Positions 1-64,000 of a DNA stretch of 64,000 nt are shown in pieces (position 1 is the stretch's first letter; each line of letters starts with the position of its first letter). The notes under the pieces are model-generated. The model saw only the letters and a program-made list of their open reading frames with translations, did no database searches and had not been told where the DNA came from. Source of the stretch: an uncultured Clostridia bacterium (lineage in GTDB: Bacteria; Bacillota; Clostridia; Oscillospirales; Acutalibacteraceae); contig CANQGK010000014.1 of the NCBI GenBank assembly GCA_947623175.1, forward strand, positions 1 to 64,000, given 5' to 3'. The position numbers were made by a program, and so were the translations under genes.

Positions 1-1398
1 ATGCTGTCTATGCTGCTTTGTATCGCAATGCTCGTCGGCTCCACCTTCGCGTGGTTCACCGATTCAGTAACGAGCGGTAATAACAAAATTGTCGCCGGAA
101 ACCTCGACGTCGAGATGGAGTATTCCGTACTTGGCGCAGATGGCACTCGCTCATGGAAGCCCGTTACCGAAAAAACGCCGCTTTTTGAGGAGTCCGCTCT
201 TTGGGAGCCGGGATATACGCAGGTCGTATATCTCAAAATCAGCAACGTCGGAAGTCTCTCGCTTAACTACAAGCTGCTTATCGATATAGCAAGCGAAAAG
301 GCCGGCAAGGGCTACGATTACGAGAAAAAGAAAGAATTTAACTTCCACCTCTCCGATTATCTCATGTTCGGCGCGGTTGAAACCCCAGAGGAAAACTTCT
401 ATGCTACTCGTGCAGAGGCGCGCGAGGCAGTGGAAGCTACCGCAGGCAAGCTGAAAAGCTACTCCGCTGCCGGAAGCATTAAGGCAAGCGAAGCCAAAGA
501 CGATATCGATTATATCGCGCTGGTCGTTTATATGCCCGAGACTGTAGGTAACGAGGCAAACTATTATAAGAATTTTGCCCCCGAAATCGATCTTGGAATC
601 AAGCTTGTTGCGACTCAAATGGTTGACGAAAGCGACAGCTTCGGTAACGATTACGATACCGACGCCTCTCCGAAAGAGTCGACCGCGTTTGCCGATCTCA
701 CTCAGGAAAACTTTACGGTAGCTTCCGAAGCGGATCTTCTTAAGTTACAGGAACTTGTTTTCAACGGAAATACCTTCGAGGGTAAGACGATTACTTTGAG
801 TGAAGACATCACTCTGTCTCAGGCAAATTGGACGCCTATAGGTTCTGCTGTTGCACCTTTCAAAGGCACCTTCGACGGCAACGGTAAAACCATTTCGAAT
901 CTTAAGATTACAAAAGCGACTAACGGAATAGCAGGCTTGTTCGGTCAAATCGAAGGCGCAGCCATTAAGGATTTGACGGTGGCAGGCGACATTACGTTGG
1001 ACAACGAATCCGAAATAGGCGACATATCCGAGGTTCCTGTAGGCGGAATTTGCGCAACCGCGAAGGATGCAACGATCAGCGGTTGTACAAATGAAGTTGA
1101 AATTGACGTTACCGGTTTGACCGAACATTCAATTGCCAACAGTATGATGTTTATCGGCGGAATTTTAGGCGTATCAATCAGTAACTCCGCCGCAGAACCT
1201 GTCATTATATCAAACTGCACTAACAGCGCAAATCTGAGCGGACCAAATGATATGGCTAAGGGCATTTTAAGTTATGTCGGCGGTATCACCACCACAATTA
1301 AATATGCACACGTAACAATAACCGATTGTGTAAATAACGGAACACTTGCCGGCACCTTTTCACATCCGGACGGACTGCATGCGGATTTTCGTGCTTAA
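1..1398 (+). CDS. SipW-dependent TasA/camelysin-like secreted protein, 5'-partial
   Basis: The frame is open from base 1. The first residues match the hydrophobic core and ...GSTFAWFTDSV... processing region of the SipW-type signal peptides at 58455 and 61229 in this window; those have about 14 more N-terminal residues, so the true start lies upstream of the window. Residues about 15-220 form the TasA/camelysin-like beta domain (NKIVAGNLDVEM start, conserved LWEPGYTQVVYLKISNVGSLSLNYKL). Residues about 240-460 contain GLUG-like, Gly-rich beta repeats (FKGTFDGNGKTISNLKI, GLFGQIEGA, VGGI). The C-terminus ends abruptly in the middle of what looks like another repeat, so truncation by frameshift is possible. 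It is expected to be exported and cleaved by the SipW peptidase and to sit on the cell surface. The family call is firm; the exact role is inferred. Confidence 0.8.
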   Translation: MLSMLLCIAMLVGSTFAWFTDSVTSGNNKIVAGNLDVEMEYSVLGADGTRSWKPVTEKTPLFEESALWEPGYTQVVYLKISNVGSLSLNYKLLIDIASEKAGKGYDYEKKKEFNFHLSDYLMFGAVETPEENFYATRAEAREAVEATAGKLKSYSAAGSIKASEAKDDIDYIALVVYMPETVGNEANYYKNFAPEIDLGIKLVATQMVDESDSFGNDYDTDASPKESTAFADLTQENFTVASEADLLKLQELVFNGNTFEGKTITLSEDITLSQANWTPIGSAVAPFKGTFDGNGKTISNLKITKATNGIAGLFGQIEGAAIKDLTVAGDITLDNESEIGDISEVPVGGICATAKDATISGCTNEVEIDVTGLTEHSIANSMMFIGGILGVSISNSAAEPVIISNCTNSANLSGPNDMAKGILSYVGGITTTIKYAHVTITDCVNNGTLAGTFSHPDGLHADFRA

Positions 1399-1683
1399 TA
1401 CAAAACGTTTTTCGGTCACGTAAATTATGAAAAAACCGATTTAAAATATCCTCAGCGGCTTTCGTAACAAGCGCAAATGCGTCTGTAAATACCGCCGCAG
1501 GACGTTATTTCCTTTAATATCTTTGCGCGGATGATATACGGCTTTGTGCCGTCGGGCGCCCCGACGCCCACCTCCGCACGACCGCAGCCGCCGTTTCACA
1601 CTCCTTCGGCGGCTGCGGTTTTTGTATGCCTTTACCGACTGTTGATCCGCCGATAAAGGCAGATAAAGAAAAGCCTCCCTTGC
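1399..1683. other. Intergenic region with terminator and dispersed-repeat copy
   Basis: No convincing gene lies here. It holds the terminator at 1581-1624 and, at about 1669-1690, a copy in reverse orientation of the short repeat TTTAGGCAAGGGAGGCTTT that also occurs at about 56241-56263. Confidence 0.6.
1581..1624 (+). terminator. Rho-independent terminator
   Basis: A perfect 13-bp stem (ACCGCAGCCGCCG, 1581-1593, pairing with 1607-1619) with a 13-nt loop is followed by a short T-run. It lies 180 nt after the stop at 1398 and serves the plus-strand gene. The minus strand has no T-run after the stem. Confidence 0.8.
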
Positions 1684-2031
1684 CTAAAGAACGTCCTTTG
1701 TCGCTACAATATCGGTGCCGCAGACGTCGACAAGAATTTTGTCGCCTATGTGTATCGGCGCTTTTACCGAAGCTTTTTTTATAAGCGCCATAACGTCGAA
1801 AATATTTTCTTTCGGCACGGGCTCGGCGGTTTTGACGCTCACCATGGTATCCTCGCGGTTGGAAACGCGCACTACCGAAGTTACGGTGCGGGTGGGGCGA
1901 GTGGTTTCCTCTATGCCGTAAACCGCGCCCTTGGGGCAGGAATTGCCGCTTACCGAGACCTTATCGCCTTCCGTTTCGACCGTAAGTGTACAGCCGCGCG
2001 GACAGATTATGCAGGTTAAATTCCGTTTCAT
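1684..2031 (-). CDS. DUF1667 family protein, probable Fe-S partner of the GlpA/GlpB-like enzymes
   Basis: This 115-residue protein has four cysteines, C7, C10, C14 (CIICPRGC) and C32 (CPKG), an arrangement that suggests an iron-sulfur or metal site. The family is typically found as the last gene after the GlpA-like and GlpB-like FAD oxidoreductases of anaerobic glycerol-3-phosphate oxidation in Clostridia. Its ATG overlaps the stop of the upstream gene by 4 nt (ATGA at 2028-2031), which implies translational coupling and a joint complex. The rest (a GDKILVDVCGTDIVA-type segment near the C-terminus) is a small beta domain. The biochemical function is not established; an electron-transfer or assembly role is inferred from context. 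Confidence 0.85.
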   Translation of the reverse strand: MKRNLTCIICPRGCTLTVETEGDKVSVSGNSCPKGAVYGIEETTRPTRTVTSVVRVSNREDTMVSVKTAEPVPKENIFDVMALIKKASVKAPIHIGDKILVDVCGTDIVATKDVL

Positions 2032-3278
2032 TTGAGCTCCTCCAAAGATACCGTTATGGGTTCTTTCGCCGTTTTAAGCTTTTCGCTTTTTATATTAAGC
2101 TTTTCCATTTCGCCGGGAGCCGCCTTTAAGCGCACCGCCGTCGACAGCACCTCGTCGCCCGATTTTACGGTAAAACACACCCTGCCGAAGGGCTGTGTTA
2201 CGCGAAGGTAGAGCGAAATATCCTCTTTTGCTTCGGAGGATACCCGCTGAGGCAAAACGTAGCGTACACCGTTGCCCGGAAGGGTTTGCAGATTTGCGGC
2301 GGCAAGGGAGCCGTTTTTTACAAATTCGGCGGCGCCGGCGCCGGCTATCTCCGCTTCATCCGAAACGTAGTCCACAAGGTCATGCACCTGAAGCACGTTG
2401 CCGCAGGCGAAAATGCCCGCAATTTCGGTTTGCCGGTGCTCGTCTACAATCGCTCCGCCCGTGACGGGGCTTATGGGTATTCCCGCCGTGCGGGTAAGCT
2501 CGTTTTCGGGGATAAGTCCGCAGGAAAGCAGAAGCGTATCGCATGGTATATACCGCTCGGTTTTTTTGATCGGTTTGCGATTTTCGTCCACCCGGGCTAC
2601 GGTCACGCCCTCCACACGTCGCTCGCCGTGTATTTTTGCCACCGTGGTGCTTAAATATAACGGAATGTTGTAATCCTCGAGGCATTGCACGATATTTCGG
2701 GTAAGTCCGCCCGAATAGGGCATTATTTCGCAGACCGCCTCGACCTTTGCGCCCTGAAGCGACATTCTTCTCGCCATAATGAGCCCTATATCGCCCGAAC
2801 CCAATATAACCACACGCTTGCCTACCATGTAGCCCTCGCAATTGACAAGCTTCTGCGCGGTGCCGGCGCTGTAAACCCCCGCGGGGCGCGTACCGGGAAT
2901 ATTAAGCGCGCCGCGGCTGCGTTCGCGACAGCCCATGGCAAGAATTACGGCTTTTGCCCGTATTTTTATAATACCGTCGCGCCGACAGGCGGTGACGACG
3001 CGGTCGGCGGATATATCGGTAACCATCGTAAGATTATAGGTTTTGATGCCGCGTTCCTCGATTTTTTGCTTATATACCGCAGCATATTCGGGGCCCGTAA
3101 GCTCGCGCCCCAGCTTATGCAAGCCGAAGCCGTTATGAATGCATTGACGGAGTATTCCGCCGTTTTCCTCCTCGCGGTCGAGAATAACTACGTCCTTAAC
3201 CCCGGCGTCGTAAGCCGCCGCGGCTGCCGCCATTCCGGCAGGGCCTCCGCCTACGACGACTATATCGTGATCAAGCAT
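2028..3278 (-). CDS. FAD-dependent pyridine nucleotide-disulphide-type oxidoreductase (GlpB-like position)
   Basis: The 416-residue protein has an N-terminal dinucleotide-binding motif GGGPAG (residues 10-15), a second Rossmann motif ILGSGDIG about 170 residues in, and a C-terminal FAD-contact segment IFACGNV. The small C-terminal tail (from about 330) carries KPxxVxLEELK-like beta strands. I chose ATG 3278 because homology to the FAD fold starts there and it overlaps the stop of the upstream gene by one base (TAATG); an in-frame upstream extension to 3404 reads through the neighbouring gene and is ignored. It is expected to pass electrons from the GlpA-like dehydrogenase. Its own substrate cannot be read from sequence. 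Confidence 0.85.
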   Translation of the reverse strand: MLDHDIVVVGGGPAGMAAAAAAYDAGVKDVVILDREEENGGILRQCIHNGFGLHKLGRELTGPEYAAVYKQKIEERGIKTYNLTMVTDISADRVVTACRRDGIIKIRAKAVILAMGCRERSRGALNIPGTRPAGVYSAGTAQKLVNCEGYMVGKRVVILGSGDIGLIMARRMSLQGAKVEAVCEIMPYSGGLTRNIVQCLEDYNIPLYLSTTVAKIHGERRVEGVTVARVDENRKPIKKTERYIPCDTLLLSCGLIPENELTRTAGIPISPVTGGAIVDEHRQTEIAGIFACGNVLQVHDLVDYVSDEAEIAGAGAAEFVKNGSLAAANLQTLPGNGVRYVLPQRVSSEAKEDISLYLRVTQPFGRVCFTVKSGDEVLSTAVRLKAAPGEMEKLNIKSEKLKTAKEPITVSLEELK

Positions 3279-4717
3279 TATTCGCCCTCCCTTTCGGAAA
3301 CCATATAAGAATTGCCGCCGTTTTTGGTGACCTTTTCCATAGGGATCCCGTTTTCCTCCGACAGTATTTTCATAACGTAGGGCGCGCAAAAGCCTCCCTG
3401 GCACCTGCCCATTCCCGCGCGGGTACGGCGTTTTATACCGTCGATATCAAAGGTCTTCGGATTTCGCCTTACGGCGTCGCGGATCTCGCCCTCGCTTACG
3501 GTTTCACAGCGGCAGACAATCCTGCCGTATTCGGGATGAATTTTTATATATTCGTTTTTCGCGCTGTCGGTCATTTCACGAAAAGCGTGCGGATTTTCGC
3601 GTCGCGGGTTAAATTCGGGATTTTTCTCCATCCGAAGCCCCATATTTTTAAGTTGTTCGGCGGCGTATTCGGCAATCGCAACACAGCATGTGAGCCCCGG
3701 AGAGTCTATAGCCGCCACATGCAAAAGCCCTTTTACCCTTTTGCTCGGCTCTATAATGAAATCGCCGCCCTTTTCGGAAGCGCGAACTCCGGTAAAGGAG
3801 GTTATTACCCCGCGAAAATCGATACCGGGTACACTGTTTGAAGCAAGCCTTGCCACGGTATCGAGCCCTTCGGGCGTAGTCTCGCGGCTTTCGGCGGAAG
3901 CCACCGCAGCCGACGTAGGGCCGGTAAGCAGATTTCCGTCAACGGTGGGAGATACCAAAACGCCCTTACCCTCTTTTGTGGGAACTCGAAATATCGTGCG
4001 GCTCACGCGGCTGCCCTCGGTTTTGTCAAGCAGCATATATTCGCCGGCGCGCGGGATAATCTCGAAAAATTTATCGTCGAGCAGCTCCGCGATTTTATCG
4101 CTGTAACCGCCCGCGCAGTTTATAAGATAACGCGCCTTTACGCTCTCGCCGTTTTTTGAAATTACGGTGAATACGCCGCCCTTTTCGGTTATTTTTTCCG
4201 CCTCGAAATTGAGCTTAAGCTCTGCGCCGTTATCCATAGCGTTTCCCACGGCGGCGATCGTAAGCTCGTATGGGCAGACGATGCCGGAGTTTTCCACCGA
4301 TAAAGCCGCGCAAACCTCCGGCGACAGGTTGGGCTCCGCCTTTCGCGCTTCGGCTCCGGTTATAACCGAAATTCCGCTTATGCCGTTTTTTAGCCCGCGC
4401 TCGTAAAGCTCGTTTATGCGGGTCGCTTCCGCTTCCGAAAAGGCGCAAACCAAAGATCCGCAGCGCTTTACCGGAACATGCAAAAGCTTCGCGGTTTCAA
4501 ACAGCTTTTCCACCCCCGCGGCGTTAAGGCGGGCTTTAAGCGTACCGGGCACGGGATCGTAGCCGCCGTGAACAATGCCGCTGTTTGCCTTGGACGCGCC
4601 GCAGGCAACGTCGTTTTCCTTTTCGCAAATACAAACCGCAAGCCGGTATTTCATAAGCTCACGCGCCAGCATGCCGCCCGTCACGCCCGCGCCGATTATT
4701 ACCGCATCGTAGACCAT
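3278..4717 (-). CDS. GlpA-like glycerol-3-phosphate dehydrogenase (FAD, DAO fold with BFD [2Fe-2S] domain)
   Basis: This 479-residue protein begins with a DAO-type FAD motif (VIIGAGVTGG, residues 7-16) and GASKANSGIVHGGYDP, the usual signature of GlpA/L-2-hydroxyglutarate-type oxidases. The C-terminal 60 residues form a BFD-like [2Fe-2S] domain with CRC and CQGGFC cysteine pairs. Start at 4717 has GGAGG about 9 nt upstream; a longer frame to 4774 lacks a ribosome site. It lies 17 nt downstream of the mgtC-like gene and is coupled to the next two genes. With glpP nearby it most likely oxidises glycerol 3-phosphate to dihydroxyacetone phosphate on the cytoplasmic face of the membrane. No glpK or glpF is in the window. 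Confidence 0.85.
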   Translation of the reverse strand: MVYDAVIIGAGVTGGMLARELMKYRLAVCICEKENDVACGASKANSGIVHGGYDPVPGTLKARLNAAGVEKLFETAKLLHVPVKRCGSLVCAFSEAEATRINELYERGLKNGISGISVITGAEARKAEPNLSPEVCAALSVENSGIVCPYELTIAAVGNAMDNGAELKLNFEAEKITEKGGVFTVISKNGESVKARYLINCAGGYSDKIAELLDDKFFEIIPRAGEYMLLDKTEGSRVSRTIFRVPTKEGKGVLVSPTVDGNLLTGPTSAAVASAESRETTPEGLDTVARLASNSVPGIDFRGVITSFTGVRASEKGGDFIIEPSKRVKGLLHVAAIDSPGLTCCVAIAEYAAEQLKNMGLRMEKNPEFNPRRENPHAFREMTDSAKNEYIKIHPEYGRIVCRCETVSEGEIRDAVRRNPKTFDIDGIKRRTRAGMGRCQGGFCAPYVMKILSEENGIPMEKVTKNGGNSYMVSEREGE

Positions 4718-4734
4718 TTGTTTTTCCTCCACGT

Positions 4735-5403
4735 TTAATCTTCCGCTACAAATACGACGTTTTCTATCGAGCAAAGCTCGGTTATATCAAAATCAATACG
4801 CTTTTCTATGATGAGATCTATGCCGAGGTGCCCTTTGCATTCGCTTTTGGGCGGATTGAAGTGATATGTAAAATTAGTGTTTAACATATCGCTTATTTTA
4901 TTTATAAGCTCGTTGGCTTTGTACATGTCGTCTATTTCGACGTAAACCACCTCGGTGGTTTTTTTGCGGCGTTCGAACTTGGCGAAAAGTATAATAGTAA
5001 CAAGGAAAAACGCCGTGACCACAATCGCGCCGAAATAAAAACCGTAGCCCACCGCTACGCCGATGGCGCCCGTAGCCCATACGCCCGCCGCGGTGGTAAG
5101 TCCGGCTATGACGTTATTGCTTTTGAGTATTATCATACCCGCTCCCAAAAAGCCTATACCCGATATAACCTGGGCGGAAATTCGGAAAACGTCGCCCTCA
5201 TGCTCCAAAACGTCCGAAACGAATAAGCTTGTCATCGAGGTCGTACAAGCGCCGAGGCAGACCAAAATATGGGTTCTGACGCCCGCCGCTCTGCCGTGCA
5301 ATGCGCGCTCACTGCCTATAAGCGCCCCTATCACTACCGCCAAAAGCGCACGAATAACCACCTGCACCATATCAAGCTTTAACAAACCGTCTAAAATATC
5401 CAT
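4735..5403 (-). CDS. MgtC/SapB-family membrane protein
   Basis: The 222-residue protein has an N-terminal region of about four to five membrane helices with the family signature IGALIGSERALHGRAAGVRTHILVCLGAC and ISGIGFLGAGMI, followed from about residue 150 by a soluble ACT-like C-terminal domain. MgtC proteins are known for magnesium or pH homeostasis and for modulating F-type ATPase; the exact role here is open. The start has AAAGGAG nearby. It is the first gene after the hairpin at 5430-5500 and lies 17 nt before the GlpA-like gene, so it is probably the first cistron of the glycerol-3-phosphate operon, an unusual partner for that pathway. Confidence 0.85.
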   Translation of the reverse strand: MDILDGLLKLDMVQVVIRALLAVVIGALIGSERALHGRAAGVRTHILVCLGACTTSMTSLFVSDVLEHEGDVFRISAQVISGIGFLGAGMIILKSNNVIAGLTTAAGVWATGAIGVAVGYGFYFGAIVVTAFFLVTIILFAKFERRKKTTEVVYVEIDDMYKANELINKISDMLNTNFTYHFNPPKSECKGHLGIDLIIEKRIDFDITELCSIENVVFVAED

Positions 5404-5429
5404 AAAATCGCTCCTTTATATAAAAAAAT

Positions 5430-5500
5430 AATTTTTTTAAAAAATAAAAATAAAAAAGCGCGAAAGGACGACGTATTTCTACTTCGTCTCTTTTCCGCTT
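5430..5500 (-). terminator. Intrinsic terminator or attenuator between glpP and the glp operon
   Basis: Read on the minus strand, AAGCGGAAAAGAGACGAAG pairs imperfectly with CGTCGTCCTTTCGCGCTT across a short loop and is followed by a T-rich tract (TTTTTATTTTTATTTTTT). It sits 70-150 nt after the glpP stop and 30-100 nt before the mgtC-like start. It may end glpP transcription, or be an attenuator that GlpP itself overrides, as GlpP does at glp leaders in Bacillus (established for that family, inferred here). Confidence 0.65.
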
Positions 5501-5573
5501 CTCCAAAAATCTCTCGGAATATTAAATTAAAAACCCACCATATCCGTATCGTCCGTCATCGTCCGTCGCCGGA

Positions 5574-6131
5574 TTAAATATACCACAAATCCTTTTTGCC
5601 CGTAGAGACCGCACGCGCGCCGTGGCTTAAAGCCAGCGTAACGTCCTGCTTCGTCTCGATAAGACCACCGGCTATGACGGGAATACCTCTCTTAGACAGG
5701 CGCTCGATTATCTTATAAACCACGCCGGGCATGATCTCCGTCATATCCGGACGACAGCCGTCAAGTATGCCGTCGATGCTCTCAACCCCCTGAGAATCGA
5801 GGGCAAAAAAGCGCTGTACGGTAAACAGCCCCGATTCCTTCGCACATCTGATTATATGCGAGCGGGTGGAGATTATACCGTCTACCCCGCAGTTTTTAAG
5901 AAATTTAAGTCCGGTACCGTCACGCCCTATACCCTCCGCCAAATCGATATGCACAAACAAAAGCTTGCCGGCGGCATGCGCGGCCCTTATTTGCCCTGCC
6001 ACGGTCAAAAGATTGGCATCGAGATGAAATATTATTTCCACCGGAGATTTTAAAACGTCGTCGAGCTTATCGTTTCTGACCGCGCCGATTATCGGGCAAT
6101 CGTCCAACCTGTCTGTAATATTACCGTTCAA
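5574..6131 (-). CDS. glpP: GlpP, glycerol-3-phosphate-responsive antiterminator
   Basis: The 185-residue protein spans the whole GlpP TIM-barrel family: PIIGAVRN near the N-terminus, FVHIDLAEGIGRDGTGLKFL in the middle, DGIISTR, DIMPG-like TEIMPGV, and VIAGGLIETKQDV close to the C-terminus. GlpP binds glycerol 3-phosphate and leader RNA to let transcription pass terminators ahead of glp genes. I favour TTG 6131, which has AGGTG 6 nt upstream; the frame could also start at GTG 6140, but its ribosome site would overlap the codon. The promoter at 6149-6176 would give a leader of only about ten bases. It lies directly before the GlpA-like operon it presumably controls. Confidence 0.88.
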   Translation of the reverse strand: MNGNITDRLDDCPIIGAVRNDKLDDVLKSPVEIIFHLDANLLTVAGQIRAAHAAGKLLFVHIDLAEGIGRDGTGLKFLKNCGVDGIISTRSHIIRCAKESGLFTVQRFFALDSQGVESIDGILDGCRPDMTEIMPGVVYKIIERLSKRGIPVIAGGLIETKQDVTLALSHGARAVSTGKKDLWYI

Positions 6132-6148
6132 GTTTAACACCTGTAATA

Positions 6149-6176
6149 ATTATATACCATTCTTCGATTTTGTCAA
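6149..6176 (-). promoter_or_regulatory. Sigma-A-type promoter of glpP
   Basis: On the minus strand TTGACA (6171-6176), a 16-nt spacer and TATAAT (6149-6154) form a consensus promoter. Transcription should start near 6142, almost at the start codon. Confidence 0.8.
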
Positions 6177-6289
6177 CCGATTATTTGTATTTTTTCCATA
6201 AAATGCGGCTCGCGCCGCCCCTCACCGCCCCGCTTATAACCGCTCGTCTTTAAACCTTGAGACCTGCGGAAAAGTATTTTGCACAAATT

Positions 6290-6305
6290 GTTACAAAATT
6301 GTAAC
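6290..6305. promoter_or_regulatory. Short inverted repeat, possible operator
   Basis: GTTACA-AAAT-TGTAAC is a perfect 6-bp inverted repeat with a 4-nt centre. It lies about 110 nt before the start of the unknown operon at 6418 and 115 nt before the glpP promoter. A regulator-binding role is inferred only from symmetry and position. Confidence 0.35.
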
Positions 6306-6417
6306 TTTACAAATCGTCGATCGAATGATACTGTATTAGTGCGCTAATACTCAAGTTCGCAACACAGCTGCCATGTAATCGGTGACAAAATAAAGATTAC
6401 AAACGGGAGGAATTAAG

Positions 6418-7065
6418 TTGAAAATCACCTTTGTAAACCGCTGTAATCACGGCGTCAATTTAAAAATCGACGGCGGTGAACCCGTATATTTAAAGCCCTT
6501 GGAAACGTCTTGCGTCACATGGCAAAAGGGCGGAGATAACATAACTCTTACGGTTTGCAGCTCGACCGGGAGCGCCAAAATAAAAGCCGTATATAATCTG
6601 GCGGTGGAGACCGAATACGCTTTTAGCGGAGTCTCGGATAACGACACATTTTATATCACCCGCGAAAAAATCGACATTAGCCCCACCGCTGCTTACGACA
6701 GGCTGTTTGTCACACCGGCGTCGGACGGCGTAACCCGGGTTTCGGAAAATCACCGCATTTCGGAAGAGAAAAAGATGAAACGCCTGTTCGCAAAGGAGGA
6801 GCGCTTTGATTTTGTCGGAAGCTCGCTTATTTTTTCCTCCACGCTTATAATTATCCTTATCGGCGTCGGTATAAGGCTTACTTCCCTTTTCGGGTGGAAA
6901 TTGGCAGCAGTGTATTTCCCCTTGGCGATTTTGTTTGTAATCGGGCTTAATCTGCTTACCGACAAGCTGTGGGGAGTTATAAACAAAAAGCTCCTTAAAA
7001 CCGACGACGAAAAAACGGAATTTTACCGTTATTTCGAAAATGATTTTATAAGAGAGAAATTTTAA
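6418..7065 (+). CDS. Unknown protein with N-terminal beta domain and two membrane helices
   Basis: This 215-residue protein is not recognised. Residues 1-110 look beta-rich, with alternating hydrophobics (ITFVNRCNHGVNLKI, YLKPLETSCVTW, NITLTV). Two hydrophobic segments follow at about 134-152 and 158-178, then a charged C-terminal tail. The TTG start is supported by GGGAGG 8 nt upstream. It is the first of six close-packed genes: its stop overlaps the next start by one base (TAATG at 7063-7067). Topology suggests a membrane-anchored protein; function is unknown. Confidence 0.75.
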   Translation: MKITFVNRCNHGVNLKIDGGEPVYLKPLETSCVTWQKGGDNITLTVCSSTGSAKIKAVYNLAVETEYAFSGVSDNDTFYITREKIDISPTAAYDRLFVTPASDGVTRVSENHRISEEKKMKRLFAKEERFDFVGSSLIFSSTLIIILIGVGIRLTSLFGWKLAAVYFPLAILFVIGLNLLTDKLWGVINKKLLKTDDEKTEFYRYFENDFIREKF

Positions 7066-7604
7066 TGCAGACTGTCAAAAAAGAATTATTAAAAGCCCGA
7101 TTTGATCCCTCTCTTTACGAAAGCGGGTCGCCCGTCGTGATAACAAGCGACAAATTTTGGGACGGCGGGATCGATATTGCCGCCCCGCTTTACGAAAAAT
7201 CCGAATTTTACGCTTTGGCAAAAGGTATGTCGGATCTGCTCAAAAAGCTTATAGCCGATTTAAACGAGGACTTTTACGTTGCCGATTTTTTATGCGAAAA
7301 TCAAACCTTGTACCCCTCGTGGTCCGATTTGAAAAGCTTTGCGCTCTTTCGCGCCGTTTCCGAAATTTTTAAAAAGCACAAATGCTATCGGCTCACTTTA
7401 AAAGAGGATTCTCACCTTTTGGACTTGATGATCGAATCGAATTTCCGCTATTACAGCTACTTTTCCCTTTTCCTGCCCGAGTCCGGCACGATTATACAGC
7501 CCACCTGCCATACCGAAATATTTATATATTCCGAAAAAGAAGACCTGATAAGGGAACGCCTTACGGAAATCACCGAACCGAACAGCGGGATCAAAATAGA
7601 ATAA
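7065..7604 (+). CDS. Unknown cytosolic protein
   Basis: The 179-residue protein has no signal peptide or membrane helix and I do not recognise its family. It is acidic and rich in aromatic residues, with helical stretches (YALAKGMSDLLKKLIADLNEDFYVADF) and a beta-rich end (TIIQPTCHTEIFIYS). The start overlaps the stop of the upstream gene by one base, so translation is probably coupled. Only 11 nt separate it from the next gene. It shares the operon with a membrane protein and a lipoprotein, but its role cannot be read. Confidence 0.7.
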   Translation: MQTVKKELLKARFDPSLYESGSPVVITSDKFWDGGIDIAAPLYEKSEFYALAKGMSDLLKKLIADLNEDFYVADFLCENQTLYPSWSDLKSFALFRAVSEIFKKHKCYRLTLKEDSHLLDLMIESNFRYYSYFSLFLPESGTIIQPTCHTEIFIYSEKEDLIRERLTEITEPNSGIKIE

Positions 7605-7615
7605 AGGATGATTTT

Positions 7616-8128
7616 ATGAGCTTTTTGGAAAAAATCCGCACGGATAAAAATTTTGAGGATAATTCTCGTCAAAAGACGGAATCTCTTTCCCGCATAAAAG
7701 CGGTGGTAGCCCAAAAAACGGGAATAGATAAAGTAATCGAAGCGGGCGACTGCGCCGTCGCCTTTGCGGGATCAAAAGACAATATGAAACTGCTTTTGGA
7801 GCTGTCGATATATAAATGCGGCAACAATAAGCGCTTTTTATACGCCTCGTTAGACGACGGAGTCTCGTGGCAGGAGGACGATTTTGAAAGCGCGGCGGAA
7901 TTTGAAGCGGCGATTGCGGACTATATCGCAGAGCGTTTGGGGCGAACGGTAAAAACGGTGACTGTCATCGATAAGGGCAAAGTCGTCTTTGAAACCTATT
8001 ATCTTGACGCCGACGAATGGGTTTTGCTCTCTTCCGAGACCGTAAACGGCAAAATGGCGTCCTTCCTTGCAAAAAAGCTTAAAATATCCGGCGAAAGCAC
8101 CGAAACCTATACGCCGGTCGCGGAGTAA
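7616..8128 (+). CDS. Unknown cytosolic protein
   Basis: The 170-residue protein starts at ATG 7616, with AAAGGA about 8 nt upstream; the longer in-frame opening from 7382 overlaps the upstream gene and is ignored. The N-terminus is a charged helix (MSFLEKIRTDKNFEDN), followed by an alpha/beta region with DGVSWQEDDFESAAEFEAAIADYIAERLG and several strands (TVKTVTVIDKGKVVFETYYL). No signal peptide is present and the family is not recognised. It is the third gene of the unknown operon. Confidence 0.7.
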   Translation: MSFLEKIRTDKNFEDNSRQKTESLSRIKAVVAQKTGIDKVIEAGDCAVAFAGSKDNMKLLLELSIYKCGNNKRFLYASLDDGVSWQEDDFESAAEFEAAIADYIAERLGRTVKTVTVIDKGKVVFETYYLDADEWVLLSSETVNGKMASFLAKKLKISGESTETYTPVAE

Positions 8129-8207
8129 GCGATTCCCGTTGGCGGGGAATTATTTGCAAACAAAACAGAAAACCACAGGAAAGCGGAATTTAATCGAGGT
8201 GAACACT

Positions 8208-8744
8208 ATGATTACGATAAAAAAAGACGAATATGTATTTGAAGTGGATACCGAAAGCACAAAAAACTATTATCGGTCGCATACCTTATGCGACTGCGAC
8301 AGGTGCAGATATTATTATGAAAATATCAAGGGAAGGTTCCCGAAGCTTGAGGAATTTTTATCCGAATTCGGCGTTGATATTTCGAAGCCCGATGAAATTT
8401 TCTCGGCGGAAGCGGAGGATTCGGTGGAATACATAAACGTAGACTACACCGTGTGCGGAAATATCAAGACAATGGGTCAATATGAAATCGACCTTTACGA
8501 TAATTTGTTTTTAAGCATTGTCGTTACCGAAGGGTACGCTTGTACTAACGAACAAACCGGCCCGTATTTCACCCTTTCCGTTGTCGGCGTTACCTTGCCG
8601 GGGGTGCCCCTCAAATCCCGATTAGACACCGAATTTGAAAGTCATAAACAGTCAACGTCGCTTTTTGCGAAAGCAAAACGCCTTTTTACGAAAAATAAAA
8701 ACACCAAATCCCCAACGGAGGAAAAAGATGATACGACGTTTTAA
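8208..8744 (+). CDS. Unknown small protein with CDCDRC cysteine motif
   Basis: The 178-residue protein starts at ATG 8208 with CGAGGTG upstream. Residues about 22-32 read SHTLCDCDRCRYYYENI, followed by FLSEFGVDISKPDE and a beta-rich core. Proteins of this general shape often occur as small Firmicutes proteins near surface or polymorphic-toxin genes and some act as immunity proteins; that is only an impression from pattern, not a family assignment. The C-terminal 40 residues are basic and low-complexity. Its end overlaps the next gene by 17 nt. Confidence 0.7.
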   Translation: MITIKKDEYVFEVDTESTKNYYRSHTLCDCDRCRYYYENIKGRFPKLEEFLSEFGVDISKPDEIFSAEAEDSVEYINVDYTVCGNIKTMGQYEIDLYDNLFLSIVVTEGYACTNEQTGPYFTLSVVGVTLPGVPLKSRLDTEFESHKQSTSLFAKAKRLFTKNKNTKSPTEEKDDTTF

Positions 8745-9381
8745 AGAAATATCCGGCAGGCAGATAGAAAAAATCACAGGACAGGAGCGGTTCGCCTTCG
8801 CTCACTCGGATACAAATGATTTTTACGACCTTGCGGAACAGGCAAAGACGGGAGGATATGAGGGCTCGGTCATAATTTTCTATGATTTTGAGACCGGCGA
8901 CGTATATCGGCCGTTTGAAAAGAAGCGCAACGTCCTTTACGGCGATCCCGTTTACGTCGACGGCTTTTACTACATCCTGCAGGGGGATTATGATGAAAAT
9001 AGAATAACTCTGTATCGTTATATTCCCGGAGAGGCGCCTTTGAAGGTAACGGAGCTTGATATAAATGACGTCAATCTGTATAATCTGCGTATTATAGGAA
9101 ATCCGGTACACATTATAAGCATGGACGATAATTTCGAATGCTATTATCCCGAAAGGTTTTCTTTTCCGATAGACGAAGCGGAAACCGTCGCGTTTACGGA
9201 CGGCGAAAAGATATACTTTGAGCGCTGGGCAGAAGAAGGCTGGGACAAGGAAAAAGACCGCGCGGGAGACGGATACAAATACTACAACAAGATAATCGTT
9301 AAGGATCCCGGCGGAAATACTCTCTCGGAAGAAGTGGGAGCTTTTTACCCTGCCGAGGACGGTACATGGTGGATTGCATAA
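8728..9381 (+). CDS. Unknown protein, predicted beta-propeller-like or all-beta
   Basis: The 217-residue protein starts at ATG 8728 with GGAGG 7 nt upstream and overlaps the previous gene by 17 nt in another frame. It is dominated by beta strands with turns (SVIIFYDFETGDVYRPF, DPVYVDGFYYILQGDYD, ITLYRYIPGEAPLKV), a pattern like two to four blades of a propeller. No signal peptide is seen. It ends in AEDGTWWIA. The family is not recognised; it is the fifth gene of the operon and lies 32 nt before the lipoprotein gene. Confidence 0.7.
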   Translation: MIRRFKEISGRQIEKITGQERFAFAHSDTNDFYDLAEQAKTGGYEGSVIIFYDFETGDVYRPFEKKRNVLYGDPVYVDGFYYILQGDYDENRITLYRYIPGEAPLKVTELDINDVNLYNLRIIGNPVHIISMDDNFECYYPERFSFPIDEAETVAFTDGEKIYFERWAEEGWDKEKDRAGDGYKYYNKIIVKDPGGNTLSEEVGAFYPAEDGTWWIA

Positions 9382-9413
9382 AATAAATAACAAAAAAGGA
9401 ACGGATTTACAAT

Positions 9414-9926
9414 ATGAGAAAAAATATTGCTGCTATTGCGATTTTGCTGATTTTTTGCCTTGCAGGCTGTTCTTATTCCGCCGAAAAAACCTATTACAAA
9501 GACACGGCGGATTATGATAAAATCTGGAGCCTTACCGGCTTTAATCACGGTTATGAGGATAAATCGCCTCTGTTTCCCGATACGCTTACCGGTTATAATG
9601 TGGAAGATTTTTACTGCCGATACGACGAACAACTCCCACTCGGCGAGGGCGTACAGATTTTTTTAGAGATCCGCTATGACGAGAACGACTTTCCCGCACA
9701 GCAGGAACGGATTTCCAAAATGGCGACGGAAGACGCGGAAAATTTTACCGAAAGTGGCTTTTCGGCTTACGTTCTTCAATCGGGCGATAACGGAAGATAC
9801 GAGTACGCCCTTATAGACGACGGTGAAAAAACCGTTTACTACATCTTCCTTTACAACCTGCCGAAAAAGGAAATCGAAATAACCAAAAACCTTTTACCGA
9901 AAAATTATACGGATTATACGGAATAA
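9414..9926 (+). CDS. Unknown lipoprotein
   Basis: The 170-residue protein has a type II signal peptide: positive start MRKN, hydrophobic core and lipobox LAGC with the lipidated cysteine at residue 19. The mature part is small, acidic and Tyr/Asp-rich, with an LGEGVQIFLEIRYDEND segment and a beta-strand end. It should be anchored on the outer face of the membrane. It closes the six-gene operon and is followed by a strong terminator. Confidence 0.78.
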   Translation: MRKNIAAIAILLIFCLAGCSYSAEKTYYKDTADYDKIWSLTGFNHGYEDKSPLFPDTLTGYNVEDFYCRYDEQLPLGEGVQIFLEIRYDENDFPAQQERISKMATEDAENFTESGFSAYVLQSGDNGRYEYALIDDGEKTVYYIFLYNLPKKEIEITKNLLPKNYTDYTE

Positions 9927-9932
9927 ATATAA

Positions 9933-9970
9933 TTGCTCCCGCATGGTTTGAGATGCGGGAGCAAAATTTT
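9933..9970 (+). terminator. Rho-independent terminator
   Basis: A perfect 12-bp stem (TTGCTCCCGCAT, 9933-9944, with 9953-9964) and an 8-nt loop precede AATTTT. It lies 7 nt after the lipoprotein stop and closes the six-gene operon. Confidence 0.9.
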
Positions 9971-10064
9971 AGGCTTTTATCCGATTTTTGCCGTCCGGAC
10001 GGCTCTATAACAAAAGCATTTTATATTTATAGCAATATTTGTCCATATTTTTTTTCGATTTTAC

Positions 10065-10093
10065 TTGTATATGTTGATTTTTTTATTTATAAT
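10065..10093 (+). promoter_or_regulatory. Likely promoter of the oxidoreductase/isomerase operon
   Basis: TTGTAT (10065-10070), 17-nt spacer and TATAAT (10088-10093) lie in a very AT-rich stretch about 55 nt before the GTG start at 10149. The -10 is perfect; the -35 is weak. Confidence 0.5.
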
Positions 10094-10148
10094 AAAACAA
10101 AATCAAGATTTTAACGTATGACTGTGAAACTCCGGAGGTAAGCGATAA

Positions 10149-11195
10149 GTGAAAAATACCGCTGTTGTAGGTTACGGCGGTCAAGGCGGTTGGCACTGTA
10201 ACCAGATATTGAAAAGCGACGTTGTAAGTTTATCGGGAATTTACGACATAGCCGAGGATAAATGTAAAAAAGCAAGCGAAAACGGCATTAAGGTATACGC
10301 CTCTTTTGAGGAAATACTTGCCGATAAAGCGGTCGATATAGTGGTGATCGCGGTGCCGAACGACGACCATAAGGACCTCGTCGTAAGGGCACTCGGCGCC
10401 GGCAAAAACGTTATTTGCGAAAAACCCGTCGCGATAACGGTTGCGGATTTTGACCAAATGGCAGATGCCGCAAAAAAATCAGGAAAGCTTTTTTCGGTGC
10501 ACCAAAACCGAAGATGGGACGTCGACTTCCTCGCGGTTAAGTCTATAATAGAAAGCGGCGAGATAGGCGACGCCATAAATATCGAATCGCGAATCCACGG
10601 CTCAAGAGGCATACCGAGCGATTGGCGCTGTACCAAAAAGTGCGGCGGCGGTATGATTCTCGATTGGGGAGTACATCTTATCGACCAGATACTCCAAATT
10701 TACAAGGGCGATAAAATAACCGAAATATTCTGCACCACCACCGATATTACGAAAACCGAGGTTGACGACGGGTTTAAATTAAACCTTTTCTTTGAGAGCG
10801 GCAAAACCGCGTATATCGAGGTCGGAACCTATAACTTTATCGCCATGCCGCGTTTCTATCTGCAATGCAAAAACGGCAGCGCGATTATAACCGATTGGAC
10901 CAAAAACGCCCACATTGCAAAAATGAAGGCATGGAACGAAAAAGAGGTCTTGCCGGTGCAGACCGCCGCCGGCATTACAAAGACCATGGCGCCGCGTGAC
11001 AGTATTACCCTTGACGAGTACGACGCGCCGCGCCCCGTAAGTGACGTTCACAATTATTACCGCAATTTCTGCGCCGCTATAGATAAAAAGGAAGCCTCCA
11101 CGGTAAAGCTGTCCGAGGTAAGGCGGGTCATGCAGGTTATGGAAGCCGCTTTCAAATCCGCCGAGACGCGTCAGGCGCTTAACGTACGGATATGA
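10149..11195 (+). CDS. Gfo/Idh/MocA-family NAD(P)-dependent oxidoreductase
   Basis: The 348-residue protein has an N-terminal Rossmann fold with GYGGQGG (residues 8-14), the catalytic EKP (E91-K92-P93) and the LDWGVHLID motif, whose Asp and His sit in the active site of the family. These enzymes oxidise or epimerise sugars, inositols or sugar glycosides; the substrate cannot be told. The start is GTG with GGAGG 10 nt upstream; no better ATG follows. It is the first gene of a five-gene operon and overlaps the next start by 4 nt (ATGA). Confidence 0.9.
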   Translation: MKNTAVVGYGGQGGWHCNQILKSDVVSLSGIYDIAEDKCKKASENGIKVYASFEEILADKAVDIVVIAVPNDDHKDLVVRALGAGKNVICEKPVAITVADFDQMADAAKKSGKLFSVHQNRRWDVDFLAVKSIIESGEIGDAINIESRIHGSRGIPSDWRCTKKCGGGMILDWGVHLIDQILQIYKGDKITEIFCTTTDITKTEVDDGFKLNLFFESGKTAYIEVGTYNFIAMPRFYLQCKNGSAIITDWTKNAHIAKMKAWNEKEVLPVQTAAGITKTMAPRDSITLDEYDAPRPVSDVHNYYRNFCAAIDKKEASTVKLSEVRRVMQVMEAAFKSAETRQALNVRI

Positions 11196-12166
11196 TCAGG
11201 CTTGCAACCGTAGGAACAAGCGGTATAACCGATAAATTTTTGTCGGCGGTGAAGCTTTCGGGCAGATTTTGCCATACCGCGGTATACTCAAGAAACGAGG
11301 AAACCGGTAAAAAATTTGCCGAAAAGCATGGCGTAAAAGCCGTTTTTACCGATTTGGAGGAAATGGCAAAAAGCGATATCGACGCGGTTTACATCGCCAC
11401 GCCCAACCGTTTTCATGCAGCGCAGTCAAAAATTTTTCTCTTAAACGGCAAGCACGTTATTTGCGAAAAGCCGATAACCGTAAGCGAAGCGGAGTATAAC
11501 GAGGTAAAGCGAATTGCCGACGAGCGCGGGCTTATTTATATGGAGGCGATCATTCCGCCCAACAGCGAGCAAAACCGCAAAGTCCATCGCGCCCTGGAGC
11601 AGATCGGCGATATAAAAGCGGCGCGAATCGACTTTTGTCAGCGCTCGAGCCGACTTGACGATTTTTATGCGGGAAAGCCGCAGAACATTTTCGATATGTC
11701 GCTTTGCGCCGGAGCCTTTATGGATTTAGGGGTGTATTGCATATACGGCGCCGTCGATTTACTCGGCATGCCGAAAAAGATATATGCAAGATCCGACTTT
11801 TTTGAGACCGGCTGTGATTCGGGCGGAAGGGTCATTTTCGAATACGACGGCTTTTCGGCGCTCATTTCATACGGCAAAGCCGGACAATCGATTATCGGAA
11901 GCGAAATTATAGGCGATAAGGGCACCCTCGCGATTTCGCATATTTCGAAATATTCCAGCGTAAAGCTTTTAAAGGATGAAAAAATTCGCACCATCGTGAA
12001 GGATTGCGAGCATGTGGCATGTATGCTAGGCGAAGTAAACAATTTTGCCGATTTTACGGAGAACAAAAATTTGCCGGAATACGAGAGACTCTCCGGCATT
12101 GCAAAAAATGTCCAAAAATGTATGGACGCCGTTAAGAAAAAAGCGGGACTTTTTTATCCCGAATAA
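11192..12166 (+). CDS. Gfo/Idh/MocA-family oxidoreductase
   Basis: This 324-residue enzyme has the Rossmann start (ATVGTSGITD, residues 5-14), catalytic CEKP (E92-K93) and the MDLGVYCIYG motif, with Tyr where many relatives have His. It overlaps the previous gene by 4 nt and lies 16 nt before the isomerase-like gene. It is shorter than the typical 340-380 residues, missing part of the C-terminal strand region. The role within the same pathway as its two operon paralogs is inferred; the substrate is unknown. Confidence 0.88.
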   Translation: MIRLATVGTSGITDKFLSAVKLSGRFCHTAVYSRNEETGKKFAEKHGVKAVFTDLEEMAKSDIDAVYIATPNRFHAAQSKIFLLNGKHVICEKPITVSEAEYNEVKRIADERGLIYMEAIIPPNSEQNRKVHRALEQIGDIKAARIDFCQRSSRLDDFYAGKPQNIFDMSLCAGAFMDLGVYCIYGAVDLLGMPKKIYARSDFFETGCDSGGRVIFEYDGFSALISYGKAGQSIIGSEIIGDKGTLAISHISKYSSVKLLKDEKIRTIVKDCEHVACMLGEVNNFADFTENKNLPEYERLSGIAKNVQKCMDAVKKKAGLFYPE

Positions 12167-12182
12167 ATAAAGGAGCGATAAT

Positions 12183-13097
12183 ATGAAACTTGGAGTTGTA
12201 AGCGCGATTTACGACGGTTTTTCCTTTGAGGAAATGATCGACGACGTATCCGCAAACAAGCTTGAATGTGTCGAGGTTGCCTGCTGGCCCTCGGGCAAAG
12301 CCGAAAGGCGGTACGCGGGAGTAAGTCATATCGACGTCGAAAACACGTCGGACGAGTACGTTTCGTACTTAAAGGATTATTGCAAAAAGAAAAACGTTGA
12401 AATTTCTTCGCTTGCTTTTTATCCCAACACGATGGACGGCGACCTCGAAAAACGCAAGGCGAATATCGAGCATTTGAAAAAGGTTATAAATATGAGCCGC
12501 ATCCTCGGCGTAAACTTGGTCACCACCTTTATAGGCCGCGACCAGAATAAATCGGTAGAGGAAAATCTCGAGCTTTTTGCCGAAATCTGGCCCGAAATCA
12601 TTAAATTCGCAAAGCAAAACGGCGTAAAAATCGCAATCGAGAACTGTCCTATGTTATTCGGCCGCGATCAATGGCCCGGCGGACAAAATTTGTTCACGAC
12701 GCCCGCGCTTTGGAAAAAGATGTTCGAAATCATACCGGACGATAATTTCGGAATAAATTACGATCCGAGCCATTTCATCTGGCAGCACATCGACTACATC
12801 AAGCCGCTTTACACCTTTAAGGACAGAATATTCCACGTTCATTTCAAGGATATAAAGCTGTACAAGGATAAGCTTGACGAAGTGGGAATTATGGCTTATC
12901 CCCTCGAATTTATGAGCCCGAAGCTTCCGGGACTCGGCGACGTGGATTGGGGTAAGTATGTTTCGGCGCTTACCGACATAGGCTTTAACGGATACGCCTG
13001 TATCGAGGTTGAAGACAAAGCGTTCGAGGACAGCAAGGAACGCATCCTTGATTCGGTTAAACTCAGCTGTCGCTATATGCGCCAGTTTGTAATATAA
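12183..13097 (+). CDS. Sugar phosphate isomerase/epimerase-like TIM barrel
   Basis: The 304-residue protein matches the AP-endonuclease-2/xylose-isomerase-like barrel: VEVACWPSG, IAIENCPM (metal ligand Glu), NYDPSHFIWQ (Asp/His ligands), FHVHFKDIK (His and metal-binding Asp) and CIEVED (Glu) in the expected order. Such enzymes handle sugars, inosose or keto-sugars with a divalent metal. Start has AAAGGAG 8 nt upstream. It alternates with Gfo/Idh/MocA genes, a pairing common in inositol and unusual-sugar catabolism. Confidence 0.88.
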   Translation: MKLGVVSAIYDGFSFEEMIDDVSANKLECVEVACWPSGKAERRYAGVSHIDVENTSDEYVSYLKDYCKKKNVEISSLAFYPNTMDGDLEKRKANIEHLKKVINMSRILGVNLVTTFIGRDQNKSVEENLELFAEIWPEIIKFAKQNGVKIAIENCPMLFGRDQWPGGQNLFTTPALWKKMFEIIPDDNFGINYDPSHFIWQHIDYIKPLYTFKDRIFHVHFKDIKLYKDKLDEVGIMAYPLEFMSPKLPGLGDVDWGKYVSALTDIGFNGYACIEVEDKAFEDSKERILDSVKLSCRYMRQFVI

Positions 13098-13128
13098 TTT
13101 GTAATACAATTTTCAGGAGGATTTAAAA

Positions 13129-14280
13129 ATGGCAAATTTAGACGCTTTTAAGGAAGAGCAGGTTGTTGAAAAAACCGTTGATACCGAAAAAAAGGTAAAA
13201 ATCGGTATCATAGGCACCGGTTGGATCGCGGGAGCTCATATCGAGAGCTACCAGAAATTACCGGACGTTGAGGTTGTGGCTTTGGCGGATATTATCCCCG
13301 GCAAGGCGGAGGCGTTTGCAAAGCAGTACGGAATTGAAGGCGCCCGTATCTATTCGAGCGACGAGGAGCTTATCGCCAATGAAAAGGATCTTGACGGCGT
13401 AAGCATCTGCACCTATAACTGCCAGCACGCACCCTGCGCCATACATGCGCTCGAAGCGGGAATAAACGTTATGCTCGAAAAGCCCTTTACCGTAACTCTC
13501 GACGAGGCCGTTGAGGTTATGAAGGCGGAAAAGAAATCCGGCAAAATCCTTACCATAGGCTTCCAGCCGAGAATGGGCCCGAATATGCAGATGATCAAAA
13601 AAATCGTTGAGTCGGGCGAGCTCGGAAAAATTTATTACATCCAGGCAGGCGGCGGAAGAAGAAGCGGTATCCCCACCCCCTTCGGCACCACCTTTATCGA
13701 GAAGGACACCGCCGGTATCGGCGCTTTGGGCGATATAGGCTGCTATTCGCTTGATATGCTGCTCAACGCTATCGGATATCCGAAGCCCCTCACCTGCACC
13801 GGCTACACCTCCGCATTCTTCGGCACGGATCCCAAATATTATGCAAATCATCCCGAATATGCCGCAAAGTTCGGCGTTGACGATTTTGCCGCCGCTTTTG
13901 TAAGACTTGAGGGCGATATCATTCTCGACTTCAGAATTTCATGGGCTATGAATATGGACACCTGCGGCGACGCGCTTATCCTCGGTACAAAGGGCGGTCT
14001 CCGCATTCCGTCGACCGAGTGCTGGAACGGCGAATTTGACAAGCCGCTCACCATTTACAAAAAGGTTGCCGGCAGAGAGGTTTCTTACCAAATTCCGCTT
14101 ATCGAGTCCAAGAGCAATCTCTTTGTGGCAAAGCTTCGCAGCTTCGTAGACGCCATCAAAGAGGGCGGAAAAGCACCGGTACCGTCAAGCGAAATCGTTA
14201 TCAATCAGGCGATTATAGACGCTATAAACAAGTCGGCGAATATCGGCAAAGAAGTAGAAATCAATATTCCCGAAGTATAA
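13129..14280 (+). CDS. Gfo/Idh/MocA-family oxidoreductase with N-terminal extension
   Basis: The 383-residue protein begins with about 20 charged residues before the Rossmann fold (GIIGTGWIAG, residues 26-35). It has LEKPF (E117-K118) and GDIGCYSLD in the active-site region. Start ATG 13129 has AGGAGG 8 nt upstream, so the extension is real. It is closer to the classical family length than the two upstream paralogs, which suggests a distinct substrate. It sits fourth in the operon, 31 nt after the isomerase. Confidence 0.88.
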   Translation: MANLDAFKEEQVVEKTVDTEKKVKIGIIGTGWIAGAHIESYQKLPDVEVVALADIIPGKAEAFAKQYGIEGARIYSSDEELIANEKDLDGVSICTYNCQHAPCAIHALEAGINVMLEKPFTVTLDEAVEVMKAEKKSGKILTIGFQPRMGPNMQMIKKIVESGELGKIYYIQAGGGRRSGIPTPFGTTFIEKDTAGIGALGDIGCYSLDMLLNAIGYPKPLTCTGYTSAFFGTDPKYYANHPEYAAKFGVDDFAAAFVRLEGDIILDFRISWAMNMDTCGDALILGTKGGLRIPSTECWNGEFDKPLTIYKKVAGREVSYQIPLIESKSNLFVAKLRSFVDAIKEGGKAPVPSSEIVINQAIIDAINKSANIGKEVEINIPEV

Positions 14281-14297
14281 TCAGGCGGTGAGTTTTA

Positions 14298-15095
14298 ATG
14301 AAATACGCGTTACAGCTTTATTCCGTGAGAACGGATATGCAGGAAGATTTTGAGGGCACCCTTAAAAAGGTAAAGCAAATGGGCTACGAAGGGGTCGAAT
14401 TTGCCGGAATGTTCGGCAAATCCGCCGCCGAGGTAAAAAAAATGTGCGAAGAAATCGGGCTTGTACCCATTTCCGCACATGTGCCGTTTGTTGAGCTTTT
14501 AGAAGAGGATTCGTTAAAATATTACAGCGAGCTCGGCTGTAAATACGTCGCCATTCCCTACCTTACCGAGGAATATCGCCCCGGAAACGCAAAGTTTGAC
14601 GAAACGATAGCCGGAGCAAAGAAAATTTGCAAATACGCCGAAAAATACAATATCAAAATTTGCTACCACAACCATGATTTTGAGTTTGTAAAGCTTGACA
14701 ACGAGTATGCGCTCGACCGTATTTACAGGCTCGTTCCGGATCTCTACACCGAAATCGACACCTGCTGGGCGGCGGTTTCCGGCGTTGATCCGGCGGAGTA
14801 TATCCTTAAATATGCCGAAAGAACCGAAATTGTCCATATCAAGGACTTTGTCGGCTCCAAAACCGAGAATATGTTTGAGCTTATAGGCATTAAGTCGGAT
14901 AAAAAGTCCGACACAAGCGGCAAGTTCCAATTCCGTCCGGTAGGTTACGGTGTTCAGGACGTTCCGGCGATTATAGCCGCCGCCGAAAAAGCGGGCGCCG
15001 AATGGTCGGTTGTCGAAATGGACGAACCCGCATTGGACAAAACCCGCCTCGAATGCGCCAAAATGAGCATTGATTACATTAAATCCGTTTCTTGA
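14298..15095 (+). CDS. Sugar phosphate isomerase/epimerase-like TIM barrel
   Basis: The 265-residue protein is a second xylose-isomerase-like barrel, of the shorter type: YSVRTDMQEDFEGTL at the N-terminus, YHNHDFEF, EIDTCWAAV, VHIKDF and VVEMDE as successive ligand or active-site segments. It follows the last oxidoreductase by 17 nt and probably acts on the same family of intermediates. Its 3' end overlaps the convergent AraC gene by 22 nt; no hairpin separates them. Confidence 0.88.
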   Translation: MKYALQLYSVRTDMQEDFEGTLKKVKQMGYEGVEFAGMFGKSAAEVKKMCEEIGLVPISAHVPFVELLEEDSLKYYSELGCKYVAIPYLTEEYRPGNAKFDETIAGAKKICKYAEKYNIKICYHNHDFEFVKLDNEYALDRIYRLVPDLYTEIDTCWAAVSGVDPAEYILKYAERTEIVHIKDFVGSKTENMFELIGIKSDKKSDTSGKFQFRPVGYGVQDVPAIIAAAEKAGAEWSVVEMDEPALDKTRLECAKMSIDYIKSVS

Positions 15096-15865
15096 AAAAT
15101 CTTTCGGTAATCACCCGGAGTTACTCCCGTGATACTTTTGAAAGCACGGTTGAAAGACCTGATCGTTCCGTAGCCGACGTCTTCCGAGATGTCGGCTATT
15201 TTTTCGTCCGTTTCGGACAGCTTTTTGCATGCGGACTCAATTCGAAGCGAATTGATAAAATCGTTAAAGCTGAAGCCCAATCGGTCGTTAAGCAGATGAG
15301 AAATATAATATTTACTCATGTGAAGATTACCCGAAACGGAGTCGAGGGTTATTTTTTCGCCGAAATTGCTGTTGCAATATTCGATAATGCTTCGTATCGA
15401 GGCGTTATTGGTTTGCGGCGCGGGCACAAGCTTTGTGCCCGACAGCAGAGCGCTCATAAAAAGATTGATATAGCCGCATGAAGCCATATATTTTTCGGCT
15501 TTATAGGAATCCAACGCAAGAAGCAAAAGCTTATGTAATTCGTCGAGCATATCCTTTTCAATAATATTGCTTTCCGGGCATTTTCCGTCGATAACGCCCT
15601 TAAGCCCGTAGACAAGCTCCGGCGAGAAAATATAGATCCAATAATCGCCCTTTTCGCATTCTTCGTAATAGTGAACCTGATTGCTGAAATTAACAAAAAT
15701 ATCTCCCGCGGTCAATTTGTAGGATTTTCTGTCCGAAAAGGCGGTAACCTTGCCCGTTTTTACATAAATTATCTCTATTTCGTTATGCAAATGCCTGACG
15801 GAGGAAAGCATACAACCGCACATAACGTCAAAAGATTTGTTCCTTTTTTCATAAAGCAAATTCAT
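15074..15865 (-). CDS. AraC-family transcriptional regulator
   Basis: The 263-residue protein has an N-terminal cupin-like effector domain (HLHNEIEIIYVKTGKV, LTAGDIFVNFSNQVHYYE) and two C-terminal helix-turn-helix motifs: ITLDSVSGNLHMSKYYISHLLN and IADISEDVGYGTIRSFNRAFKSITGVTPGDYRK. It is convergent with, and overlaps by 22 nt, the five-gene oxidoreductase/isomerase operon, so it is the obvious candidate regulator of that operon or of the sugar genes beyond. The ribosome site is weak. Confidence 0.92.
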   Translation of the reverse strand: MNLLYEKRNKSFDVMCGCMLSSVRHLHNEIEIIYVKTGKVTAFSDRKSYKLTAGDIFVNFSNQVHYYEECEKGDYWIYIFSPELVYGLKGVIDGKCPESNIIEKDMLDELHKLLLLALDSYKAEKYMASCGYINLFMSALLSGTKLVPAPQTNNASIRSIIEYCNSNFGEKITLDSVSGNLHMSKYYISHLLNDRLGFSFNDFINSLRIESACKKLSETDEKIADISEDVGYGTIRSFNRAFKSITGVTPGDYRKIFQETDLM

Positions 15866-15956
15866 TATAACACCGGCTTTTTTTGAAACTCAAGCTATAT
15901 ATTATAATAATAGATTATTTAATAATTCTCTGCCAAAGCTCGGTTTTAATAAATAA

Positions 15957-16577
15957 TCAACCGAAAAATACATCCTCGATTTTTGCGCAAATATCATGAT
16001 AAATCGGCAAATGCAGCTCCTGGACCTTGTAGGTCTCGGTTTCGGGTGCGCATATGCAGACGTCGGCGATCTCTTTGAGTATGCCGCCGGTTTGACCGGT
16101 AAGCGCCGCTACGGTAAGCCCCAAGCCCTTTGCGACCTTAGCCGCCGCGACGCAGTTTTTGGAGTTGCCCGACGTGCTTATGCAAAAGAGGACGTCCTCC
16201 TTCCTGCCAAGCCCCATTAAGCCCTGCGCATATAAAAGCTCGGGATCGACGTCATTGCAAAAAGCCGTATTAAGCCCCGTAATGCCCGGAAGCGCTATTG
16301 CCGGAAGGGCAAGCTGAAGCTTTGACAAGGTATCGTCGCTTAAATCGGGATTTTTTTGCTTCATTTCGGCTTTTAAGCCCTCGCTTAAAGGTCTTTTAAG
16401 CAAAAATCCCTTCATAAGCTCGCCTACTATATGCTCGCAGTCGGCGGCGCTTCCGCCGTTTCCGCAAAGGAGCAGCTTGCCGCCCTTTTTATACGAATTT
16501 ATTATAATGTCGGTTGCCTTCTCGATATCCGCTTTGCAAGCCGTCAAATTCGGGTACCTGTTAAATAAATTTTCCAT
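15957..16577 (-). CDS. SIS-domain sugar phosphate isomerase (GmhA-like)
   Basis: The 206-residue protein is one SIS domain with NGGSAADCEH (phosphate-binding start), ISTSGNSKN (second phosphate loop) and ETYKVQELHLPIYHDICAKIE. These are signatures of the phosphoheptose isomerase GmhA and relatives. Since it lies only 2 nt after the ROK kinase gene, in a glycan-use run, it may instead isomerise the phosphosugar made by that kinase. It is the last gene of the long minus-strand run. Confidence 0.88.
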   Translation of the reverse strand: MENLFNRYPNLTACKADIEKATDIIINSYKKGGKLLLCGNGGSAADCEHIVGELMKGFLLKRPLSEGLKAEMKQKNPDLSDDTLSKLQLALPAIALPGITGLNTAFCNDVDPELLYAQGLMGLGRKEDVLFCISTSGNSKNCVAAAKVAKGLGLTVAALTGQTGGILKEIADVCICAPETETYKVQELHLPIYHDICAKIEDVFFG

Positions 16578-16579
16578 TT

Positions 16580-17518
16580 TTAATCCTCCAATAATGCAAC
16601 GCCTATTGCGGCATAGTCGCCTATATGCTCACCGAGGCTTGCGGGAACAACCTCGCAAACGCTCGCCGATAAAGACAGACTTTCTTTATCTATAACCTCT
16701 TTCGTGTATTTCCAAAGCAAATCATGCGCGTGAGCAAAAACGCTTCCGATCACGATTTTTTCGGGATTTAATATGTCAATTATTACCGACAGCCCTTTTC
16801 CGAGCTTTTCGCCGCAGGTTTTGTATACCATAAGCGCGGTTTCATCGCCCTTGCGCGCCGCTTCGGCGATGGTTTTCGCGGTTATTTCGCCGTTTGCGAA
16901 AATCGGCGTTACGCCCTTTTTCTTCGCCGCCTCGGCGTACAGCTCGCCGAGCTGTGCAATGCCGCCGCCGCTGCAAAAGCCTTCGAACGAGCCGCTTTTG
17001 CCGAAGCCCTCGGGGCCGCTGTCCTCAAGCCGTATATGCCCTACCTCGCCGGCGTTATCGTTTGTTCCGCTATAGAGCCTCCCGTTTAATATAAGCCCCG
17101 CTCCGAGCCCCGTGCCGAAGGTTAAAAAAACCATATTCTTGCTGTTTTTACCCGCGCCGAATTTCCATTCGGCGACGGCGCAGGCGTTGGCGTCGTTTTG
17201 CAGATGTACCGGCACGCCGAAATGCGCCTTAACTATCTTCACGATAGGTACGTTATCCCAGCCGGTCAAATTGGGCGGCGACATAATTATACCCGTTTCG
17301 GAATTTAAGGGTCCACCGCAGGATATGCCTATCCGTTCGGGCTTTTCGCCGCCGCAGAGCTTATCCGCCGAAGCTATAAGCCGATTTATCATTTCTTCCG
17401 GTTTAACGCTCAAATCGGTCGGAAATTTTTCCTTGGCGATTATTTCTATACCGCTGTCGACAGCCTCAGCGGTTACGACGGCGCATTTGGTTCCGCCGAT
17501 GTCAAAGCCTAAAAGCAT
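16580..17518 (-). CDS. ROK-family sugar kinase lacking the zinc cysteines
   Basis: The 312-residue protein has the ROK phosphate motif DIGGTK (residues 5-10), catalytic NDANA, FGTGLGAG and GEVGHI. At the position of the usual CxCGxxGCxE zinc motif it reads EGFGKSGSFE, so all three cysteines are replaced by Glu, Phe and Ser; the family Glu is kept. Start ATG 17518 has GAGG upstream; the longer frame to 17560 has no site. It most likely phosphorylates a hexose (glucose, mannose or an N-acetylhexosamine) released by the surrounding glycosidases. Confidence 0.9.
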   Translation of the reverse strand: MLLGFDIGGTKCAVVTAEAVDSGIEIIAKEKFPTDLSVKPEEMINRLIASADKLCGGEKPERIGISCGGPLNSETGIIMSPPNLTGWDNVPIVKIVKAHFGVPVHLQNDANACAVAEWKFGAGKNSKNMVFLTFGTGLGAGLILNGRLYSGTNDNAGEVGHIRLEDSGPEGFGKSGSFEGFCSGGGIAQLGELYAEAAKKKGVTPIFANGEITAKTIAEAARKGDETALMVYKTCGEKLGKGLSVIIDILNPEKIVIGSVFAHAHDLLWKYTKEVIDKESLSLSASVCEVVPASLGEHIGDYAAIGVALLED

Positions 17519-17569
17519 AATAATTACCTCGCAAAATAACAGAAAAATATTTTTAAACAAATCGGTACA

Positions 17570-17645
17570 TATAAAAAGTCACAGCAGACGCGGTAAAATT
17601 GAAGTCACCACAACAACAATAAAACCGCGATGGTCTGCTATGACT
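17570..17645 (-). terminator. Long-stem hairpin, likely terminator
   Basis: Arms 17575-17593 and 17623-17645 form an imperfect inverted repeat (AAGTCA-AGCAGAC...GCGGT, with a 3-nt bulge), separated by about 29 nt. On the minus strand the second arm is followed by TTTTTATATG. It lies 79 nt after the stop of the 956-residue gene and 52 nt before the ROK start. It may partly separate the kinase and isomerase from the upstream genes; a small mobile repeat is the alternative. Confidence 0.55.
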
Positions 17646-17723
17646 TAAAAATCACTCTTAAAGCACTGAGAAAAACGTACCGACGCGGCCGAGGCTCGTT
17701 TTATCGAACCTACCGTTTATATT

Positions 17724-20594
17724 TTACCGCTTTGCGTCGATAAATGCAACAGTTTTTCCTTCGTCAACCGCTTTATGCAGTTCTTTTTCGATTTCCAGAT
17801 AAATACCGGCTATGCCGCTCGGGTGCTCGTCGCGGTTTATTTCGAAAATCACTTCGGGCTCGCCGAGCTCGGGCTGATCGATAAAGGCGTTTCTCCAACG
17901 TCTGAGCACCGTCGTAACCGCTCTGTCGCTTCCGTCCGGATTGATCGATCCGTGATCGCTGAATTCGAACGGTCTGTATCCGCCGGGGAAGAACCAGAAA
18001 TATATGGCGCCCGTATGAGCCTTTACTACCGTTTTAAAGAATTCTTCCACAAATTCCGCCTGTTTTTCACGCGATTTTGCTATGGAGCGGTCGGCAAATT
18101 CGTCGAAATTCGAGCCTGCCCAGGACGACAGACCGAATTCCTTCCAAACGACCGGCGCGCCGGGTTTCGCGTAACGGGCGTAGATATTTGTGAAAACGTT
18201 GCGGTAAATAATATCCTTACCCACGTAACATTCCGGAGACATGTAATCAAAGGCGGGAGCCAGCGATTTAAAATCAAACGACATAGTGCCCGGCTGGAAC
18301 AGCGGAATACCGCTGTAATTTGTTCGCGCGCTTATCAAATGGTAAGGATCTACGCTTCTTATCATCGAGCGGAAAACGTTGTGCTTTTCGGCGACAAATT
18401 CATCGATAAACGCTCTGTAAGCGTTTACAACCGGATCAATTTCGAAATTCACCTCGAGCGCCGCGTCCGAAGGACAGGTATAGGCGCCCTCCGGCGTTTT
18501 GGGCATAGGTCTTCCCCATGCCTTCTCGGCGTTTTCAACCGAGCCGTACTTTTTCTCGGTCCACTTGATCCAATCGCCGTCGATCATTCTTCTGCCGCCG
18601 GTTATGCTGCCGTAACAACCGATATATCTGCCTACGCACTGCTCCCAACCGATGTCGTAGCCCGAAATATAATCAAGCTCGTCTAAATGCAATACCTTTA
18701 TAATCTCGGTAATGGTGCGGTCGGACGGGTCGTGCTCGAGCGGGAAATATGAGCGCAGCGCAAAGTCTACGATAAGCCCCGCTTCGTCGCACATATTAAG
18801 CAGATGCAGGATATTTTTGGTCTGCATGGCGACGTCGTAATAAACGTATAAAGCAATCGCGTTAAAGCCAATATCCTTTATCCTCTTTATATCGCTTCGG
18901 CAAACGTCCGGATCATATGAAGACAGCGACTGATAATGCTCCCAATCGTATCCGCCCTTCGGATAGCTGAAGGCGAGGTTCGAGGTGGGCATATAGCTTA
19001 CGCCGAACATGCGAATCGGTTTGCCGTCGCGCAAAAATTCGTTGTTGCCCGTCGTGATGTATTTTCTTTCGCTAAGCGGCTTCGGCGACCAAAATACGAT
19101 CTCGTGAGAAATCCGGTCGACCTCTTTACCGTTATCAAGCAGGGTAAAGGTTACGGCGTCGGGCTTATACTCGGCGGTTTTGATAACTTCGCTTACCGAC
19201 GTTTGCGGATTTTCGTAACTGCGGGATAATATTACCTCGCCGTCTTTGAATAAATCCATCTTAACCGACTGTCCGTCAAATTCACGGCAAAGGTTCGCGC
19301 CTACCGTAAACTCGTCGGTTTCGCTGTCGATGTAAAGATACTCGGTTGCGCCCGCCTCGATAAACATTTTTTTATTGACGATAAATTCGGTCATTTCCGC
19401 AACGGCGGCGGTGCCGTTTTCATCGTAAAATTCGGGATCCGACGTGCCGAAGCCCGCAATAATCGAGCCCTCGTACGGGTTAAGCTTTTCCGCTTTGTCA
19501 ACCGTTTCGTTGACGAGCATCCAGGCAAGCGAGCCGCTGTGAAGATTTTTCTCGTCATAGACCTCTATAAGCGGAATAAAGCGCTCTTTTCTGCCCTTGC
19601 CGAAGCCCGTTGCCTGCGCTCTTGAGGTGGAGGAAAACAGCTTTTTCGGCAAATGATAGCTTCTGTCCGATACGACGCATTGATTTTTAAAGGTTTCGGT
19701 TCTTGCGCCGTTGGTTATCGGGTAAAATTTCCACTGAGGCGAAAATCCGTCAATTTCGGGAATTTCCTCGTTTAATTGGCATACGCTGTCCATCCAAATC
19801 TCGAAATTACCCTCGGCGGTTCCCGTGTGGGAATGCGACCAACCGATGCCTATGGTAGCGACGTTTTCGTAATTCACTTTGTCGCCCGGGAATCCGCGTC
19901 CGGTCGAAGGGTTGTCAAACCAATAAGCGAAACGGTGTCTCGGCAGGGAAATAAACTTCCACTCCTCCGAAATTCCGAATACCGCGATCCAGAGGGAGCC
20001 GTCCTTTTCGGTAAGGGACATTTGAAGCCCTGTGGTATTTTTGTCGCCTCTTACGTAAAAACCGATGTTTTCGTATCCGGCAGAAAGGTTGACCGGCTTT
20101 TGGATTAAATCCCAGCCGCTGTAATCCTCGACTCTCAGGTTCAAGGCGCCCTTGCTGTCGGGGCTTGCGTAATCGCCCACGGCAATGCGGTGGGGGTTAT
20201 TGCCCTTATGGGCGTTTATCCCCCAGCCCTCGGCGTCCTCCGGCTTTTCAAAATCCCAGATAAGGGGTCTGCCGGCGTAGCGCCCTTCCTCTGCCGTAAT
20301 CTCGTTTCGCGTGAACCAGCCTTTATCGGTTTTATGCAATATTTCGGTAGCCGGCGGTCCGCCGAAGGTGATAAGATTTCCGCCCTGTTTCAAATAAGCG
20401 TCTATCTTTTCACCTGCGCCGAACGGAACCGAAGCCGATTCCGGGAAAAGCACAACGTCGTTTCCCGACAGGTTGAACTTTTCCCACTCAATTTCATTAA
20501 CTTGCGTATTTTCAATGCTTTTAGCCGCCGAGACGATTCGGTCGTAATACGCGGGTTTTTCAATTCCCTTAATTATTCCGATTTGCTTTTTCAT
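17724..20594 (-). CDS. Cytosolic multidomain glycoside hydrolase, GH-A clan-like
   Basis: The 956-residue protein has no signal peptide. Residues 1-90 form an alpha/beta domain (GIIKGIEKPAYYDRI, GGNLITFGGPPATE), like the glutamine-amidotransferase-like modules near glycosidases. About 105-270 is a CBM-like jelly roll (NLRVEDYSGWDLI, IWMDSVCQ). After a beta region, residues from about 540 form a TIM barrel. Candidate acid/base E651 (GYDIGWEQ) and nucleophile E819 (VVWKEFG) are 168 residues apart. The ATG has AAAGGA upstream. It is paralogous over its full length to the anchored protein upstream, so one probably acts outside and the other inside on the same glycan. Catalytic residues are assigned by pattern, and the substrate is unknown. 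Confidence 0.78.
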   Translation of the reverse strand: MKKQIGIIKGIEKPAYYDRIVSAAKSIENTQVNEIEWEKFNLSGNDVVLFPESASVPFGAGEKIDAYLKQGGNLITFGGPPATEILHKTDKGWFTRNEITAEEGRYAGRPLIWDFEKPEDAEGWGINAHKGNNPHRIAVGDYASPDSKGALNLRVEDYSGWDLIQKPVNLSAGYENIGFYVRGDKNTTGLQMSLTEKDGSLWIAVFGISEEWKFISLPRHRFAYWFDNPSTGRGFPGDKVNYENVATIGIGWSHSHTGTAEGNFEIWMDSVCQLNEEIPEIDGFSPQWKFYPITNGARTETFKNQCVVSDRSYHLPKKLFSSTSRAQATGFGKGRKERFIPLIEVYDEKNLHSGSLAWMLVNETVDKAEKLNPYEGSIIAGFGTSDPEFYDENGTAAVAEMTEFIVNKKMFIEAGATEYLYIDSETDEFTVGANLCREFDGQSVKMDLFKDGEVILSRSYENPQTSVSEVIKTAEYKPDAVTFTLLDNGKEVDRISHEIVFWSPKPLSERKYITTGNNEFLRDGKPIRMFGVSYMPTSNLAFSYPKGGYDWEHYQSLSSYDPDVCRSDIKRIKDIGFNAIALYVYYDVAMQTKNILHLLNMCDEAGLIVDFALRSYFPLEHDPSDRTITEIIKVLHLDELDYISGYDIGWEQCVGRYIGCYGSITGGRRMIDGDWIKWTEKKYGSVENAEKAWGRPMPKTPEGAYTCPSDAALEVNFEIDPVVNAYRAFIDEFVAEKHNVFRSMIRSVDPYHLISARTNYSGIPLFQPGTMSFDFKSLAPAFDYMSPECYVGKDIIYRNVFTNIYARYAKPGAPVVWKEFGLSSWAGSNFDEFADRSIAKSREKQAEFVEEFFKTVVKAHTGAIYFWFFPGGYRPFEFSDHGSINPDGSDRAVTTVLRRWRNAFIDQPELGEPEVIFEINRDEHPSGIAGIYLEIEKELHKAVDEGKTVAFIDAKR

Positions 20595-20631
20595 AACAGA
20601 GTATCCTTTCGGTATAACGAATTAATGGTTT

Positions 20632-23600
20632 TTAAGAAATTGTAAAATTAACAGGCGTTCCGAAATCAAAGCGTCCTTTCGCATTGTATCTCAGTGAAAT
20701 ATTAGTAGTTTTACCCGTGTAATTGTTTATAAGCACAAACTCCTCGGTGGAAGATTTGAGATATCCGAGACTCTTGGATACGGCGTGATTTACCTTAACG
20801 TCCGACGAAGCCGCGGATACAATCGATACCGCGCCCGTGCCCGACGTTACCCATTTCGAACGCTGGACGTTCTTAGTCGTGATACGGATTTTTACCTTTC
20901 CTTTGGGAAGGGTTACTCTGGTGCCGTTTGTCACGGTCTGCCAGGTGCCGTCCGAACCCTGAACCTCGATTTTTGAGAATATGCCGTTTACGTATCTTGC
21001 GGGATTTACGGACGATGCGTTTCCGCAATTACCGACCGACTCGTTCGATACGTTCGCCGTGGTTTTGCCGACGGCTTTGTCGACCAAAGCTACGGTCTTG
21101 CCCGCCTCAAGATTCTTAAGCAGATTGTCCTTGATGGAAATGTACATGTCTTTCCAACCGGTAGCGCTCAAATCACGGTCAACCGTAATCTTTACGTCGG
21201 CGTTCTTCTTGGTGGGCTGATTCATAAATTTGCTGCGGTATTCGCGGAAAATCTTGGTAACGGGGCGGTCGCTTCCGTCCGGATTCATAACGCCGCAGTC
21301 GGAAATTTCGCCTATGCGGTATCCGGGCTGTAAAAGCCATGTATAAACCGCCGTTGCATGGGTGGTTATCGCGGCGTCGAGCATTGCCTTCGCGGTGTTC
21401 GCCTGAGCCTTAAGCTTACTCGAATAGGTTACATGGTCCGTGGGCGAGAGGAAATTGGAGCCTGACCAAACCGATTCGCCGAATTCCTTCCATACTACGG
21501 GCGAATCGGGCATAGCATATTGAGCGTAGAGATTTACAAAGTTGAAATCGCGCTTATCGTAGCCCACACCCTCGTCGTAAAATTCGGGTGAATAGAAATC
21601 GTAAACCGCCGCCAAGCCCTGCGCGTCGTAAACCATGTTGGAAGCGGGATACATCGCCGTTCCGCTCGGAGCGCCCGCGCGGGAGCTGAACATATGATTG
21701 GGATCCGCCGTTTTAAGCAGAGATGTGATATCGCCGTAGAGGCTTGCGAGATATTCGTCCGCAAATCTGCGGAATGCCGCCACAAGCGCGCTGTGTTCGC
21801 TCGAAGTCAGCATCGAATCCGTAGGACCGGTATATTCGCCGGCGCTGTTTTTGGGCATGTCTTCCTTCCACAGCTTTTCCGCGGCGGCAACGGAGCCGTA
21901 ATTCTTGATTACCCACTCGATCCATCTCGTATCAAGCGCTTTTCTGCCGTTTGCGTTGCTGTAGCCGCTCTCGTAGCCGCCGTGGGTTCTCTCCCAAGCG
22001 ATATCGTAGGCTATGATATTGTCAAGATCGGCGAGATGCTCAAGTTCGATTATACGCTTTGCGGCTCCGCCGTAATCCGAAATACCGTCCGCGCCGCCTA
22101 CGAAGCAGTCAACGTAAATTCCCATGTCGTCGCACATATCTATGAAGTGCAGCAGATTAAGCCCCTGCTCCGCTTCCTGCACGTAACCGTTTATGGAAAC
22201 GGCGTTAAAGCCTATATCCTTAAGGTGCTGAAGCTGTCTGTAGCTCTTTTCGGGGTCGTAGCCCGAATCGCTCCACCACATTTCGTGGTAGTTCATATTG
22301 TCGTCGCCCTCGGCGTCAAATCCTACCGCGGCAACGTTTTGTAAGAAGTTTACGCCGTAGATTCTGAGTATTTTACCGTTTTGGTAAAATTCGCCGTTTT
22401 TCTTTGTGATATAATGCCGTTCGCTTAAAGGTTTCGGATTCCAATAGTTCATTTCCTGAACAATTCGGTCAACCGCGGTTCCGTCCTTTTTAAGGGTGAT
22501 CATCACGGTGTCGGGTTTACCCTGCGAAAGGCTGTAATCTACCGACATCATAGTCAAAAGATTGTCCGCGAACTGATTTATGGGCGAAGCGATATTCATG
22601 TCAAAGCTTGTTGCGGCTATTCGCTTGCCGTCCTTTGCCAAATCGATATCCATCGTAACTCCGGACATCGACTCGCCGCGAACGTAACCGCCCATTCTGA
22701 GCTCCGAGGTTTCGCTCTCGACGTAGATATATTCGCTGGTGCCCGCCTCGGTAAAGAGGGTATCGTTAAGCAGCGTGCGAACCGTATCCAATACCGCCGC
22801 GAGTCCGTCCTTGTTGTAGAATTTCGGATCGTCCGTTCCGAAGCATGCGGTTATGCTGCCGTTGGATGGGCGGTCTGAGGCGTAGCTCGAATTTATATTC
22901 ATCCAGGCAAGACATCCCGAAAACAGCTCCTTGGAGTCAAATACCTCGATAAGCGGTACAAAACGGGTTTGCTTACCCGAGGCAAAGCCCGTACCGAGCG
23001 TTCCGGAGTTAAGAGATACTATGTCCTTGGGCAGTTTGTAATCTCTGTCCGCCACAAATACCTGATTGTCCGAAATTTCGCAGGTTTTGCCGTTGTTTAT
23101 CGGATAATATTTCCAATCGGGCGAAAGTCCTTCGAGGACGTACTCGTCCTCAACCGGTTTCTCGTAATTAAGGAAGCATACGTCGTCAAGATAAAATACG
23201 TAGTCGCCTGCCGCAACGGGGCTGAATGAGCCCGAAAGTCCGATCTGCAGCATAGCCGCCGATTTCATATTGAGGACGTCGCCTTCCTCGCCTCTGCCCT
23301 GCGCCGAGCTATCCCATGGCCAATAGGTGAAATCACTCGGTCCTAAAACGTAATAGGTCCAACTCGTCGAAAGGGAGATATTGGTATACCAGCGCGCTCC
23401 GTCGGCCTCGCGTACTTCTATGGACAGTACCTTCGTCTTGCTGTCGCCCTTAGCCCAGAAGCCGAGACTCTTATAGCCTCTGCCGGTAAGTCCGGCGGAC
23501 AGCGTATCCCAGCCGCTAAAGTCGTTAAGCTTTACCTGCAGGCAATTTGTCTTTGTGGGGCTGCCGAAATCGCCGATTTTTCTTTCCATTTCACCGCTTT

Positions 23601-24330
23601 TTTCGTAGTTGTTTCTTCCCCATTTGGTAAGATCCTTATCGCGGTCAAATTTCGATACGATATATCTGCCCTTCGTTTTGGAATCTTCCTTCATGTACTC
23701 ATAGGCTTCCACCCATTTTCCGTCAAGGGAGTAAAGCGACTCTTCGAAAGGCACGCCGCCGAGGGTAAGCAGCTTTCCGCCGTTGTTCAAATAGCTTGAT
23801 ACCGCGGTTTTTATGCCGTAAGGCACGGTGCTTGCCGAGGGTATTATAACCGCTTCGACCTTTTTCGGATTAAGCGCCGTCGAGACGTTTTTCCAATCGA
23901 TTTCGGTAATTTTGGCGTTTACGCCCTTTTTGAGGGTACTTATAAGGTTTTTGTAATATGCCGGTTTGGTTTGCGGTACGAGTACGCCCACCGTTTTGCC
24001 GCTGTAGTCCATATTGGGGCTTGCGGTAATCGTCTTCGGCATAGTTTCGTCAAAATCGTCGCTCGTATTGTCTACGAAAACGTCCTGCCCGTTATTATTA
24101 TCGGTATCGCCGGTTGAGGGTTCTTCATAATCCTGACTGTCGCTGACGGGATTATTTGCGGGTTTTTTCTTGATTTTGCGTTTGACTATTACAGTCTCGT
24201 TGCCGGAAAAAACCGTTATAAGGACGATAGTTATTGCGAGTACCACCGCAACACAGGAGGAAATAAAGATGCTGAGGTTCTTTTTCGATTTTGTGATTTT
24301 TGAAAAAATCTTCTTAAAAAAGTTCTTCAT
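20632..24330 (-). CDS. Membrane-anchored extracellular glycoside hydrolase, paralog of the cytosolic enzyme
   Basis: The 1232-residue protein starts with a basic stretch and one membrane helix (residues about 19-42), then a disordered D/N-rich linker (about 50-105). The same order of domains as in the 956-residue paralog follows: alpha/beta module (GVLVPQTKPAYYKNLI), CBM-like jelly roll, beta region and TIM barrel, with E780 (IAYDIAWERTHGG) and E949 (VVWKEFGES) 169 residues apart. About 130 extra C-terminal residues form a beta-sandwich. The ATG directly follows the upstream stop codon, and AAGGTG precedes it. It should act at the outer face of the membrane. Confidence 0.78.
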   Translation of the reverse strand: MKNFFKKIFSKITKSKKNLSIFISSCVAVVLAITIVLITVFSGNETVIVKRKIKKKPANNPVSDSQDYEEPSTGDTDNNNGQDVFVDNTSDDFDETMPKTITASPNMDYSGKTVGVLVPQTKPAYYKNLISTLKKGVNAKITEIDWKNVSTALNPKKVEAVIIPSASTVPYGIKTAVSSYLNNGGKLLTLGGVPFEESLYSLDGKWVEAYEYMKEDSKTKGRYIVSKFDRDKDLTKWGRNNYEKSGEMERKIGDFGSPTKTNCLQVKLNDFSGWDTLSAGLTGRGYKSLGFWAKGDSKTKVLSIEVREADGARWYTNISLSTSWTYYVLGPSDFTYWPWDSSAQGRGEEGDVLNMKSAAMLQIGLSGSFSPVAAGDYVFYLDDVCFLNYEKPVEDEYVLEGLSPDWKYYPINNGKTCEISDNQVFVADRDYKLPKDIVSLNSGTLGTGFASGKQTRFVPLIEVFDSKELFSGCLAWMNINSSYASDRPSNGSITACFGTDDPKFYNKDGLAAVLDTVRTLLNDTLFTEAGTSEYIYVESETSELRMGGYVRGESMSGVTMDIDLAKDGKRIAATSFDMNIASPINQFADNLLTMMSVDYSLSQGKPDTVMITLKKDGTAVDRIVQEMNYWNPKPLSERHYITKKNGEFYQNGKILRIYGVNFLQNVAAVGFDAEGDDNMNYHEMWWSDSGYDPEKSYRQLQHLKDIGFNAVSINGYVQEAEQGLNLLHFIDMCDDMGIYVDCFVGGADGISDYGGAAKRIIELEHLADLDNIIAYDIAWERTHGGYESGYSNANGRKALDTRWIEWVIKNYGSVAAAEKLWKEDMPKNSAGEYTGPTDSMLTSSEHSALVAAFRRFADEYLASLYGDITSLLKTADPNHMFSSRAGAPSGTAMYPASNMVYDAQGLAAVYDFYSPEFYDEGVGYDKRDFNFVNLYAQYAMPDSPVVWKEFGESVWSGSNFLSPTDHVTYSSKLKAQANTAKAMLDAAITTHATAVYTWLLQPGYRIGEISDCGVMNPDGSDRPVTKIFREYRSKFMNQPTKKNADVKITVDRDLSATGWKDMYISIKDNLLKNLEAGKTVALVDKAVGKTTANVSNESVGNCGNASSVNPARYVNGIFSKIEVQGSDGTWQTVTNGTRVTLPKGKVKIRITTKNVQRSKWVTSGTGAVSIVSAASSDVKVNHAVSKSLGYLKSSTEEFVLINNYTGKTTNISLRYNAKGRFDFGTPVNFTIS

Positions 24331-27312
24331 TTACACCTTGTCTCCCTTCTTTATTTTTGATTTGAGTATAACAACGGCAAAGAGACATACCGCCGAAACC
24401 ATTATGCAGACGCCCGTGTTGTACTTGTCGCCGGTATCGGGGATCAAATCCTCGTCGGAGTCGTCATAATAAGTATCGTCGTCCTCGTCTTCGTCACCGC
24501 CCGTATTGCCGGAAAGGTCTTCCATTTCGAGGCCCACGTACTTTTCGGAACGCATAAATTGAATATTCGTGAGTATAATTCCCGAATTAAGGCAATCCGG
24601 TACGTAGTCGTCCAATTCCGCGATGTCTATTCCGGCGTAATCCTTGGTCTGCGGGTATTCGAACGAGAAAAATTCATACTTTTTGTTTAACGGCTCAACC
24701 GTCGCGCGGTAGCTTATGTAATTGCCGTCCGAGCCTGTCGAGAACAGGATATAATCGGTCACTTCATCCCATTTCTTACCGTCGGTTGACGCGTAGAATT
24801 TCGGGAACAATTTGAGCGCGTCGGCAAATACGCTTACCTTGAATTGCATAAGCACGCCCGATTGCGGCTTTACGGCTATGGTCATTCTGGGCTTTGCGAC
24901 CTTTTGCTGTCCGGAGAGGTAGTCGACGGTGAGTATAAGCCCGGTGCTTAATAACTGTTCAAACGCGTCGGCGGGATTTATGGAGTATATTCTCGCCAAA
25001 GCCAAGGCGTCGCCCGTAAAGCTCAGATTGAGATCGTATGGCAGCGGTTCCTTGCTTGCGTTGTATTTAAGGTTCTGCATATCGACATGCCAGATAAGGT
25101 CTATCGGCTTATCGCTGAAAACTACCTTGAAATACTTATTGCCTTTGCCTATACCGTCGGTGTAATAGCGTACAAATACCGTTCCCGTAACTGCCACGTC
25201 GGTAGACATTTCGCATTTGTTCCATTCCTTGCCGTCGGCGGAAGCGTAAAATTGCGGTCTTCCGGCAAAATCGTTTGCGAAAATTTTAAATGTTGCGATT
25301 ATCGGCGAATTATCGTCTACCTTGTAGGTAATGTAAGAATCGTCGCCGCCTTTACTTCCGCCAATACCGCCCTGGTATATGTGTCCGACGTCGGCGCTGA
25401 ACATATACGCCTTTTCGATAGCGGCGTCGTAGCCGTTAAGGAATTCGCATTCGCTGTCCGTCTTCGGCATCGCGACATTGTATTTAAGGTTCTGCAAATC
25501 GATATACCAAACATAATCTACGGTAAGCGGGTTTTTGCCGAAAACTATTTTGAAATAATTATTGCCTTCGCCGATACCGTCGGTGTAATAGTTTACAAGC
25601 ACCGTTCCCGTAACCTTTCTGTCGGTAAGCATTTCGCATTCTTTCCAATTCTTGCCGTCGGGAGAGGCGTAAAACAGTGGTCTTTCGTCGGTTTTACCGG
25701 CAAAAATCTTAAATTTTGCGACTATCGGCGAGTTATCGTTCACCCTGTAGACAAGATACGAATCGCTACCCTTCGAGCCGCCTATTCCGCCGTTATATAT
25801 ATTCGATATGGCGGTAGGATCATTTTTGGCGGCGGAATCGTACGCTTTTTGAAGCGCCGCGTCGTAATTGTTTAAGAAGTCAAGCTCGGTATCCGGTTCC
25901 GGAACCTCCGGCTCCACATATCCCGAATCGTCGGGTCCTATATGAGTGCCCGCCGAGTAGGAAATATCCTGTATGCAAAATGCCCAGGCGCTCGCTATCG
26001 ACAGCGAAATCTTAACATAATTATATTCGTCGCCTATGCCGGTAGTATAGTAAGTCCAAACATCGTAGCCCGGATTTTTCGGCTCCGACTTCGTAAGATC
26101 TATAGCTTTCCAGGAATCGGGATCGTTAGGATCGCTCGAGGCGAGTATCGTCACCTGTCCGTTGAATACGCTGTCGTGCGCGCGCAGATGCATCTCAAAG
26201 GGTGAGTTGTACGCCGTATTGAGCATAACGTAGTTTTTATTTTCTTTGGTGGCGTAAGCCGCGTTCTCGTAGCCCGCCGCCGGTGAAATGGCAAAATTAT
26301 AATATCTGAATACTCGGTCTAAATCGGCTTTGCCGTTTTCGATAAAGTTAAGGGTAGTATCGGGCAGAGGAACGTCCTCGGACTCGGTGCTGGCGCAATA
26401 GGAAAGCTGTCTCATATTTATAAACCAAGCTTCTGCCAGCGCCCCGGTGCTTATAGTAATTTTAATATATTTGTTGTCCGCTCCTATACCGGGAGTGTAA
26501 TAATTAAGCGCGTTGCCGTCGGTCGGATGTTTACTTTCCGCCATGCTGAGATCCGTCCAGGTCTCGGCGTCCGGCGAAACCTGGAATTTAGGTCTTGCGT
26601 TTCCGGCACTGTCCGGGTAAACCTGAATGTAAGCGTTGACCGGTGAATTTTTTTCAACCTTAAATATGATATATGAGTTGGGGGTATCGGTTCCGCTTAC
26701 ACCGCCGTTGTAAACCTGGAATATATCGGAACTGCATTTATAAGCATGCGCTACGGCGTCGGCGTAATTGTTGTAAAAGTCCAACGTAGTGTCCATCGTA
26801 AGCCCGGATTCGTCGGAAGCGTTAAAGGAAAGCTCACGCAAATCACAGCGCCAAACTTCGGCGATAGACTGATCGCATATAACGATTTTTATAAATTTGT
26901 TTTCCGCGCCTATGCCGTTAGAGTACCATGTGCGAATCTGCGTTTCCGGGCTCACGATCATCATATTGAGCGAAGTCCAGGTTTTACCGTCGGGAGAGGT
27001 GTAAAACTCCGGCTTTTCGTCTGCCGTAGGCACATATTTAAAGGTAGCCACAACCGGCGAGTTCGCCTTCATTTTATAAACGACATACGAATTCGGCGGA
27101 TCCTTTGCGAGCAATCCTGCGTCGTACTGAAATACTTCGTACTGTTCGTATGCTTGTGAAACCGAGTTCGCATAATCGGCGCCAAGAAAATTAAGGGTTG
27201 TATCGGTAGCGGGGAATTGACTTTCGTCCTCCGCGCTGGCTCCGATAAATATTGAGCCGAGTACGAGTGATAATACCACAAAAACAGCACCTATTTTTCG
27301 GATAATTTTCAT
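24331..27312 (-). CDS. Secreted six-repeat surface protein with LPxTG-like anchor
   Basis: The 993-residue protein has a signal peptide (hydrophobic core then GASAED). About six repeats of 130-150 residues follow, each with a DTTLxF start, NSPxxAxFK, FYASxDGKxW, YYTxGIGxxNKYFKI and a WxxxMxxLxYNAS end; the last is diverged. This resembles discoidin-like carbohydrate-binding modules but I cannot name the family. The C-terminus has an acidic linker, IPDTGD (an LPxTG variant), a membrane helix and KSKIKKGDK. ATG 27312 is chosen (GGAG 8 nt upstream) over the TTG two codons earlier. It is probably a wall- or membrane-linked glycan-binding protein. Confidence 0.78.
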   Translation of the reverse strand: MKIIRKIGAVFVVLSLVLGSIFIGASAEDESQFPATDTTLNFLGADYANSVSQAYEQYEVFQYDAGLLAKDPPNSYVVYKMKANSPVVATFKYVPTADEKPEFYTSPDGKTWTSLNMMIVSPETQIRTWYSNGIGAENKFIKIVICDQSIAEVWRCDLRELSFNASDESGLTMDTTLDFYNNYADAVAHAYKCSSDIFQVYNGGVSGTDTPNSYIIFKVEKNSPVNAYIQVYPDSAGNARPKFQVSPDAETWTDLSMAESKHPTDGNALNYYTPGIGADNKYIKITISTGALAEAWFINMRQLSYCASTESEDVPLPDTTLNFIENGKADLDRVFRYYNFAISPAAGYENAAYATKENKNYVMLNTAYNSPFEMHLRAHDSVFNGQVTILASSDPNDPDSWKAIDLTKSEPKNPGYDVWTYYTTGIGDEYNYVKISLSIASAWAFCIQDISYSAGTHIGPDDSGYVEPEVPEPDTELDFLNNYDAALQKAYDSAAKNDPTAISNIYNGGIGGSKGSDSYLVYRVNDNSPIVAKFKIFAGKTDERPLFYASPDGKNWKECEMLTDRKVTGTVLVNYYTDGIGEGNNYFKIVFGKNPLTVDYVWYIDLQNLKYNVAMPKTDSECEFLNGYDAAIEKAYMFSADVGHIYQGGIGGSKGGDDSYITYKVDDNSPIIATFKIFANDFAGRPQFYASADGKEWNKCEMSTDVAVTGTVFVRYYTDGIGKGNKYFKVVFSDKPIDLIWHVDMQNLKYNASKEPLPYDLNLSFTGDALALARIYSINPADAFEQLLSTGLILTVDYLSGQQKVAKPRMTIAVKPQSGVLMQFKVSVFADALKLFPKFYASTDGKKWDEVTDYILFSTGSDGNYISYRATVEPLNKKYEFFSFEYPQTKDYAGIDIAELDDYVPDCLNSGIILTNIQFMRSEKYVGLEMEDLSGNTGGDEDEDDDTYYDDSDEDLIPDTGDKYNTGVCIMVSAVCLFAVVILKSKIKKGDKV

Positions 27313-27374
27313 TTTCAATACTCCTGTAAAATTATTAAGGTGTTAGTATGGCCTTTTGAGAAGCTGTTTTCTGC

Positions 27375-27403
27375 GCGCGAAGCGGTATTGCGCCGCTTCG
27401 CGC
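27375..27403. repeat. GC-rich hairpin between two repeat-protein genes
   Basis: GCGCGAAGCGG (27375-27385) pairs perfectly with 27393-27403 around a 7-nt loop, in the 126-nt gap between the dockerin gene and the anchored repeat gene. No T-run follows on either strand, so it may stabilise or process the transcript rather than end it. Confidence 0.5.
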
Positions 27404-27438
27404 CTTTCTGTTAACATAAATTTTAAGCCTAAAAGGAA

Positions 27439-29421
27439 TTACAAAAGATACTTCTTTATGCAGATCAAATCGATAATATTCGTTACGCCGTCGTGGTTGA
27501 AATCGGCTCCCTGACCGAGGCTCAAAGCGCCGATCAAGTGCTTCTTAAGCGCAACAAAGTCGCTCGCGTCAATTCTGCCGTTTCCGTCCGGGTCAACAAT
27601 ATTGTAAGAGAAATCCAAGAAGTCAACTCTCCAAAATACATTGGTTGCAACATCGTTAAGCTGGATTTTAACGTATTTGTTTTCGGCGCCGATCGAATCT
27701 CTGTAATACTCTACGTCATTACCGTTTTTAACCGTTTCGACAAATATCGGCTCCCATGTGTCATTGTCGCTCGAAACAAAGAATATCGGTTTTACACTGA
27801 ACGATTCGCCATCTACTGACGCGTATAATTTAAAGTGTGCCAGGATAGGCGAGCCTTTTTCAACCTCGTATACAACGTAAGCGAGTTGGTCCTTTGCGGG
27901 TGTCAGGCCGTTTTGACCGCCGGTACAACCGAACAATCCCTCATTTTTTAACGATTTTGCCAATGCGGCGTTATAACCCGCGGCATCCTGCTTAAAGTTA
28001 ATCTTTGTATTAAGCGTAGCTTTAGGCTCGGTGTTCTTATTGTAAGAAAGCGACTTTAAAACAGACATCCACGACGCGTTTGCGCAATTGCAAATACGAA
28101 CCCTTAAATATTTATTGTTTGCGCCGGTAGATTTAATATATACTTTCAGAGTATTGGATGCGTCAACCCATTCATCGGTGGTGAGCAGCTCCCAATCCTT
28201 ACCGTTTTCCGAAACGTAAAATTCCGGCTTGGCGCCATTATTAAGCCGATCCGGGAAATATTCAAATTCCGCATAAATAGCCCAATCCTCTTGGACTTTG
28301 ACGGTAATATAGCTGTTATCGGTTCCCCCGCTTACCACTCCGTGGGGAGAATAATAGCCCACATCATTCTGCTCAAGTAAAATACCGCTGGCTTCATATT
28401 CAGAATAATGATTTGCAAAATCCAAAGTGGTATTGGTCAGCTCTTTTGTATTGTAAGAGATTTTTTCGATAGCAAACGCCCAGATCAGGTCAGCACTAAT
28501 TTCGTTTTCACAAAAAACCGCCTTAAAATAGTGATTTTTTATGCCGATTCCGTCGATATAATAGTTGAAAAGCTCCGGATCATTGCTGACTTGTCTTGAG
28601 GTTTGTTTCATTCTGACTTCTTCCCAAGTCTCTCCGTCGGGAGAAGCGAGAAATCTTGTTCTTCCGCCGGATTTGCCTAATACGTTTCTGTAAGTATCAA
28701 TGCTTATGGGGGAATTTTTTGCAACCTCCCAGACCAAATAAGAACTTGAAGGATTTCGGCTCACTATGCCGTGATCTCTGGCATCTGCATAAAGGTCATA
28801 GTGTGAAAGGAGCGACAGTGAAGCCAGCGCACCGTTATCCCAATAATTGCTGTCTTTCGGGTTAAATACGTGAGTAACCTGCATTTCCGCTTTTTCCTCG
28901 GTATTTGCATTGTAGGAAATGCTCTTCAAATCACAGTGCCAATAGCCGCAGTTTTTGCTGCAAATAATAATTTTAACGTATCTGTTTTCTTCACCTATAC
29001 CGGTCGTATAGTATGTGAAATTGTTACCCTCATGATTTAAGGTCATGTCAAACGAAGTCCAATCAACAGCGTTCGACGATACGTAGAATAAGGGCTTGCC
29101 GTCCGTTTCACCCGTGAAAATCAGAAATTGCGCTATAAAGGGTGAATTTTTTTCAACCTTTAAAGTAACAAAAGCGTTCGGATTATCGGAGCTTACAAAA
29201 CCGTTTTGGGGTGATATTTGATTTCCGTTATTTCCTAATTTTTCGAGATCAAGATCATACAACGCATCTCTGGAATTATAATAATCGTTTACACAATCAA
29301 GCGTGGTATTCGTTTCGGGAAGCTCGGGAGCCGCGCTTACCACGTTGCCGCAAACAAAAACGGAAGCCATCAAAATAACAAGCGAAAGAAGTAAAGATGC
29401 CGGTTTTTTAAAGTTTTTCAT
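27439..29421 (-). CDS. Secreted four-repeat protein with C-terminal type I dockerin
   Basis: The 660-residue protein has a signal peptide (MKNFKKPASLLLSLVILM..., cleavage near VSAAP). Four repeats of the same 130-150-residue type as in the 993-residue neighbour follow. The last 55 residues are a type I dockerin with two calcium loops, DPDGNGRIDASDFVALKKHL and DFNHDGVTNIIDLICIKKYL. ATG 29421 has GGAGG 9 nt upstream; a longer frame to 29478 has none. A dockerin means attachment to a cohesin scaffold, which must be encoded elsewhere. It probably brings binding modules, with no catalytic domain seen, to a cellulosome-like complex. Confidence 0.85.
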   Translation of the reverse strand: MKNFKKPASLLLSLVILMASVFVCGNVVSAAPELPETNTTLDCVNDYYNSRDALYDLDLEKLGNNGNQISPQNGFVSSDNPNAFVTLKVEKNSPFIAQFLIFTGETDGKPLFYVSSNAVDWTSFDMTLNHEGNNFTYYTTGIGEENRYVKIIICSKNCGYWHCDLKSISYNANTEEKAEMQVTHVFNPKDSNYWDNGALASLSLLSHYDLYADARDHGIVSRNPSSSYLVWEVAKNSPISIDTYRNVLGKSGGRTRFLASPDGETWEEVRMKQTSRQVSNDPELFNYYIDGIGIKNHYFKAVFCENEISADLIWAFAIEKISYNTKELTNTTLDFANHYSEYEASGILLEQNDVGYYSPHGVVSGGTDNSYITVKVQEDWAIYAEFEYFPDRLNNGAKPEFYVSENGKDWELLTTDEWVDASNTLKVYIKSTGANNKYLRVRICNCANASWMSVLKSLSYNKNTEPKATLNTKINFKQDAAGYNAALAKSLKNEGLFGCTGGQNGLTPAKDQLAYVVYEVEKGSPILAHFKLYASVDGESFSVKPIFFVSSDNDTWEPIFVETVKNGNDVEYYRDSIGAENKYVKIQLNDVATNVFWRVDFLDFSYNIVDPDGNGRIDASDFVALKKHLIGALSLGQGADFNHDGVTNIIDLICIKKYLL

Positions 29422-29517
29422 AAGTTTTTCCTCCAATACAATAAATTTTTTTGTTTTTTGCCGTGCTGTGGATTTCATAATAATTTCACATCACTCCTCA
29501 AAAGACAGGGCTTTAGC

Positions 29518-30507
29518 TTACCCCGTAATTCCCGAGCGTTCGACGCTCTGTACAAACAGTCTTTGCAAGAAAAGATATACCGTCAAAATCGGAGCTATAA
29601 AGATAAGACAGCCTGCCTGGGTGACCGCCTGAACCTCCAGCGGATTTGTGGACTTGGTGTCGTAGGCTATCTGCGTGCCTATGCCGTTTAAGGCTACCGA
29701 AAGCGAGGTTTGCGGGTTGAGCATTGCCGAATAAAAGAAATCGGTCCAATACCATACCATCGAAAATACGAAAACCGTCACTATAGCCGGCATCATGTTG
29801 GGCATGATGATCTTAAAATAGGTGGCAAAAGCGCCGCAGCCGTCCACACAAGCCGCTTCCTCCAATTCCTCGGGCATCCCCTTGAAAAATTGCATGAATA
29901 TATAAATAACCAATCCCGAACGTATGCCGTTTGCAAAAAGCGCCGGCAATATCATTGAAATCGGGTTATCTATCAAAGATACCGTGAACGCCTCTCCCCC
30001 GCGAAAGGGCGCCAAAAGTCTGCCGATCCAGAAAAAATCGAAATTTTGAAACTGACGGTATAGCGGAATGATGATATTCTGCGGGGGCATTATGATAGTC
30101 GCGATAAGCAGCGCGAACAAAACCCCTCTGCCCTTAAACTTGAATCTCGACATTCCGTATCCCGCGAGCGACGCGGAAAATATTTGCAAAACCGTTCCCA
30201 CAAGTGTGATTATCGCCGTATTGGTAACCGTTTCCTTAAAGGACATATACTTTATCGCCCGCTGCATATTCTCGAGCGTCAGACTCTTCGGTATCCAGAT
30301 TATCGACGGGTCCGCCATCTGGTTTATGGGTCTGAAGGACATCGAAAGCATATACAAAATCGGATAAAGAATAACAAAGGACAATCCGCACATAAGTATC
30401 GCGCGGCAAACCGCCCATAAAACGGCTTTTGAACGGCGGGAAACACGGCTTAAATCACGCTTGTCGGCTTTTTTGAACAAAATTTTCCGCTTTTTTAAGC
30501 GAACCAT
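29518..30507 (-). CDS. Carbohydrate ABC transporter permease, MalG type
   Basis: The 329-residue protein has six membrane helices and the inner-membrane permease EAA loop (ELEEAACVDGCGAFATYFKIIMP). It has a basic N-terminus of about 30 residues. I chose ATG 30507, with GGGG 8 nt upstream; a GTG nine bases earlier is too close to that site. It pairs with the MalF-type permease 13 nt upstream. No ATP-binding subunit or dedicated solute-binding protein gene directly adjoins this pair; the binding proteins lie further upstream in the same run. Confidence 0.92.
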   Translation of the reverse strand: MVRLKKRKILFKKADKRDLSRVSRRSKAVLWAVCRAILMCGLSFVILYPILYMLSMSFRPINQMADPSIIWIPKSLTLENMQRAIKYMSFKETVTNTAIITLVGTVLQIFSASLAGYGMSRFKFKGRGVLFALLIATIIMPPQNIIIPLYRQFQNFDFFWIGRLLAPFRGGEAFTVSLIDNPISMILPALFANGIRSGLVIYIFMQFFKGMPEELEEAACVDGCGAFATYFKIIMPNMMPAIVTVFVFSMVWYWTDFFYSAMLNPQTSLSVALNGIGTQIAYDTKSTNPLEVQAVTQAGCLIFIAPILTVYLFLQRLFVQSVERSGITG

Positions 30508-30520
30508 GTGAACCACCCCT

Positions 30521-31414
30521 TTACCTGTTCTTTGAAGCCTTATTGATAATCAGGAAAACAATTCCCACAACCAATGCGATTACCGTGAAATATACCCAAC
30601 ACAGCGCCGACGAATTGCCGAAGTTAAGCGACTGCGCCGAGGATATAATGGTATTCATTACGGGGTTCGTCGTGTCTACAAAGCTGTCTATTACCGTATA
30701 TACCAGCGCCAGCGACAGCACGGGATAAAGCGTGGGCAGGGTGATTTTCCAGAATTTTTCCCAGCCCGTAGCGCCGTCTATCGACGCCGCCTCGTACATA
30801 GCGGGCGAAATCGTCTGCAGCCCCGCCAAAAGCAGTAATATCTGTATACCCGACTTCCAAATAAGTCCGAAAATGTTATTTATAAATTGGAAAATAAAGG
30901 TCGTTATTTCCTGCGGGATTCCGGAATTTAACAGCATTTCCTCCATCGAGGTAACCTGAAATATCGCCGTACCGCCCGTGCCGTTCATCATCGACTGCGC
31001 AACCCCGTCGCCCGTTATGATCTTCATAACGACGCCGCCCGTCGTAATAATGGGTAAAAAGAAGATCGCGCGAAGTAAAATTCTGCCTTTGAACTTCTGA
31101 TTTAAGATAACCGCCACAAACAGGCTGAATATCAAAACCATCGGCACGTTGTAAAGCAGATTGCCTATCGAGGACAAAATGTTCGGTAAATTTCGCTGGT
31201 CGATAAACAGCACGTTTTTATAATACTTCGCTCCCACAAAGGAGAAGCTGTACCCCGCCGGGGTGACGTCCATTTGACAAAAGGAATTGACTATGGAGAA
31301 GACGATCGGGTAAATGAAGAAATAGGCAAGACCGATAACCCAGGGCAAAACAAACCAAATACCTATATATTCTTTTCTGCGATAATACGATTTGAATTTT
31401 TTCTTTTTTGCCAT
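30521..31414 (-). CDS. Sugar ABC transporter permease, MalF type
   Basis: The 297-residue protein has six membrane helices after a basic start (MAKKKKFKSYYRRKEY) and the EAA loop MYEAASIDGATGWEKFWKITLP. It forms the channel heterodimer with the MalG-type partner downstream. It lies 4 nt after the DUF5696 gene, an arrangement that suggests the DUF5696 protein serves this transporter. Confidence 0.92.
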   Translation of the reverse strand: MAKKKKFKSYYRRKEYIGIWFVLPWVIGLAYFFIYPIVFSIVNSFCQMDVTPAGYSFSFVGAKYYKNVLFIDQRNLPNILSSIGNLLYNVPMVLIFSLFVAVILNQKFKGRILLRAIFFLPIITTGGVVMKIITGDGVAQSMMNGTGGTAIFQVTSMEEMLLNSGIPQEITTFIFQFINNIFGLIWKSGIQILLLLAGLQTISPAMYEAASIDGATGWEKFWKITLPTLYPVLSLALVYTVIDSFVDTTNPVMNTIISSAQSLNFGNSSALCWVYFTVIALVVGIVFLIINKASKNR

Positions 31415-31418
31415 GAGC

Positions 31419-33611
31419 TCAGTTCACCTCCCTTGAAACCGTAAAATCTCTTGCATTTACCGCCGTATTTCCTATTTTTACGGCTTTTTCGTTGTAATTC
31501 ACCAGAACCCTGCCGTTTTCGTAGGTGGTAAGATACACGTTTTCCGCAACCCGCTCGTGCGAGAGCATCTCCCCGCACAAAACGTCGGAAAATTCGGCTA
31601 ATTTCTTATAAGACTGCGCCGCGTAATCCTTCCACTGACCGTAATAAGTGCTGTTGAGATAGCTTAATTCGGATTCGCCGACGACGCCTAAATTTTCGTA
31701 AGCAAAATCGTACTTGATATCGCCGCCGTATTCGGCGCATTTGAGTATCGCCACGTCCGGCTCCACCGAGCGGTTTACCGCCGTAAGCGAATAGGGGATT
31801 ATTCCCGAAATCGCAAGCTCGTAAAGCGGAATTTGTCGGCTCTCTATATCCGAATGGCTCGTATCGGACGGCATATCGTATATATAATCGGTGTAGGGCA
31901 TGGCCCAAGACGCGCCGCCCTGCATATATACGTCGTTATCCTTTGAGAGTAATTTCGCCGCTTCGCCGAAGAGCTTTACCGACTCCTCGCGGGACGCCGG
32001 ACGGCTTTTTGAAAAGTCGGAATATATATTGCAGGCAAAATTCTCAAGCCCCAAAGCGCCGTACTTGCCGTTATCGAACTTTTTGGCAAGCTTTTCGGCG
32101 TTCTTTTGCAAAAGCGCAGGCGCCAGGTGGTAATACGGCTTTATCGAGTCGTCAGCCTTGTTGGTGCCGAGGTCGAAGCTGTAGGACACGCCCGGCAGAC
32201 CGCCGAGCCCCACCGTCGATTTGCGGTTTTTGAAAAATCCGTTTTGGTAAGTCGTGATATCCATTATCGAAACAAGCGCCGCGCCCGCTTCCTTGAGCCG
32301 TTCGTTAAGTTTCTTGAGATCCCCCGTTCCGCCGAGCTTTGACAGCGGGCTTACGCTTTTGGTAAGCTTGCCGTAAACCGATGATTTATCATAATCGTTG
32401 AAAAGCAGGGTAATATTCTGCGCGCCGTTTTGCTTTAACTCGTCGACTATCTCTCCCGCCTCGTCAAAGGTGGTGAGCGGCTGTGTTACCTTGGTGGGAA
32501 TACCCAGCACCGAGCGGTTTACCCGCACCGCGCCGTAGGTCTCTATCACCAGCGAAAATTTATCCTTTTGCAAAGGCTTAACGCCGCCGTCGACTAAATA
32601 TTTCGCGTATTCCTTCGCAATTCCGGTGTAATCGGCGTTATCGCCGCTAAGCAGTCGGTACTCGACGCAAATCGAGCCGAGTCGCGACTTATTTTGCTCG
32701 TAGACGTCCATCGAATTTCCGGAAATAACCACCTTATCGGTCGAGCGCAGGGTAAAATCGGCGTAGGTGTTATTATATCCGCTGCCTTTTTTGCTGACGC
32801 CCGCAACTATGCTTGCCGCCGCGTCGCCCTTGGTGATTATCGCCGCGAAGCCCATATCGCCCTTTTTTATACCGAAAAGGGGCAGCGCGCTGTTTTCCTC
32901 CTGCTTTGTATTGGTATCGCCCGAAACGGTGACGTCTCTGCCGTAGAGCGGCTGACTGTATGACGCGAAGTCCTGCCTGCCGCTGTTGAAATCTATCAAC
33001 GCGCCGCAGCCGTCGGGAACGACGATATATCCGTCGTCCTTGGTATTTCCGGCGCAAAAATAGGGAAGCATCGATATATTGAGTATTTTTTTATTTGATT
33101 CCTCGTGAATTTTTTTAACGTTTATGCTTGCCTTTATCCCCTTGTCGGTCAGGGAAATATCCAGCGGAACGGCTATCCGCAAATCGTCGTATTTGTAAAA
33201 TACCGAAATGCCGTCGTCGGTTTTCTCGACGCTTACGCCGCCGTTTTCCTGCGCCTCGTAGCCGGTTATAAAGCCCTGCACGAGGGTGTCCTCCTCGATG
33301 TACTGCAATGCCAAAAGGGAAAAGGTTTTGCTTTTATCGGTTCCGGCAAACGGGTCGTTTTCCTTATCGGCGGGATTGGAGTACCAAATCTTGCCCGAGG
33401 CGTTGTTTCTTACCGCAAATTCGCCCGTTAACATGGATGCAAAGAGGGTAAAATCGCCTTTTGTGCAGATGTTTTCCATATTTCCCGAAGGTAAGGCGGC
33501 ATTTGCGGCGCCGGCGATATTATTATCCGGTTCGCCCGATACGACAAAGGAGCTTACGAAAAGCAAAATAAATGTTAAAAGCCATGCAAATAAAACTTTT
33601 ACTTTTTTCAT
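31419..33611 (-). CDS. DUF5696-type secreted protein associated with ABC transport
   Basis: The 730-residue protein has a signal peptide (hydrophobic core, SSFVVSGEPDN). The N-terminal 250 residues are beta-sandwich-like, with FALNNASGKIWYSNP-type motif (read here as AVRNNASGKIWYSNP) and VVPDGCGALIDF. The rest looks like an alpha/beta barrel (ITLLFNDYDKS, VSIMDITTYQNGF, YMQGGASWAMPYTDYIYDMP). I recognise it as the DUF5696 family, which in Paenibacillus and Clostridia lies next to sugar permeases; its function is unknown. AGGAGAG precedes the start. It may be an extracellular glycoside hydrolase-like or binding partner of the transporter. Confidence 0.75.
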   Translation of the reverse strand: MKKVKVLFAWLLTFILLFVSSFVVSGEPDNNIAGAANAALPSGNMENICTKGDFTLFASMLTGEFAVRNNASGKIWYSNPADKENDPFAGTDKSKTFSLLALQYIEEDTLVQGFITGYEAQENGGVSVEKTDDGISVFYKYDDLRIAVPLDISLTDKGIKASINVKKIHEESNKKILNISMLPYFCAGNTKDDGYIVVPDGCGALIDFNSGRQDFASYSQPLYGRDVTVSGDTNTKQEENSALPLFGIKKGDMGFAAIITKGDAAASIVAGVSKKGSGYNNTYADFTLRSTDKVVISGNSMDVYEQNKSRLGSICVEYRLLSGDNADYTGIAKEYAKYLVDGGVKPLQKDKFSLVIETYGAVRVNRSVLGIPTKVTQPLTTFDEAGEIVDELKQNGAQNITLLFNDYDKSSVYGKLTKSVSPLSKLGGTGDLKKLNERLKEAGAALVSIMDITTYQNGFFKNRKSTVGLGGLPGVSYSFDLGTNKADDSIKPYYHLAPALLQKNAEKLAKKFDNGKYGALGLENFACNIYSDFSKSRPASREESVKLFGEAAKLLSKDNDVYMQGGASWAMPYTDYIYDMPSDTSHSDIESRQIPLYELAISGIIPYSLTAVNRSVEPDVAILKCAEYGGDIKYDFAYENLGVVGESELSYLNSTYYGQWKDYAAQSYKKLAEFSDVLCGEMLSHERVAENVYLTTYENGRVLVNYNEKAVKIGNTAVNARDFTVSREVN

Positions 33612-33627
33612 TTAACGCTCTCCTTCG

Positions 33628-35751
33628 TCAATATGTTCTGAATGAAACTTCCTGCCAGATGGTGACGGCAAAGGAAACCATTTGCTGTACCAGCGTGAAC
33701 GCAAGAATAATCAAAAAGGCAATTACAACCATCGCGCATACCGTTAAAAACAGGCAGACAAAGGTCTTTCCTCCGCTGTAATTATGCACCGTCATAACCG
33801 CGCAATACAGAAGCATTCCCGACCACAAAAGCCCGAAAAAGGTAATCCAGCTGATAAACGCGCCCTCGTCCAGCGTCAAGACATTAGAAAGCAATACCGT
33901 TATTCCGATCGAGGCGACGTAGGGCACCAGCGCATAGGTGCTGTGAATAAGTATCTCCATGAATTTGCCTTCGCCGTCAAGCAGGGTGCAAAGCGACCAA
34001 TTCGCGACCGCCCACAAAAGCACCATACAAACGGTAGACAGCAAAATTATACCGATATTTATCCTTCCCGGCTTATTGCCGTTGTAAGCAAAGCCGGTAG
34101 ATGTATACTTTAATATCATAAATACGAACCAAACGGCGACTATACCTATCGCTACGGATAATTTGCCCGACTTATGATACTTCATCTCGGAGTATCCGTC
34201 TATCGGATGGCGTAAAATACTGCCGATACATTTAATTCCCGTAGGAGGCGTAAAGTCCTTTTCGGTTTTAACCTTAATGCCGACATGCGCTAAAACCGGC
34301 GCCAATTTAACCCGCTTTATGTAAACGAAAACCGCGATCACGATAACCGAAGCGACGACGGCTATCAGGGGAAAATTATTCCGTATTTTTTGCGTGCGGT
34401 ATTCCTTATAGGCTTTGGAATAGCCCGTTCTGTCCTGCCCCTGCTTGTAATACTGCATCGCAAGCTCGTATTTTTCCTGGGCAAAATAAGCTTTTCCTAT
34501 GGATTTATAGGCAAAGGTATTGCCGGTGTCGGTGCGAAGCACCTCGTTCCAAGGTTCGATAGCGTCGTCGTACAAGCCCTTATTGTAGAGTGAAATCGCG
34601 TAATGAATTTTTTCCGCCAATTCGTTGGGCTTAAAAACGGTGATACTCCTTTTTTGCTTATCCAATACGTAAACGTTATCACCGTAAGTCTCCACTGCGA
34701 CGGGCATTTGGAACAAGCCCTGCTGGTCGCCCGTTCCGCCGAAGACGAACATCAGCTCGCCCTCCTCGTCGTATTGGAAAACGCGGCCGCGCGTATAGTC
34801 GAGCGCATTTATAAATCCGCTGTCGTCGACCGCCAAATCCACAAACGAGGTATCGGTGGAAACGCCGTTTTCGTAGGTGGCTTGAGCGTCGCCGAAGCTT
34901 GATTCCTTAAGAATATTCAAGCCGTTGCCGTTTAATTTGCGGATTTTTTCGGTTGTATTCTTAGTGGAAGTACAGGTGTAAACGTAGCCGTTGGCGTCAA
35001 TGCAGATATTCGAAAGCTCCAGCGGCACGTAGCTTGCCTGATACTGCGCCGAGTCCTCCGGGAAAATCTTTCTCCAGGCGAGCTCGATCAGCTGTGAAGC
35101 GCTGAGCTTTACCTTATTGGAGCCGTAAAATCCGGTGAATTGATAATTGCGGTCAAAGGACGCCGCGCCGTAATAAAGCCCATCCACCAGAACGTATATT
35201 ATGCCTCTCTGGTCCTTTAAAACCTTAGTCGCCGTAAAATCGACGCCCTCGGGGAAGATATCGGCGGTCGGCTTTTGCAGCTCGCCCGACACTTTGCCGC
35301 TTTGGTCGCAAACCAGCACTCTCGTATTGCCGGTATCGGCAATGTACATAACGCCCTTTTCATCGACAAAAATGCCGCTCGGGCCCGATAAAGTTGTTTT
35401 TTCACCGTTTTTTAAGGTAAAGGTGACAAATTCCTTCGTACATTCAAAATTATTATTAAGCTTTAATATCCGGTCATTTCCCGAATCCGCTATGTAAAAG
35501 CTGCCGTCCGGCGCACAAAACAAATCCGAAGGCTCGCTTAAAACCGTAGATTCGGTTTTGCCGAGCTTATCAAGCTTCATTTCCTGCGCGGTAATTATTT
35601 CCGTCGCGTCGTAACCGTTGGGCATCGGCAGTGCGGTATCCCAATAATCGTATCTGTAGCCTTCGTAGGGGGAAACAGCCGAAACGGAAGAAGCAAAGAC
35701 AGTAAAAAGCATAAGCGATACTGTAATAATACAAATGATTTTACGCGTCAT
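33628..35751 (-). CDS. Membrane protein with NHL propeller, TPR and Yip1-like domains
   Basis: The 707-residue protein begins with a signal peptide (ATG 35751, GGAG upstream; longer frame ignored). Residues about 50-370 form an NHL-type beta propeller with repeats such as FCAPDGSFYIADSGNDRILKL and GIFVDEKGVMYIADTGNTRVL. About 375-430 are TPR helices (YNKGLYDDAIEPWNEVLRTD, AYFAQEKYELAMQYYKQGQD). A membrane helix and a cytosolic link follow, and the last 200 residues are a Yip1-like bundle of about five helices. The domain order suggests an extracellular sensor or scaffold tied to the membrane. It lies 8 nt from the permease gene and 16 nt from DUF5696. Function is unknown. Confidence 0.75.
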   Translation of the reverse strand: MTRKIICIITVSLMLFTVFASSVSAVSPYEGYRYDYWDTALPMPNGYDATEIITAQEMKLDKLGKTESTVLSEPSDLFCAPDGSFYIADSGNDRILKLNNNFECTKEFVTFTLKNGEKTTLSGPSGIFVDEKGVMYIADTGNTRVLVCDQSGKVSGELQKPTADIFPEGVDFTATKVLKDQRGIIYVLVDGLYYGAASFDRNYQFTGFYGSNKVKLSASQLIELAWRKIFPEDSAQYQASYVPLELSNICIDANGYVYTCTSTKNTTEKIRKLNGNGLNILKESSFGDAQATYENGVSTDTSFVDLAVDDSGFINALDYTRGRVFQYDEEGELMFVFGGTGDQQGLFQMPVAVETYGDNVYVLDKQKRSITVFKPNELAEKIHYAISLYNKGLYDDAIEPWNEVLRTDTGNTFAYKSIGKAYFAQEKYELAMQYYKQGQDRTGYSKAYKEYRTQKIRNNFPLIAVVASVIVIAVFVYIKRVKLAPVLAHVGIKVKTEKDFTPPTGIKCIGSILRHPIDGYSEMKYHKSGKLSVAIGIVAVWFVFMILKYTSTGFAYNGNKPGRINIGIILLSTVCMVLLWAVANWSLCTLLDGEGKFMEILIHSTYALVPYVASIGITVLLSNVLTLDEGAFISWITFFGLLWSGMLLYCAVMTVHNYSGGKTFVCLFLTVCAMVVIAFLIILAFTLVQQMVSFAVTIWQEVSFRTY

Positions 35752-35759
35752 ACCAATTA

Positions 35760-36602
35760 TTACTCCTTTATTCCCGAATGACTCATGGTTTCCACGACGT
35801 TGCTCTGTGTAATCAAAAAGGTTACGATCGGAGGAATCATCAATAAAACGGCGGCGGCGGCGCTTACGCCCGCATGAGCTATTCCGTCTGCCGAGATCTG
35901 GCTTAAAACAGTCGGCAAAAGCTTTAATTCCTCGTTGTAAATAAAGGAACCGCCCGTCTGATTCCAGGACGCCTGAAACGCGAAGATTATCAGGGTAAAC
36001 CACGCGGGCTTAACCTGCGGCATTACGACCTTGAAAAAAATTCGTATCTCTCTCGCGCCGTCGATTCTCGCCGCTTCGAGCATGCTCTCGGGAAGCTGAG
36101 TCATAAACTGCTTCATAAGATAAAGTCCGAGTGTCGAAGCAAAGGAAGGCAGTATAACCGACAGATAGTTATTGATAAGGTGCAGCTTTGCCATAACTAT
36201 ATATGTAGGAATACTCATAACCGGCGCCGAAAACATAAGGGTAGTGACGATTATGTTGAAAAGCACCTTGCTTCCCGGAAATTTATGCTTCGCAAGCGGG
36301 TATGCCGCCATGGACGCTATGATAACGTGCCCCACGGTGGAAATAACGCTTACAAATATCGAGTTCATTACCGTTCTCTCAAACGGAACCGCCAAATTGC
36401 CGCTTACGTTGATAAGATCCCTGAAATTGTCAAACGTAGGTCGTCTGGCGTAGAATTTCGGCGGGAAAATATAGAGCTCTTCAATAGGTTTTATCGCCTG
36501 AACAACGGCATATACCAAGGGCAAAGCCATAAAAATACCGAGCAGAATAAGTATGGAAAAAATCGCTATGTTTCCGCCGCGAGTTCGGTTAAGTTTTCTC
36601 AT
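35760..36602 (-). CDS. Carbohydrate ABC transporter permease, MalG type
   Basis: The 280-residue protein has six membrane helices and the EAA loop SMLEAARIDGAREIRIFFKVVMP. It pairs with the MalF-type permease 21 nt upstream. Together with the two solute-binding proteins upstream it makes a complete importer except for the ATPase. The C-terminus (NVVETMSHSGIKE) is typical of the subfamily. Confidence 0.92.
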   Translation of the reverse strand: MRKLNRTRGGNIAIFSILILLGIFMALPLVYAVVQAIKPIEELYIFPPKFYARRPTFDNFRDLINVSGNLAVPFERTVMNSIFVSVISTVGHVIIASMAAYPLAKHKFPGSKVLFNIIVTTLMFSAPVMSIPTYIVMAKLHLINNYLSVILPSFASTLGLYLMKQFMTQLPESMLEAARIDGAREIRIFFKVVMPQVKPAWFTLIIFAFQASWNQTGGSFIYNEELKLLPTVLSQISADGIAHAGVSAAAAVLLMIPPIVTFLITQSNVVETMSHSGIKE

Positions 36603-36623
36603 TCGCAGAACCTTGCCCCTTTC

Positions 36624-37547
36624 TTAATCTTCCTTGAGTACCGCGCCGATAACCGTTTTGCTTATAATCATGATTATAAACAGCACCACCGATACGGCGG
36701 AGGCGTAGCCCATTTCGTAACGCAGCGTTCCGACGTCCTCCGCATGAAGGACTATGGTATGCGCCGCGTAGTTGGTACTCGGAAATCCGGCAAGCGCCGA
36801 ACAAACGCTGCCCACACCGAAGGAGGTGGCGATTTGCATAACCGCGCCGAACATCAATTGCGGCTTCATCGAGGGAAGCGTAATATGCCATAATTCCTGC
36901 CAGCGGCTTTTTATGCCGTCGAGCGCGCCCGCTTCGTAGAGGCTTTTGTCAACCGACTGCAATCCCGCTATAAAGGACAGAAATCCCGCGCCGAGACTCA
37001 TCCACATCTGGACGATGATAATTATGCTCAGCATATAGGTCGAATCGGTAAGCCAATGGATAGGCTCCCTGATTATGCCCAATTTAAGCAAAAGTCCGTT
37101 TACCAGACCATAGCGGTCGGCGCTGAACATATAGGTCCAGATGAAGAAGGCGTTTCCGACAATACTCGGAACGTAAAATATAAAGGTCAAAAACGATCTG
37201 AAAACAGGCGACAGCTCGTTTATAAACCATGCCAACATGAGCGCGGCAAAATAACAGACGGGGCCCGTCACAAACGAGAATATCATCGTATTTTTTACCG
37301 CTATCAAAAAGACGTCGTCGTCCAGAAACAGCCGTGAAAAGTTCTCAAGACCGACAAATTTCGGCGTATTGACCATATTGAAATCCGTAAAGCTGAGCGC
37401 GATAGAAGCAACAACGGGCACAATAACAAACATAGCAAAAAGTATCGTATAAGGCGCAATCAAAATATAGCTCTCGCGATACACGTATAATCGATGCCTG
37501 AGATTGCGGAAATATCCGGTCTTTTTACCGACTTTATTTTCCATCAT
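36624..37547 (-). CDS. Sugar ABC transporter permease, MalF type
   Basis: The protein has six membrane helices and the EAA loop SLYEAGALDGIKSRWQELWHITLP. Two starts are possible: ATG 37562, which overlaps the stop of the binding-protein gene (ATGA) but has no ribosome site, and ATG 37547, with AGGA 6 nt upstream; I prefer 37547 (307 residues). It forms the channel with the MalG-type partner and follows the large binding protein directly. Confidence 0.9.
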   Translation of the reverse strand: MMENKVGKKTGYFRNLRHRLYVYRESYILIAPYTILFAMFVIVPVVASIALSFTDFNMVNTPKFVGLENFSRLFLDDDVFLIAVKNTMIFSFVTGPVCYFAALMLAWFINELSPVFRSFLTFIFYVPSIVGNAFFIWTYMFSADRYGLVNGLLLKLGIIREPIHWLTDSTYMLSIIIIVQMWMSLGAGFLSFIAGLQSVDKSLYEAGALDGIKSRWQELWHITLPSMKPQLMFGAVMQIATSFGVGSVCSALAGFPSTNYAAHTIVLHAEDVGTLRYEMGYASAVSVVLFIIMIISKTVIGAVLKED

Positions 37548-37558
37548 TTTGCTTCCTT

Positions 37559-40333
37559 TCATTCGATTTTCAGCTCTTTGCGCTTACGGGTGATTTCTTT
37601 GTTGATCTGCTTATTTTGATAAAACAGCGCTTCGCGCGGATTTTCGCCGTTGTACAAAACGTTTCTGAAGGCGTTTGTAAGTCCGCGAGTCAGGTAGTAG
37701 GACGCCGGCAGGGTGGGTATACCCTTTACGTAATCAAGCTGAGCAAATATGTTTTTAAGCTCCTTGTTTGACCACGGCAGTTTTTTAATGGATTCCTTAT
37801 TTGCGGGGAAATAGCGCGCCGCCGTGCCCAGGTACATCTCGATTTCGTTGCCGTATCTTGCCTGAGCGTCGGTGCCTGCCCACCATTGCAAAAATGTCCA
37901 CGCGTCGGCGTTATCTTCCGACTTTTTAAACAGCACCGCCGCCGTAGATGTGGCGATCGGCTCGACCTTCGAGAGGGTGCCGTCCTCCCTTTCGGTTCCC
38001 GGAATGGGGATCATTTCCCACAAGCCCTTAATTTCGGGGGCCGCCGCGGAAAGCATATTGTACTGTGATATATCCTGTATTCCGAGAGGCATTTCGCCGC
38101 TTCTGAAACGGTTGTAAAAGTCGAACACGTCGGGCAGCCCCGTATGGGTAAAGTACCGCATCGATTCCTCGAAGGCGGCTACCGACTCCGGCTTTTCGAA
38201 ATTGGTGGCGGAGAGATTTTCGTTATATACGTCTATTCCCTTTTGCATCAAAACAGTCGTAAACAAATCGCTTATGCCCGCCTGCATATTTTTCGCCTGC
38301 AATAACGCTACCGTTTCCTTAAATTCCTGCCAATTTTCGGGCGGAGTAAGCCCCAATTCCTCGAAAATATCGGTACGGTAAAACATCATCATAAAGTTCT
38401 GCGTTACCGGCAATCCGTAGCATTTGCCGCTGTGCATAAACGGTACCAGCGACTCGGGATAATAATTCTTTTTCGATTGCTCGTATCCTTCCTTGTCGGA
38501 AAGCGCCGTAAGCTCGCCCCTTGCCGCTAAGTTTATCGTCGTGGTCGAGTCGACGTTCATCGCTACGTCCGGTCCTTTGCCCGCGAAGTTTGCGATAATA
38601 ATCGACACCTGAACCAGGCGCAGGTTTACCTTTATATCGGTAGAAGGCACAAATACGTCGTCGATTAAATTCTTGGCGACCTTGGCATATTCGGTACCGC
38701 CGGTCATCCAGACCTCGAGCGGCTTGCCCTCGCCCTCGTCATATACGTTTCCCACCGAGGAATAATCCTGCGTATAGGAGTAGACTACCGACATGATCCG
38801 ATACCAAAGCTGCTTGAAAAACGGAGCCTTCGGAGAGGGAGCCTCGCTTTTTTCGGACGAAAACCGGATATAATCGAGGGTAAGCGCCTGTACCTTTTTA
38901 TCGTTTATCCAGGAGGACAGGCTCGAAATATTGGACGAATAACGGTCAAGTCTCGTCGCCATCGTTTCCGGATTTTCGCCGATATCGTTAAGCTGGTCGG
39001 CAATTTCGTACAAAAATACCGATTCTCCGCCCGACTTCTTTGCGGCCGAATCTAAGCTTTCGCCGCATTTGTTAAGTATTTTCGCCATATCAAATAGATT
39101 TTGCGAAAAACCGTCTATCTGCTCCTCAAGATGATAATCTCGGTAGGTATCGGGGGAGGTGCTCGTTATCATAATGATTTTGCGGTATAATTCGTTCATT
39201 TGCTTGACCGCGTCGGTCAAGTCGGCGATTATCTGTGAAAAATCGCCCAAAACGACCTCCATTCTAAGCGAATGGCTGCCTTTTTCCAAATAAACAAGAT
39301 AAGGTTCGCCTATATCCGCGTACTGCCAATCCTTGCCGTAGGGGAATTTTACATCCGAAAACTCGGCAAAGGGCACCGCGCCGTCTATATAAATTTTTCT
39401 CGTCACGGAAAATCCGCGAAGCTCGCTTTGCTCAAACCGGAAGCCCAGCTTGTAAAAACCGGACTTTTCGACATCGAAATTCCATTCGATCCAATCCCCT
39501 ACCGAGGAAAAGGTCAAAGCGTTTAATTTTTCCGTTTTGGGCGAGCAGGGTACGGTAGCGGCGCTCGAACGGTCGTTTACGGGAATAATCGAAGAAGCGG
39601 ATTTAAGCTTAAGGTCCTCCGCCTGGATGATAATTTCATCGTCGGCGCCGTTTTCCCTCGGGTTATTCTCGTTTTTTGCGATATAATCCGCATAACCTAT
39701 AATATCCCGCGGGGCGATAAGCGAAATATCGGAAATATAAAACGCCGCCATTTCCGCCTCAAGAGTTATGGTGTGCCTGCCCTTTTCAAAGCGAATTTTC
39801 ATCGGCCCGTCGGTAAGACCTTCCTTGTCGGTAAAATACGCGCTGTTCCAGCTTTCGGCTTTTTCCGATTTGGGAAGCAGATCGTTGCCCTTGTTGTCGG
39901 TGGTTTTTGCTTCGCTTTTGTAAATGCATGGAAAGTCGACGGTTCCCTTGTTATCGTTTGGATATTTTCCGTCTATAAGCAATGCAAGCCGTATGCCGCG
40001 ATTGGTATTTATTATCGGCATATAGGTAATTTGCAAATAATATTCGCCGGACTTTTCGACCTCGACGTCGAATTTTGCCCTGCCGCTTTGCCCATCCCAC
40101 TTAAGTACGGAGGTTTTTCCGCCGTACTTTACGGGATAGCTTATATTGCTCTCGGCGTCGGCGGTTACGGTACCGAGAGGTACCGTAACGTCACTTATCG
40201 ACGCGTCCTGCTTTACCGCCGAAGGATTTTGCGTATCGCTCAAGGCGCCCGCAGTAACCTCGGCAAAAGCGGAAATTACCGATAATACCGTGACCAAAAC
40301 GGCTATTAGTTTTTTTACTTTCATTCTTTTCAT
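37559..40333 (-). CDS. Extracellular solute-binding protein with long carbohydrate-binding-like N-terminal half
   Basis: The 924-residue protein has a signal peptide. Residues about 50-210 and 230-370 look like two CBM6/35-like jelly rolls (FDVEVEKSGEYYLQITYMP, KGRHTITLEAEMAAFYISDISL; FDVEKSGFYKLGFRFEQ, KGSHSLRMEVVLGDF). A helical linker follows (about 380-480), then from about 540 a family 1 solute-binding domain (KPLEVWMTGGTEYAKVAKNLI, GLPVTQNFMMMFYRTDIFEELGLTPPENW). Classical binding proteins are 400-550 residues, so the front half is an addition. No lipobox is seen. It probably holds a long glycan near the transporter. Confidence 0.82.
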   Translation of the reverse strand: MKRMKVKKLIAVLVTVLSVISAFAEVTAGALSDTQNPSAVKQDASISDVTVPLGTVTADAESNISYPVKYGGKTSVLKWDGQSGRAKFDVEVEKSGEYYLQITYMPIINTNRGIRLALLIDGKYPNDNKGTVDFPCIYKSEAKTTDNKGNDLLPKSEKAESWNSAYFTDKEGLTDGPMKIRFEKGRHTITLEAEMAAFYISDISLIAPRDIIGYADYIAKNENNPRENGADDEIIIQAEDLKLKSASSIIPVNDRSSAATVPCSPKTEKLNALTFSSVGDWIEWNFDVEKSGFYKLGFRFEQSELRGFSVTRKIYIDGAVPFAEFSDVKFPYGKDWQYADIGEPYLVYLEKGSHSLRMEVVLGDFSQIIADLTDAVKQMNELYRKIIMITSTSPDTYRDYHLEEQIDGFSQNLFDMAKILNKCGESLDSAAKKSGGESVFLYEIADQLNDIGENPETMATRLDRYSSNISSLSSWINDKKVQALTLDYIRFSSEKSEAPSPKAPFFKQLWYRIMSVVYSYTQDYSSVGNVYDEGEGKPLEVWMTGGTEYAKVAKNLIDDVFVPSTDIKVNLRLVQVSIIIANFAGKGPDVAMNVDSTTTINLAARGELTALSDKEGYEQSKKNYYPESLVPFMHSGKCYGLPVTQNFMMMFYRTDIFEELGLTPPENWQEFKETVALLQAKNMQAGISDLFTTVLMQKGIDVYNENLSATNFEKPESVAAFEESMRYFTHTGLPDVFDFYNRFRSGEMPLGIQDISQYNMLSAAAPEIKGLWEMIPIPGTEREDGTLSKVEPIATSTAAVLFKKSEDNADAWTFLQWWAGTDAQARYGNEIEMYLGTAARYFPANKESIKKLPWSNKELKNIFAQLDYVKGIPTLPASYYLTRGLTNAFRNVLYNGENPREALFYQNKQINKEITRKRKELKIE

Positions 40334-40358
40334 AAATAATCGGGTTTTAATTAAGCCG

Positions 40359-41816
40359 TTAATTCAACTGCGCGATAGACGAGTCTAACTTCGGAGAATT
40401 TTCCGCAACCAGGGTAGACCAGGATTTTCCGTTAAGCAAATCGCCCGTAATCGTCCACTCGAAGCTTCCGGTGAAATCAAAGTCGCGGTTTGAAATTGAG
40501 GTCATCAAATTAGAGCTTGCCTCGTCGTAAATCTTTTGCATTTTTGCGGGATATGAGCTTTTTGCGTTAGCCTCCTGATATTTCGTATACATAACGAACG
40601 CCGCTGCGCCGTAGGGGTTCTTGGCTCCCTTGGGGATAAATACGGATTCGTAAACCGGGAAGTTGTAATTCTTTTTCATACCGTCCGCCGTGGGGGAAGG
40701 AACGAATTGAATTTGTCCGTCGTTGAATTTCTTTTCGGCGCCTTCAACGGTAAATATGTTCCATGCGCCGAAATATCCCATCGCAAGCTTGCCGTTAACT
40801 ATATCCGAAAAAGAGGGAGACGGCGGCCATACTTTAAAGGTAGTCTGCAAATCAACGAAAAATTTCATAGCCTTTGCAAGGTTTGCGCTCTTTAAATTGT
40901 TGACTACCTTACCGTTTTTATCAAGCTTTATAAAGGATTCGTTTACGCTGCCCATTACCATAAACGCCAGCGATTCGCCGCCGAAGCCGTATTGGTCGGT
41001 AATACCGTCGTTGTTTTGGTCCTTGGTCAATTTCTTTGCAAGTTCTTCAAGCTTGCTCCAATTCCATTGACCTTTTTCGTACCAATAAAGCGGATCTTTA
41101 AGGGATGCGTTCTTAAATACCTGCGCATTGTAGAATAACATTCTCGAAGGAACCGCATGCAGAATTATTTCGTAGATTTTGCCCTTTACTTTTCTTTCAT
41201 TTTGTAAATTGCGTACCTTGTTCCAAACCTTGTCGGAAAAATTATCGAAATACTGCTCCGCGGGCTGAACCAGATTGTTGTTGATCAGCGTCATGTGCAT
41301 TTCGTCCATGCTGATAAGGTCGGGAGAATCGCCCGCCGCGATCATTTGAACCAGCTTTGTACGCTTGTTTTCGTACGGAACGGTGATATATTCTACGGTC
41401 AAATCGTACTGCTTGATATATCTCTTTGTAGCGCTCTTGTTTGTGCTCGAAGCATTAACGTGAGTTAAATATTTTACGGTTTTGTTCTTTACCTTGCTAC
41501 TGAGCTTAGGTAATCCGGGTATTTCCTCGTCGTCGGTTACAACCTTTCCGTTCGAATTGCCCGTGCCGAAGCCGTTATTGTTGTTTTTTGAAGTGGTGCC
41601 GGTCTGCTGTGAGGTGGTGGACCCTCCGCTTTGAGCTTTGTCCGCACCGCTGCCGGTATTCTGTGCGGAGTTATTGTCATTGGAGGTTTGATCGTTCCAA
41701 ATGTCGGACTCGTACTCGCTTACGTACTGTACGGTGGTCTTTTTACAACCTACCATGCAAAAGGAAAAAGCCAAAACCAATACCATAACAAATGCCGATA
41801 ATCTTCTGATTTTCAT
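40359..41816 (-). CDS. ABC transporter solute-binding lipoprotein
   Basis: The 485-residue protein has a lipobox (MVGC, lipidated C24), a Ser/Asn/Gly-rich linker to about residue 95, and a family 1 solute-binding fold (YLTHVNASSTNKSATKRYI, LVQMIAAGDSPDLISMDEMH, GVNE-type core). It is tethered to the outer membrane face and lies 25 nt before the second binding protein, so both may serve the permease pair at 35760-37547 or one may serve the pair at 29518-31414. Confidence 0.88.
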   Translation of the reverse strand: MKIRRLSAFVMVLVLAFSFCMVGCKKTTVQYVSEYESDIWNDQTSNDNNSAQNTGSGADKAQSGGSTTSQQTGTTSKNNNNGFGTGNSNGKVVTDDEEIPGLPKLSSKVKNKTVKYLTHVNASSTNKSATKRYIKQYDLTVEYITVPYENKRTKLVQMIAAGDSPDLISMDEMHMTLINNNLVQPAEQYFDNFSDKVWNKVRNLQNERKVKGKIYEIILHAVPSRMLFYNAQVFKNASLKDPLYWYEKGQWNWSKLEELAKKLTKDQNNDGITDQYGFGGESLAFMVMGSVNESFIKLDKNGKVVNNLKSANLAKAMKFFVDLQTTFKVWPPSPSFSDIVNGKLAMGYFGAWNIFTVEGAEKKFNDGQIQFVPSPTADGMKKNYNFPVYESVFIPKGAKNPYGAAAFVMYTKYQEANAKSSYPAKMQKIYDEASSNLMTSISNRDFDFTGSFEWTITGDLLNGKSWSTLVAENSPKLDSSIAQLN

Positions 41817-41851
41817 AAATAAGCCCTTCTTTCTGATTATTAAAAAATTTT

Positions 41852-44041
41852 TTATTTTTCACAAACGACCAAAATCGCCGAGAGCGCATCGACGGTTAAT
41901 TCGGCCGCCGTGTTATCGCCGTTTACCGTTTTGGTAAAATCGGGAGTCTTAAAGGCGTCGGTATATACCGAATAATTTTTAACGCCGTTTAATTTTAATT
42001 TGCAGGAAATCGCTTCCGTGTTATAGTTGACTAAGATTTGACCTGATTTGCCGTCCTTCGACTGCCAACAGGTCGATAAAATCCTCTCGCAGGGTACCTC
42101 TCTGCCGTTTCTCATTACCATTGTGACGGGTTCGGGCAGCTCGATTTCGAACGGAGCCGTCATCCTGCCGTCGTGTAAAAAGCCTTTGCCGACGCCCCTG
42201 CGCCAGGAGTTCATATTGCGGGTTAATTTTATAACATCGTCACGGTTCGGGAGGGTTTTCATTTCCTTCTCGCCCCAATTCCAGGTGATTTCGCCGTTTT
42301 CGTTAATAACGAGAGTCAGCATATCGCCCGCGCAAAAGGCGTAAGCCATACGGTAGAGCAAATTATAGGGAGAATCTTTATGACTTATGAAATCACCCGC
42401 GCAAACCTGATTACCCATGAAATTATTGAGGTACTCATGGTAAACGTACGCGTAAGCCGGAACCGCTTTTCCTATAGCCATACAAAGCTCGTATCGGTTA
42501 TCACTGAAAAGCAGATAGGGTATGTACGCCTCCGCCGCCGCCGATTCACAGCCGAAAAGTACCTTTTTACCTTGAGATTCGGAGATGGCGTTAACCTTGC
42601 CGAGCAAGCTCCTTACCGCGTCTACCTGCCACTGACCCGGCATAGCGGGATGTCCGTGCTCACGACTGTAGCACAAATAGGAGGTTCCGCCGTGATTTTG
42701 GTCCATAAGCTGAATGTAATCGACGTCGCCCGATATCATTTTTTCGACCTCGGAAGTGATCGTGTTTATCGTATAGTCCTGCGTCGGGCATAAATCGTAG
42801 CCTATTCGCTGAGCGGGGCAGATATTGCTGAAGGGCAGGTCGCCCTCGGGAGAAAGGCACATATATTTTGCGAGCCCCTGCTCCTCAAATACGTTTTGAT
42901 TGTTGTATTCCTTGATAAGCTTGCTTTGATAGGTCCAGCCGAGACCGCTGCAATAAAGTCCTATCAAATGACCCTTTTTATGTAATTCGTCGGTAAACTC
43001 GCGCAAAGCGTCGGCGCCGCCGTAGGGGGGCCAAACGTAAGGAGGCGCCCAGGGAGCCGTGCCCTCCCAATGCATCAAAATTACCATGATTTTGCAGTCT
43101 AGCTCTTTTGCCAATTTTTCTATATGAGGCATGGCGGCGATATAGGGGAATAATTTATTCGGTTCCATAACGTCCGTATCGTGAAGACCTCTTACGGGAT
43201 AGGTAACCACAACGGGCGATTCGCCGTACCAATCGGGGATCACGGGATTTTCCGACATGGGGATAAATTCGGTATTTACCGTTTTGAACCAGGCGCGGTA
43301 TATTTCGGAAGCGGCGTACCAATCTCCCTCGAAAAACCGCGTTACCATATCGTAATTCGGCGTGAAATCCTCGCCGGCGTCGCTGCCGCCGAATAATCTA
43401 AACTCTAATTTTATTCCCGATTGTTCCTTATGGAAGTTCACTCCCTTTAAGCCGCGTTTTGCGTCGTGAGCCGCAAAATACAGTCCGCCGAGACCGCCGT
43501 AATAAGCCATATAAGGCATTTCGACCGCTCCCGGGAAAATGCCCGCCGTTCCCTCGCTGGGGTATTCGGGCGATTTGTAACAAAATCCCGAATTTTCGCG
43601 GGCGGCGAGGTCGTCTATTACGACTCCCTCGTTAAATCCCCAAAAGATCGAAGCGTCGCCGCCCGAGCCCTTAAGATCGTCCGGCACCGCGATCTGCGGA
43701 AAATCAACCCACTCTATAGCCAGATCCGAATTGTTTTTGACCGAAATGCGCCAATTTATCTGCTGCGAAAAGGTTATCTTAACGTTTACGCTTAAATCCG
43801 CTTTTTCAAATCCGGAAAATTCCAATTCCCAATTATCAGCGTTTTGCCAAACCTTGCGTTTTGCCGCCTCATATGCGTCGATTAAAATTTTCCCTCCGCG
43901 CTCATCGCGAAGCCTTATCGAATACAGCGGTAGTTTTGTTTCTTTGCAAACAAATTCCTTTTTTCCGTTTGTCAAAGAAACCAGCGAACCCGTATTTTCC
44001 TCCAACAAGACAGAATAACCCTTTCCGTTATACTCTATCAA
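41852..44041 (-). CDS. DUF6259-type putative glycoside hydrolase
   Basis: The protein of about 729 residues has no signal peptide. Residues 1-250 form a beta-sandwich (VLLEENTGSLVSLTNGKKEFV, WRISVKNNSDLAIEWVDFPQI). From about 265 a TIM-barrel-like region follows (VMEPNKLFPYIAAMPHIEKLA, IMVILMHWEGTAPWAPPYVWPP, CPAQRIGYDLCPTQDY), then a C-terminal beta domain. I recognise the DUF6259 arrangement, which often sits in glycan loci. I prefer TTG 44041 (GAGG 8 nt upstream) over GTG 44050. It is the first gene of the minus-strand run and is cytosolic. Confidence 0.72.
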   Translation of the reverse strand: MIEYNGKGYSVLLEENTGSLVSLTNGKKEFVCKETKLPLYSIRLRDERGGKILIDAYEAAKRKVWQNADNWELEFSGFEKADLSVNVKITFSQQINWRISVKNNSDLAIEWVDFPQIAVPDDLKGSGGDASIFWGFNEGVVIDDLAARENSGFCYKSPEYPSEGTAGIFPGAVEMPYMAYYGGLGGLYFAAHDAKRGLKGVNFHKEQSGIKLEFRLFGGSDAGEDFTPNYDMVTRFFEGDWYAASEIYRAWFKTVNTEFIPMSENPVIPDWYGESPVVVTYPVRGLHDTDVMEPNKLFPYIAAMPHIEKLAKELDCKIMVILMHWEGTAPWAPPYVWPPYGGADALREFTDELHKKGHLIGLYCSGLGWTYQSKLIKEYNNQNVFEEQGLAKYMCLSPEGDLPFSNICPAQRIGYDLCPTQDYTINTITSEVEKMISGDVDYIQLMDQNHGGTSYLCYSREHGHPAMPGQWQVDAVRSLLGKVNAISESQGKKVLFGCESAAAEAYIPYLLFSDNRYELCMAIGKAVPAYAYVYHEYLNNFMGNQVCAGDFISHKDSPYNLLYRMAYAFCAGDMLTLVINENGEITWNWGEKEMKTLPNRDDVIKLTRNMNSWRRGVGKGFLHDGRMTAPFEIELPEPVTMVMRNGREVPCERILSTCWQSKDGKSGQILVNYNTEAISCKLKLNGVKNYSVYTDAFKTPDFTKTVNGDNTAAELTVDALSAILVVCEK

Positions 44042-44096
44042 CTGTTTCACCTCATTAAATTATTTATATGAAAAAAGTTATTTTAAACTTTAATTC

Positions 44097-44125
44097 TTGA
44101 CAATGCGTTTTTTGAAATATAAAAT
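44097..44125 (+). promoter_or_regulatory. Promoter of the AraC-family gene
   Basis: TTGACA (44097-44102), a 17-nt spacer and TAAAAT (44120-44125) lie 64 nt before ATG 44189. The -35 is perfect and the -10 has one mismatch. Confidence 0.7.
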
Positions 44126-44188
44126 AAAAGCAAAATTACGAAAGGACGGCAGTATCGATCCTCTGCGGATTGATAGGTTTTTAATATC

Positions 44189-45028
44189 ATGAAAGATTCG
44201 AAATTAACCAACGAGCTTAAGCGCTATTCGGTAGACGTCAACGATTCGCTTGCAACCATAGGACTCAACATGGATTTAAAGGAATTCAGCAAAATCACCG
44301 AGCTTCATTGGCATGATTTTTTTGAGATCGAGATGGTTACGGGGGGTACCGCGCTTCACCACCAAAACAACGAAACCAAGGAAATTCGCCCGGGAAGCCT
44401 CTGTTTTTTGACGCCGACGGAAATTCATCAGGTGGAACCGCTCGAATCGTACAAGTCAATAAACATAACCTTTAACGATTCGTGGATACCGAGCGATTTT
44501 CTGACTCTGATTATGTACAAGGAGCAGTCCGTTCTGTATCTATCGCCCGACTCGTTCGAATTTTTGAAGGCTGTCTCGAAAAAGATGCTGGAGGAATTTA
44601 ATCAGGAGAACCCTCACCGCTTGATTTATCTTAAAAATCTGATAAACTGTATTCTTTCCGAAATAACCCGCTACCTGCCGCCGAAAAACGAGCTGTCGTC
44701 AAAAAAGGAGCTCGACGTCATAAGACAAGCGCTGACCTACCTTTACTGTAACTTCCGAAACAGCCCGAGCCTGCACGACGTCGCGAAAATCGCGGGGCTC
44801 AGCGACAACTACTTCAGCGAGGTTTTCCACAAAGCCACCAAACAAACCTACAATCGGTTTTTAAACGATTTAAAGCTTCAATACGCTTACAATCTGGTGC
44901 TTCATTCGGACAAAAGCATTACCGATATTTGCTTCTTAAGCGGCTTTAACTCAATGACGCATTTTCAACGGGAATTTAAGGCTAAATACCGCTGTTCTCC
45001 GTCCGAAAAAAGGCTTAAGGGCAGATAA
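44189..45028 (+). CDS. AraC-family transcriptional regulator
   Basis: The 279-residue protein has a cupin-like N-terminal domain (HWHDFFEIEMVTGGTALHHQ, IRPGSLCFLTPTEIHQVEPL) and a C-terminal pair of helix-turn-helix motifs (SLHDVAKIAGLSDNYFSEVFHKAT and ITDICFLSGFNSMTHFQREFKAKYRCSPSEKR). It lies between the divergent DUF6259-led run and the GH2 gene, so it is placed to sense an oligosaccharide and switch on either side. The ribosome site is weak (ATAGG, 11 nt). Confidence 0.92.
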   Translation: MKDSKLTNELKRYSVDVNDSLATIGLNMDLKEFSKITELHWHDFFEIEMVTGGTALHHQNNETKEIRPGSLCFLTPTEIHQVEPLESYKSINITFNDSWIPSDFLTLIMYKEQSVLYLSPDSFEFLKAVSKKMLEEFNQENPHRLIYLKNLINCILSEITRYLPPKNELSSKKELDVIRQALTYLYCNFRNSPSLHDVAKIAGLSDNYFSEVFHKATKQTYNRFLNDLKLQYAYNLVLHSDKSITDICFLSGFNSMTHFQREFKAKYRCSPSEKRLKGR

Positions 45029-45222
45029 AAGGCTGACAATTATACAAAAGTTATAAAAATTATCAAACTTTTCGTCAACTTTATTATATAACTTTACCTT
45101 TTCGCGTTGCAACACATATATTCGCAACAATGCACCATATTTTCATATATAAATGAGAATATGGTAGAATATACCGAAAACCGCTTATTTTACCGTAAAA
45201 TTAAACCTTAAACAGAAATTGC

Positions 45223-45251
45223 TTGACAAAATCAAAAGGTTGCTATACCAT
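45223..45251 (+). promoter_or_regulatory. Likely promoter of the GH2 gene
   Basis: TTGACA (45223-45228) is followed by TATACC at 15 nt or TACCAT at 17 nt, about 75-80 nt before ATG 45326. The -35 is perfect; the -10 is weak. The 297-nt gap from 45029 otherwise holds only AT-rich sequence and no gene. Confidence 0.5.
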
Positions 45252-45325
45252 TAGTTATATTCGCCGCAAAACGCTTGATTTTAAGCGCGGCTTTATTATG
45301 TTTTTTTGGAAAGGAAAAATGAATT

Positions 45326-47632
45326 ATGACCTTAAACGGCAAGGCAACACTTTACATTGCGAAAAATTGCGACATAGCCGAAAACGCGTTTTCGATATCG
45401 ACCGAAAACGACCTTAAATCCGCGAAAATAGAGTCTTTGCCGGCTCAAATTCCCGGAAATTTCGAGCTCGACATGTTAAAAAACGGCATTATAGAGGATC
45501 CGTTCACGGGTACAGGCCCTATAAAAATGCAGGAGCTCGAAAACCGCCATTTGTGGTACGTAAAGCGCTTTACGGCGGATGAGAATATGAAGCGTCCGCA
45601 GCTTGTTTTCGAGGGAATAGACACCTTTGCGGATATTTATTTAAACGGTGAAAAAATCGCTCACAACGACAATATGTTCCTCCCATGCCGCGTTTCGGTC
45701 GAGGGAAAGCTTAAGGCGAATAACGAGCTTTTGGTTCATATTTATCCGCCATTTATCGAGTCGCGCCGGCTTGACTTCAGCTTGGACGTTGCCTCCTACC
45801 AGCATTACAACGCGGAATCGCTTATGGTGCGCAAGGCCGCTCATTCCTACGGCTGGGATATAATGCCGCGCATCCTCTCGGGCGGCATCTGGAAATCCGT
45901 TGAGCTTTCGGAAAAGCCCGAAAATTCCTTTGACGAGCTTTACCTGTACACTTCGTCGCTCGGGGAAAACCGGGCGCGTATAGCGGGATTTTACGCTCTC
46001 GAATTAGCCGGAGATTTTGCCCGCGAATACGAAATACGCATAACGGGGCGCTGTAAGGACCGCGGCTTCGAGTGGAGCTCGGGCGCGTTGTGGCATAACC
46101 GCGGCATTTTAAATTTTGAAATCGAAAACCCGCTTTTGTGGTGGACGAAGGACGCGGGAGAGCAGAATTTGTATTCCTGCGAAGCGGTTTTATACCGCGG
46201 CGGCGCTCCGGCAGCAGTACATAAATTCAAGCTCGGAATAAGAACGATAGAGCTTGAAAAAACCGATTATACCGACGCCGAAGGCAGCGGTCAATTTTTG
46301 TTCCGCATAAACGGCGAGCCTCTTTATATCCGCGGCACCAATTGGGTACCGCTCGACGCCTTTCATTCCCGCGACGCCGAAAGGCTTCCGAAAGCGCTGG
46401 AGCTTTTGGAGGAAAGCGGCTGTAATATGGTTCGCTGTTGGGGCGGAAACGTTTATCCGGAGGACGCCTTCTTTGATTTTTGCGATGAAAAGGGCATACT
46501 CGTTTGGCAGGATTTTGCCATGGGCTGCGCCACCTACCCGCAAAACGAGTATTTCTGCAAGCAAATGGAGCGCGAGACCGCCTATATAGTAAAGCACCTT
46601 CGCGGACATTGCGCGCTTGCAATCTGGGCGGGCGACAACGAATGCGACATCGCCTCCTATTATTGGACGGCGGATAATATAAATCCGAACAACAACAAAA
46701 TTACCCGCGAGGTTATTCCGAACGTTTTGAAAACATACGATCCGAAAAGGGTTTATCTGCCGAGCTCCCCTTATGTTTCGCAAGCCTTCTGCGATTACGA
46801 CGGCGAAAAATACCTGCCGGAGGATCATCTCTGGGGCCCGCGCGATTATTACAAAAACCCCTATTATTTCACGGCAAAAGCGCACTTTGCCTCGGAAATC
46901 GGCTACCACGGCTGCCCCTCTCCCGACTCGGTAAAGAAATTTATCGATAAAGACAAGCTCTGGCCCTATACAAACGAGCAATGGTTAGTCCATGCCGCCG
47001 CTATGGAGCCCAAGCCCGACGCGCCCTATACATACCGGATAAAGCTTATGGCGGACCAGATAGAAGAAATGTTCGGTCAAAGCGCAAATTCGCTCGAGGA
47101 ATTTGCCCTTTTAAGCCAGATCACCCAAGCGGAGGCGAAAAAGTTCTTTATCGAGCATTTCCGTTATCAAAAATGGCGCCGTACCGGACTTATCTGGTGG
47201 AACCTTTTGGACGGCTGGCCGCAGTTTTCCGACGCCGTCGTCGACTATTACTATACCAAAAAGCTCGCCTTTTCCTATATTTGCCGCTCGCAGGAGCCGC
47301 TCTGCCTTATGTTCCGCGAGCCGGACGAGGATAACAAGCTCGAGCTTACGGCGGTAAACGATTATTTTGCCCGCAAATCGGGAAGCTTTAGGGTAACCGA
47401 TCTGTTGACCGACGAGACGGTATTGCAGGGCGGTTTTGAGGTCGGCGAAAACAGCGTACGCGATATTTCAAAGCTTACGCCCGAAAACAACATGACGATT
47501 TATCTTATCGAATGGACCTGCGACGGCAAAGCTTACAGGAACCACTATTTATCCGGCAAAGCCTGCTATTCGTCGGAGCTTTATATAAAGCTTGCAAAAA
47601 AAGCGGACATTTTACAGCTTGAGGGATTTTAA
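45326..47632 (+). CDS. GH2 beta-mannosidase-type glycosidase
   Basis: The 768-residue protein has the GH2 order: N-terminal sugar-binding jelly roll (LVFEGIDTFADIYLNGEKI), immunoglobulin-like middle domain, and TIM barrel (NWVPLDAFHSR, MVRCWGGNVYPEDAFFDFCDEKGILVWQDF). Candidate acid/base E439 (WAGDNECD) and nucleophile E524 (FASEIGYHG) are where beta-mannosidases have them. There is no signal peptide, so it acts on imported oligosaccharides. GGAAAGGA precedes the start. Its neighbours (GH38, GH51) agree with a mannose- and arabinose-containing glycan substrate. Confidence 0.9.
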   Translation: MTLNGKATLYIAKNCDIAENAFSISTENDLKSAKIESLPAQIPGNFELDMLKNGIIEDPFTGTGPIKMQELENRHLWYVKRFTADENMKRPQLVFEGIDTFADIYLNGEKIAHNDNMFLPCRVSVEGKLKANNELLVHIYPPFIESRRLDFSLDVASYQHYNAESLMVRKAAHSYGWDIMPRILSGGIWKSVELSEKPENSFDELYLYTSSLGENRARIAGFYALELAGDFAREYEIRITGRCKDRGFEWSSGALWHNRGILNFEIENPLLWWTKDAGEQNLYSCEAVLYRGGAPAAVHKFKLGIRTIELEKTDYTDAEGSGQFLFRINGEPLYIRGTNWVPLDAFHSRDAERLPKALELLEESGCNMVRCWGGNVYPEDAFFDFCDEKGILVWQDFAMGCATYPQNEYFCKQMERETAYIVKHLRGHCALAIWAGDNECDIASYYWTADNINPNNNKITREVIPNVLKTYDPKRVYLPSSPYVSQAFCDYDGEKYLPEDHLWGPRDYYKNPYYFTAKAHFASEIGYHGCPSPDSVKKFIDKDKLWPYTNEQWLVHAAAMEPKPDAPYTYRIKLMADQIEEMFGQSANSLEEFALLSQITQAEAKKFFIEHFRYQKWRRTGLIWWNLLDGWPQFSDAVVDYYYTKKLAFSYICRSQEPLCLMFREPDEDNKLELTAVNDYFARKSGSFRVTDLLTDETVLQGGFEVGENSVRDISKLTPENNMTIYLIEWTCDGKAYRNHYLSGKACYSSELYIKLAKKADILQLEGF

Positions 47633-47651
47633 ATTTTTAAAAAAACCGCTT

Positions 47652-47685
47652 AAAAACCCTTAAATATTAAAAACCCTTAAATATT
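47652..47685. repeat. Tandem duplication of 17 bp
   Basis: AAAAACCCTTAAATATT occurs twice without a gap (47652-47668, 47669-47685), just before the bidirectional terminator. Confidence 0.9.
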
Positions 47686-47689
47686 GCAA

Positions 47690-47740
47690 AAAAATCCGAA
47701 AATCACGCATTTTTCGTGACTTTCGGATTTTTATTTTTTT
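47690..47740. terminator. Bidirectional terminator between convergent genes
   Basis: AAAAATCCGAAAATCACG (47690-47707) pairs with 47715-47732 with one mismatch. T-runs follow on both strands, so it closes both the GH2 gene (plus) and the hydrolase-like gene (minus). Confidence 0.92.
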
Positions 47741-47758
47741 AATATATTGTGCGCGTTA

Positions 47759-49726
47759 TCACTCTATAACGATACAGCCTATTACCGGAATGTCCGGCAG
47801 GGTAAAAATCTTGTATTTGCCGTCGGTTTTTGTCGCTTCGAGGGTGCCCGTCGCTATAATATCCGCTCCGTTTGTAAGGATATATTTTCGCTTATCGGCG
47901 GAATTGAGGAGGGATACTTCGGCTCCCCTTACGGGCTCCATGCCGAAATTCGCGGCAAAAGCGGACTCCCCTCTCGCCCAGAGCGACAGGCGGCTGAAGG
48001 AGGAAACGAACGCCGGAAGGGTTTCTTTCGAGAGCCATTTGAAGACGTTTTTGAGCTGTTCGGTGCGTGCGCGGCTGTGTACCCAGCTAAAGGGTTGAAT
48101 ACCGCAGACGCAGACGCGGCCGCCGGCGCCGTTTTCGAAAATTCCCACGGTATATCCCAAAAAGTTTTCCTCCAAATCGAGCAATTCGGAAAGATATTCC
48201 GCTTTATCGTCGGTTTTTTCGATGCGAAATACGTCGCCCCTGCCCCAGAGAAACGCCTGACGCGGGTTGCGAATGCGCCTGCCGTACCAATTGAATTTAT
48301 GGTCGGTATTGCGTTCCTGCACGCCCTCGCTGTGCCGTGATACGGTGCGGAAGCCCGTGAGAGCGCCGAAGCCGCGTTCGTTGCAGACCTCGAGCGCCTC
48401 GCCGTCCATATAAACTCCGCCGCGCAGTATGCTTTCGAGCTCTCCGTCGGATAATTCGAGCGCCATGGAGCGGTTGAGCAAAGCGACCGCGGGCAGCTTC
48501 GTTTCATTATTAAGGGGCAGTCCGATTTCGGTCAATTCGTGCGCTATCGGTACGTCATTGTTAAAATAAGCGATGGTGGGAATTGCCAAGCTTTGAGCGC
48601 TTGTTTTTTTCCAAGGGAAGGCGATACCCCGCATCGGCTTTAATCCCAAAGCTTCGCTTACCGCTTTGCCGGTTGCGGAAAATCGGTTGATCATCTCAAA
48701 AAACGGCTCAAATTCCGCATAATCGGGATCTCCCGTAGAGGCGATATTCCACGCCGTACCCGTACAGCCCGCCGCCATATATATGAGCGCCTCAAAAGCC
48801 GTAAATCCCGGCGATTTTTTTAAGGTCTGGTAGGGGAAGTTCTCGATTTCGGCTTCGCGGCGGCAAGCGATTTCGGGCAAATAGCGCAGCTGCGCCGAAA
48901 TGCGATTGGCTTTGTTAAGAGCGGCGTAAGGGGTGTTATCGTCATAAACTCCGCCGCCCGGGCGGCAGGCTACCGGCAGGCGGTCTTTACCCGAGAGGGT
49001 ATTTACCCAGGTATCCGAATCGATGCCGTCGATACCGCACATATGGGGCATATAGCAAATTTCCGTTTCGGGCGATATATCCCGTATTACCCTCTCCGCC
49101 AATTCGTACAGCTCGTTGATCCTTTGGGAAGTAAATTTGATCCATTCCTCCCGCGAAGCGCGGCGAACGGCGATATCCTCGCTCTCCATTTGGGAAACGA
49201 GAAATTCCCTGTCGGTATGATCCTTCATAATTTCCGGATGCAATTTTGCAAAGCGTTCCATGCAATGTGGGCAAAAACAGCTCATCGGGCTTATATCGTC
49301 GTCCAGATACATGATATCGGGGCGCAAAGCGGCATAAATCCGAAAATATCCCTCCAAATATTCGCGGTTATTCGGGTGAGTGCCGCAGATTTTACCCTCT
49401 ACGCGATCGCCGTTGATATGAATAAGTGTGGTATAGCCTTTGACGTCGTCCTTAAAAAGCTCCTTGAAAAAACCTACCGAGCAGATCGCGTTTATGCCGG
49501 CCCTCATGCCGCGGGCGCGAACGTCGGCGAGCATTTTGGGCATAAACTCAGCCATATTTCTGTGGTAATCGAGCGAGCGTATCGAATGGGTAAATTGATT
49601 GAAAAATATCACCGTATCGAAAGCGTAGGGATATTTATCGATAACTCGCAAAAAATCGGCGTAAGCGCCGGGATCTCTGAGGGTATATGCGTTGGCTCTG
49701 AAAACCGAGGTGTATTTTGTTTCCAT
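47759..49726 (-). CDS. Putative glycoside hydrolase-like TIM-barrel protein, family not identified
   Basis: The 655-residue protein has no signal peptide. The first 350 residues look like a TIM barrel (MYLDDDISPMSCFCPHCMER, FAKLHPEIMKD, IREWIKFTSQR-like helices, EICYMPHMCGID), with a CxCPHC motif often seen in GH42-like and related barrel enzymes. The rest is alpha/beta and beta-sandwich, as in beta-galactosidase trimerisation and C-terminal domains. I cannot assign a family or catalytic residues. ATG 49726 starts at the fold and lies 10 nt after the GH38 stop, so both are co-transcribed. Confidence 0.65.
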   Translation of the reverse strand: METKYTSVFRANAYTLRDPGAYADFLRVIDKYPYAFDTVIFFNQFTHSIRSLDYHRNMAEFMPKMLADVRARGMRAGINAICSVGFFKELFKDDVKGYTTLIHINGDRVEGKICGTHPNNREYLEGYFRIYAALRPDIMYLDDDISPMSCFCPHCMERFAKLHPEIMKDHTDREFLVSQMESEDIAVRRASREEWIKFTSQRINELYELAERVIRDISPETEICYMPHMCGIDGIDSDTWVNTLSGKDRLPVACRPGGGVYDDNTPYAALNKANRISAQLRYLPEIACRREAEIENFPYQTLKKSPGFTAFEALIYMAAGCTGTAWNIASTGDPDYAEFEPFFEMINRFSATGKAVSEALGLKPMRGIAFPWKKTSAQSLAIPTIAYFNNDVPIAHELTEIGLPLNNETKLPAVALLNRSMALELSDGELESILRGGVYMDGEALEVCNERGFGALTGFRTVSRHSEGVQERNTDHKFNWYGRRIRNPRQAFLWGRGDVFRIEKTDDKAEYLSELLDLEENFLGYTVGIFENGAGGRVCVCGIQPFSWVHSRARTEQLKNVFKWLSKETLPAFVSSFSRLSLWARGESAFAANFGMEPVRGAEVSLLNSADKRKYILTNGADIIATGTLEATKTDGKYKIFTLPDIPVIGCIVIE

Positions 49727-49736
49727 ATATTTCACT

Positions 49737-52157
49737 TTACCTTTCAATAAAATCGGTTTCGTAAAATTTTCCGCCCGCAATGCGGAAAACCTTTATTTCC
49801 TGCGGGGCAATATCGGTGGTAATAACGGCGTCCAAAAGCGGGATCGAGATTTTGACCCGCGCGCTTTTGCCGTCGGTCTCACTGCAATGCAGAATAAAGC
49901 CGTTGCCGTCCTCGGCGGGCTTAAACGCCGTGATAACGACGTTGTCCGCGTCAAGGTTTACAAGACTGCCCTCTCCCGCAAGAGCGCCCTTACGGTAGGT
50001 GCCGAGGATAGTCGGAAGCGGGCTTAAGAGTATCTCCCCGAGGCGGTAAATTTTGTGGAAATAGCCGCGTTTTACAGGCTCGATCGCGATTTTAAAGCTT
50101 TGCTCGCCCTGCTCGGTGTATTCGCAATATTCGTCTCTGACGCCGTAGTGGTCGGCGTAGATAGGGCTTCTCAGCGCGGTAATTCTGAGGGTTCCGTCCT
50201 TAAAATCATAAGCGGTGCGCGTATCCGTCGCTATTCCGACGCCGTTCTCGCCCTCGCCTGTAAAGAGCCATTTCTGCATGGGCTCCTCGAGCCCGTCCGC
50301 CCCGCGCTCTATAAATCCGTAGGGCACCGACGCCGTATCCTTCGCATTTTTAAATACCGTGGGTATGGCGATTTTAAGCATTTTGTGCTTTTCCTGCCAA
50401 TTCACCTTAAAATTCAAATAAACCCGATTTAAACCGCGGTATATCGCGATATCCGTTATCAGGGATGACCGGTTGTAGGTATATTTTATACGAATATCCC
50501 GACGAATGGCGCCGCTGTTTTCAAAAACGATTTCGGGGTTCGAAAATTTGCCGACGACGTTATTAAAGGAAAATACGCCGTGCGCCCAGGTATCGCAGTC
50601 GGTTTCGTCGATTATAAGCGGCAGGATAGGCGCGCTTAAATACTCGGTTTGCAGTTCTTTGTCAAAAATACCGTCTATATATCCCTCGTCCGAAATATGC
50701 ACCGAAAGACCGTCGTTTTCAAGCGTATTATTCTTAAACGGCAGTTCCTCAAACGCTTCTTCGGCTTCCTTGTTCGCGTATATATAGTAGAGCTTCCAGC
50801 CCATCGCGGGAACGTCGGCGATTATCTCGGTATCCCAATTATCGCTCGTTCTGAGCACCGCCGTACGGCTTGCGCGGATTTTTTGGGTAGGGATCGGATT
50901 GCCGTGACAGTCCTCGACCGATTTTACGAGCGTTCCGAGCGACAGCGGCGTTTTAACGGGGAAGGAATTGGGGTTAAAAACTATAAACGGCGTGCCGACG
51001 TTTTCGTTTTCCCATAATCTGAAATCCGTTTTATTTAATATCACCGGCTGTTTCTTCGAGGTGTCGATGTTCCAGGCGATCGCCTGAAGCGCCTTATTCA
51101 TCCGGTTTGAAGCGCCCGAAATACTCGCGCCGTAATCGTATATCGCGTCCTTTATTCCCTCTTTGATACAACAGCCGCACAAAATATCGTGAAATTGGTT
51201 AAAAAGGGTGGGCTTCCACAACTCCTTTAAATTTTCCGCTTCCCGCTTTACACCGGTAAGCACCGCCATAATTTCCGCTTTTTCGGCGTCCGTAAGCGCG
51301 GCTTCCGCCTTGCGGTTGAGCGCCTTCAGGTTCATAATCGTAGAGTAACAGCCGCTCGAATGATGATGCAAATCGCCCGTATAAACCGGAAGCGACTCCT
51401 CGCTTATTTCCTCGAAAAATCTCTCCGGCGAGGAAAATTCGTAAACTCCCTCTTCGCTTTTCATAAGTCCCTTAAGCGACAAAATATTCTTTATGGTAGG
51501 GCCGCCGCCGTGGTTGCCCACTCCGTAAAAGGACATAAGCGGCTCGTTTTGCTTATCCGACAGCTCTTTTATATCCTTTGACTGCTTCGCCGCCTCCTCA
51601 AAGCCGAGCGAATTGTAAAAGTCTTGTATTCTAAACGTCTTAACGCGGCTGCCGTCGGGCGAAATCCATAAAAAGGTATTTTTTTCAAAAGCGTAGGAAT
51701 GCTCGTTTGCGGCGGGGCGCATGTAAACGTAAGAATCCATACCGGATTTTTTTAAAATCTGGGGCAGCATGGCGCTGTGTCCGAAGGAATCGACGTTATA
51801 CCCCACCGTTGCTGTTTTTCCGAATTTTTCCTTAAAATAACTCTGTCCGTAGAGCGAATGTCTCGCGAACGACTCGCCGCAGGGGGCGTTGCAGTCAGGT
51901 TGAACGAGCCAACCGCCAACAATCACCCATTTGCCCTCCGCTACGCGCTTTTTTATCTCGGCAAACATCTCGGGATCGGTTTCCTCTACCCACTCGTAAT
52001 AAATTTGCGCCGCGCTTGTGAAAATGAAATCGTCAAATTCTTCTATCCTGTCAAGCGCGCTTTTAAAGGTGGCAAGCACCTCCGAATACCCTTCCTGCCG
52101 GCGCCAAAGCCATACCGGGTCCAAATGTGCGTTTCCGATTAAATGTATTTTTTTCAT
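49737..52157 (-). CDS. GH38 alpha-mannosidase
   Basis: The 806-residue protein starts with the family signature IGNAHLDPVWLWRRQEG (zinc ligands H11 and D13) and has GYNVDSFGHSAML with nucleophile D123. The length and C-terminal beta domains fit class II cytosolic alpha-mannosidases. ATG 52157 has GAGGAG upstream; the longer frame to 52283 is ignored. It removes alpha-linked mannose from imported glycans; specificity is not readable. It is divergent from the beta-helix gene. Confidence 0.92.
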   Translation of the reverse strand: MKKIHLIGNAHLDPVWLWRRQEGYSEVLATFKSALDRIEEFDDFIFTSAAQIYYEWVEETDPEMFAEIKKRVAEGKWVIVGGWLVQPDCNAPCGESFARHSLYGQSYFKEKFGKTATVGYNVDSFGHSAMLPQILKKSGMDSYVYMRPAANEHSYAFEKNTFLWISPDGSRVKTFRIQDFYNSLGFEEAAKQSKDIKELSDKQNEPLMSFYGVGNHGGGPTIKNILSLKGLMKSEEGVYEFSSPERFFEEISEESLPVYTGDLHHHSSGCYSTIMNLKALNRKAEAALTDAEKAEIMAVLTGVKREAENLKELWKPTLFNQFHDILCGCCIKEGIKDAIYDYGASISGASNRMNKALQAIAWNIDTSKKQPVILNKTDFRLWENENVGTPFIVFNPNSFPVKTPLSLGTLVKSVEDCHGNPIPTQKIRASRTAVLRTSDNWDTEIIADVPAMGWKLYYIYANKEAEEAFEELPFKNNTLENDGLSVHISDEGYIDGIFDKELQTEYLSAPILPLIIDETDCDTWAHGVFSFNNVVGKFSNPEIVFENSGAIRRDIRIKYTYNRSSLITDIAIYRGLNRVYLNFKVNWQEKHKMLKIAIPTVFKNAKDTASVPYGFIERGADGLEEPMQKWLFTGEGENGVGIATDTRTAYDFKDGTLRITALRSPIYADHYGVRDEYCEYTEQGEQSFKIAIEPVKRGYFHKIYRLGEILLSPLPTILGTYRKGALAGEGSLVNLDADNVVITAFKPAEDGNGFILHCSETDGKSARVKISIPLLDAVITTDIAPQEIKVFRIAGGKFYETDFIER

Positions 52158-52190
52158 AAGCTCCTCTTTCCACATTTTCTTACGTTCAAC

Positions 52191-52217
52191 TTTATAACAA
52201 TTCTTTTTAAAAGTCAA
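52191..52217 (-). promoter_or_regulatory. Likely promoter of the GH38 operon
   Basis: On the minus strand TTGACT (52212-52217), 15-nt spacer and TATAAA (52191-52196) lie about 35 nt before the GH38 start. Confidence 0.45.
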
Positions 52218-52276
52218 GCTAAAAATCAATAACGCAAGGGTCTTTAAAAAAATTTTTTTCGATTGCGATTTTTTTA

Positions 52277-52304
52277 TTGACAATTAAATAATTGTATGTA
52301 TAAT
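52277..52304 (+). promoter_or_regulatory. Promoter of the beta-helix/GH51 genes
   Basis: TTGACA (52277-52282), 16-nt spacer and TATAAT (52299-52304), both perfect, lie 45 nt before ATG 52349. Confidence 0.85.
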
Positions 52305-52348
52305 TTATCTCGTAATTTATTTTAACGGCAAAAGGAGCGTCCGTATTT

Positions 52349-53971
52349 ATGGAAATAACCACCGGAAAAGAGTTTGAAAGCGATGCGGTTTATTATTGCG
52401 ATAAGCCCGTATACGATATTTACCCCGACGACTGCATCGACGCCGAGGTAGTCACCTATTCGCACAAAAAGGTGCATAAAACCGCCTTTTACATCGAGAA
52501 CAAAAGCAATATTACGCTTGATTTTTGCGGAGCGACGGTTATTCTTCACGGATATATCGAGCCCTTTGTTATAAAAAATTGCAAAAACGTCACGATAAAA
52601 AACGTCACCGTCGGCTATTCTCGCCCCGCAGTAAACGAGATGAAGGTAGTATCAAAAACCGACGACTCCTTTACCTGTAAAATGGGCGACGCTTATGCCT
52701 ACAAGGTTGAAGACGGCAATTTAACGGTACTCGGCGACGGATGGCAAAACGACAGCTTTTGCAGAGCGCCGGGATTTATGCAGTCCTTTGACGGCGGCAC
52801 CCGCGAGGCTAAGGGCATCTACCTCGGAGCCTTCGGAAAGAATGTGGAAATCGACAAGTCTCTGCCATGGGCTGACGACACTTATATTTTCAAATTATCC
52901 GAGCAGGACGGGCTTTTACGCTTCGAAAGCAGCCAAACGCAGGGCCACGGCGGCATGCCCGCCTACGAAGTCGGCGATATCGTGGCATTTTCCTTTTCCG
53001 GTCGCGATTTAAGCCATGCGTTTATCGAGCGGTCAAAGGATATTTCGATCGAAAACTACCGCATTTTAAGCGGTCAGGGCATGGGGCTTGTGCCAATTCA
53101 TTGCGAAAACATAAAAATCGACGGCTTAAAGCTCATTTACGACGAAAAATCGACCGGAATTATCGCGAACGACGCCGACTGCATCCACGCGATTTCCTGC
53201 TCGGGCGATTTCATCATCAAAAACTCGGTATTGAAGGGATATTTGGACGACGCCATAAATATCCACTCGTATTTTTACACCTTCGTATCGGGCGAAGGCA
53301 ATAAAATAACGGCTTTGTGCGAGGGCGTGGGAACGGAATTTGTCCGCTCGTTTGACGCCGGAGATACCATACGCCTTTACCGCGGTCACTCTATGGAAAG
53401 CGTCTGCGATTATAAAATCCTCAAGGCAGATAAAGGCTCGGGCAAGGAATGGATCTTCACGGTCGACAAAGCGGTAGAAACGCACGAAAAAGGCGATCTT
53501 ATCGAAAACATGTCGGCGCAGTGCAATATCGAAATAGCCGACTGTAAATTTGCAAAGTCCAACACGAATATACGAATACAAACGCGCGGCAAGGTAACCG
53601 TTCACGACTGTAAAATAGATTTGCCGATTTTATTTACGGGCGATACAAATTTTTGGTTCGAATCAAGCCCCTGTGAGTCGGCGGTAATCAAAAATTGCGA
53701 ATTTGGGCGCAAATCGGCTAAAATTAAGGTGGTTCCCGAGTTTACCCCCACCGAAAAGGAGCCCTATTACCACAAAAGCGTCACCGTCGAAAATTGTCGC
53801 TTTAAGGGCGAAGAAGCCGTCGAGGCTTCCTATCTCGAAAAGCTCACCTTCAGCGGCAATACGACCTTTGAAGGCGGTAAGCCGTCCTGCGTTTTGAACC
53901 GCTGCGGAGAGGCGGTAAACGACTGCGGCGTAATAACCCGCATAGATAAACCGACAAACGTAAAATATTGA
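52349..53971 (+). CDS. Parallel beta-helix protein, possibly GH110-like
   Basis: The 540-residue protein has no signal peptide. It shows the short repeated strands of a right-handed beta-helix (NITLDFCGATVILHG, VTIKNVTVGYS, ISIENYRILSGQGM, IKIDGLKLIYDE, FIIKNSVLKGYLDDAINIHS). The DADCIHAISCSGD and DDAINIHS segments resemble active-site turns of alpha-1,3-galactosidases of GH110 and of some other beta-helix glycosidases; that assignment is tentative. AAAGGAG precedes the start. It lies 39 nt before the GH51 gene. Confidence 0.7.
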   Translation: MEITTGKEFESDAVYYCDKPVYDIYPDDCIDAEVVTYSHKKVHKTAFYIENKSNITLDFCGATVILHGYIEPFVIKNCKNVTIKNVTVGYSRPAVNEMKVVSKTDDSFTCKMGDAYAYKVEDGNLTVLGDGWQNDSFCRAPGFMQSFDGGTREAKGIYLGAFGKNVEIDKSLPWADDTYIFKLSEQDGLLRFESSQTQGHGGMPAYEVGDIVAFSFSGRDLSHAFIERSKDISIENYRILSGQGMGLVPIHCENIKIDGLKLIYDEKSTGIIANDADCIHAISCSGDFIIKNSVLKGYLDDAINIHSYFYTFVSGEGNKITALCEGVGTEFVRSFDAGDTIRLYRGHSMESVCDYKILKADKGSGKEWIFTVDKAVETHEKGDLIENMSAQCNIEIADCKFAKSNTNIRIQTRGKVTVHDCKIDLPILFTGDTNFWFESSPCESAVIKNCEFGRKSAKIKVVPEFTPTEKEPYYHKSVTVENCRFKGEEAVEASYLEKLTFSGNTTFEGGKPSCVLNRCGEAVNDCGVITRIDKPTNVKY

Positions 53972-55510
<1,539 letters not shown>

Positions 55511-55571
55511 GCTTTGTTACCCAAATATTATAGAGCCGTTTTTTTAAAGGCTGTTAAATGTTAAAAGTTCA

Positions 55572-55609
55572 CTCCCGCAGTCGGCAAATCCGACCGCGGG
55601 AGCGTTTTT
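55572..55609 (+). terminator. Rho-independent terminator
   Basis: CTCCCGC-A-GTCGG pairs with CCGAC-C-GCGGGAG (55572-55602) around CAAAT and is followed by CGTTTTT. It closes the GH51 transcript. Confidence 0.88.
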
Positions 55610-55641
55610 CGTTCTCACTTTAAATTTATCAAATTACACAC

Positions 55642-55670
55642 TTGACAAACAAAAGAATATTCTGTATAAT
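55642..55670 (+). promoter_or_regulatory. Perfect consensus promoter without a gene
   Basis: TTGACA (55642-55647), a 17-nt spacer and TATAAT (55665-55670) match sigma-A consensus exactly. No annotated protein gene follows; a candidate small RNA does. Confidence 0.9.
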
Positions 55671-55676
55671 AATGAT

Positions 55677-55786
55677 GTGGAAACCCGGACGGTTGCCACA
55701 ACACATATGCTACATTGGAATCGTGAAGCTATGCTTCACAAAACCATGAGCCGTTCTGTTGCCGCAGACGGCTCATTTCTTCTTGT
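55677..55786 (+). ncRNA. Candidate small RNA of about 110 nt
   Basis: Between the promoter at 55642-55670 and a T-rich hairpin end lie a perfect 7-bp hairpin GTGAAGC-TAT-GCTTCAC (55723-55739) and a 9-bp hairpin ATGAGCCGT/ACGGCTCAT (55746-55776) followed by TTTCTTCTTG. The promoter, compact paired structure and terminator-like end fit an independent small RNA. No RNA family is recognised. A 35-codon ORF (55707-55814) overlaps it, so the transcript could instead be a short message. Confidence 0.5.
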
Positions 55787-55814
55787 TATGGAGCATATAC
55801 CATACCTGAAATAA
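55707..55814 (+). CDS. Possible 35-residue peptide
   Basis: The ORF begins ATGCTACATTGGAAT and ends at TAA 55814 (MLHWNREAMLHKT...MEHIPYLK). It lies under the consensus promoter but has no ribosome site and runs through both hairpins, so it may not be translated. Confidence 0.2.
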   Translation: MLHWNREAMLHKTMSRSVAADGSFLLVMEHIPYLK

Positions 55815-56021
55815 AATCCAAGCGATGGACACTATCCAAAACATATTTTGAAGAATAATATGTATCGCCACCCTTCGAGAAAAGATTTCCCGCGAGGGCT
55901 ATACACACGACTCCATTCCGCTCTCGCGGGATGACCGGCAACCGTCTTTTAACCGTGCGCCGCCGAGCCGGGAGCGCCATAAGGCATAGACTCGGCATCG
56001 ACGGTGGATTTCCACACGATT

Positions 56022-56051
56022 ATTATACAGTATTCGACACATTTTTGTCAA
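56022..56051 (-). promoter_or_regulatory. Second consensus promoter, convergent with the one at 55642
   Basis: On the minus strand TTGACA (56046-56051), an 18-nt spacer and TATAAT (56022-56027) are followed by AATCGTGTGGAAA. A 70-codon ORF on that transcript (55786-55998) has no ribosome site. Confidence 0.75.
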
Positions 56052-56059
56052 TAGCCGAC

Positions 56060-56511
56060 TGAGGGAGAGATTTTTTGAATGAAAAATGAAGCGGCGCGAT
56101 GCGCCATGAAGAATGAAGCGCTCGCTTGCGCGAGACATTTCGGTGTCCGCTTTGCGGACGAATTGTAAAAAGTAAAAATTTTAGTTTCTTCTTGGCTTTA
56201 GCGCCGTTAATCCCTCCGTCGGCTACGCCGCCACCTCCCTTTAGGCAAGGGAGGCTTTATTTTTATAATCTTTAGCTTATTCTTATAATCTTTCGTCGCA
56301 TCTCGTCTTTACTTTTTCTCTCCTTCCGTCTTGCCTACGGCAAATCCACCTCTCCCGTCAGGTGGAGGCAAGGCGCGCCAAGCGCGCAGTTGGAGAAATT
56401 TCGGAAATTTCGGATATAAAGCTTATTTTCGCCTTTCGGCGATCCGAAAGCAGAAACGTAAGCTTATGCCCTCTAATCGCCGCCCCTCTTTAGAGGGGTG
56501 GCGGGGAAATA
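56060..56511. repeat. Non-coding region of short dispersed GC-rich repeats
   Basis: No gene is seen. It holds three small hairpins (GGCGC/GCGCC at 56093-56105, CTCGC/GCGAG at 56121-56134, GTCCGC/GCGGAC at 56145-56159) spaced by ATGAA-type sequence, the repeat TTTAGGCAAGGGAGGCTTT at about 56241-56263 (also at 1669-1690), CCACCT/AGGTGG (56346-56365), and AGCTTATGCCCT plus an 11-bp hairpin (56479-56504) just after the gene stop at 56512. The last part resembles the sequence after the stop at 59967. Confidence 0.7.
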
Positions 56512-58455
56512 TTATTTTGTATCCAATGTAACTGAGATATTGAATGTATAATCGCTGATATGAGTGATAGCGGCGGTATCACTCGGGGTAAAGTTGGAAT
56601 AGCCATAATCATAATAGGCAATTTTGCCGTTATTCAGCGGAACCTCGTACTGATAATGGGCAATGCGGAATTTTCCGGATTTGAATGTATAGGCTGTGGA
56701 CGTGTCGCCAAACAACCAATTGGAAATGTTTGAAGCCGTCAGATACGGTTGCCATGTTTCTGTTGTATCGTCATACTTCTCAATCACCATTTGATATTTT
56801 GTACCCGACGGTACTCCCATGAACTTGAGCTGACCGTCCTGTTGGATTGCATAGCCACCCAAAGACGCGCTGTCAAAACCGGGACCACGCCATCTATATT
56901 GATTTGGATGTTTATGTAAAGTAACGGTATATTCTTTCTGATCCGGCGTAATAGTTACCATGTTATCACCTAAATCTACGGTGAAATCACCGTAAATAAA
57001 CAAACCGGACGACCAACGAACATATACTTTTGTATTTGCACCGGGAGTTTTGTCAATATCGGCATCGCTTATGGGCGTGCGGAAATCCTTGTCTGCATAG
57101 AACCAATCCGCTTTAGTCAAGTCGAGCTGATATTCGGGTAAGCCTGTAGAAGTGCTGTATCTGATATATTTGCTGAGCAAAGCCGCGTGATAATTTGCGC
57201 TGTTAGCTGCCACATAATCCATAAAGTCGGTTAAAGCTTCCGATTTATACACACTTGTCGGCAGCGGTTCGGTCACGGAGGGATCGAAGCTGTCGGTGCC
57301 GCATTTTAATTCGGTATTGGTGTAGTAGGTAATGGTATACGGGATAGTCCAGGTGATCTTAAAGGGCGAGAAGTTCTTTGTATATATATTGAGCAAGCCC
57401 GTTTCGGCGTTGTACACAAAGCCTTCGTGGTTTGCGTCGCCGCCCTCGGTCATAGGTTCGGTGATATGGGTTACGACAACGTCCTTAAGATTGGGGGCTA
57501 ACTTTATGTTTACCTTGTACATAGTCTCGTCCGCATTCGGTACCTTTTCGTGGTGCTCGTCCAGCAGTGAAATGTCAAGGTCGTGCGAGGTTTTGGTGCG
57601 GTCGGTGGTCTCTACAACCAGGTAAAGCTCCTCAATATCGTCCGAGTCTATAAGGTCGGCGGGCGCGTCTACCGAAATAATATCGTCGCCCACGTGATAA
57701 TAGCCCTCGGAAGGCTCGTCTACCTTTGACGTAAATACCTTATTGAGCAGCTCGGGAAGCTCGATTCCATCGTCGTAAGTCTCATCAAAGCTGTCTTTTT
57801 CATACGGAGTCTGGGTAGCCTGCAGATTTACGCCGAGGTCAATCCAAAGCGGCTCGCCGTCGTTCGATTCCTTGCCGTTGTTAAGGTTATAATCGTTATC
57901 CTTATCGCCAGGCTCCCAATAGAGCACAAGCGCGAATTGCTCCGATTTTCCGGGCAAAAGCAGTTCTCTTTCGGCAGTAAAGTCAGTCACGGTCTTATCA
58001 AAATCCAGCGCCTGCGCCTCGGTTCTGCCGCCCGCGAAGGTGCCGCCCTCGATTGCGGCGACCTTTATAACGTCGGCAAGCGACTTTTCCTCTTCGCCGA
58101 CTTTAACGGTGTTATTGCCCCAAACGTTCATGGCAAGCTTGTACTTTAAGGCAAGGGTTCCCACGTTTTTAACCGTGAAGTTCTCATACGCTATAACGCC
58201 GGGTTCCCAAAGAATGGAATTGCCGTCTGCGTCGAGGAACAGCTTGGTATCGCCGTTTACTTCCGTGTCTGTCTTTACGGACGCGCTGTTGTGCCAAAGC
58301 TCAACGTCCAAATTACCCGCGGTTATCTTATTTCTGCCGCCGGTAACGCTGTCTGTAAACCATGCAAAGGTGGAGCCTATAAGCATCGCAACGCACAAAA
58401 GCAACGAGAGCATGCTCATAAACAGCGCCTTTTTGGTGCTTTTAGTCTGTGTCAT
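56512..58455 (-). CDS. SipW-dependent TasA/camelysin-like protein with long C-terminal domain
   Basis: The 647-residue protein has the SipW-type signal (MTQTKSTKKALFMSMLSLLL..., ...GSTFAWFTDSVTGGRNKITAGNLDVEL). Residues about 40-230 are the TasA/camelysin-like domain (ILWEPGVIAYENFTVKNVGTLALKYKL). About 235-380 is a beta region (DISLLDEHHEKVPNADETMYKVNIKLAP). From about 375 to the end is an unrecognised domain (ITYYTNTELKCGTDSFDP, TVTLHKHPNQYRWRGPGF). AAGGAGTG precedes the start. Its leader and 3' flank match those of the gene at 59967. It is expected to be exported, cleaved by SipW and built into a surface fibre or matrix. Confidence 0.85.
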   Translation of the reverse strand: MTQTKSTKKALFMSMLSLLLCVAMLIGSTFAWFTDSVTGGRNKITAGNLDVELWHNSASVKTDTEVNGDTKLFLDADGNSILWEPGVIAYENFTVKNVGTLALKYKLAMNVWGNNTVKVGEEEKSLADVIKVAAIEGGTFAGGRTEAQALDFDKTVTDFTAERELLLPGKSEQFALVLYWEPGDKDNDYNLNNGKESNDGEPLWIDLGVNLQATQTPYEKDSFDETYDDGIELPELLNKVFTSKVDEPSEGYYHVGDDIISVDAPADLIDSDDIEELYLVVETTDRTKTSHDLDISLLDEHHEKVPNADETMYKVNIKLAPNLKDVVVTHITEPMTEGGDANHEGFVYNAETGLLNIYTKNFSPFKITWTIPYTITYYTNTELKCGTDSFDPSVTEPLPTSVYKSEALTDFMDYVAANSANYHAALLSKYIRYSTSTGLPEYQLDLTKADWFYADKDFRTPISDADIDKTPGANTKVYVRWSSGLFIYGDFTVDLGDNMVTITPDQKEYTVTLHKHPNQYRWRGPGFDSASLGGYAIQQDGQLKFMGVPSGTKYQMVIEKYDDTTETWQPYLTASNISNWLFGDTSTAYTFKSGKFRIAHYQYEVPLNNGKIAYYDYGYSNFTPSDTAAITHISDYTFNISVTLDTK

Positions 58456-58469
58456 GTTTTAACACTCCT

Positions 58470-58660
58470 TATTTAATTTTGCGGCATTTTAAGCGGAGAC
58501 ACGCTCCGAAAATGCCGTCAAAATCGGAGTGCGTCTATCTGGTGATTAAGGTGCGGCTTCCCCTGCGGGAATCCGTCAATTTGCCTAATAAGGCGGACCT
58601 TTGCCCCCCCCCCATGGGAATATTTGTCATTTGTACAAATTTCATAAGAGGAAGCCTCCT
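58470..58660 (-). promoter_or_regulatory. Structured leader with poly-G tract, copy 1
   Basis: This leader matches that at 61240-61450. On the minus strand it holds in order an SD-led short ORF (58535-58645), a run of 10 G (58604-58613), the segment GCACTCCGATTTT-ACGGCATTTTCGGAG and a hairpin CGGCATTTT...AAAATGCCG (58482-58517) ending about 27 nt before the start codon. TCGGAG can pair either with CTCCGA upstream or lie inside the second hairpin, so two folds are possible. Confidence 0.65.
58535..58645 (-). CDS. Upstream short ORF across the poly-G tract, copy 1
   Basis: The 36-codon ORF starts at ATG 58645 with AAAGGAGG 9 nt upstream and stops at TAG 58535. It encodes MKFVQMTNIPMGGGQRSALLG... 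The ten G encode part of Met-Gly-Gly-Gly. Its product is alike in sequence (QMTxIPxGGGxRxALLGxL) to the one at 61309-61434, in the same frame. Translation, and a role in control of the main gene, are inferred. Confidence 0.45.
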   Translation of the reverse strand: MKFVQMTNIPMGGGQRSALLGKLTDSRRGSRTLITR

Positions 58661-58768
58661 TTCTTTAAATTTCGCCTGTTGTTGCGTATATCGGGCATAA
58701 AACGGCATAATTTGCGTTTTAAGCGCTGCAGCCGCTTATTATATGTAAGCGACCGATATACACAATAA

Positions 58769-58797
58769 ATATTAGCACATCATTTTACATTTTTCAA
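58769..58797 (-). promoter_or_regulatory. Likely promoter of the gene at 58455
   Basis: On the minus strand TTGAAA (58792-58797), a 17-nt spacer and TAATAT (58769-58774) lie upstream of the leader. Confidence 0.55.
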
Positions 58798-58838
58798 TAG
58801 CTTTTTGCAAAAATTCGCTAAATCGGCGTAAAAAGCAT

Positions 58839-58878
58839 AAAAAATCGGCAAGCGCTTAAAGTTGCTTGCCGATTTTTT
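58839..58878 (-). terminator. Strong terminator after the LysM gene
   Basis: A perfect 15-bp stem AAAAAATCGGCAAGC (58839-58853, with 58864-58878) and 10-nt loop carries T-runs on both strands. It lies 30 nt after the LysM gene stop and separates it from the next gene. Confidence 0.92.
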
Positions 58879-58907
58879 GAGCCGTATTTTATTTATAAAA
58901 AGGAGTG

Positions 58908-59858
58908 TTAATCACTTGACGTAGAATCGGACGGTTTGCCCGCGGTTTCCGCAGAGGGGGATGAAGTGGTTTCGGGCTGTGAAGCCGCGCCGTCGCTTTC
59001 GGTATTTTTCGAAGCCTCGGTTTCCTCCGCCTTGCTCGATTCGGTGCTGTTCTCGGGCTGTGAAGCGGGAATCTCGACAGGCAATTTATAATTTGCAGGC
59101 GGGATTTTGAGCTTTTGTCCGGCTTCGATCTTGTTGGGATCGGTAAGGCCGTTGTAGGCAACGATTTTTTCGGGAGAAGTACCGAATTTCTCGGCGATTG
59201 CGGAAAGCGACTCGCCCGCCGCAACCGTGTAAGAGGTCGGGTTTTTAGCGGAATTTGCGGTCGTGCCCGGCTCAAATATCTCAGGTCCGCCGCCCGCGGG
59301 AGCGCCTGCAGAACTGCCGACGGTGATTCTGGTGTCGGGCAACTTTTTACTTCCATCTATTGAATCCGGAGCTCTGCCCCATTGAGGTGTGATTGAAAGT
59401 GTAACCGGATCTGGTTCTGTAACATTGATGTTGAATGTTAAACTACCGACTCTTCCGGCAGTCGTAGTGCTGACAACTTTCGGATAAATTTGATCGGTAT
59501 GATATTTTGTTCCGGCAAGTGTTATTTCACAATAACCGCCCGTGAGTGAGGTACCTCCCGCAGTGATTGTGACGGTATAATCGCCCGCAGTCAAATTCCA
59601 TGTATTGGTATCGGCAACCTTTTCGACATTACCACCGCTACCAACAACCACTATATTCGCCGAAAAGTTAGCTGCTTGCAGGCGGGTGGAGCTTTGTGCC
59701 ACCCCGTCCGAAAACCATGCCCACGTCATTCCCATCAGGCACACGAGGCAAACCATGATTCCAAGCAGGGAAGGCGCAATAAGCCGCATAATATTGTCAT
59801 CCGTAGGTTTCGCATGCTGTGGAGAATAAAACCACTTTTTATTGTTCACTGTCTTCAT
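58908..59858 (-). CDS. SipW-type exported protein with LysM domain
   Basis: The 316-residue protein has about 20 leading residues, then a membrane or signal segment ending GMTWAWFSDGVAQSSTRLQAANFSANIVV, a SipW-type pattern. Residues about 50-200 form a beta domain. About 208-253 is a LysM module (SYTVAAGESLSAIAEKFGTS, GLTDPNKIEAGQKLKIP), which binds peptidoglycan. The last 50 residues are Ser/Glu/Pro-rich and disordered. The ATG is only 1-2 nt from AGGAGG; a GTG three codons on has a better 10-nt spacing. It may pin the fibre to the cell wall. Confidence 0.82.
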   Translation of the reverse strand: MKTVNNKKWFYSPQHAKPTDDNIMRLIAPSLLGIMVCLVCLMGMTWAWFSDGVAQSSTRLQAANFSANIVVVGSGGNVEKVADTNTWNLTAGDYTVTITAGGTSLTGGYCEITLAGTKYHTDQIYPKVVSTTTAGRVGSLTFNINVTEPDPVTLSITPQWGRAPDSIDGSKKLPDTRITVGSSAGAPAGGGPEIFEPGTTANSAKNPTSYTVAAGESLSAIAEKFGTSPEKIVAYNGLTDPNKIEAGQKLKIPPANYKLPVEIPASQPENSTESSKAEETEASKNTESDGAASQPETTSSPSAETAGKPSDSTSSD

Positions 59859-59891
59859 CCCTCCTGAAATTATTTTAAGTAAATTATTTCA

Positions 59892-59955
59892 GCATTCAAA
59901 AGGCACAAATCGTAGCTTATGCCCTTTGAATGCCGCCCTCCGCAAGGGAGGAGCG
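59892..59955. repeat. 3' flank repeat shared with the gene at 56512
   Basis: GCATTCAAA-GGCA (59892-59905) pairs with TGCC-TTTGAATGC (59920-59933). The part from about 59914 (AGCTTATGCCCT, then a CCTCC/GGAGG hairpin to 59955) resembles the sequence at 56462-56504. Both copies start 8-12 nt after the stop codon of a TasA-like gene. Confidence 0.6.
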
Positions 59956-59966
59956 GTATTTTATTT

Positions 59967-61229
59967 TTAAAATTTTTCGAACTCTTTATCTGTGGCTAAG
60001 CCTGAGCAACCCTCAAAGGTAACCTCGTAGGTATCTGTCTCGGTTTCGGGATCTATACTTACGCCGTAGTTTGTATTTTCAAACTTGCAATTTTTGAAAA
60101 CAATTGTAGATTTGTTGTCCGCTTTATTGGGGTTACAGCAAACGGCGGCATACAAATTCTTAAAGGTGCAGTTTTCGAACACGAGCGTTACGTTCGAATC
60201 GAAGCCCAAAACGGTGGCAAATTGACCGTCTAAAGCGTCGGCTTTCGCGCCCTCAAACACGATATTGCTGAAATTAAGGGTGCCTTCGTTTATGCCCTCG
60301 AGTCCGTCGTTGTTGTTAAAGGCGGTATGCTCTACGGTAAGAGTCTTGCCCTCGCCGTTTATCGAAACGTCGGCGCCGTTTTCAAGCTCTACGCCGTCGC
60401 GCTCGGTGAAGACGATGTCGCCGCCAAGCTGAAGATCTACATGCTCGCCTGCCTTTGCGGCTTCGAGTGCCTCGTTAAGGCCTTTTGAAGTGGTGGTGGG
60501 CAGTAATTCTTCTGAGCCGGCGTCATAATCCTTGCCGAAGCTGTCAAACTCATAGGAAGCCTGTGTACCTACAACGCTCACGATAAGTCCGTCTATAGAC
60601 TTGCCCTGAAATTCGTTGCCGGCTTCTTCCTTCATATGGATTTGGATCTCCATATCGGGCGAAGTATCTTTATGATGTGTATGGGGAGATTCCTGATCTT
60701 TGCCGACTAAACTCCAATCGAAAGCGACGTTTCCGTCCTTGGTGCCCATAATAGGATAGTATCTTTGATCTTTGTTTGTGCTGTAATCTTTTTCAACGCC
60801 ACCTTCATATATTATAGCGTTTTTTCCACTGACAATCGTTTCAAATTCAAGAGCGTCCATAAGCTCCTCGTCGCCGGTGATACCGTCGATTTTAAGGATA
60901 AAGTATGACGCCACGCTGCCTTCGTTGCGTACGCGAAGCTTGGGAGTTTTAAAGGTACATCCGGGTTCGAAAAGTATTTTGTCGGCGGATACTATCTGAT
61001 TTTCGCGGATAAAGCCTATCGGCTTATCTTCGGCGTCAAGCCAATTACCCGTTTCGGGATCGAACATTTCGAGTACAAGGTCGAGATTGCCGGCTACGAT
61101 TTTATTTTTGGCGCTTGAAACGGAATCGGTGAACCACGCAAAGGTGGAGCCTATCAGCATTGCAACGCACAAAAGCATTGACAGCAGGCTTGCAAGCAAG
61201 GCTTTTTTGGTGTTTTTGGTTTGTGTCAT
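59967..61229 (-). CDS. SipW-dependent TasA/camelysin-like protein with beta-helix-like C-terminus
   Basis: The 420-residue protein has the SipW-type signal (MTQTKNTKKALLASLLSMLL..., GSTFAWFTDSVSSAKNKIVAGNLDLVLEMF). Residues about 40-235 are the TasA/camelysin-like domain (ILFEPGCTFKTPKLRVRNEGSVASYFILKI). From about 260 the sequence reads as short repeated strands (ADVSINGEGKTLTVEH, TLNFSNIVFEGAK, VTLVFENCTFKNL, STIVFKNCKFENT), a beta-helix pattern. ATG 61229 has AGGAG 8 nt upstream; GTG 61238 is too close. It lies downstream of sipW with its own 263-nt leader. Confidence 0.87.
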   Translation of the reverse strand: MTQTKNTKKALLASLLSMLLCVAMLIGSTFAWFTDSVSSAKNKIVAGNLDLVLEMFDPETGNWLDAEDKPIGFIRENQIVSADKILFEPGCTFKTPKLRVRNEGSVASYFILKIDGITGDEELMDALEFETIVSGKNAIIYEGGVEKDYSTNKDQRYYPIMGTKDGNVAFDWSLVGKDQESPHTHHKDTSPDMEIQIHMKEEAGNEFQGKSIDGLIVSVVGTQASYEFDSFGKDYDAGSEELLPTTTSKGLNEALEAAKAGEHVDLQLGGDIVFTERDGVELENGADVSINGEGKTLTVEHTAFNNNDGLEGINEGTLNFSNIVFEGAKADALDGQFATVLGFDSNVTLVFENCTFKNLYAAVCCNPNKADNKSTIVFKNCKFENTNYGVSIDPETETDTYEVTFEGCSGLATDKEFEKF

Positions 61230-61239
61230 ATCACACACT

Positions 61240-61450
61240 CCTATTCGATTTTTTCGGCATTTTAAAGGGTACGCGCCCTCCGAAAATGCCGTAAAAATCG
61301 GAGTGCGTTTATATTATGAGGCTCATATTCGCCCCGTGGGCTTTATGGGTTTTCGGCAATCTGCCTAATAAGGCGGGCCGGTACCCCCCCCCCCTGGGTA
61401 TTTTTGTCATTTGTATATTTTTCATATTTTTCATAAGAGGTCGCCCCCCC
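61240..61450 (-). promoter_or_regulatory. Structured leader with poly-G tract, copy 2
   Basis: This leader is similar to copy 1 at 58470-58660 over its length. It holds an ORF (61309-61434), a run of 11 G (61384-61394), GCACTCCGATTTTTACGGC and hairpin CGGCATTTT...AAAATGCCG (61255-61291) with a different inner stem. A further run of 7 G (61444-61450) replaces the ribosome-site region of copy 1. It fills most of the gap between sipW and the gene at 61229. Confidence 0.65.
61309..61434 (-). CDS. Upstream short ORF across the poly-G tract, copy 2
   Basis: The 41-codon ORF starts at ATG 61434 and stops at TAA 61309 (MKNMKNIQMTKIPRGGGYRPALLG...). It is similar in sequence and frame to the ORF at 58535-58645: 'CCCAT' plus 10 G there and 'CCCA' plus 11 G here keep the same length. 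No clear SD is seen apart from the G-run. Confidence 0.4.
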   Translation of the reverse strand: MKNMKNIQMTKIPRGGGYRPALLGRLPKTHKAHGANMSLII

Positions 61451-61492
61451 TTTCATAATTTTTTATCGCGTTTTTCGCGCGTTATAAGCTTT

Positions 61493-62845
61493 TTATTCGT
61501 TCTCGCCGGGCTGTACTTCCGGCTCGGTCGGTAATTCCTCCTGCACCGGTGCAGGTTGAGGCTCGGCGGGTTGCTCCGTCGGCTGTACGGGCTGTACCGG
61601 CTCTGCAGGTTGTACCGGTTCAGTAGGCTGTACAGGTTGAGGTTGAACCGGTTGTGCAGGTTCAACGGGTTGTTGTACCGGTTGAGGTTCCGCAGGTTGT
61701 GCCGGCGCTATGGGCGGCTGTGGAACTGCCGGTTGCTGAGTCTGTACGGGTTGAGGCTGTACCGCCGGTTGGGCTTGCTCTATGGGCTGAGCTTCTACGA
61801 CGGGTTGGGGAACCGGTTGAGGCGCCGGTTGGGGTTCAACGGGCGGCTGAGGATTTACAACAGGCTGAGGCTCGGCAGCTTGCGGTTGTGCCACAGGCTG
61901 AGCAACGGGTTGAGCGGCAGGTTGAACAACGGGTTGAGGCTGCGCGGGTTGAACCACGGGCTGTACCGACTGCTGAGGCGCCGCGGGCTGCTGTACTATC
62001 GGCTGCGCCGCAGGTTGTACGGGTTGCTGAGGTTGCTGAGGCTGTTGATAAATTGGTTGTGCCACGGGCGGCTGTTGGTAAACCGGCTGACCGGGCATTA
62101 CCGGTTGTTGATAAACCGGTTGCTGAGGCATCACGGGCTGCTGCGCCGTGGGCTGCTGTGACGAGTCGATCTGCTGACGCAGGTTCAAAAGCTCCTGCAT
62201 CATCTTTTGCTGTTCGGCGCGCTCGTCCTCTATTCTTTGCCGCTCGGCTTCAAGCTCTTCCATTTGCTCTCTGCGGTAACGGCGGAACAGGCGAATACTG
62301 TTTATACCCTGGACAAGTATAAGGAAAAGGAAGGGTATCAATATACATACTATATAACCGGGAGTGGTTTTTAAGAATTGGAAAAATCTGCCCACGCCCG
62401 GGAGTCTGAACTTGTACTGACCGAGAATGAAGCTGTAGGATACAACCGTAGCGTCGTCGGTATTGGTGGTGGTACCGTAGGTTACGAAGCCGGGATTGCC
62501 GTCCTCGTCGATACCGCGTCTTCTGATTTTATGGGTTATAACCTCGCCGTAGCTGTCCGGATCGACCGATTGGAAGGTGATGATGTCGCCCTCTTTTAAG
62601 GTGGAGGGATCCTTTACCGCTTTGGATATAACGAGGTCGCCCGCCGCAAAATCGGTAGCCTTCATTGAGTCGGATTGTACGATAAACGCCTTAAATCCGA
62701 AAATGCTTCGATCGGGCCTGTCAAACGTCGTTACCGATACGATGGTAAAAATCATCATAAACACGGCAACCGCCATAACCGCCCAGGTTATAATGTTTTT
62801 TATAATATTCAATACTTTTTTCACTACGCTGGTTCCTTCCTGCAT
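61493..62845 (-). CDS. sipW: SipW-type signal peptidase I with long Pro/Gln-rich tail
   Basis: The 450-residue protein has an N-terminal membrane helix, catalytic Ser60 in QSDSM, His105 in VITHKI (the Ser/His pair of ER-type peptidases, as in SipW), TYGTTTNTDDA near residue 125-132, and a second membrane helix at about 158-180. A charged coiled-coil-like stretch (about 190-225) leads into about 220 residues of Pro, Gln, Val and Ala. SipW of Bacillus is about 190 residues and has no such tail. M1 lacks a ribosome site; GTG seven codons later has AGGAAGG 10 nt upstream. It processes the TasA-like proteins around it. Confidence 0.88.
   Translation of the reverse strand: MQEGTSVVKKVLNIIKNIITWAVMAVAVFMMIFTIVSVTTFDRPDRSIFGFKAFIVQSDSMKATDFAAGDLVISKAVKDPSTLKEGDIITFQSVDPDSYGEVITHKIRRRGIDEDGNPGFVTYGTTTNTDDATVVSYSFILGQYKFRLPGVGRFFQFLKTTPGYIVCILIPFLFLILVQGINSIRLFRRYRREQMEELEAERQRIEDERAEQQKMMQELLNLRQQIDSSQQPTAQQPVMPQQPVYQQPVMPGQPVYQQPPVAQPIYQQPQQPQQPVQPAAQPIVQQPAAPQQSVQPVVQPAQPQPVVQPAAQPVAQPVAQPQAAEPQPVVNPQPPVEPQPAPQPVPQPVVEAQPIEQAQPAVQPQPVQTQQPAVPQPPIAPAQPAEPQPVQQPVEPAQPVQPQPVQPTEPVQPAEPVQPVQPTEQPAEPQPAPVQEELPTEPEVQPGENE
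61505..62165 (-). repeat. Low-complexity Pro/Gln repeat tract inside sipW
   Basis: Short units such as QPVxQP and QPAxPQ recur about 50 times over roughly 660 bp. At the DNA level GGTTG/GGCTG steps repeat, so slippage and length variation between strains are likely. Confidence 0.8.
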
Positions 62846-62892
62846 TTACAATACAGCCTCACTTTCATATTTTAAACGCCGGGGCTCTATTA

Positions 62893-63441
62893 TCAATCGA
62901 ACAGACGGTTCGGATTATTCTTGGTCTGTACCGCATCCGCCGCGATGTCAAAGCTGAGGGAAAGACCCTGCGCTTCGTTGCCCGCAGTTTCGGGGAAATG
63001 AAGCGATAAAATCAAATTCTTTTTCTGGTGAATTTTAAGCATATCCGCGGTGGCGGCGGTTTTATCCTTGGACATATCGTTAGGAGAGCCGCTCCAGAGC
63101 ACGTTGTCGCCGTCGCGCAGGGTTACCTCGAGCGTATCGGCGAGTCCGCCCTCAACGTTTTCGAAATAGAGGCGATACCAAACGTCCCAGGTGCTTAAGT
63201 TTTCTATGTAGAACTGCTTCTCGACGGTCATTCCCGGCTCAAAGAGGAACTCGTGCTCCTCGATTACGGGCTTGCCGTCGTTTAGATTGATCTTTACCGA
63301 GCCTGTATGGAACAGGTTGTTCTCGACCGAGAGTATCGACCACGCCAAGGCAAAGGTGGTTATGCAAAGGCACAATGCAAGGATAAAAATCGTAACTAAC
63401 GAACCGGTTACCTTTTTTTCCGTATTTTTCTTGTTATGCAT
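62893..63441 (-). CDS. SipW-type small secreted substrate
   Basis: The 182-residue protein has a basic start, a membrane or signal segment (SLVTIFILALCLCITTFALAWSILSVENNLFHTG) and a small TasA/camelysin-like beta domain with EFLFEPGMTVEKQFYIENLSTWDVWYRLYF. It lies 47 nt before sipW and overlaps the PKTGD protein gene by 8 nt. Such a small member could be a minor subunit or a chaperone-like partner, as TapA is for TasA in Bacillus (inferred by position only). Confidence 0.8.
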   Translation of the reverse strand: MHNKKNTEKKVTGSLVTIFILALCLCITTFALAWSILSVENNLFHTGSVKINLNDGKPVIEEHEFLFEPGMTVEKQFYIENLSTWDVWYRLYFENVEGGLADTLEVTLRDGDNVLWSGSPNDMSKDKTAATADMLKIHQKKNLILSLHFPETAGNEAQGLSLSFDIAADAVQTKNNPNRLFD

Positions 63442-64000
63442 CTTTTTTCTTCCCCTTTCGACGCGGCACCAAAAGTAAAATGATTATAAGCAGTGAGCCG
63501 GCGGCAAGACCGAGCCATAAGTAAATATTGAAATTATCGCCGGTCTTGGGAGCTTCAAGATTATCGGTTTCCTCAACCCACCAATTAAAGTCGGCTATAA
63601 GGCTTTTGTCCATATATTCGTTGCCTACGCTTGTATCGAGGTAGGCGGTGATTTCGTAATAAAGCTCGCTCTGGGTGGATTTTTTGGTTTTAAGCACGTG
63701 GTTGAGCGATTTCGGCATATCCTTCATAAGGCCGTCGTACAAGGTTTCGTCCGTGTCGAGCAGGCGAATACGCACCTTGAGCACCTCGGCAAGCTTTTCG
63801 TAGCCCTCGCGAACGTCGGCATGGTAGCGAAGGATTATATCGCCCTTGTAATAAACCTTAACGCAGAAATACTTGGTCTCGGAGTCTCCCGGGAACATAT
63901 TGTTTACCTTAAACGGGGTATTGTCGTTCGGCTTGCGTTTATGTAAGGTAAGCGCGCCGGCTATGTTGTGCTCCTCGGGCTTGCTCGCGGTAAGTGCGGA
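63434..64000 (-). CDS. Sortase-anchored-type surface protein, N-terminally partial
   Basis: The frame is open to the end of the window, so the N-terminus lies beyond base 64000. At least 188 residues are seen. The visible part has camelysin-like strands (FPGDSETKYFCVKVYYKGDIILRY). It ends in PKTGD (an LPxTG-like variant), a membrane helix of about 20 residues and RRKGKKKDA, a classical wall-sorting tail. The 8-nt overlap with the next gene shows a joint operon with sipW. It may anchor the fibre to the wall; a sortase is not in the window. Confidence 0.85.
   Translation of the reverse strand, partial: SALTASKPEEHNIAGALTLHKRKPNDNTPFKVNNMFPGDSETKYFCVKVYYKGDIILRYHADVREGYEKLAEVLKVRIRLLDTDETLYDGLMKDMPKSLNHVLKTKKSTQSELYYEITAYLDTSVGNEYMDKSLIADFNWWVEETDNLEAPKTGDNFNIYLWLGLAAGSLLIIILLLVPRRKGKKKDA

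Follow-up and report, generated by a model that had tools for sequence, protein, structure and literature searches.

Phase variation by slippage is best known from Gram-negative pathogens, in which the repeat is usually part of the promoter or of the gene being switched. In the Opa system the repeats fall within the gene's own signal-peptide coding sequence, whereas the tracts reported here lie in an upstream open reading frame (uORF). In erm-type translation attenuation, a uORF and a masked Shine-Dalgarno (SD) sequence respond to ribosome stalling. Several published systems resemble the leaders of this study in part. Bifidobacterium breve UCC2003, a Gram-positive gut bacterium, has poly-G tracts about as long as those here, and its surface-protein expression is determined by slippage; the tract of the sortase-pilus locus bbr_0113 was detected in culture as G11 (~37%) and G12 (~60%) (PMC9187656). 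However, that tract is within the surface-gene coding sequence, where it joins two ORF parts, and two loci are described (PMC9187656); here the tract is in a separate uORF, there are 32 leaders, and action through an anti-SD hairpin is proposed. The tlpB-hp0102/RepG system of Helicobacter pylori also has a G repeat of variable length within an mRNA leader, and it controls a surface trait; repeat length gradually tunes the pairing of the RepG sRNA (PMC8295292), whereas the leaders of this study conserve a coding uORF together with its frame. CwpV of Clostridium difficile has a phase-variable region 5′ of a clostridial surface protein, as presumed here, and its switch leaves promoter and coding region unchanged; unlike what is proposed here, CwpV is controlled at a single locus by DNA inversion, with an intrinsic terminator proposed, and not by slippage (PMC2784873). 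The Opa proteins of Neisseria gonorrhoeae form a dispersed family of about 11 related, phase-variable surface genes (PMC3745409), which the present family exceeds in size. In toiL-topAI of Escherichia coli, uORF translation controls the next gene, as it would here, and the uORF responds to ribosome stalling (PMC12121999), whereas in the present leaders control would lie with a mutable tract in the uORF. Among the matches listed from open-licence PMC titles and abstract openings, none described a poly-G uORF gating a masked SD, which is not proof that no such case has been published.

The window, i.e., the whole stretch of DNA analyzed, comprises 64,000 nt of an uncultured Clostridia bacterium (Acutalibacteraceae; GCA_947623175.1, CANQGK010000014.1 positions 1-64,000) and carries two copies of the leader (Table 1). 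The first-pass annotation had reported a 10-G and an 11-G run on the minus strand, each inside a short ORF with the motif QMTxIPxGGGxRxALLGxL; both runs were recovered, and both ORFs were found to carry this motif. Matches to nine consecutive G were more frequent in the window than in 100 dinucleotide shuffles (5 vs a mean of 0.42, with 0 shuffles reaching at least 5). The copy 1 tract is positioned about 150 nt 5′ of the surface-gene start codon, in an ORF separate from the surface-gene coding sequence. The same annotation had placed this tract between a promoter and the main start; a promoter-like match does lie 5′ of the copy, yet it is a consensus-only match and weak evidence, since 8 such matches were detected in 58400-61600 compared with a mean of 3.7 after shuffling. 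Rfam scanning of 55000-64000 returned 7 matches at E ≤5, none at or above the gathering score. The copy 1 hairpin is predicted to consist of an outer stem, CACTCC/GGAGTG, and an inner stem, CGGCATTTT/AAAATGCCG. Next to copy 2 is a SipW-like signal peptidase, presumed to be the processing enzyme, for which the NF046067 (SipW) match was below the cut-off and no Pfam match was found at E ≤0.01. Based on their TIGR04088 signal domain, over the cut-off in both window genes, and on the nearby peptidase, the window surface proteins are predicted SipW-dependent substrates.

Table 1. Leader elements and associated genes in the window
Feature	Position	Strand	Basis or remark
Copy 1 uORF, 36 aa, MKFVQMTNIPMGGGQRSALLGKLTDSRRGSRTLITR	58535..58645	-	ATG 58645, stop ends 58535
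Copy 1 uORF Shine-Dalgarno, GGAGG	58655..58659	-	Sequence
Copy 1 poly-G tract, 10 G, in frame	58604..58613	-	Sequence
Copy 1 anti-Shine-Dalgarno arm, ACGCACTCC	58526..58534	-	Directly 3′ of uORF stop
Copy 1 long hairpin masking main Shine-Dalgarno (predicted)	58463..58534	-	MFE, partition function, alignment
Copy 1 main-gene Shine-Dalgarno, GGAGTG	58463..58468	-	Sequence
Copy 1 main gene, 647-aa SipW-type surface protein	56512..58455	-	TIGR04088, PF12389 N-terminus
Promoter-like match TTGAAA-17-TAATAT, 5′ of copy 1	58769..58797	-	Consensus only
Copy 2 uORF, 41 aa, MKNMKNIQMTKIPRGGGYRPALLGRLPKTHKAHGANMSLII	61309..61434	-	Sequence
Copy 2 poly-G tract, 11 G, in frame	61384..61394	-	Sequence
Copy 2 anti-Shine-Dalgarno arm, ACGCACTCC	61300..61308	-	Directly 3′ of uORF stop
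Copy 2 hairpin masking main Shine-Dalgarno (predicted)	61236..61308	-	Folding
Copy 2 main-gene Shine-Dalgarno, GGAGTG	61236..61241	-	Sequence
Copy 2 main gene, 420-aa SipW-type surface protein	59967..61229	-	TIGR04088
SipW-like signal peptidase, long P/Q-rich tail	61493..62845	-	TIGR02228 over cut-off

The two window copies were found to be members of a family of 32 leaders in the same genome. A SipW-type surface-protein gene follows 31 of the 32, i.e., all those with a gene on the contig. PF12389 matched all 31 products at E ≤0.001 (not all above the gathering score) and TIGR04088 matched 30/31 at the same threshold, with BspA-type LRR or PARCEL repeats present in some; it is because of these family matches that the products are placed at the cell surface. 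Tracts are pure in 30 leaders, where they are 9-13 G long and differ in length between paralogs, and interrupted in two, those at C38:776 and C38:14724, both of which are in frame. Of the 34 G runs of at least 9 in the genome, 30 are within these leaders; among 60 congeners, such runs were absent from 49 and detected once in each of the other 11.

The uORF is under purifying selection as a coding sequence, with pN/pS of 0.356 in the uORF frame compared with 1.178 and 1.181 in the other two frames (22 equal-length leaders, 19 distinct). This ratio and an SD-like sequence 5′ of the uORF start, weaker in two leaders, indirectly suggest that the uORF is translated. The first-pass annotation had proposed that a change in tract length would shift the frame of the short ORF, and the paralogs support this: in 23 of the 32 leaders, both window copies among them, the frame is preserved across the tract, and in 9 it is broken, although part of these 9 calls could be errors, as the length of a 9-13 G homopolymer may be misjudged in an assembly. 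The uORF parts 5′ and 3′ of the tract are open in 32/32, the 3′ part being read in the frame of the conserved stop. At a chance level of 1/3, the probability of at least 23/32 in frame is 9e-6, with paralogs treated as independent. The conserved stop lies no more than 3 nt from the anti-SD arm in all 32 leaders. A tract one base shorter leads to an early stop in 32/32, and one base longer to an early stop in 16/32. The nine out-of-frame leaders precede intact main genes (396-727 aa). As three of the nine would run past the arm, with stops at +17, +17, and +62, only 6/32 leaders are clearly OFF in the model outlined below. On a tree of 31 leaders the out-of-frame label required 8 changes, compared with a mean of 7.9 for shuffled labels (336/500 as low); no more than 3 frame changes are imposed by branches with good support, and the 32 paralogs are not 32 independent origins.

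Folding of 31 leaders predicted that the main SD pairs with the anti-SD arm at a median probability of 0.98 (range 0.60-1.00). The median unpaired fraction of the SD was 0.01 in the free leader, 0.01 with a ribosome halted at the early stop, and 0.38 when the ribosome was placed at the conserved stop, the last being only a partial release. In shuffled leaders the median was 0.29. For a ribosome 17 nt beyond the conserved stop the fraction was 0.28; since this resembles the value at the stop itself, run-through frames need not be OFF. Masking in 10 of the 31 leaders was not at or below that of all 20 of their own shuffles. A SipW-type gene that is without the leader (C5:101441) has an SD predicted to be open (0.97 unpaired), and four congener homologues gave predicted values of 0.46-0.60. 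The anti-SD stem varies so little that covariation support is thin, with a single two-sided change at one pair. The RNA model R1 was built on an RNAalifold structure that lacks the outer anti-SD stem, due to misalignment of the SD, and pairs were instead counted by script.

Together, we consider it probable that the leader is a phase-variable translational switch, in which slippage in the uORF tract determines if translation extends as far as the arm and thereby opens the gene. The mRNA leader would present a translated uORF with a slippage-prone poly-G, followed by a hairpin hiding the SD of the surface gene. When the frame is kept, the ribosome would reach the stop abutting the anti-SD arm, cover or melt the arm, and free the main SD (ON); when the tract is one base shorter, it would stop short of the arm and the gene would remain masked (OFF). 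With one added base, half of the leaders would stop early (OFF) and half would overrun the arm, a state that is uncertain; thus, the switch could have three states: ON, OFF, and run-through. Slippage would thereby act by translational coupling and not via the frame or promoter of the surface gene. The uORF stop at the anti-SD arm provides a concrete mechanism for, and supports, the suggestion, also made in the first-pass annotation, that tract length could alter translation of the surface gene behind the leader. Slippage as the source of the length differences, its reversibility, and its ON/OFF effect on expression are what we infer. As in slipped-strand contingency loci, the tract is (i) longer than expected by chance, (ii) such that a change in length alters a reading frame, and (iii) associated with the putative control of surface structures, with location judged from protein families. 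Features of erm-type attenuators are found as well, with uORF translation indicated by pN/pS and a main SD masked by predicted structure.

This layout of a uORF and a masked SD is also that of a translation attenuator, and 23/32 leaders are in frame; the leader could thus be an erm-type device that senses a condition through ribosome stalling with no phase variation, with the poly-G serving just to encode three Gly and with out-of-frame copies that are decayed or mis-assembled. We regard this as unlikely, since three Gly codons need no unbroken G run, yet a pure run of at least 9 is found in 30/32 leaders, and the nine out-of-frame copies retain both halves open and intact main genes, counter to what decay predicts. 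Slightly less probable is a rheostat in which the G tract is the target of a C/U-rich sRNA, similar to RepG, with length tuning the pairing and the uORF frame irrelevant. The H. pylori leader repeat is described as working best at 9-12 G (PMC8295292), close to the 9-13 G of the pure tracts here; however, such a rheostat does not account for a uORF selected as coding, a frame kept above chance, a fixed stop position at the anti-SD, or the two interrupted tracts that are both in frame.

A frame-gated switch could instead act on transcription or mRNA stability (polarity, Rho, or decay of the untranslated leader), given that an early uORF stop would leave an untranslated leader that could expose the RNA to Rho or nucleases. 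This is a shade less probable again, as it leaves unexplained both the stop within 3 nt of the arm (32/32) and the predicted masking of the SD (31/31 folded). The least probable reading, to which we give very little credence, is that assembly noise accounts for the tract lengths, the leader being just a duplicated promoter-signal-peptide cassette. Several contigs do end inside these repeats, long G runs are hard to sequence, and database lengths can differ from those of the population (PMC9187656); nonetheless, noise in length would create neither purifying selection on the uORF nor a stop fixed at the anti-SD, and the frames are kept above chance.

The search for the leader was extended to other genomes. 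The uORF peptide matched the own genome alone, both among 60 genomes, comprising the own genome, 36 congeners, and a further 23 from the same order, and among 394 genomes of that order, again including the own. In 60 congeners, R1 with stricter filters gave four weak matches at three places (G001, G031, and G070; E 0.02-0.07), where a script check found no G run >5 and no anti-SD arm. In GTDB contigs the uORF pattern returned 74 matches, none confirmed, and the hairpin pattern no member; viral contigs gave 18 pattern matches, none confirmed, and plasmids and phages no leader member, in searches that may omit the own genome or one very near it. SipW-type N-termini were matched 7 times in 4 of 60 congeners, and up to 460 nt 5′ of six of the seven (L092, E 8e-7, was left out) there was no G run >5, anti-SD arm, or uORF motif. 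Loss of mismatch repair was considered as a cause of the long tracts, and no claim is made: mutS1 and mutL had no match over the cut-off in the own genome, with matches in 30/30 congeners, and their neighbours at the congener locus, miaB and miaA, had no close match there (matches to the MiaB part were at two places only, 33% and 28% identical). Since the neighbours are also missing, the absence of the whole mutS1/mutL locus is most simply an assembly or binning gap in an assembly that is 94% complete.

With respect to the biology of this organism, the leader may well form a genome-wide cassette, a reading we favor with less assurance than the switch itself, in which a mobile or gene-converted unit of uORF with poly-G, anti-SD hairpin, and shared signal-peptide coding region precedes at least 31 divergent surface proteins, and loci flip independently to yield a combinatorial coat. 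In these leaders the mutable tract seems to lie within a distinct, selected uORF that gates a masked SD; if true, this would be a new way of wiring a contingency locus, and a single module placed in one genome ahead of 31 or more surface proteins would provide a large combinatorial surface repertoire. The leader is likely a random on/off switch, copied across much of the surface repertoire of this bacterium.

The first-pass annotation had placed runs of 10 G and 11 G inside short upstream ORFs (uORFs) with a kept motif ahead of two SipW-substrate genes, and both runs were found in such ORFs on the minus strand of the window. Five overlapping matches to a 9-G pattern were detected in the window versus a shuffle mean of 0.42 (at least five in 0 of 100 shuffles). 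The uORFs, of 36 codons (copy 1) and 41 codons (copy 2), share the motif QMTxIPxGGGxRxALLGxL and have a Shine-Dalgarno (SD)-like sequence of their own ahead of each start, while the genes behind them encode proteins of 647 and 420 aa, respectively, both with a SipW-type signal and TIGR04088. The window also encodes a SipW-like signal peptidase (TIGR02228 above its cut-off, NF046067 under its cut-off) whose long C-terminal tail, about 250 residues, is P/Q-rich. When the window's own genome (G000) was examined, 29 matches were obtained with the copy 2 peptide (E up to 10) and 74 overlapping ones with a 9-G search; the latter, by our own count, represent 34 separate runs. Reading these places revealed 32 leaders, which hold 30 of the 34 runs of at least 9 G; all family counts derive from this single incomplete genome (2.38 Mb, 54 contigs, 94.35% complete), and all tract lengths carry the caveat that assembled homopolymers may be wrong. 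In two further leaders (L019 and L026) the G run is interrupted by a T; both are in frame and appear as if locked ON. At E up to 1e-6, 39 SipW-type N-termini were identified, including 31 preceded by a leader, one with none and 7 cut off by contig ends as judged from coordinates; the main gene of the 32nd leader (C17:140) is cut off. All 31 main proteins matched PF12389 and 30 of them TIGR04088; five matched DUF285/PARCEL repeats and five BspA-type leucine-rich repeats (E up to 0.001 throughout). Their first 50 residues are 82% identical on average versus only 23% beyond alignment column 300; thus, a near-constant leader/signal region heads divergent surface proteins.

Locations of leader features, other G runs and related loci (window positions, or genome:contig:position)
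Feature	Location	Description
Copy 1 tract	58604-58613	10 G, minus strand
Copy 1 uORF	58535-58645	minus strand
Copy 2 tract	61384-61394	11 G, minus strand
Copy 2 uORF	61309-61434	minus strand
Peptidase gene	61493-62845	SipW-like
GGCTTCC	58650-58656	by uORF start
GGAAGCC	58555-58561	near uORF end
L019	G000:C38:776	interrupted tract
L026	G000:C38:14724	interrupted tract
Leaderless paralog	G000:C5:101441	SipW-type N-terminus
L029	G000:C2:86126	G run outside leaders
L030	G000:C2:93364	G run outside leaders
L031	G000:C5:66177	G run outside leaders
L033	G000:C12:39593	G run outside leaders
L122	G081:C5:126737	10-G tract in congener

Judged from its sequence, the uORF is under selection as a coding sequence. 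After the tract, pN/pS was 0.356 in the uORF frame versus 1.178 and 1.181 in the two alternative frames (22 equal-length leaders, 19 distinct), and diversity summed by codon position over these 22 leaders was 2.31, 2.37, and 4.70. The segment 3′ of the tract is open in all 32 leaders when read in the frame of the conserved stop, which lies at most 3 nt from the anti-SD arm in every case. Translation from the uORF start reaches this stop in 23 of the 32 leaders and fails in 9, a share above the chance one-third (P = 9e-6, treating paralogs as independent, which they are not) that suggests a frame kept above chance, yet not strictly. Six of the out-of-frame leaders meet an early stop (C16:2912, C28:16970, C8:43050, C35:6367, C35:4058, and C35:2549) and three run through past the arm (C8:80254, C33:1869, and C6:84486); the last, L020, starts with GTG and carries 75 nt inserted 3′ of the tract, a multiple of three that leaves the downstream frame open. 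The earlier proposal that a change in tract length shifts the uORF frame is supported by these 9 leaders and by computed removal of one base, after which all 32 leaders stopped early; adding one base split them evenly, 16 stopping early and 16 running through. When 31 leaders were placed on a tree built with the tract masked, out-of-frame status required 8 changes versus a shuffled mean of 7.9 (as low in 336 of 500 shuffles). Well-supported branches by themselves force 3 changes, and well-supported sisters occupy opposite states (C39:17727, 10 G, in frame; C28:16970, 9 G, out).

The main SD is predicted by folding to be masked by the leader arm. This arm, ACGCACTCC, lies 3′ of the uORF stop and is complementary to the main SD GGAGTG; in all 31 leaders whose main start is complete, the six base pairs that it forms with GGAG(T/C)G are standard. 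Variation is confined to one of these pairs (A-U 28, G-U 2, G-C 1), and covariation support is thin because the stem holds a single two-sided change. By partition-function folding of the 31 leaders, the median SD-arm pairing probability was 0.98 (range 0.60-1.00). The median unpaired fraction of the SD was 0.01 in free RNA and likewise 0.01 when a ribosome had stopped 38 nt early, but 0.38 for a ribosome at the conserved stop and 0.28 for one placed 17 nt further on; the opening cost fell from 9.1 to 5.2 kcal/mol with the ribosome at the conserved stop. Shuffling the part upstream of the SD gave a median unpaired fraction of 0.29. Values of at most 0.05 were found in 29 of 31 real leaders versus 6.6% of shuffles, and the real value was no higher than all 20 own shuffles in 21 leaders, but not in 10. 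The SD of the leaderless paralog was open (0.97 unpaired), and four congener homologues gave 0.46-0.60. Separately, the complementary GGCTTCC and GGAAGCC tend, by eye, to occur or be missing jointly across leaders and could possibly form a second helix controlling uORF translation.

Outside this genome, runs of 9 G were absent from 49 of 60 congeners and single in 11. No uORF relatives were detected in a set of 59 other genomes, made up of 36 congeners and 23 further members of the order, or in a sample of 393 other genomes from that order, no family member was found in GTDB contigs, viral contigs, plasmids or phages, and R1, the RNA hairpin model of the leaders, gave just weak, unconnected matches in 3 of 60 congeners. 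SipW-type N-termini of the same kind gave 7 matches in 4 of the 60 congeners (one or two apiece), and no such leader preceded the 6 checked. In one congener, the SipW-like gene is directly preceded by a short ORF that contains cysteine and carries a 10-G tract (L122) near its start, with frames that disagree on either side of the tract; this may be an independent site of slippage within the same operon.

Within G000, the sole four runs of at least 9 G outside leaders (L029, L030, L031, and L033) look like further contingency loci. Genes at or beside them, apparently of surface-polysaccharide function, encode a sugar-transfer ATP-grasp protein, a cytidylyltransferase, a ParA-like ATPase, and a family 2 glycosyltransferase that adjoins a GtrA-type gene. 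The ORF of the ATPase, possibly a capsule kinase, opens right after the 12-base tract of L031, and a short ORF in a different frame comes before. No match above cut-off to mutS1 or mutL was found in G000 versus matches in 30 of 30 congeners; the neighboring miaB and miaA are also missing, so this absence, likely an assembly gap, is unusable as evidence.

Frame-gated unmasking of the main SD by G-tract slippage is the most likely mechanism. Slippage would set the uORF frame; with an in-frame tract, ribosomes would terminate next to the anti-SD arm and expose the main SD, and with a tract one base shorter they would leave early and the main gene would remain masked. The analysis shows the anatomy, the selection on the uORF, the frame differences, and the predicted masking. 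Slippage, its reversibility, and an effect on expression are what we infer. The main rivals are an sRNA that reads the G tract as a rheostat, a sensing attenuator that works without phase variation, frame-gated polarity, and an artefact.

Among the nearest known cases to frame-gated unmasking are the G-tracts of Bifidobacterium breve pili (PMC9187656), the RepG/tlpB leader of H. pylori (PMC8295292), and the inverting CwpV switch (PMC2784873), the matched text of none of them describing a uORF-borne slippage tract as the gate of a masked SD; no published case of this arrangement appears among the full-text matches listed. With length differences known from the paralogs of one genome, the leaders are filed as putative slippage phase variation in which the tract sits in a uORF that would gate the SD.
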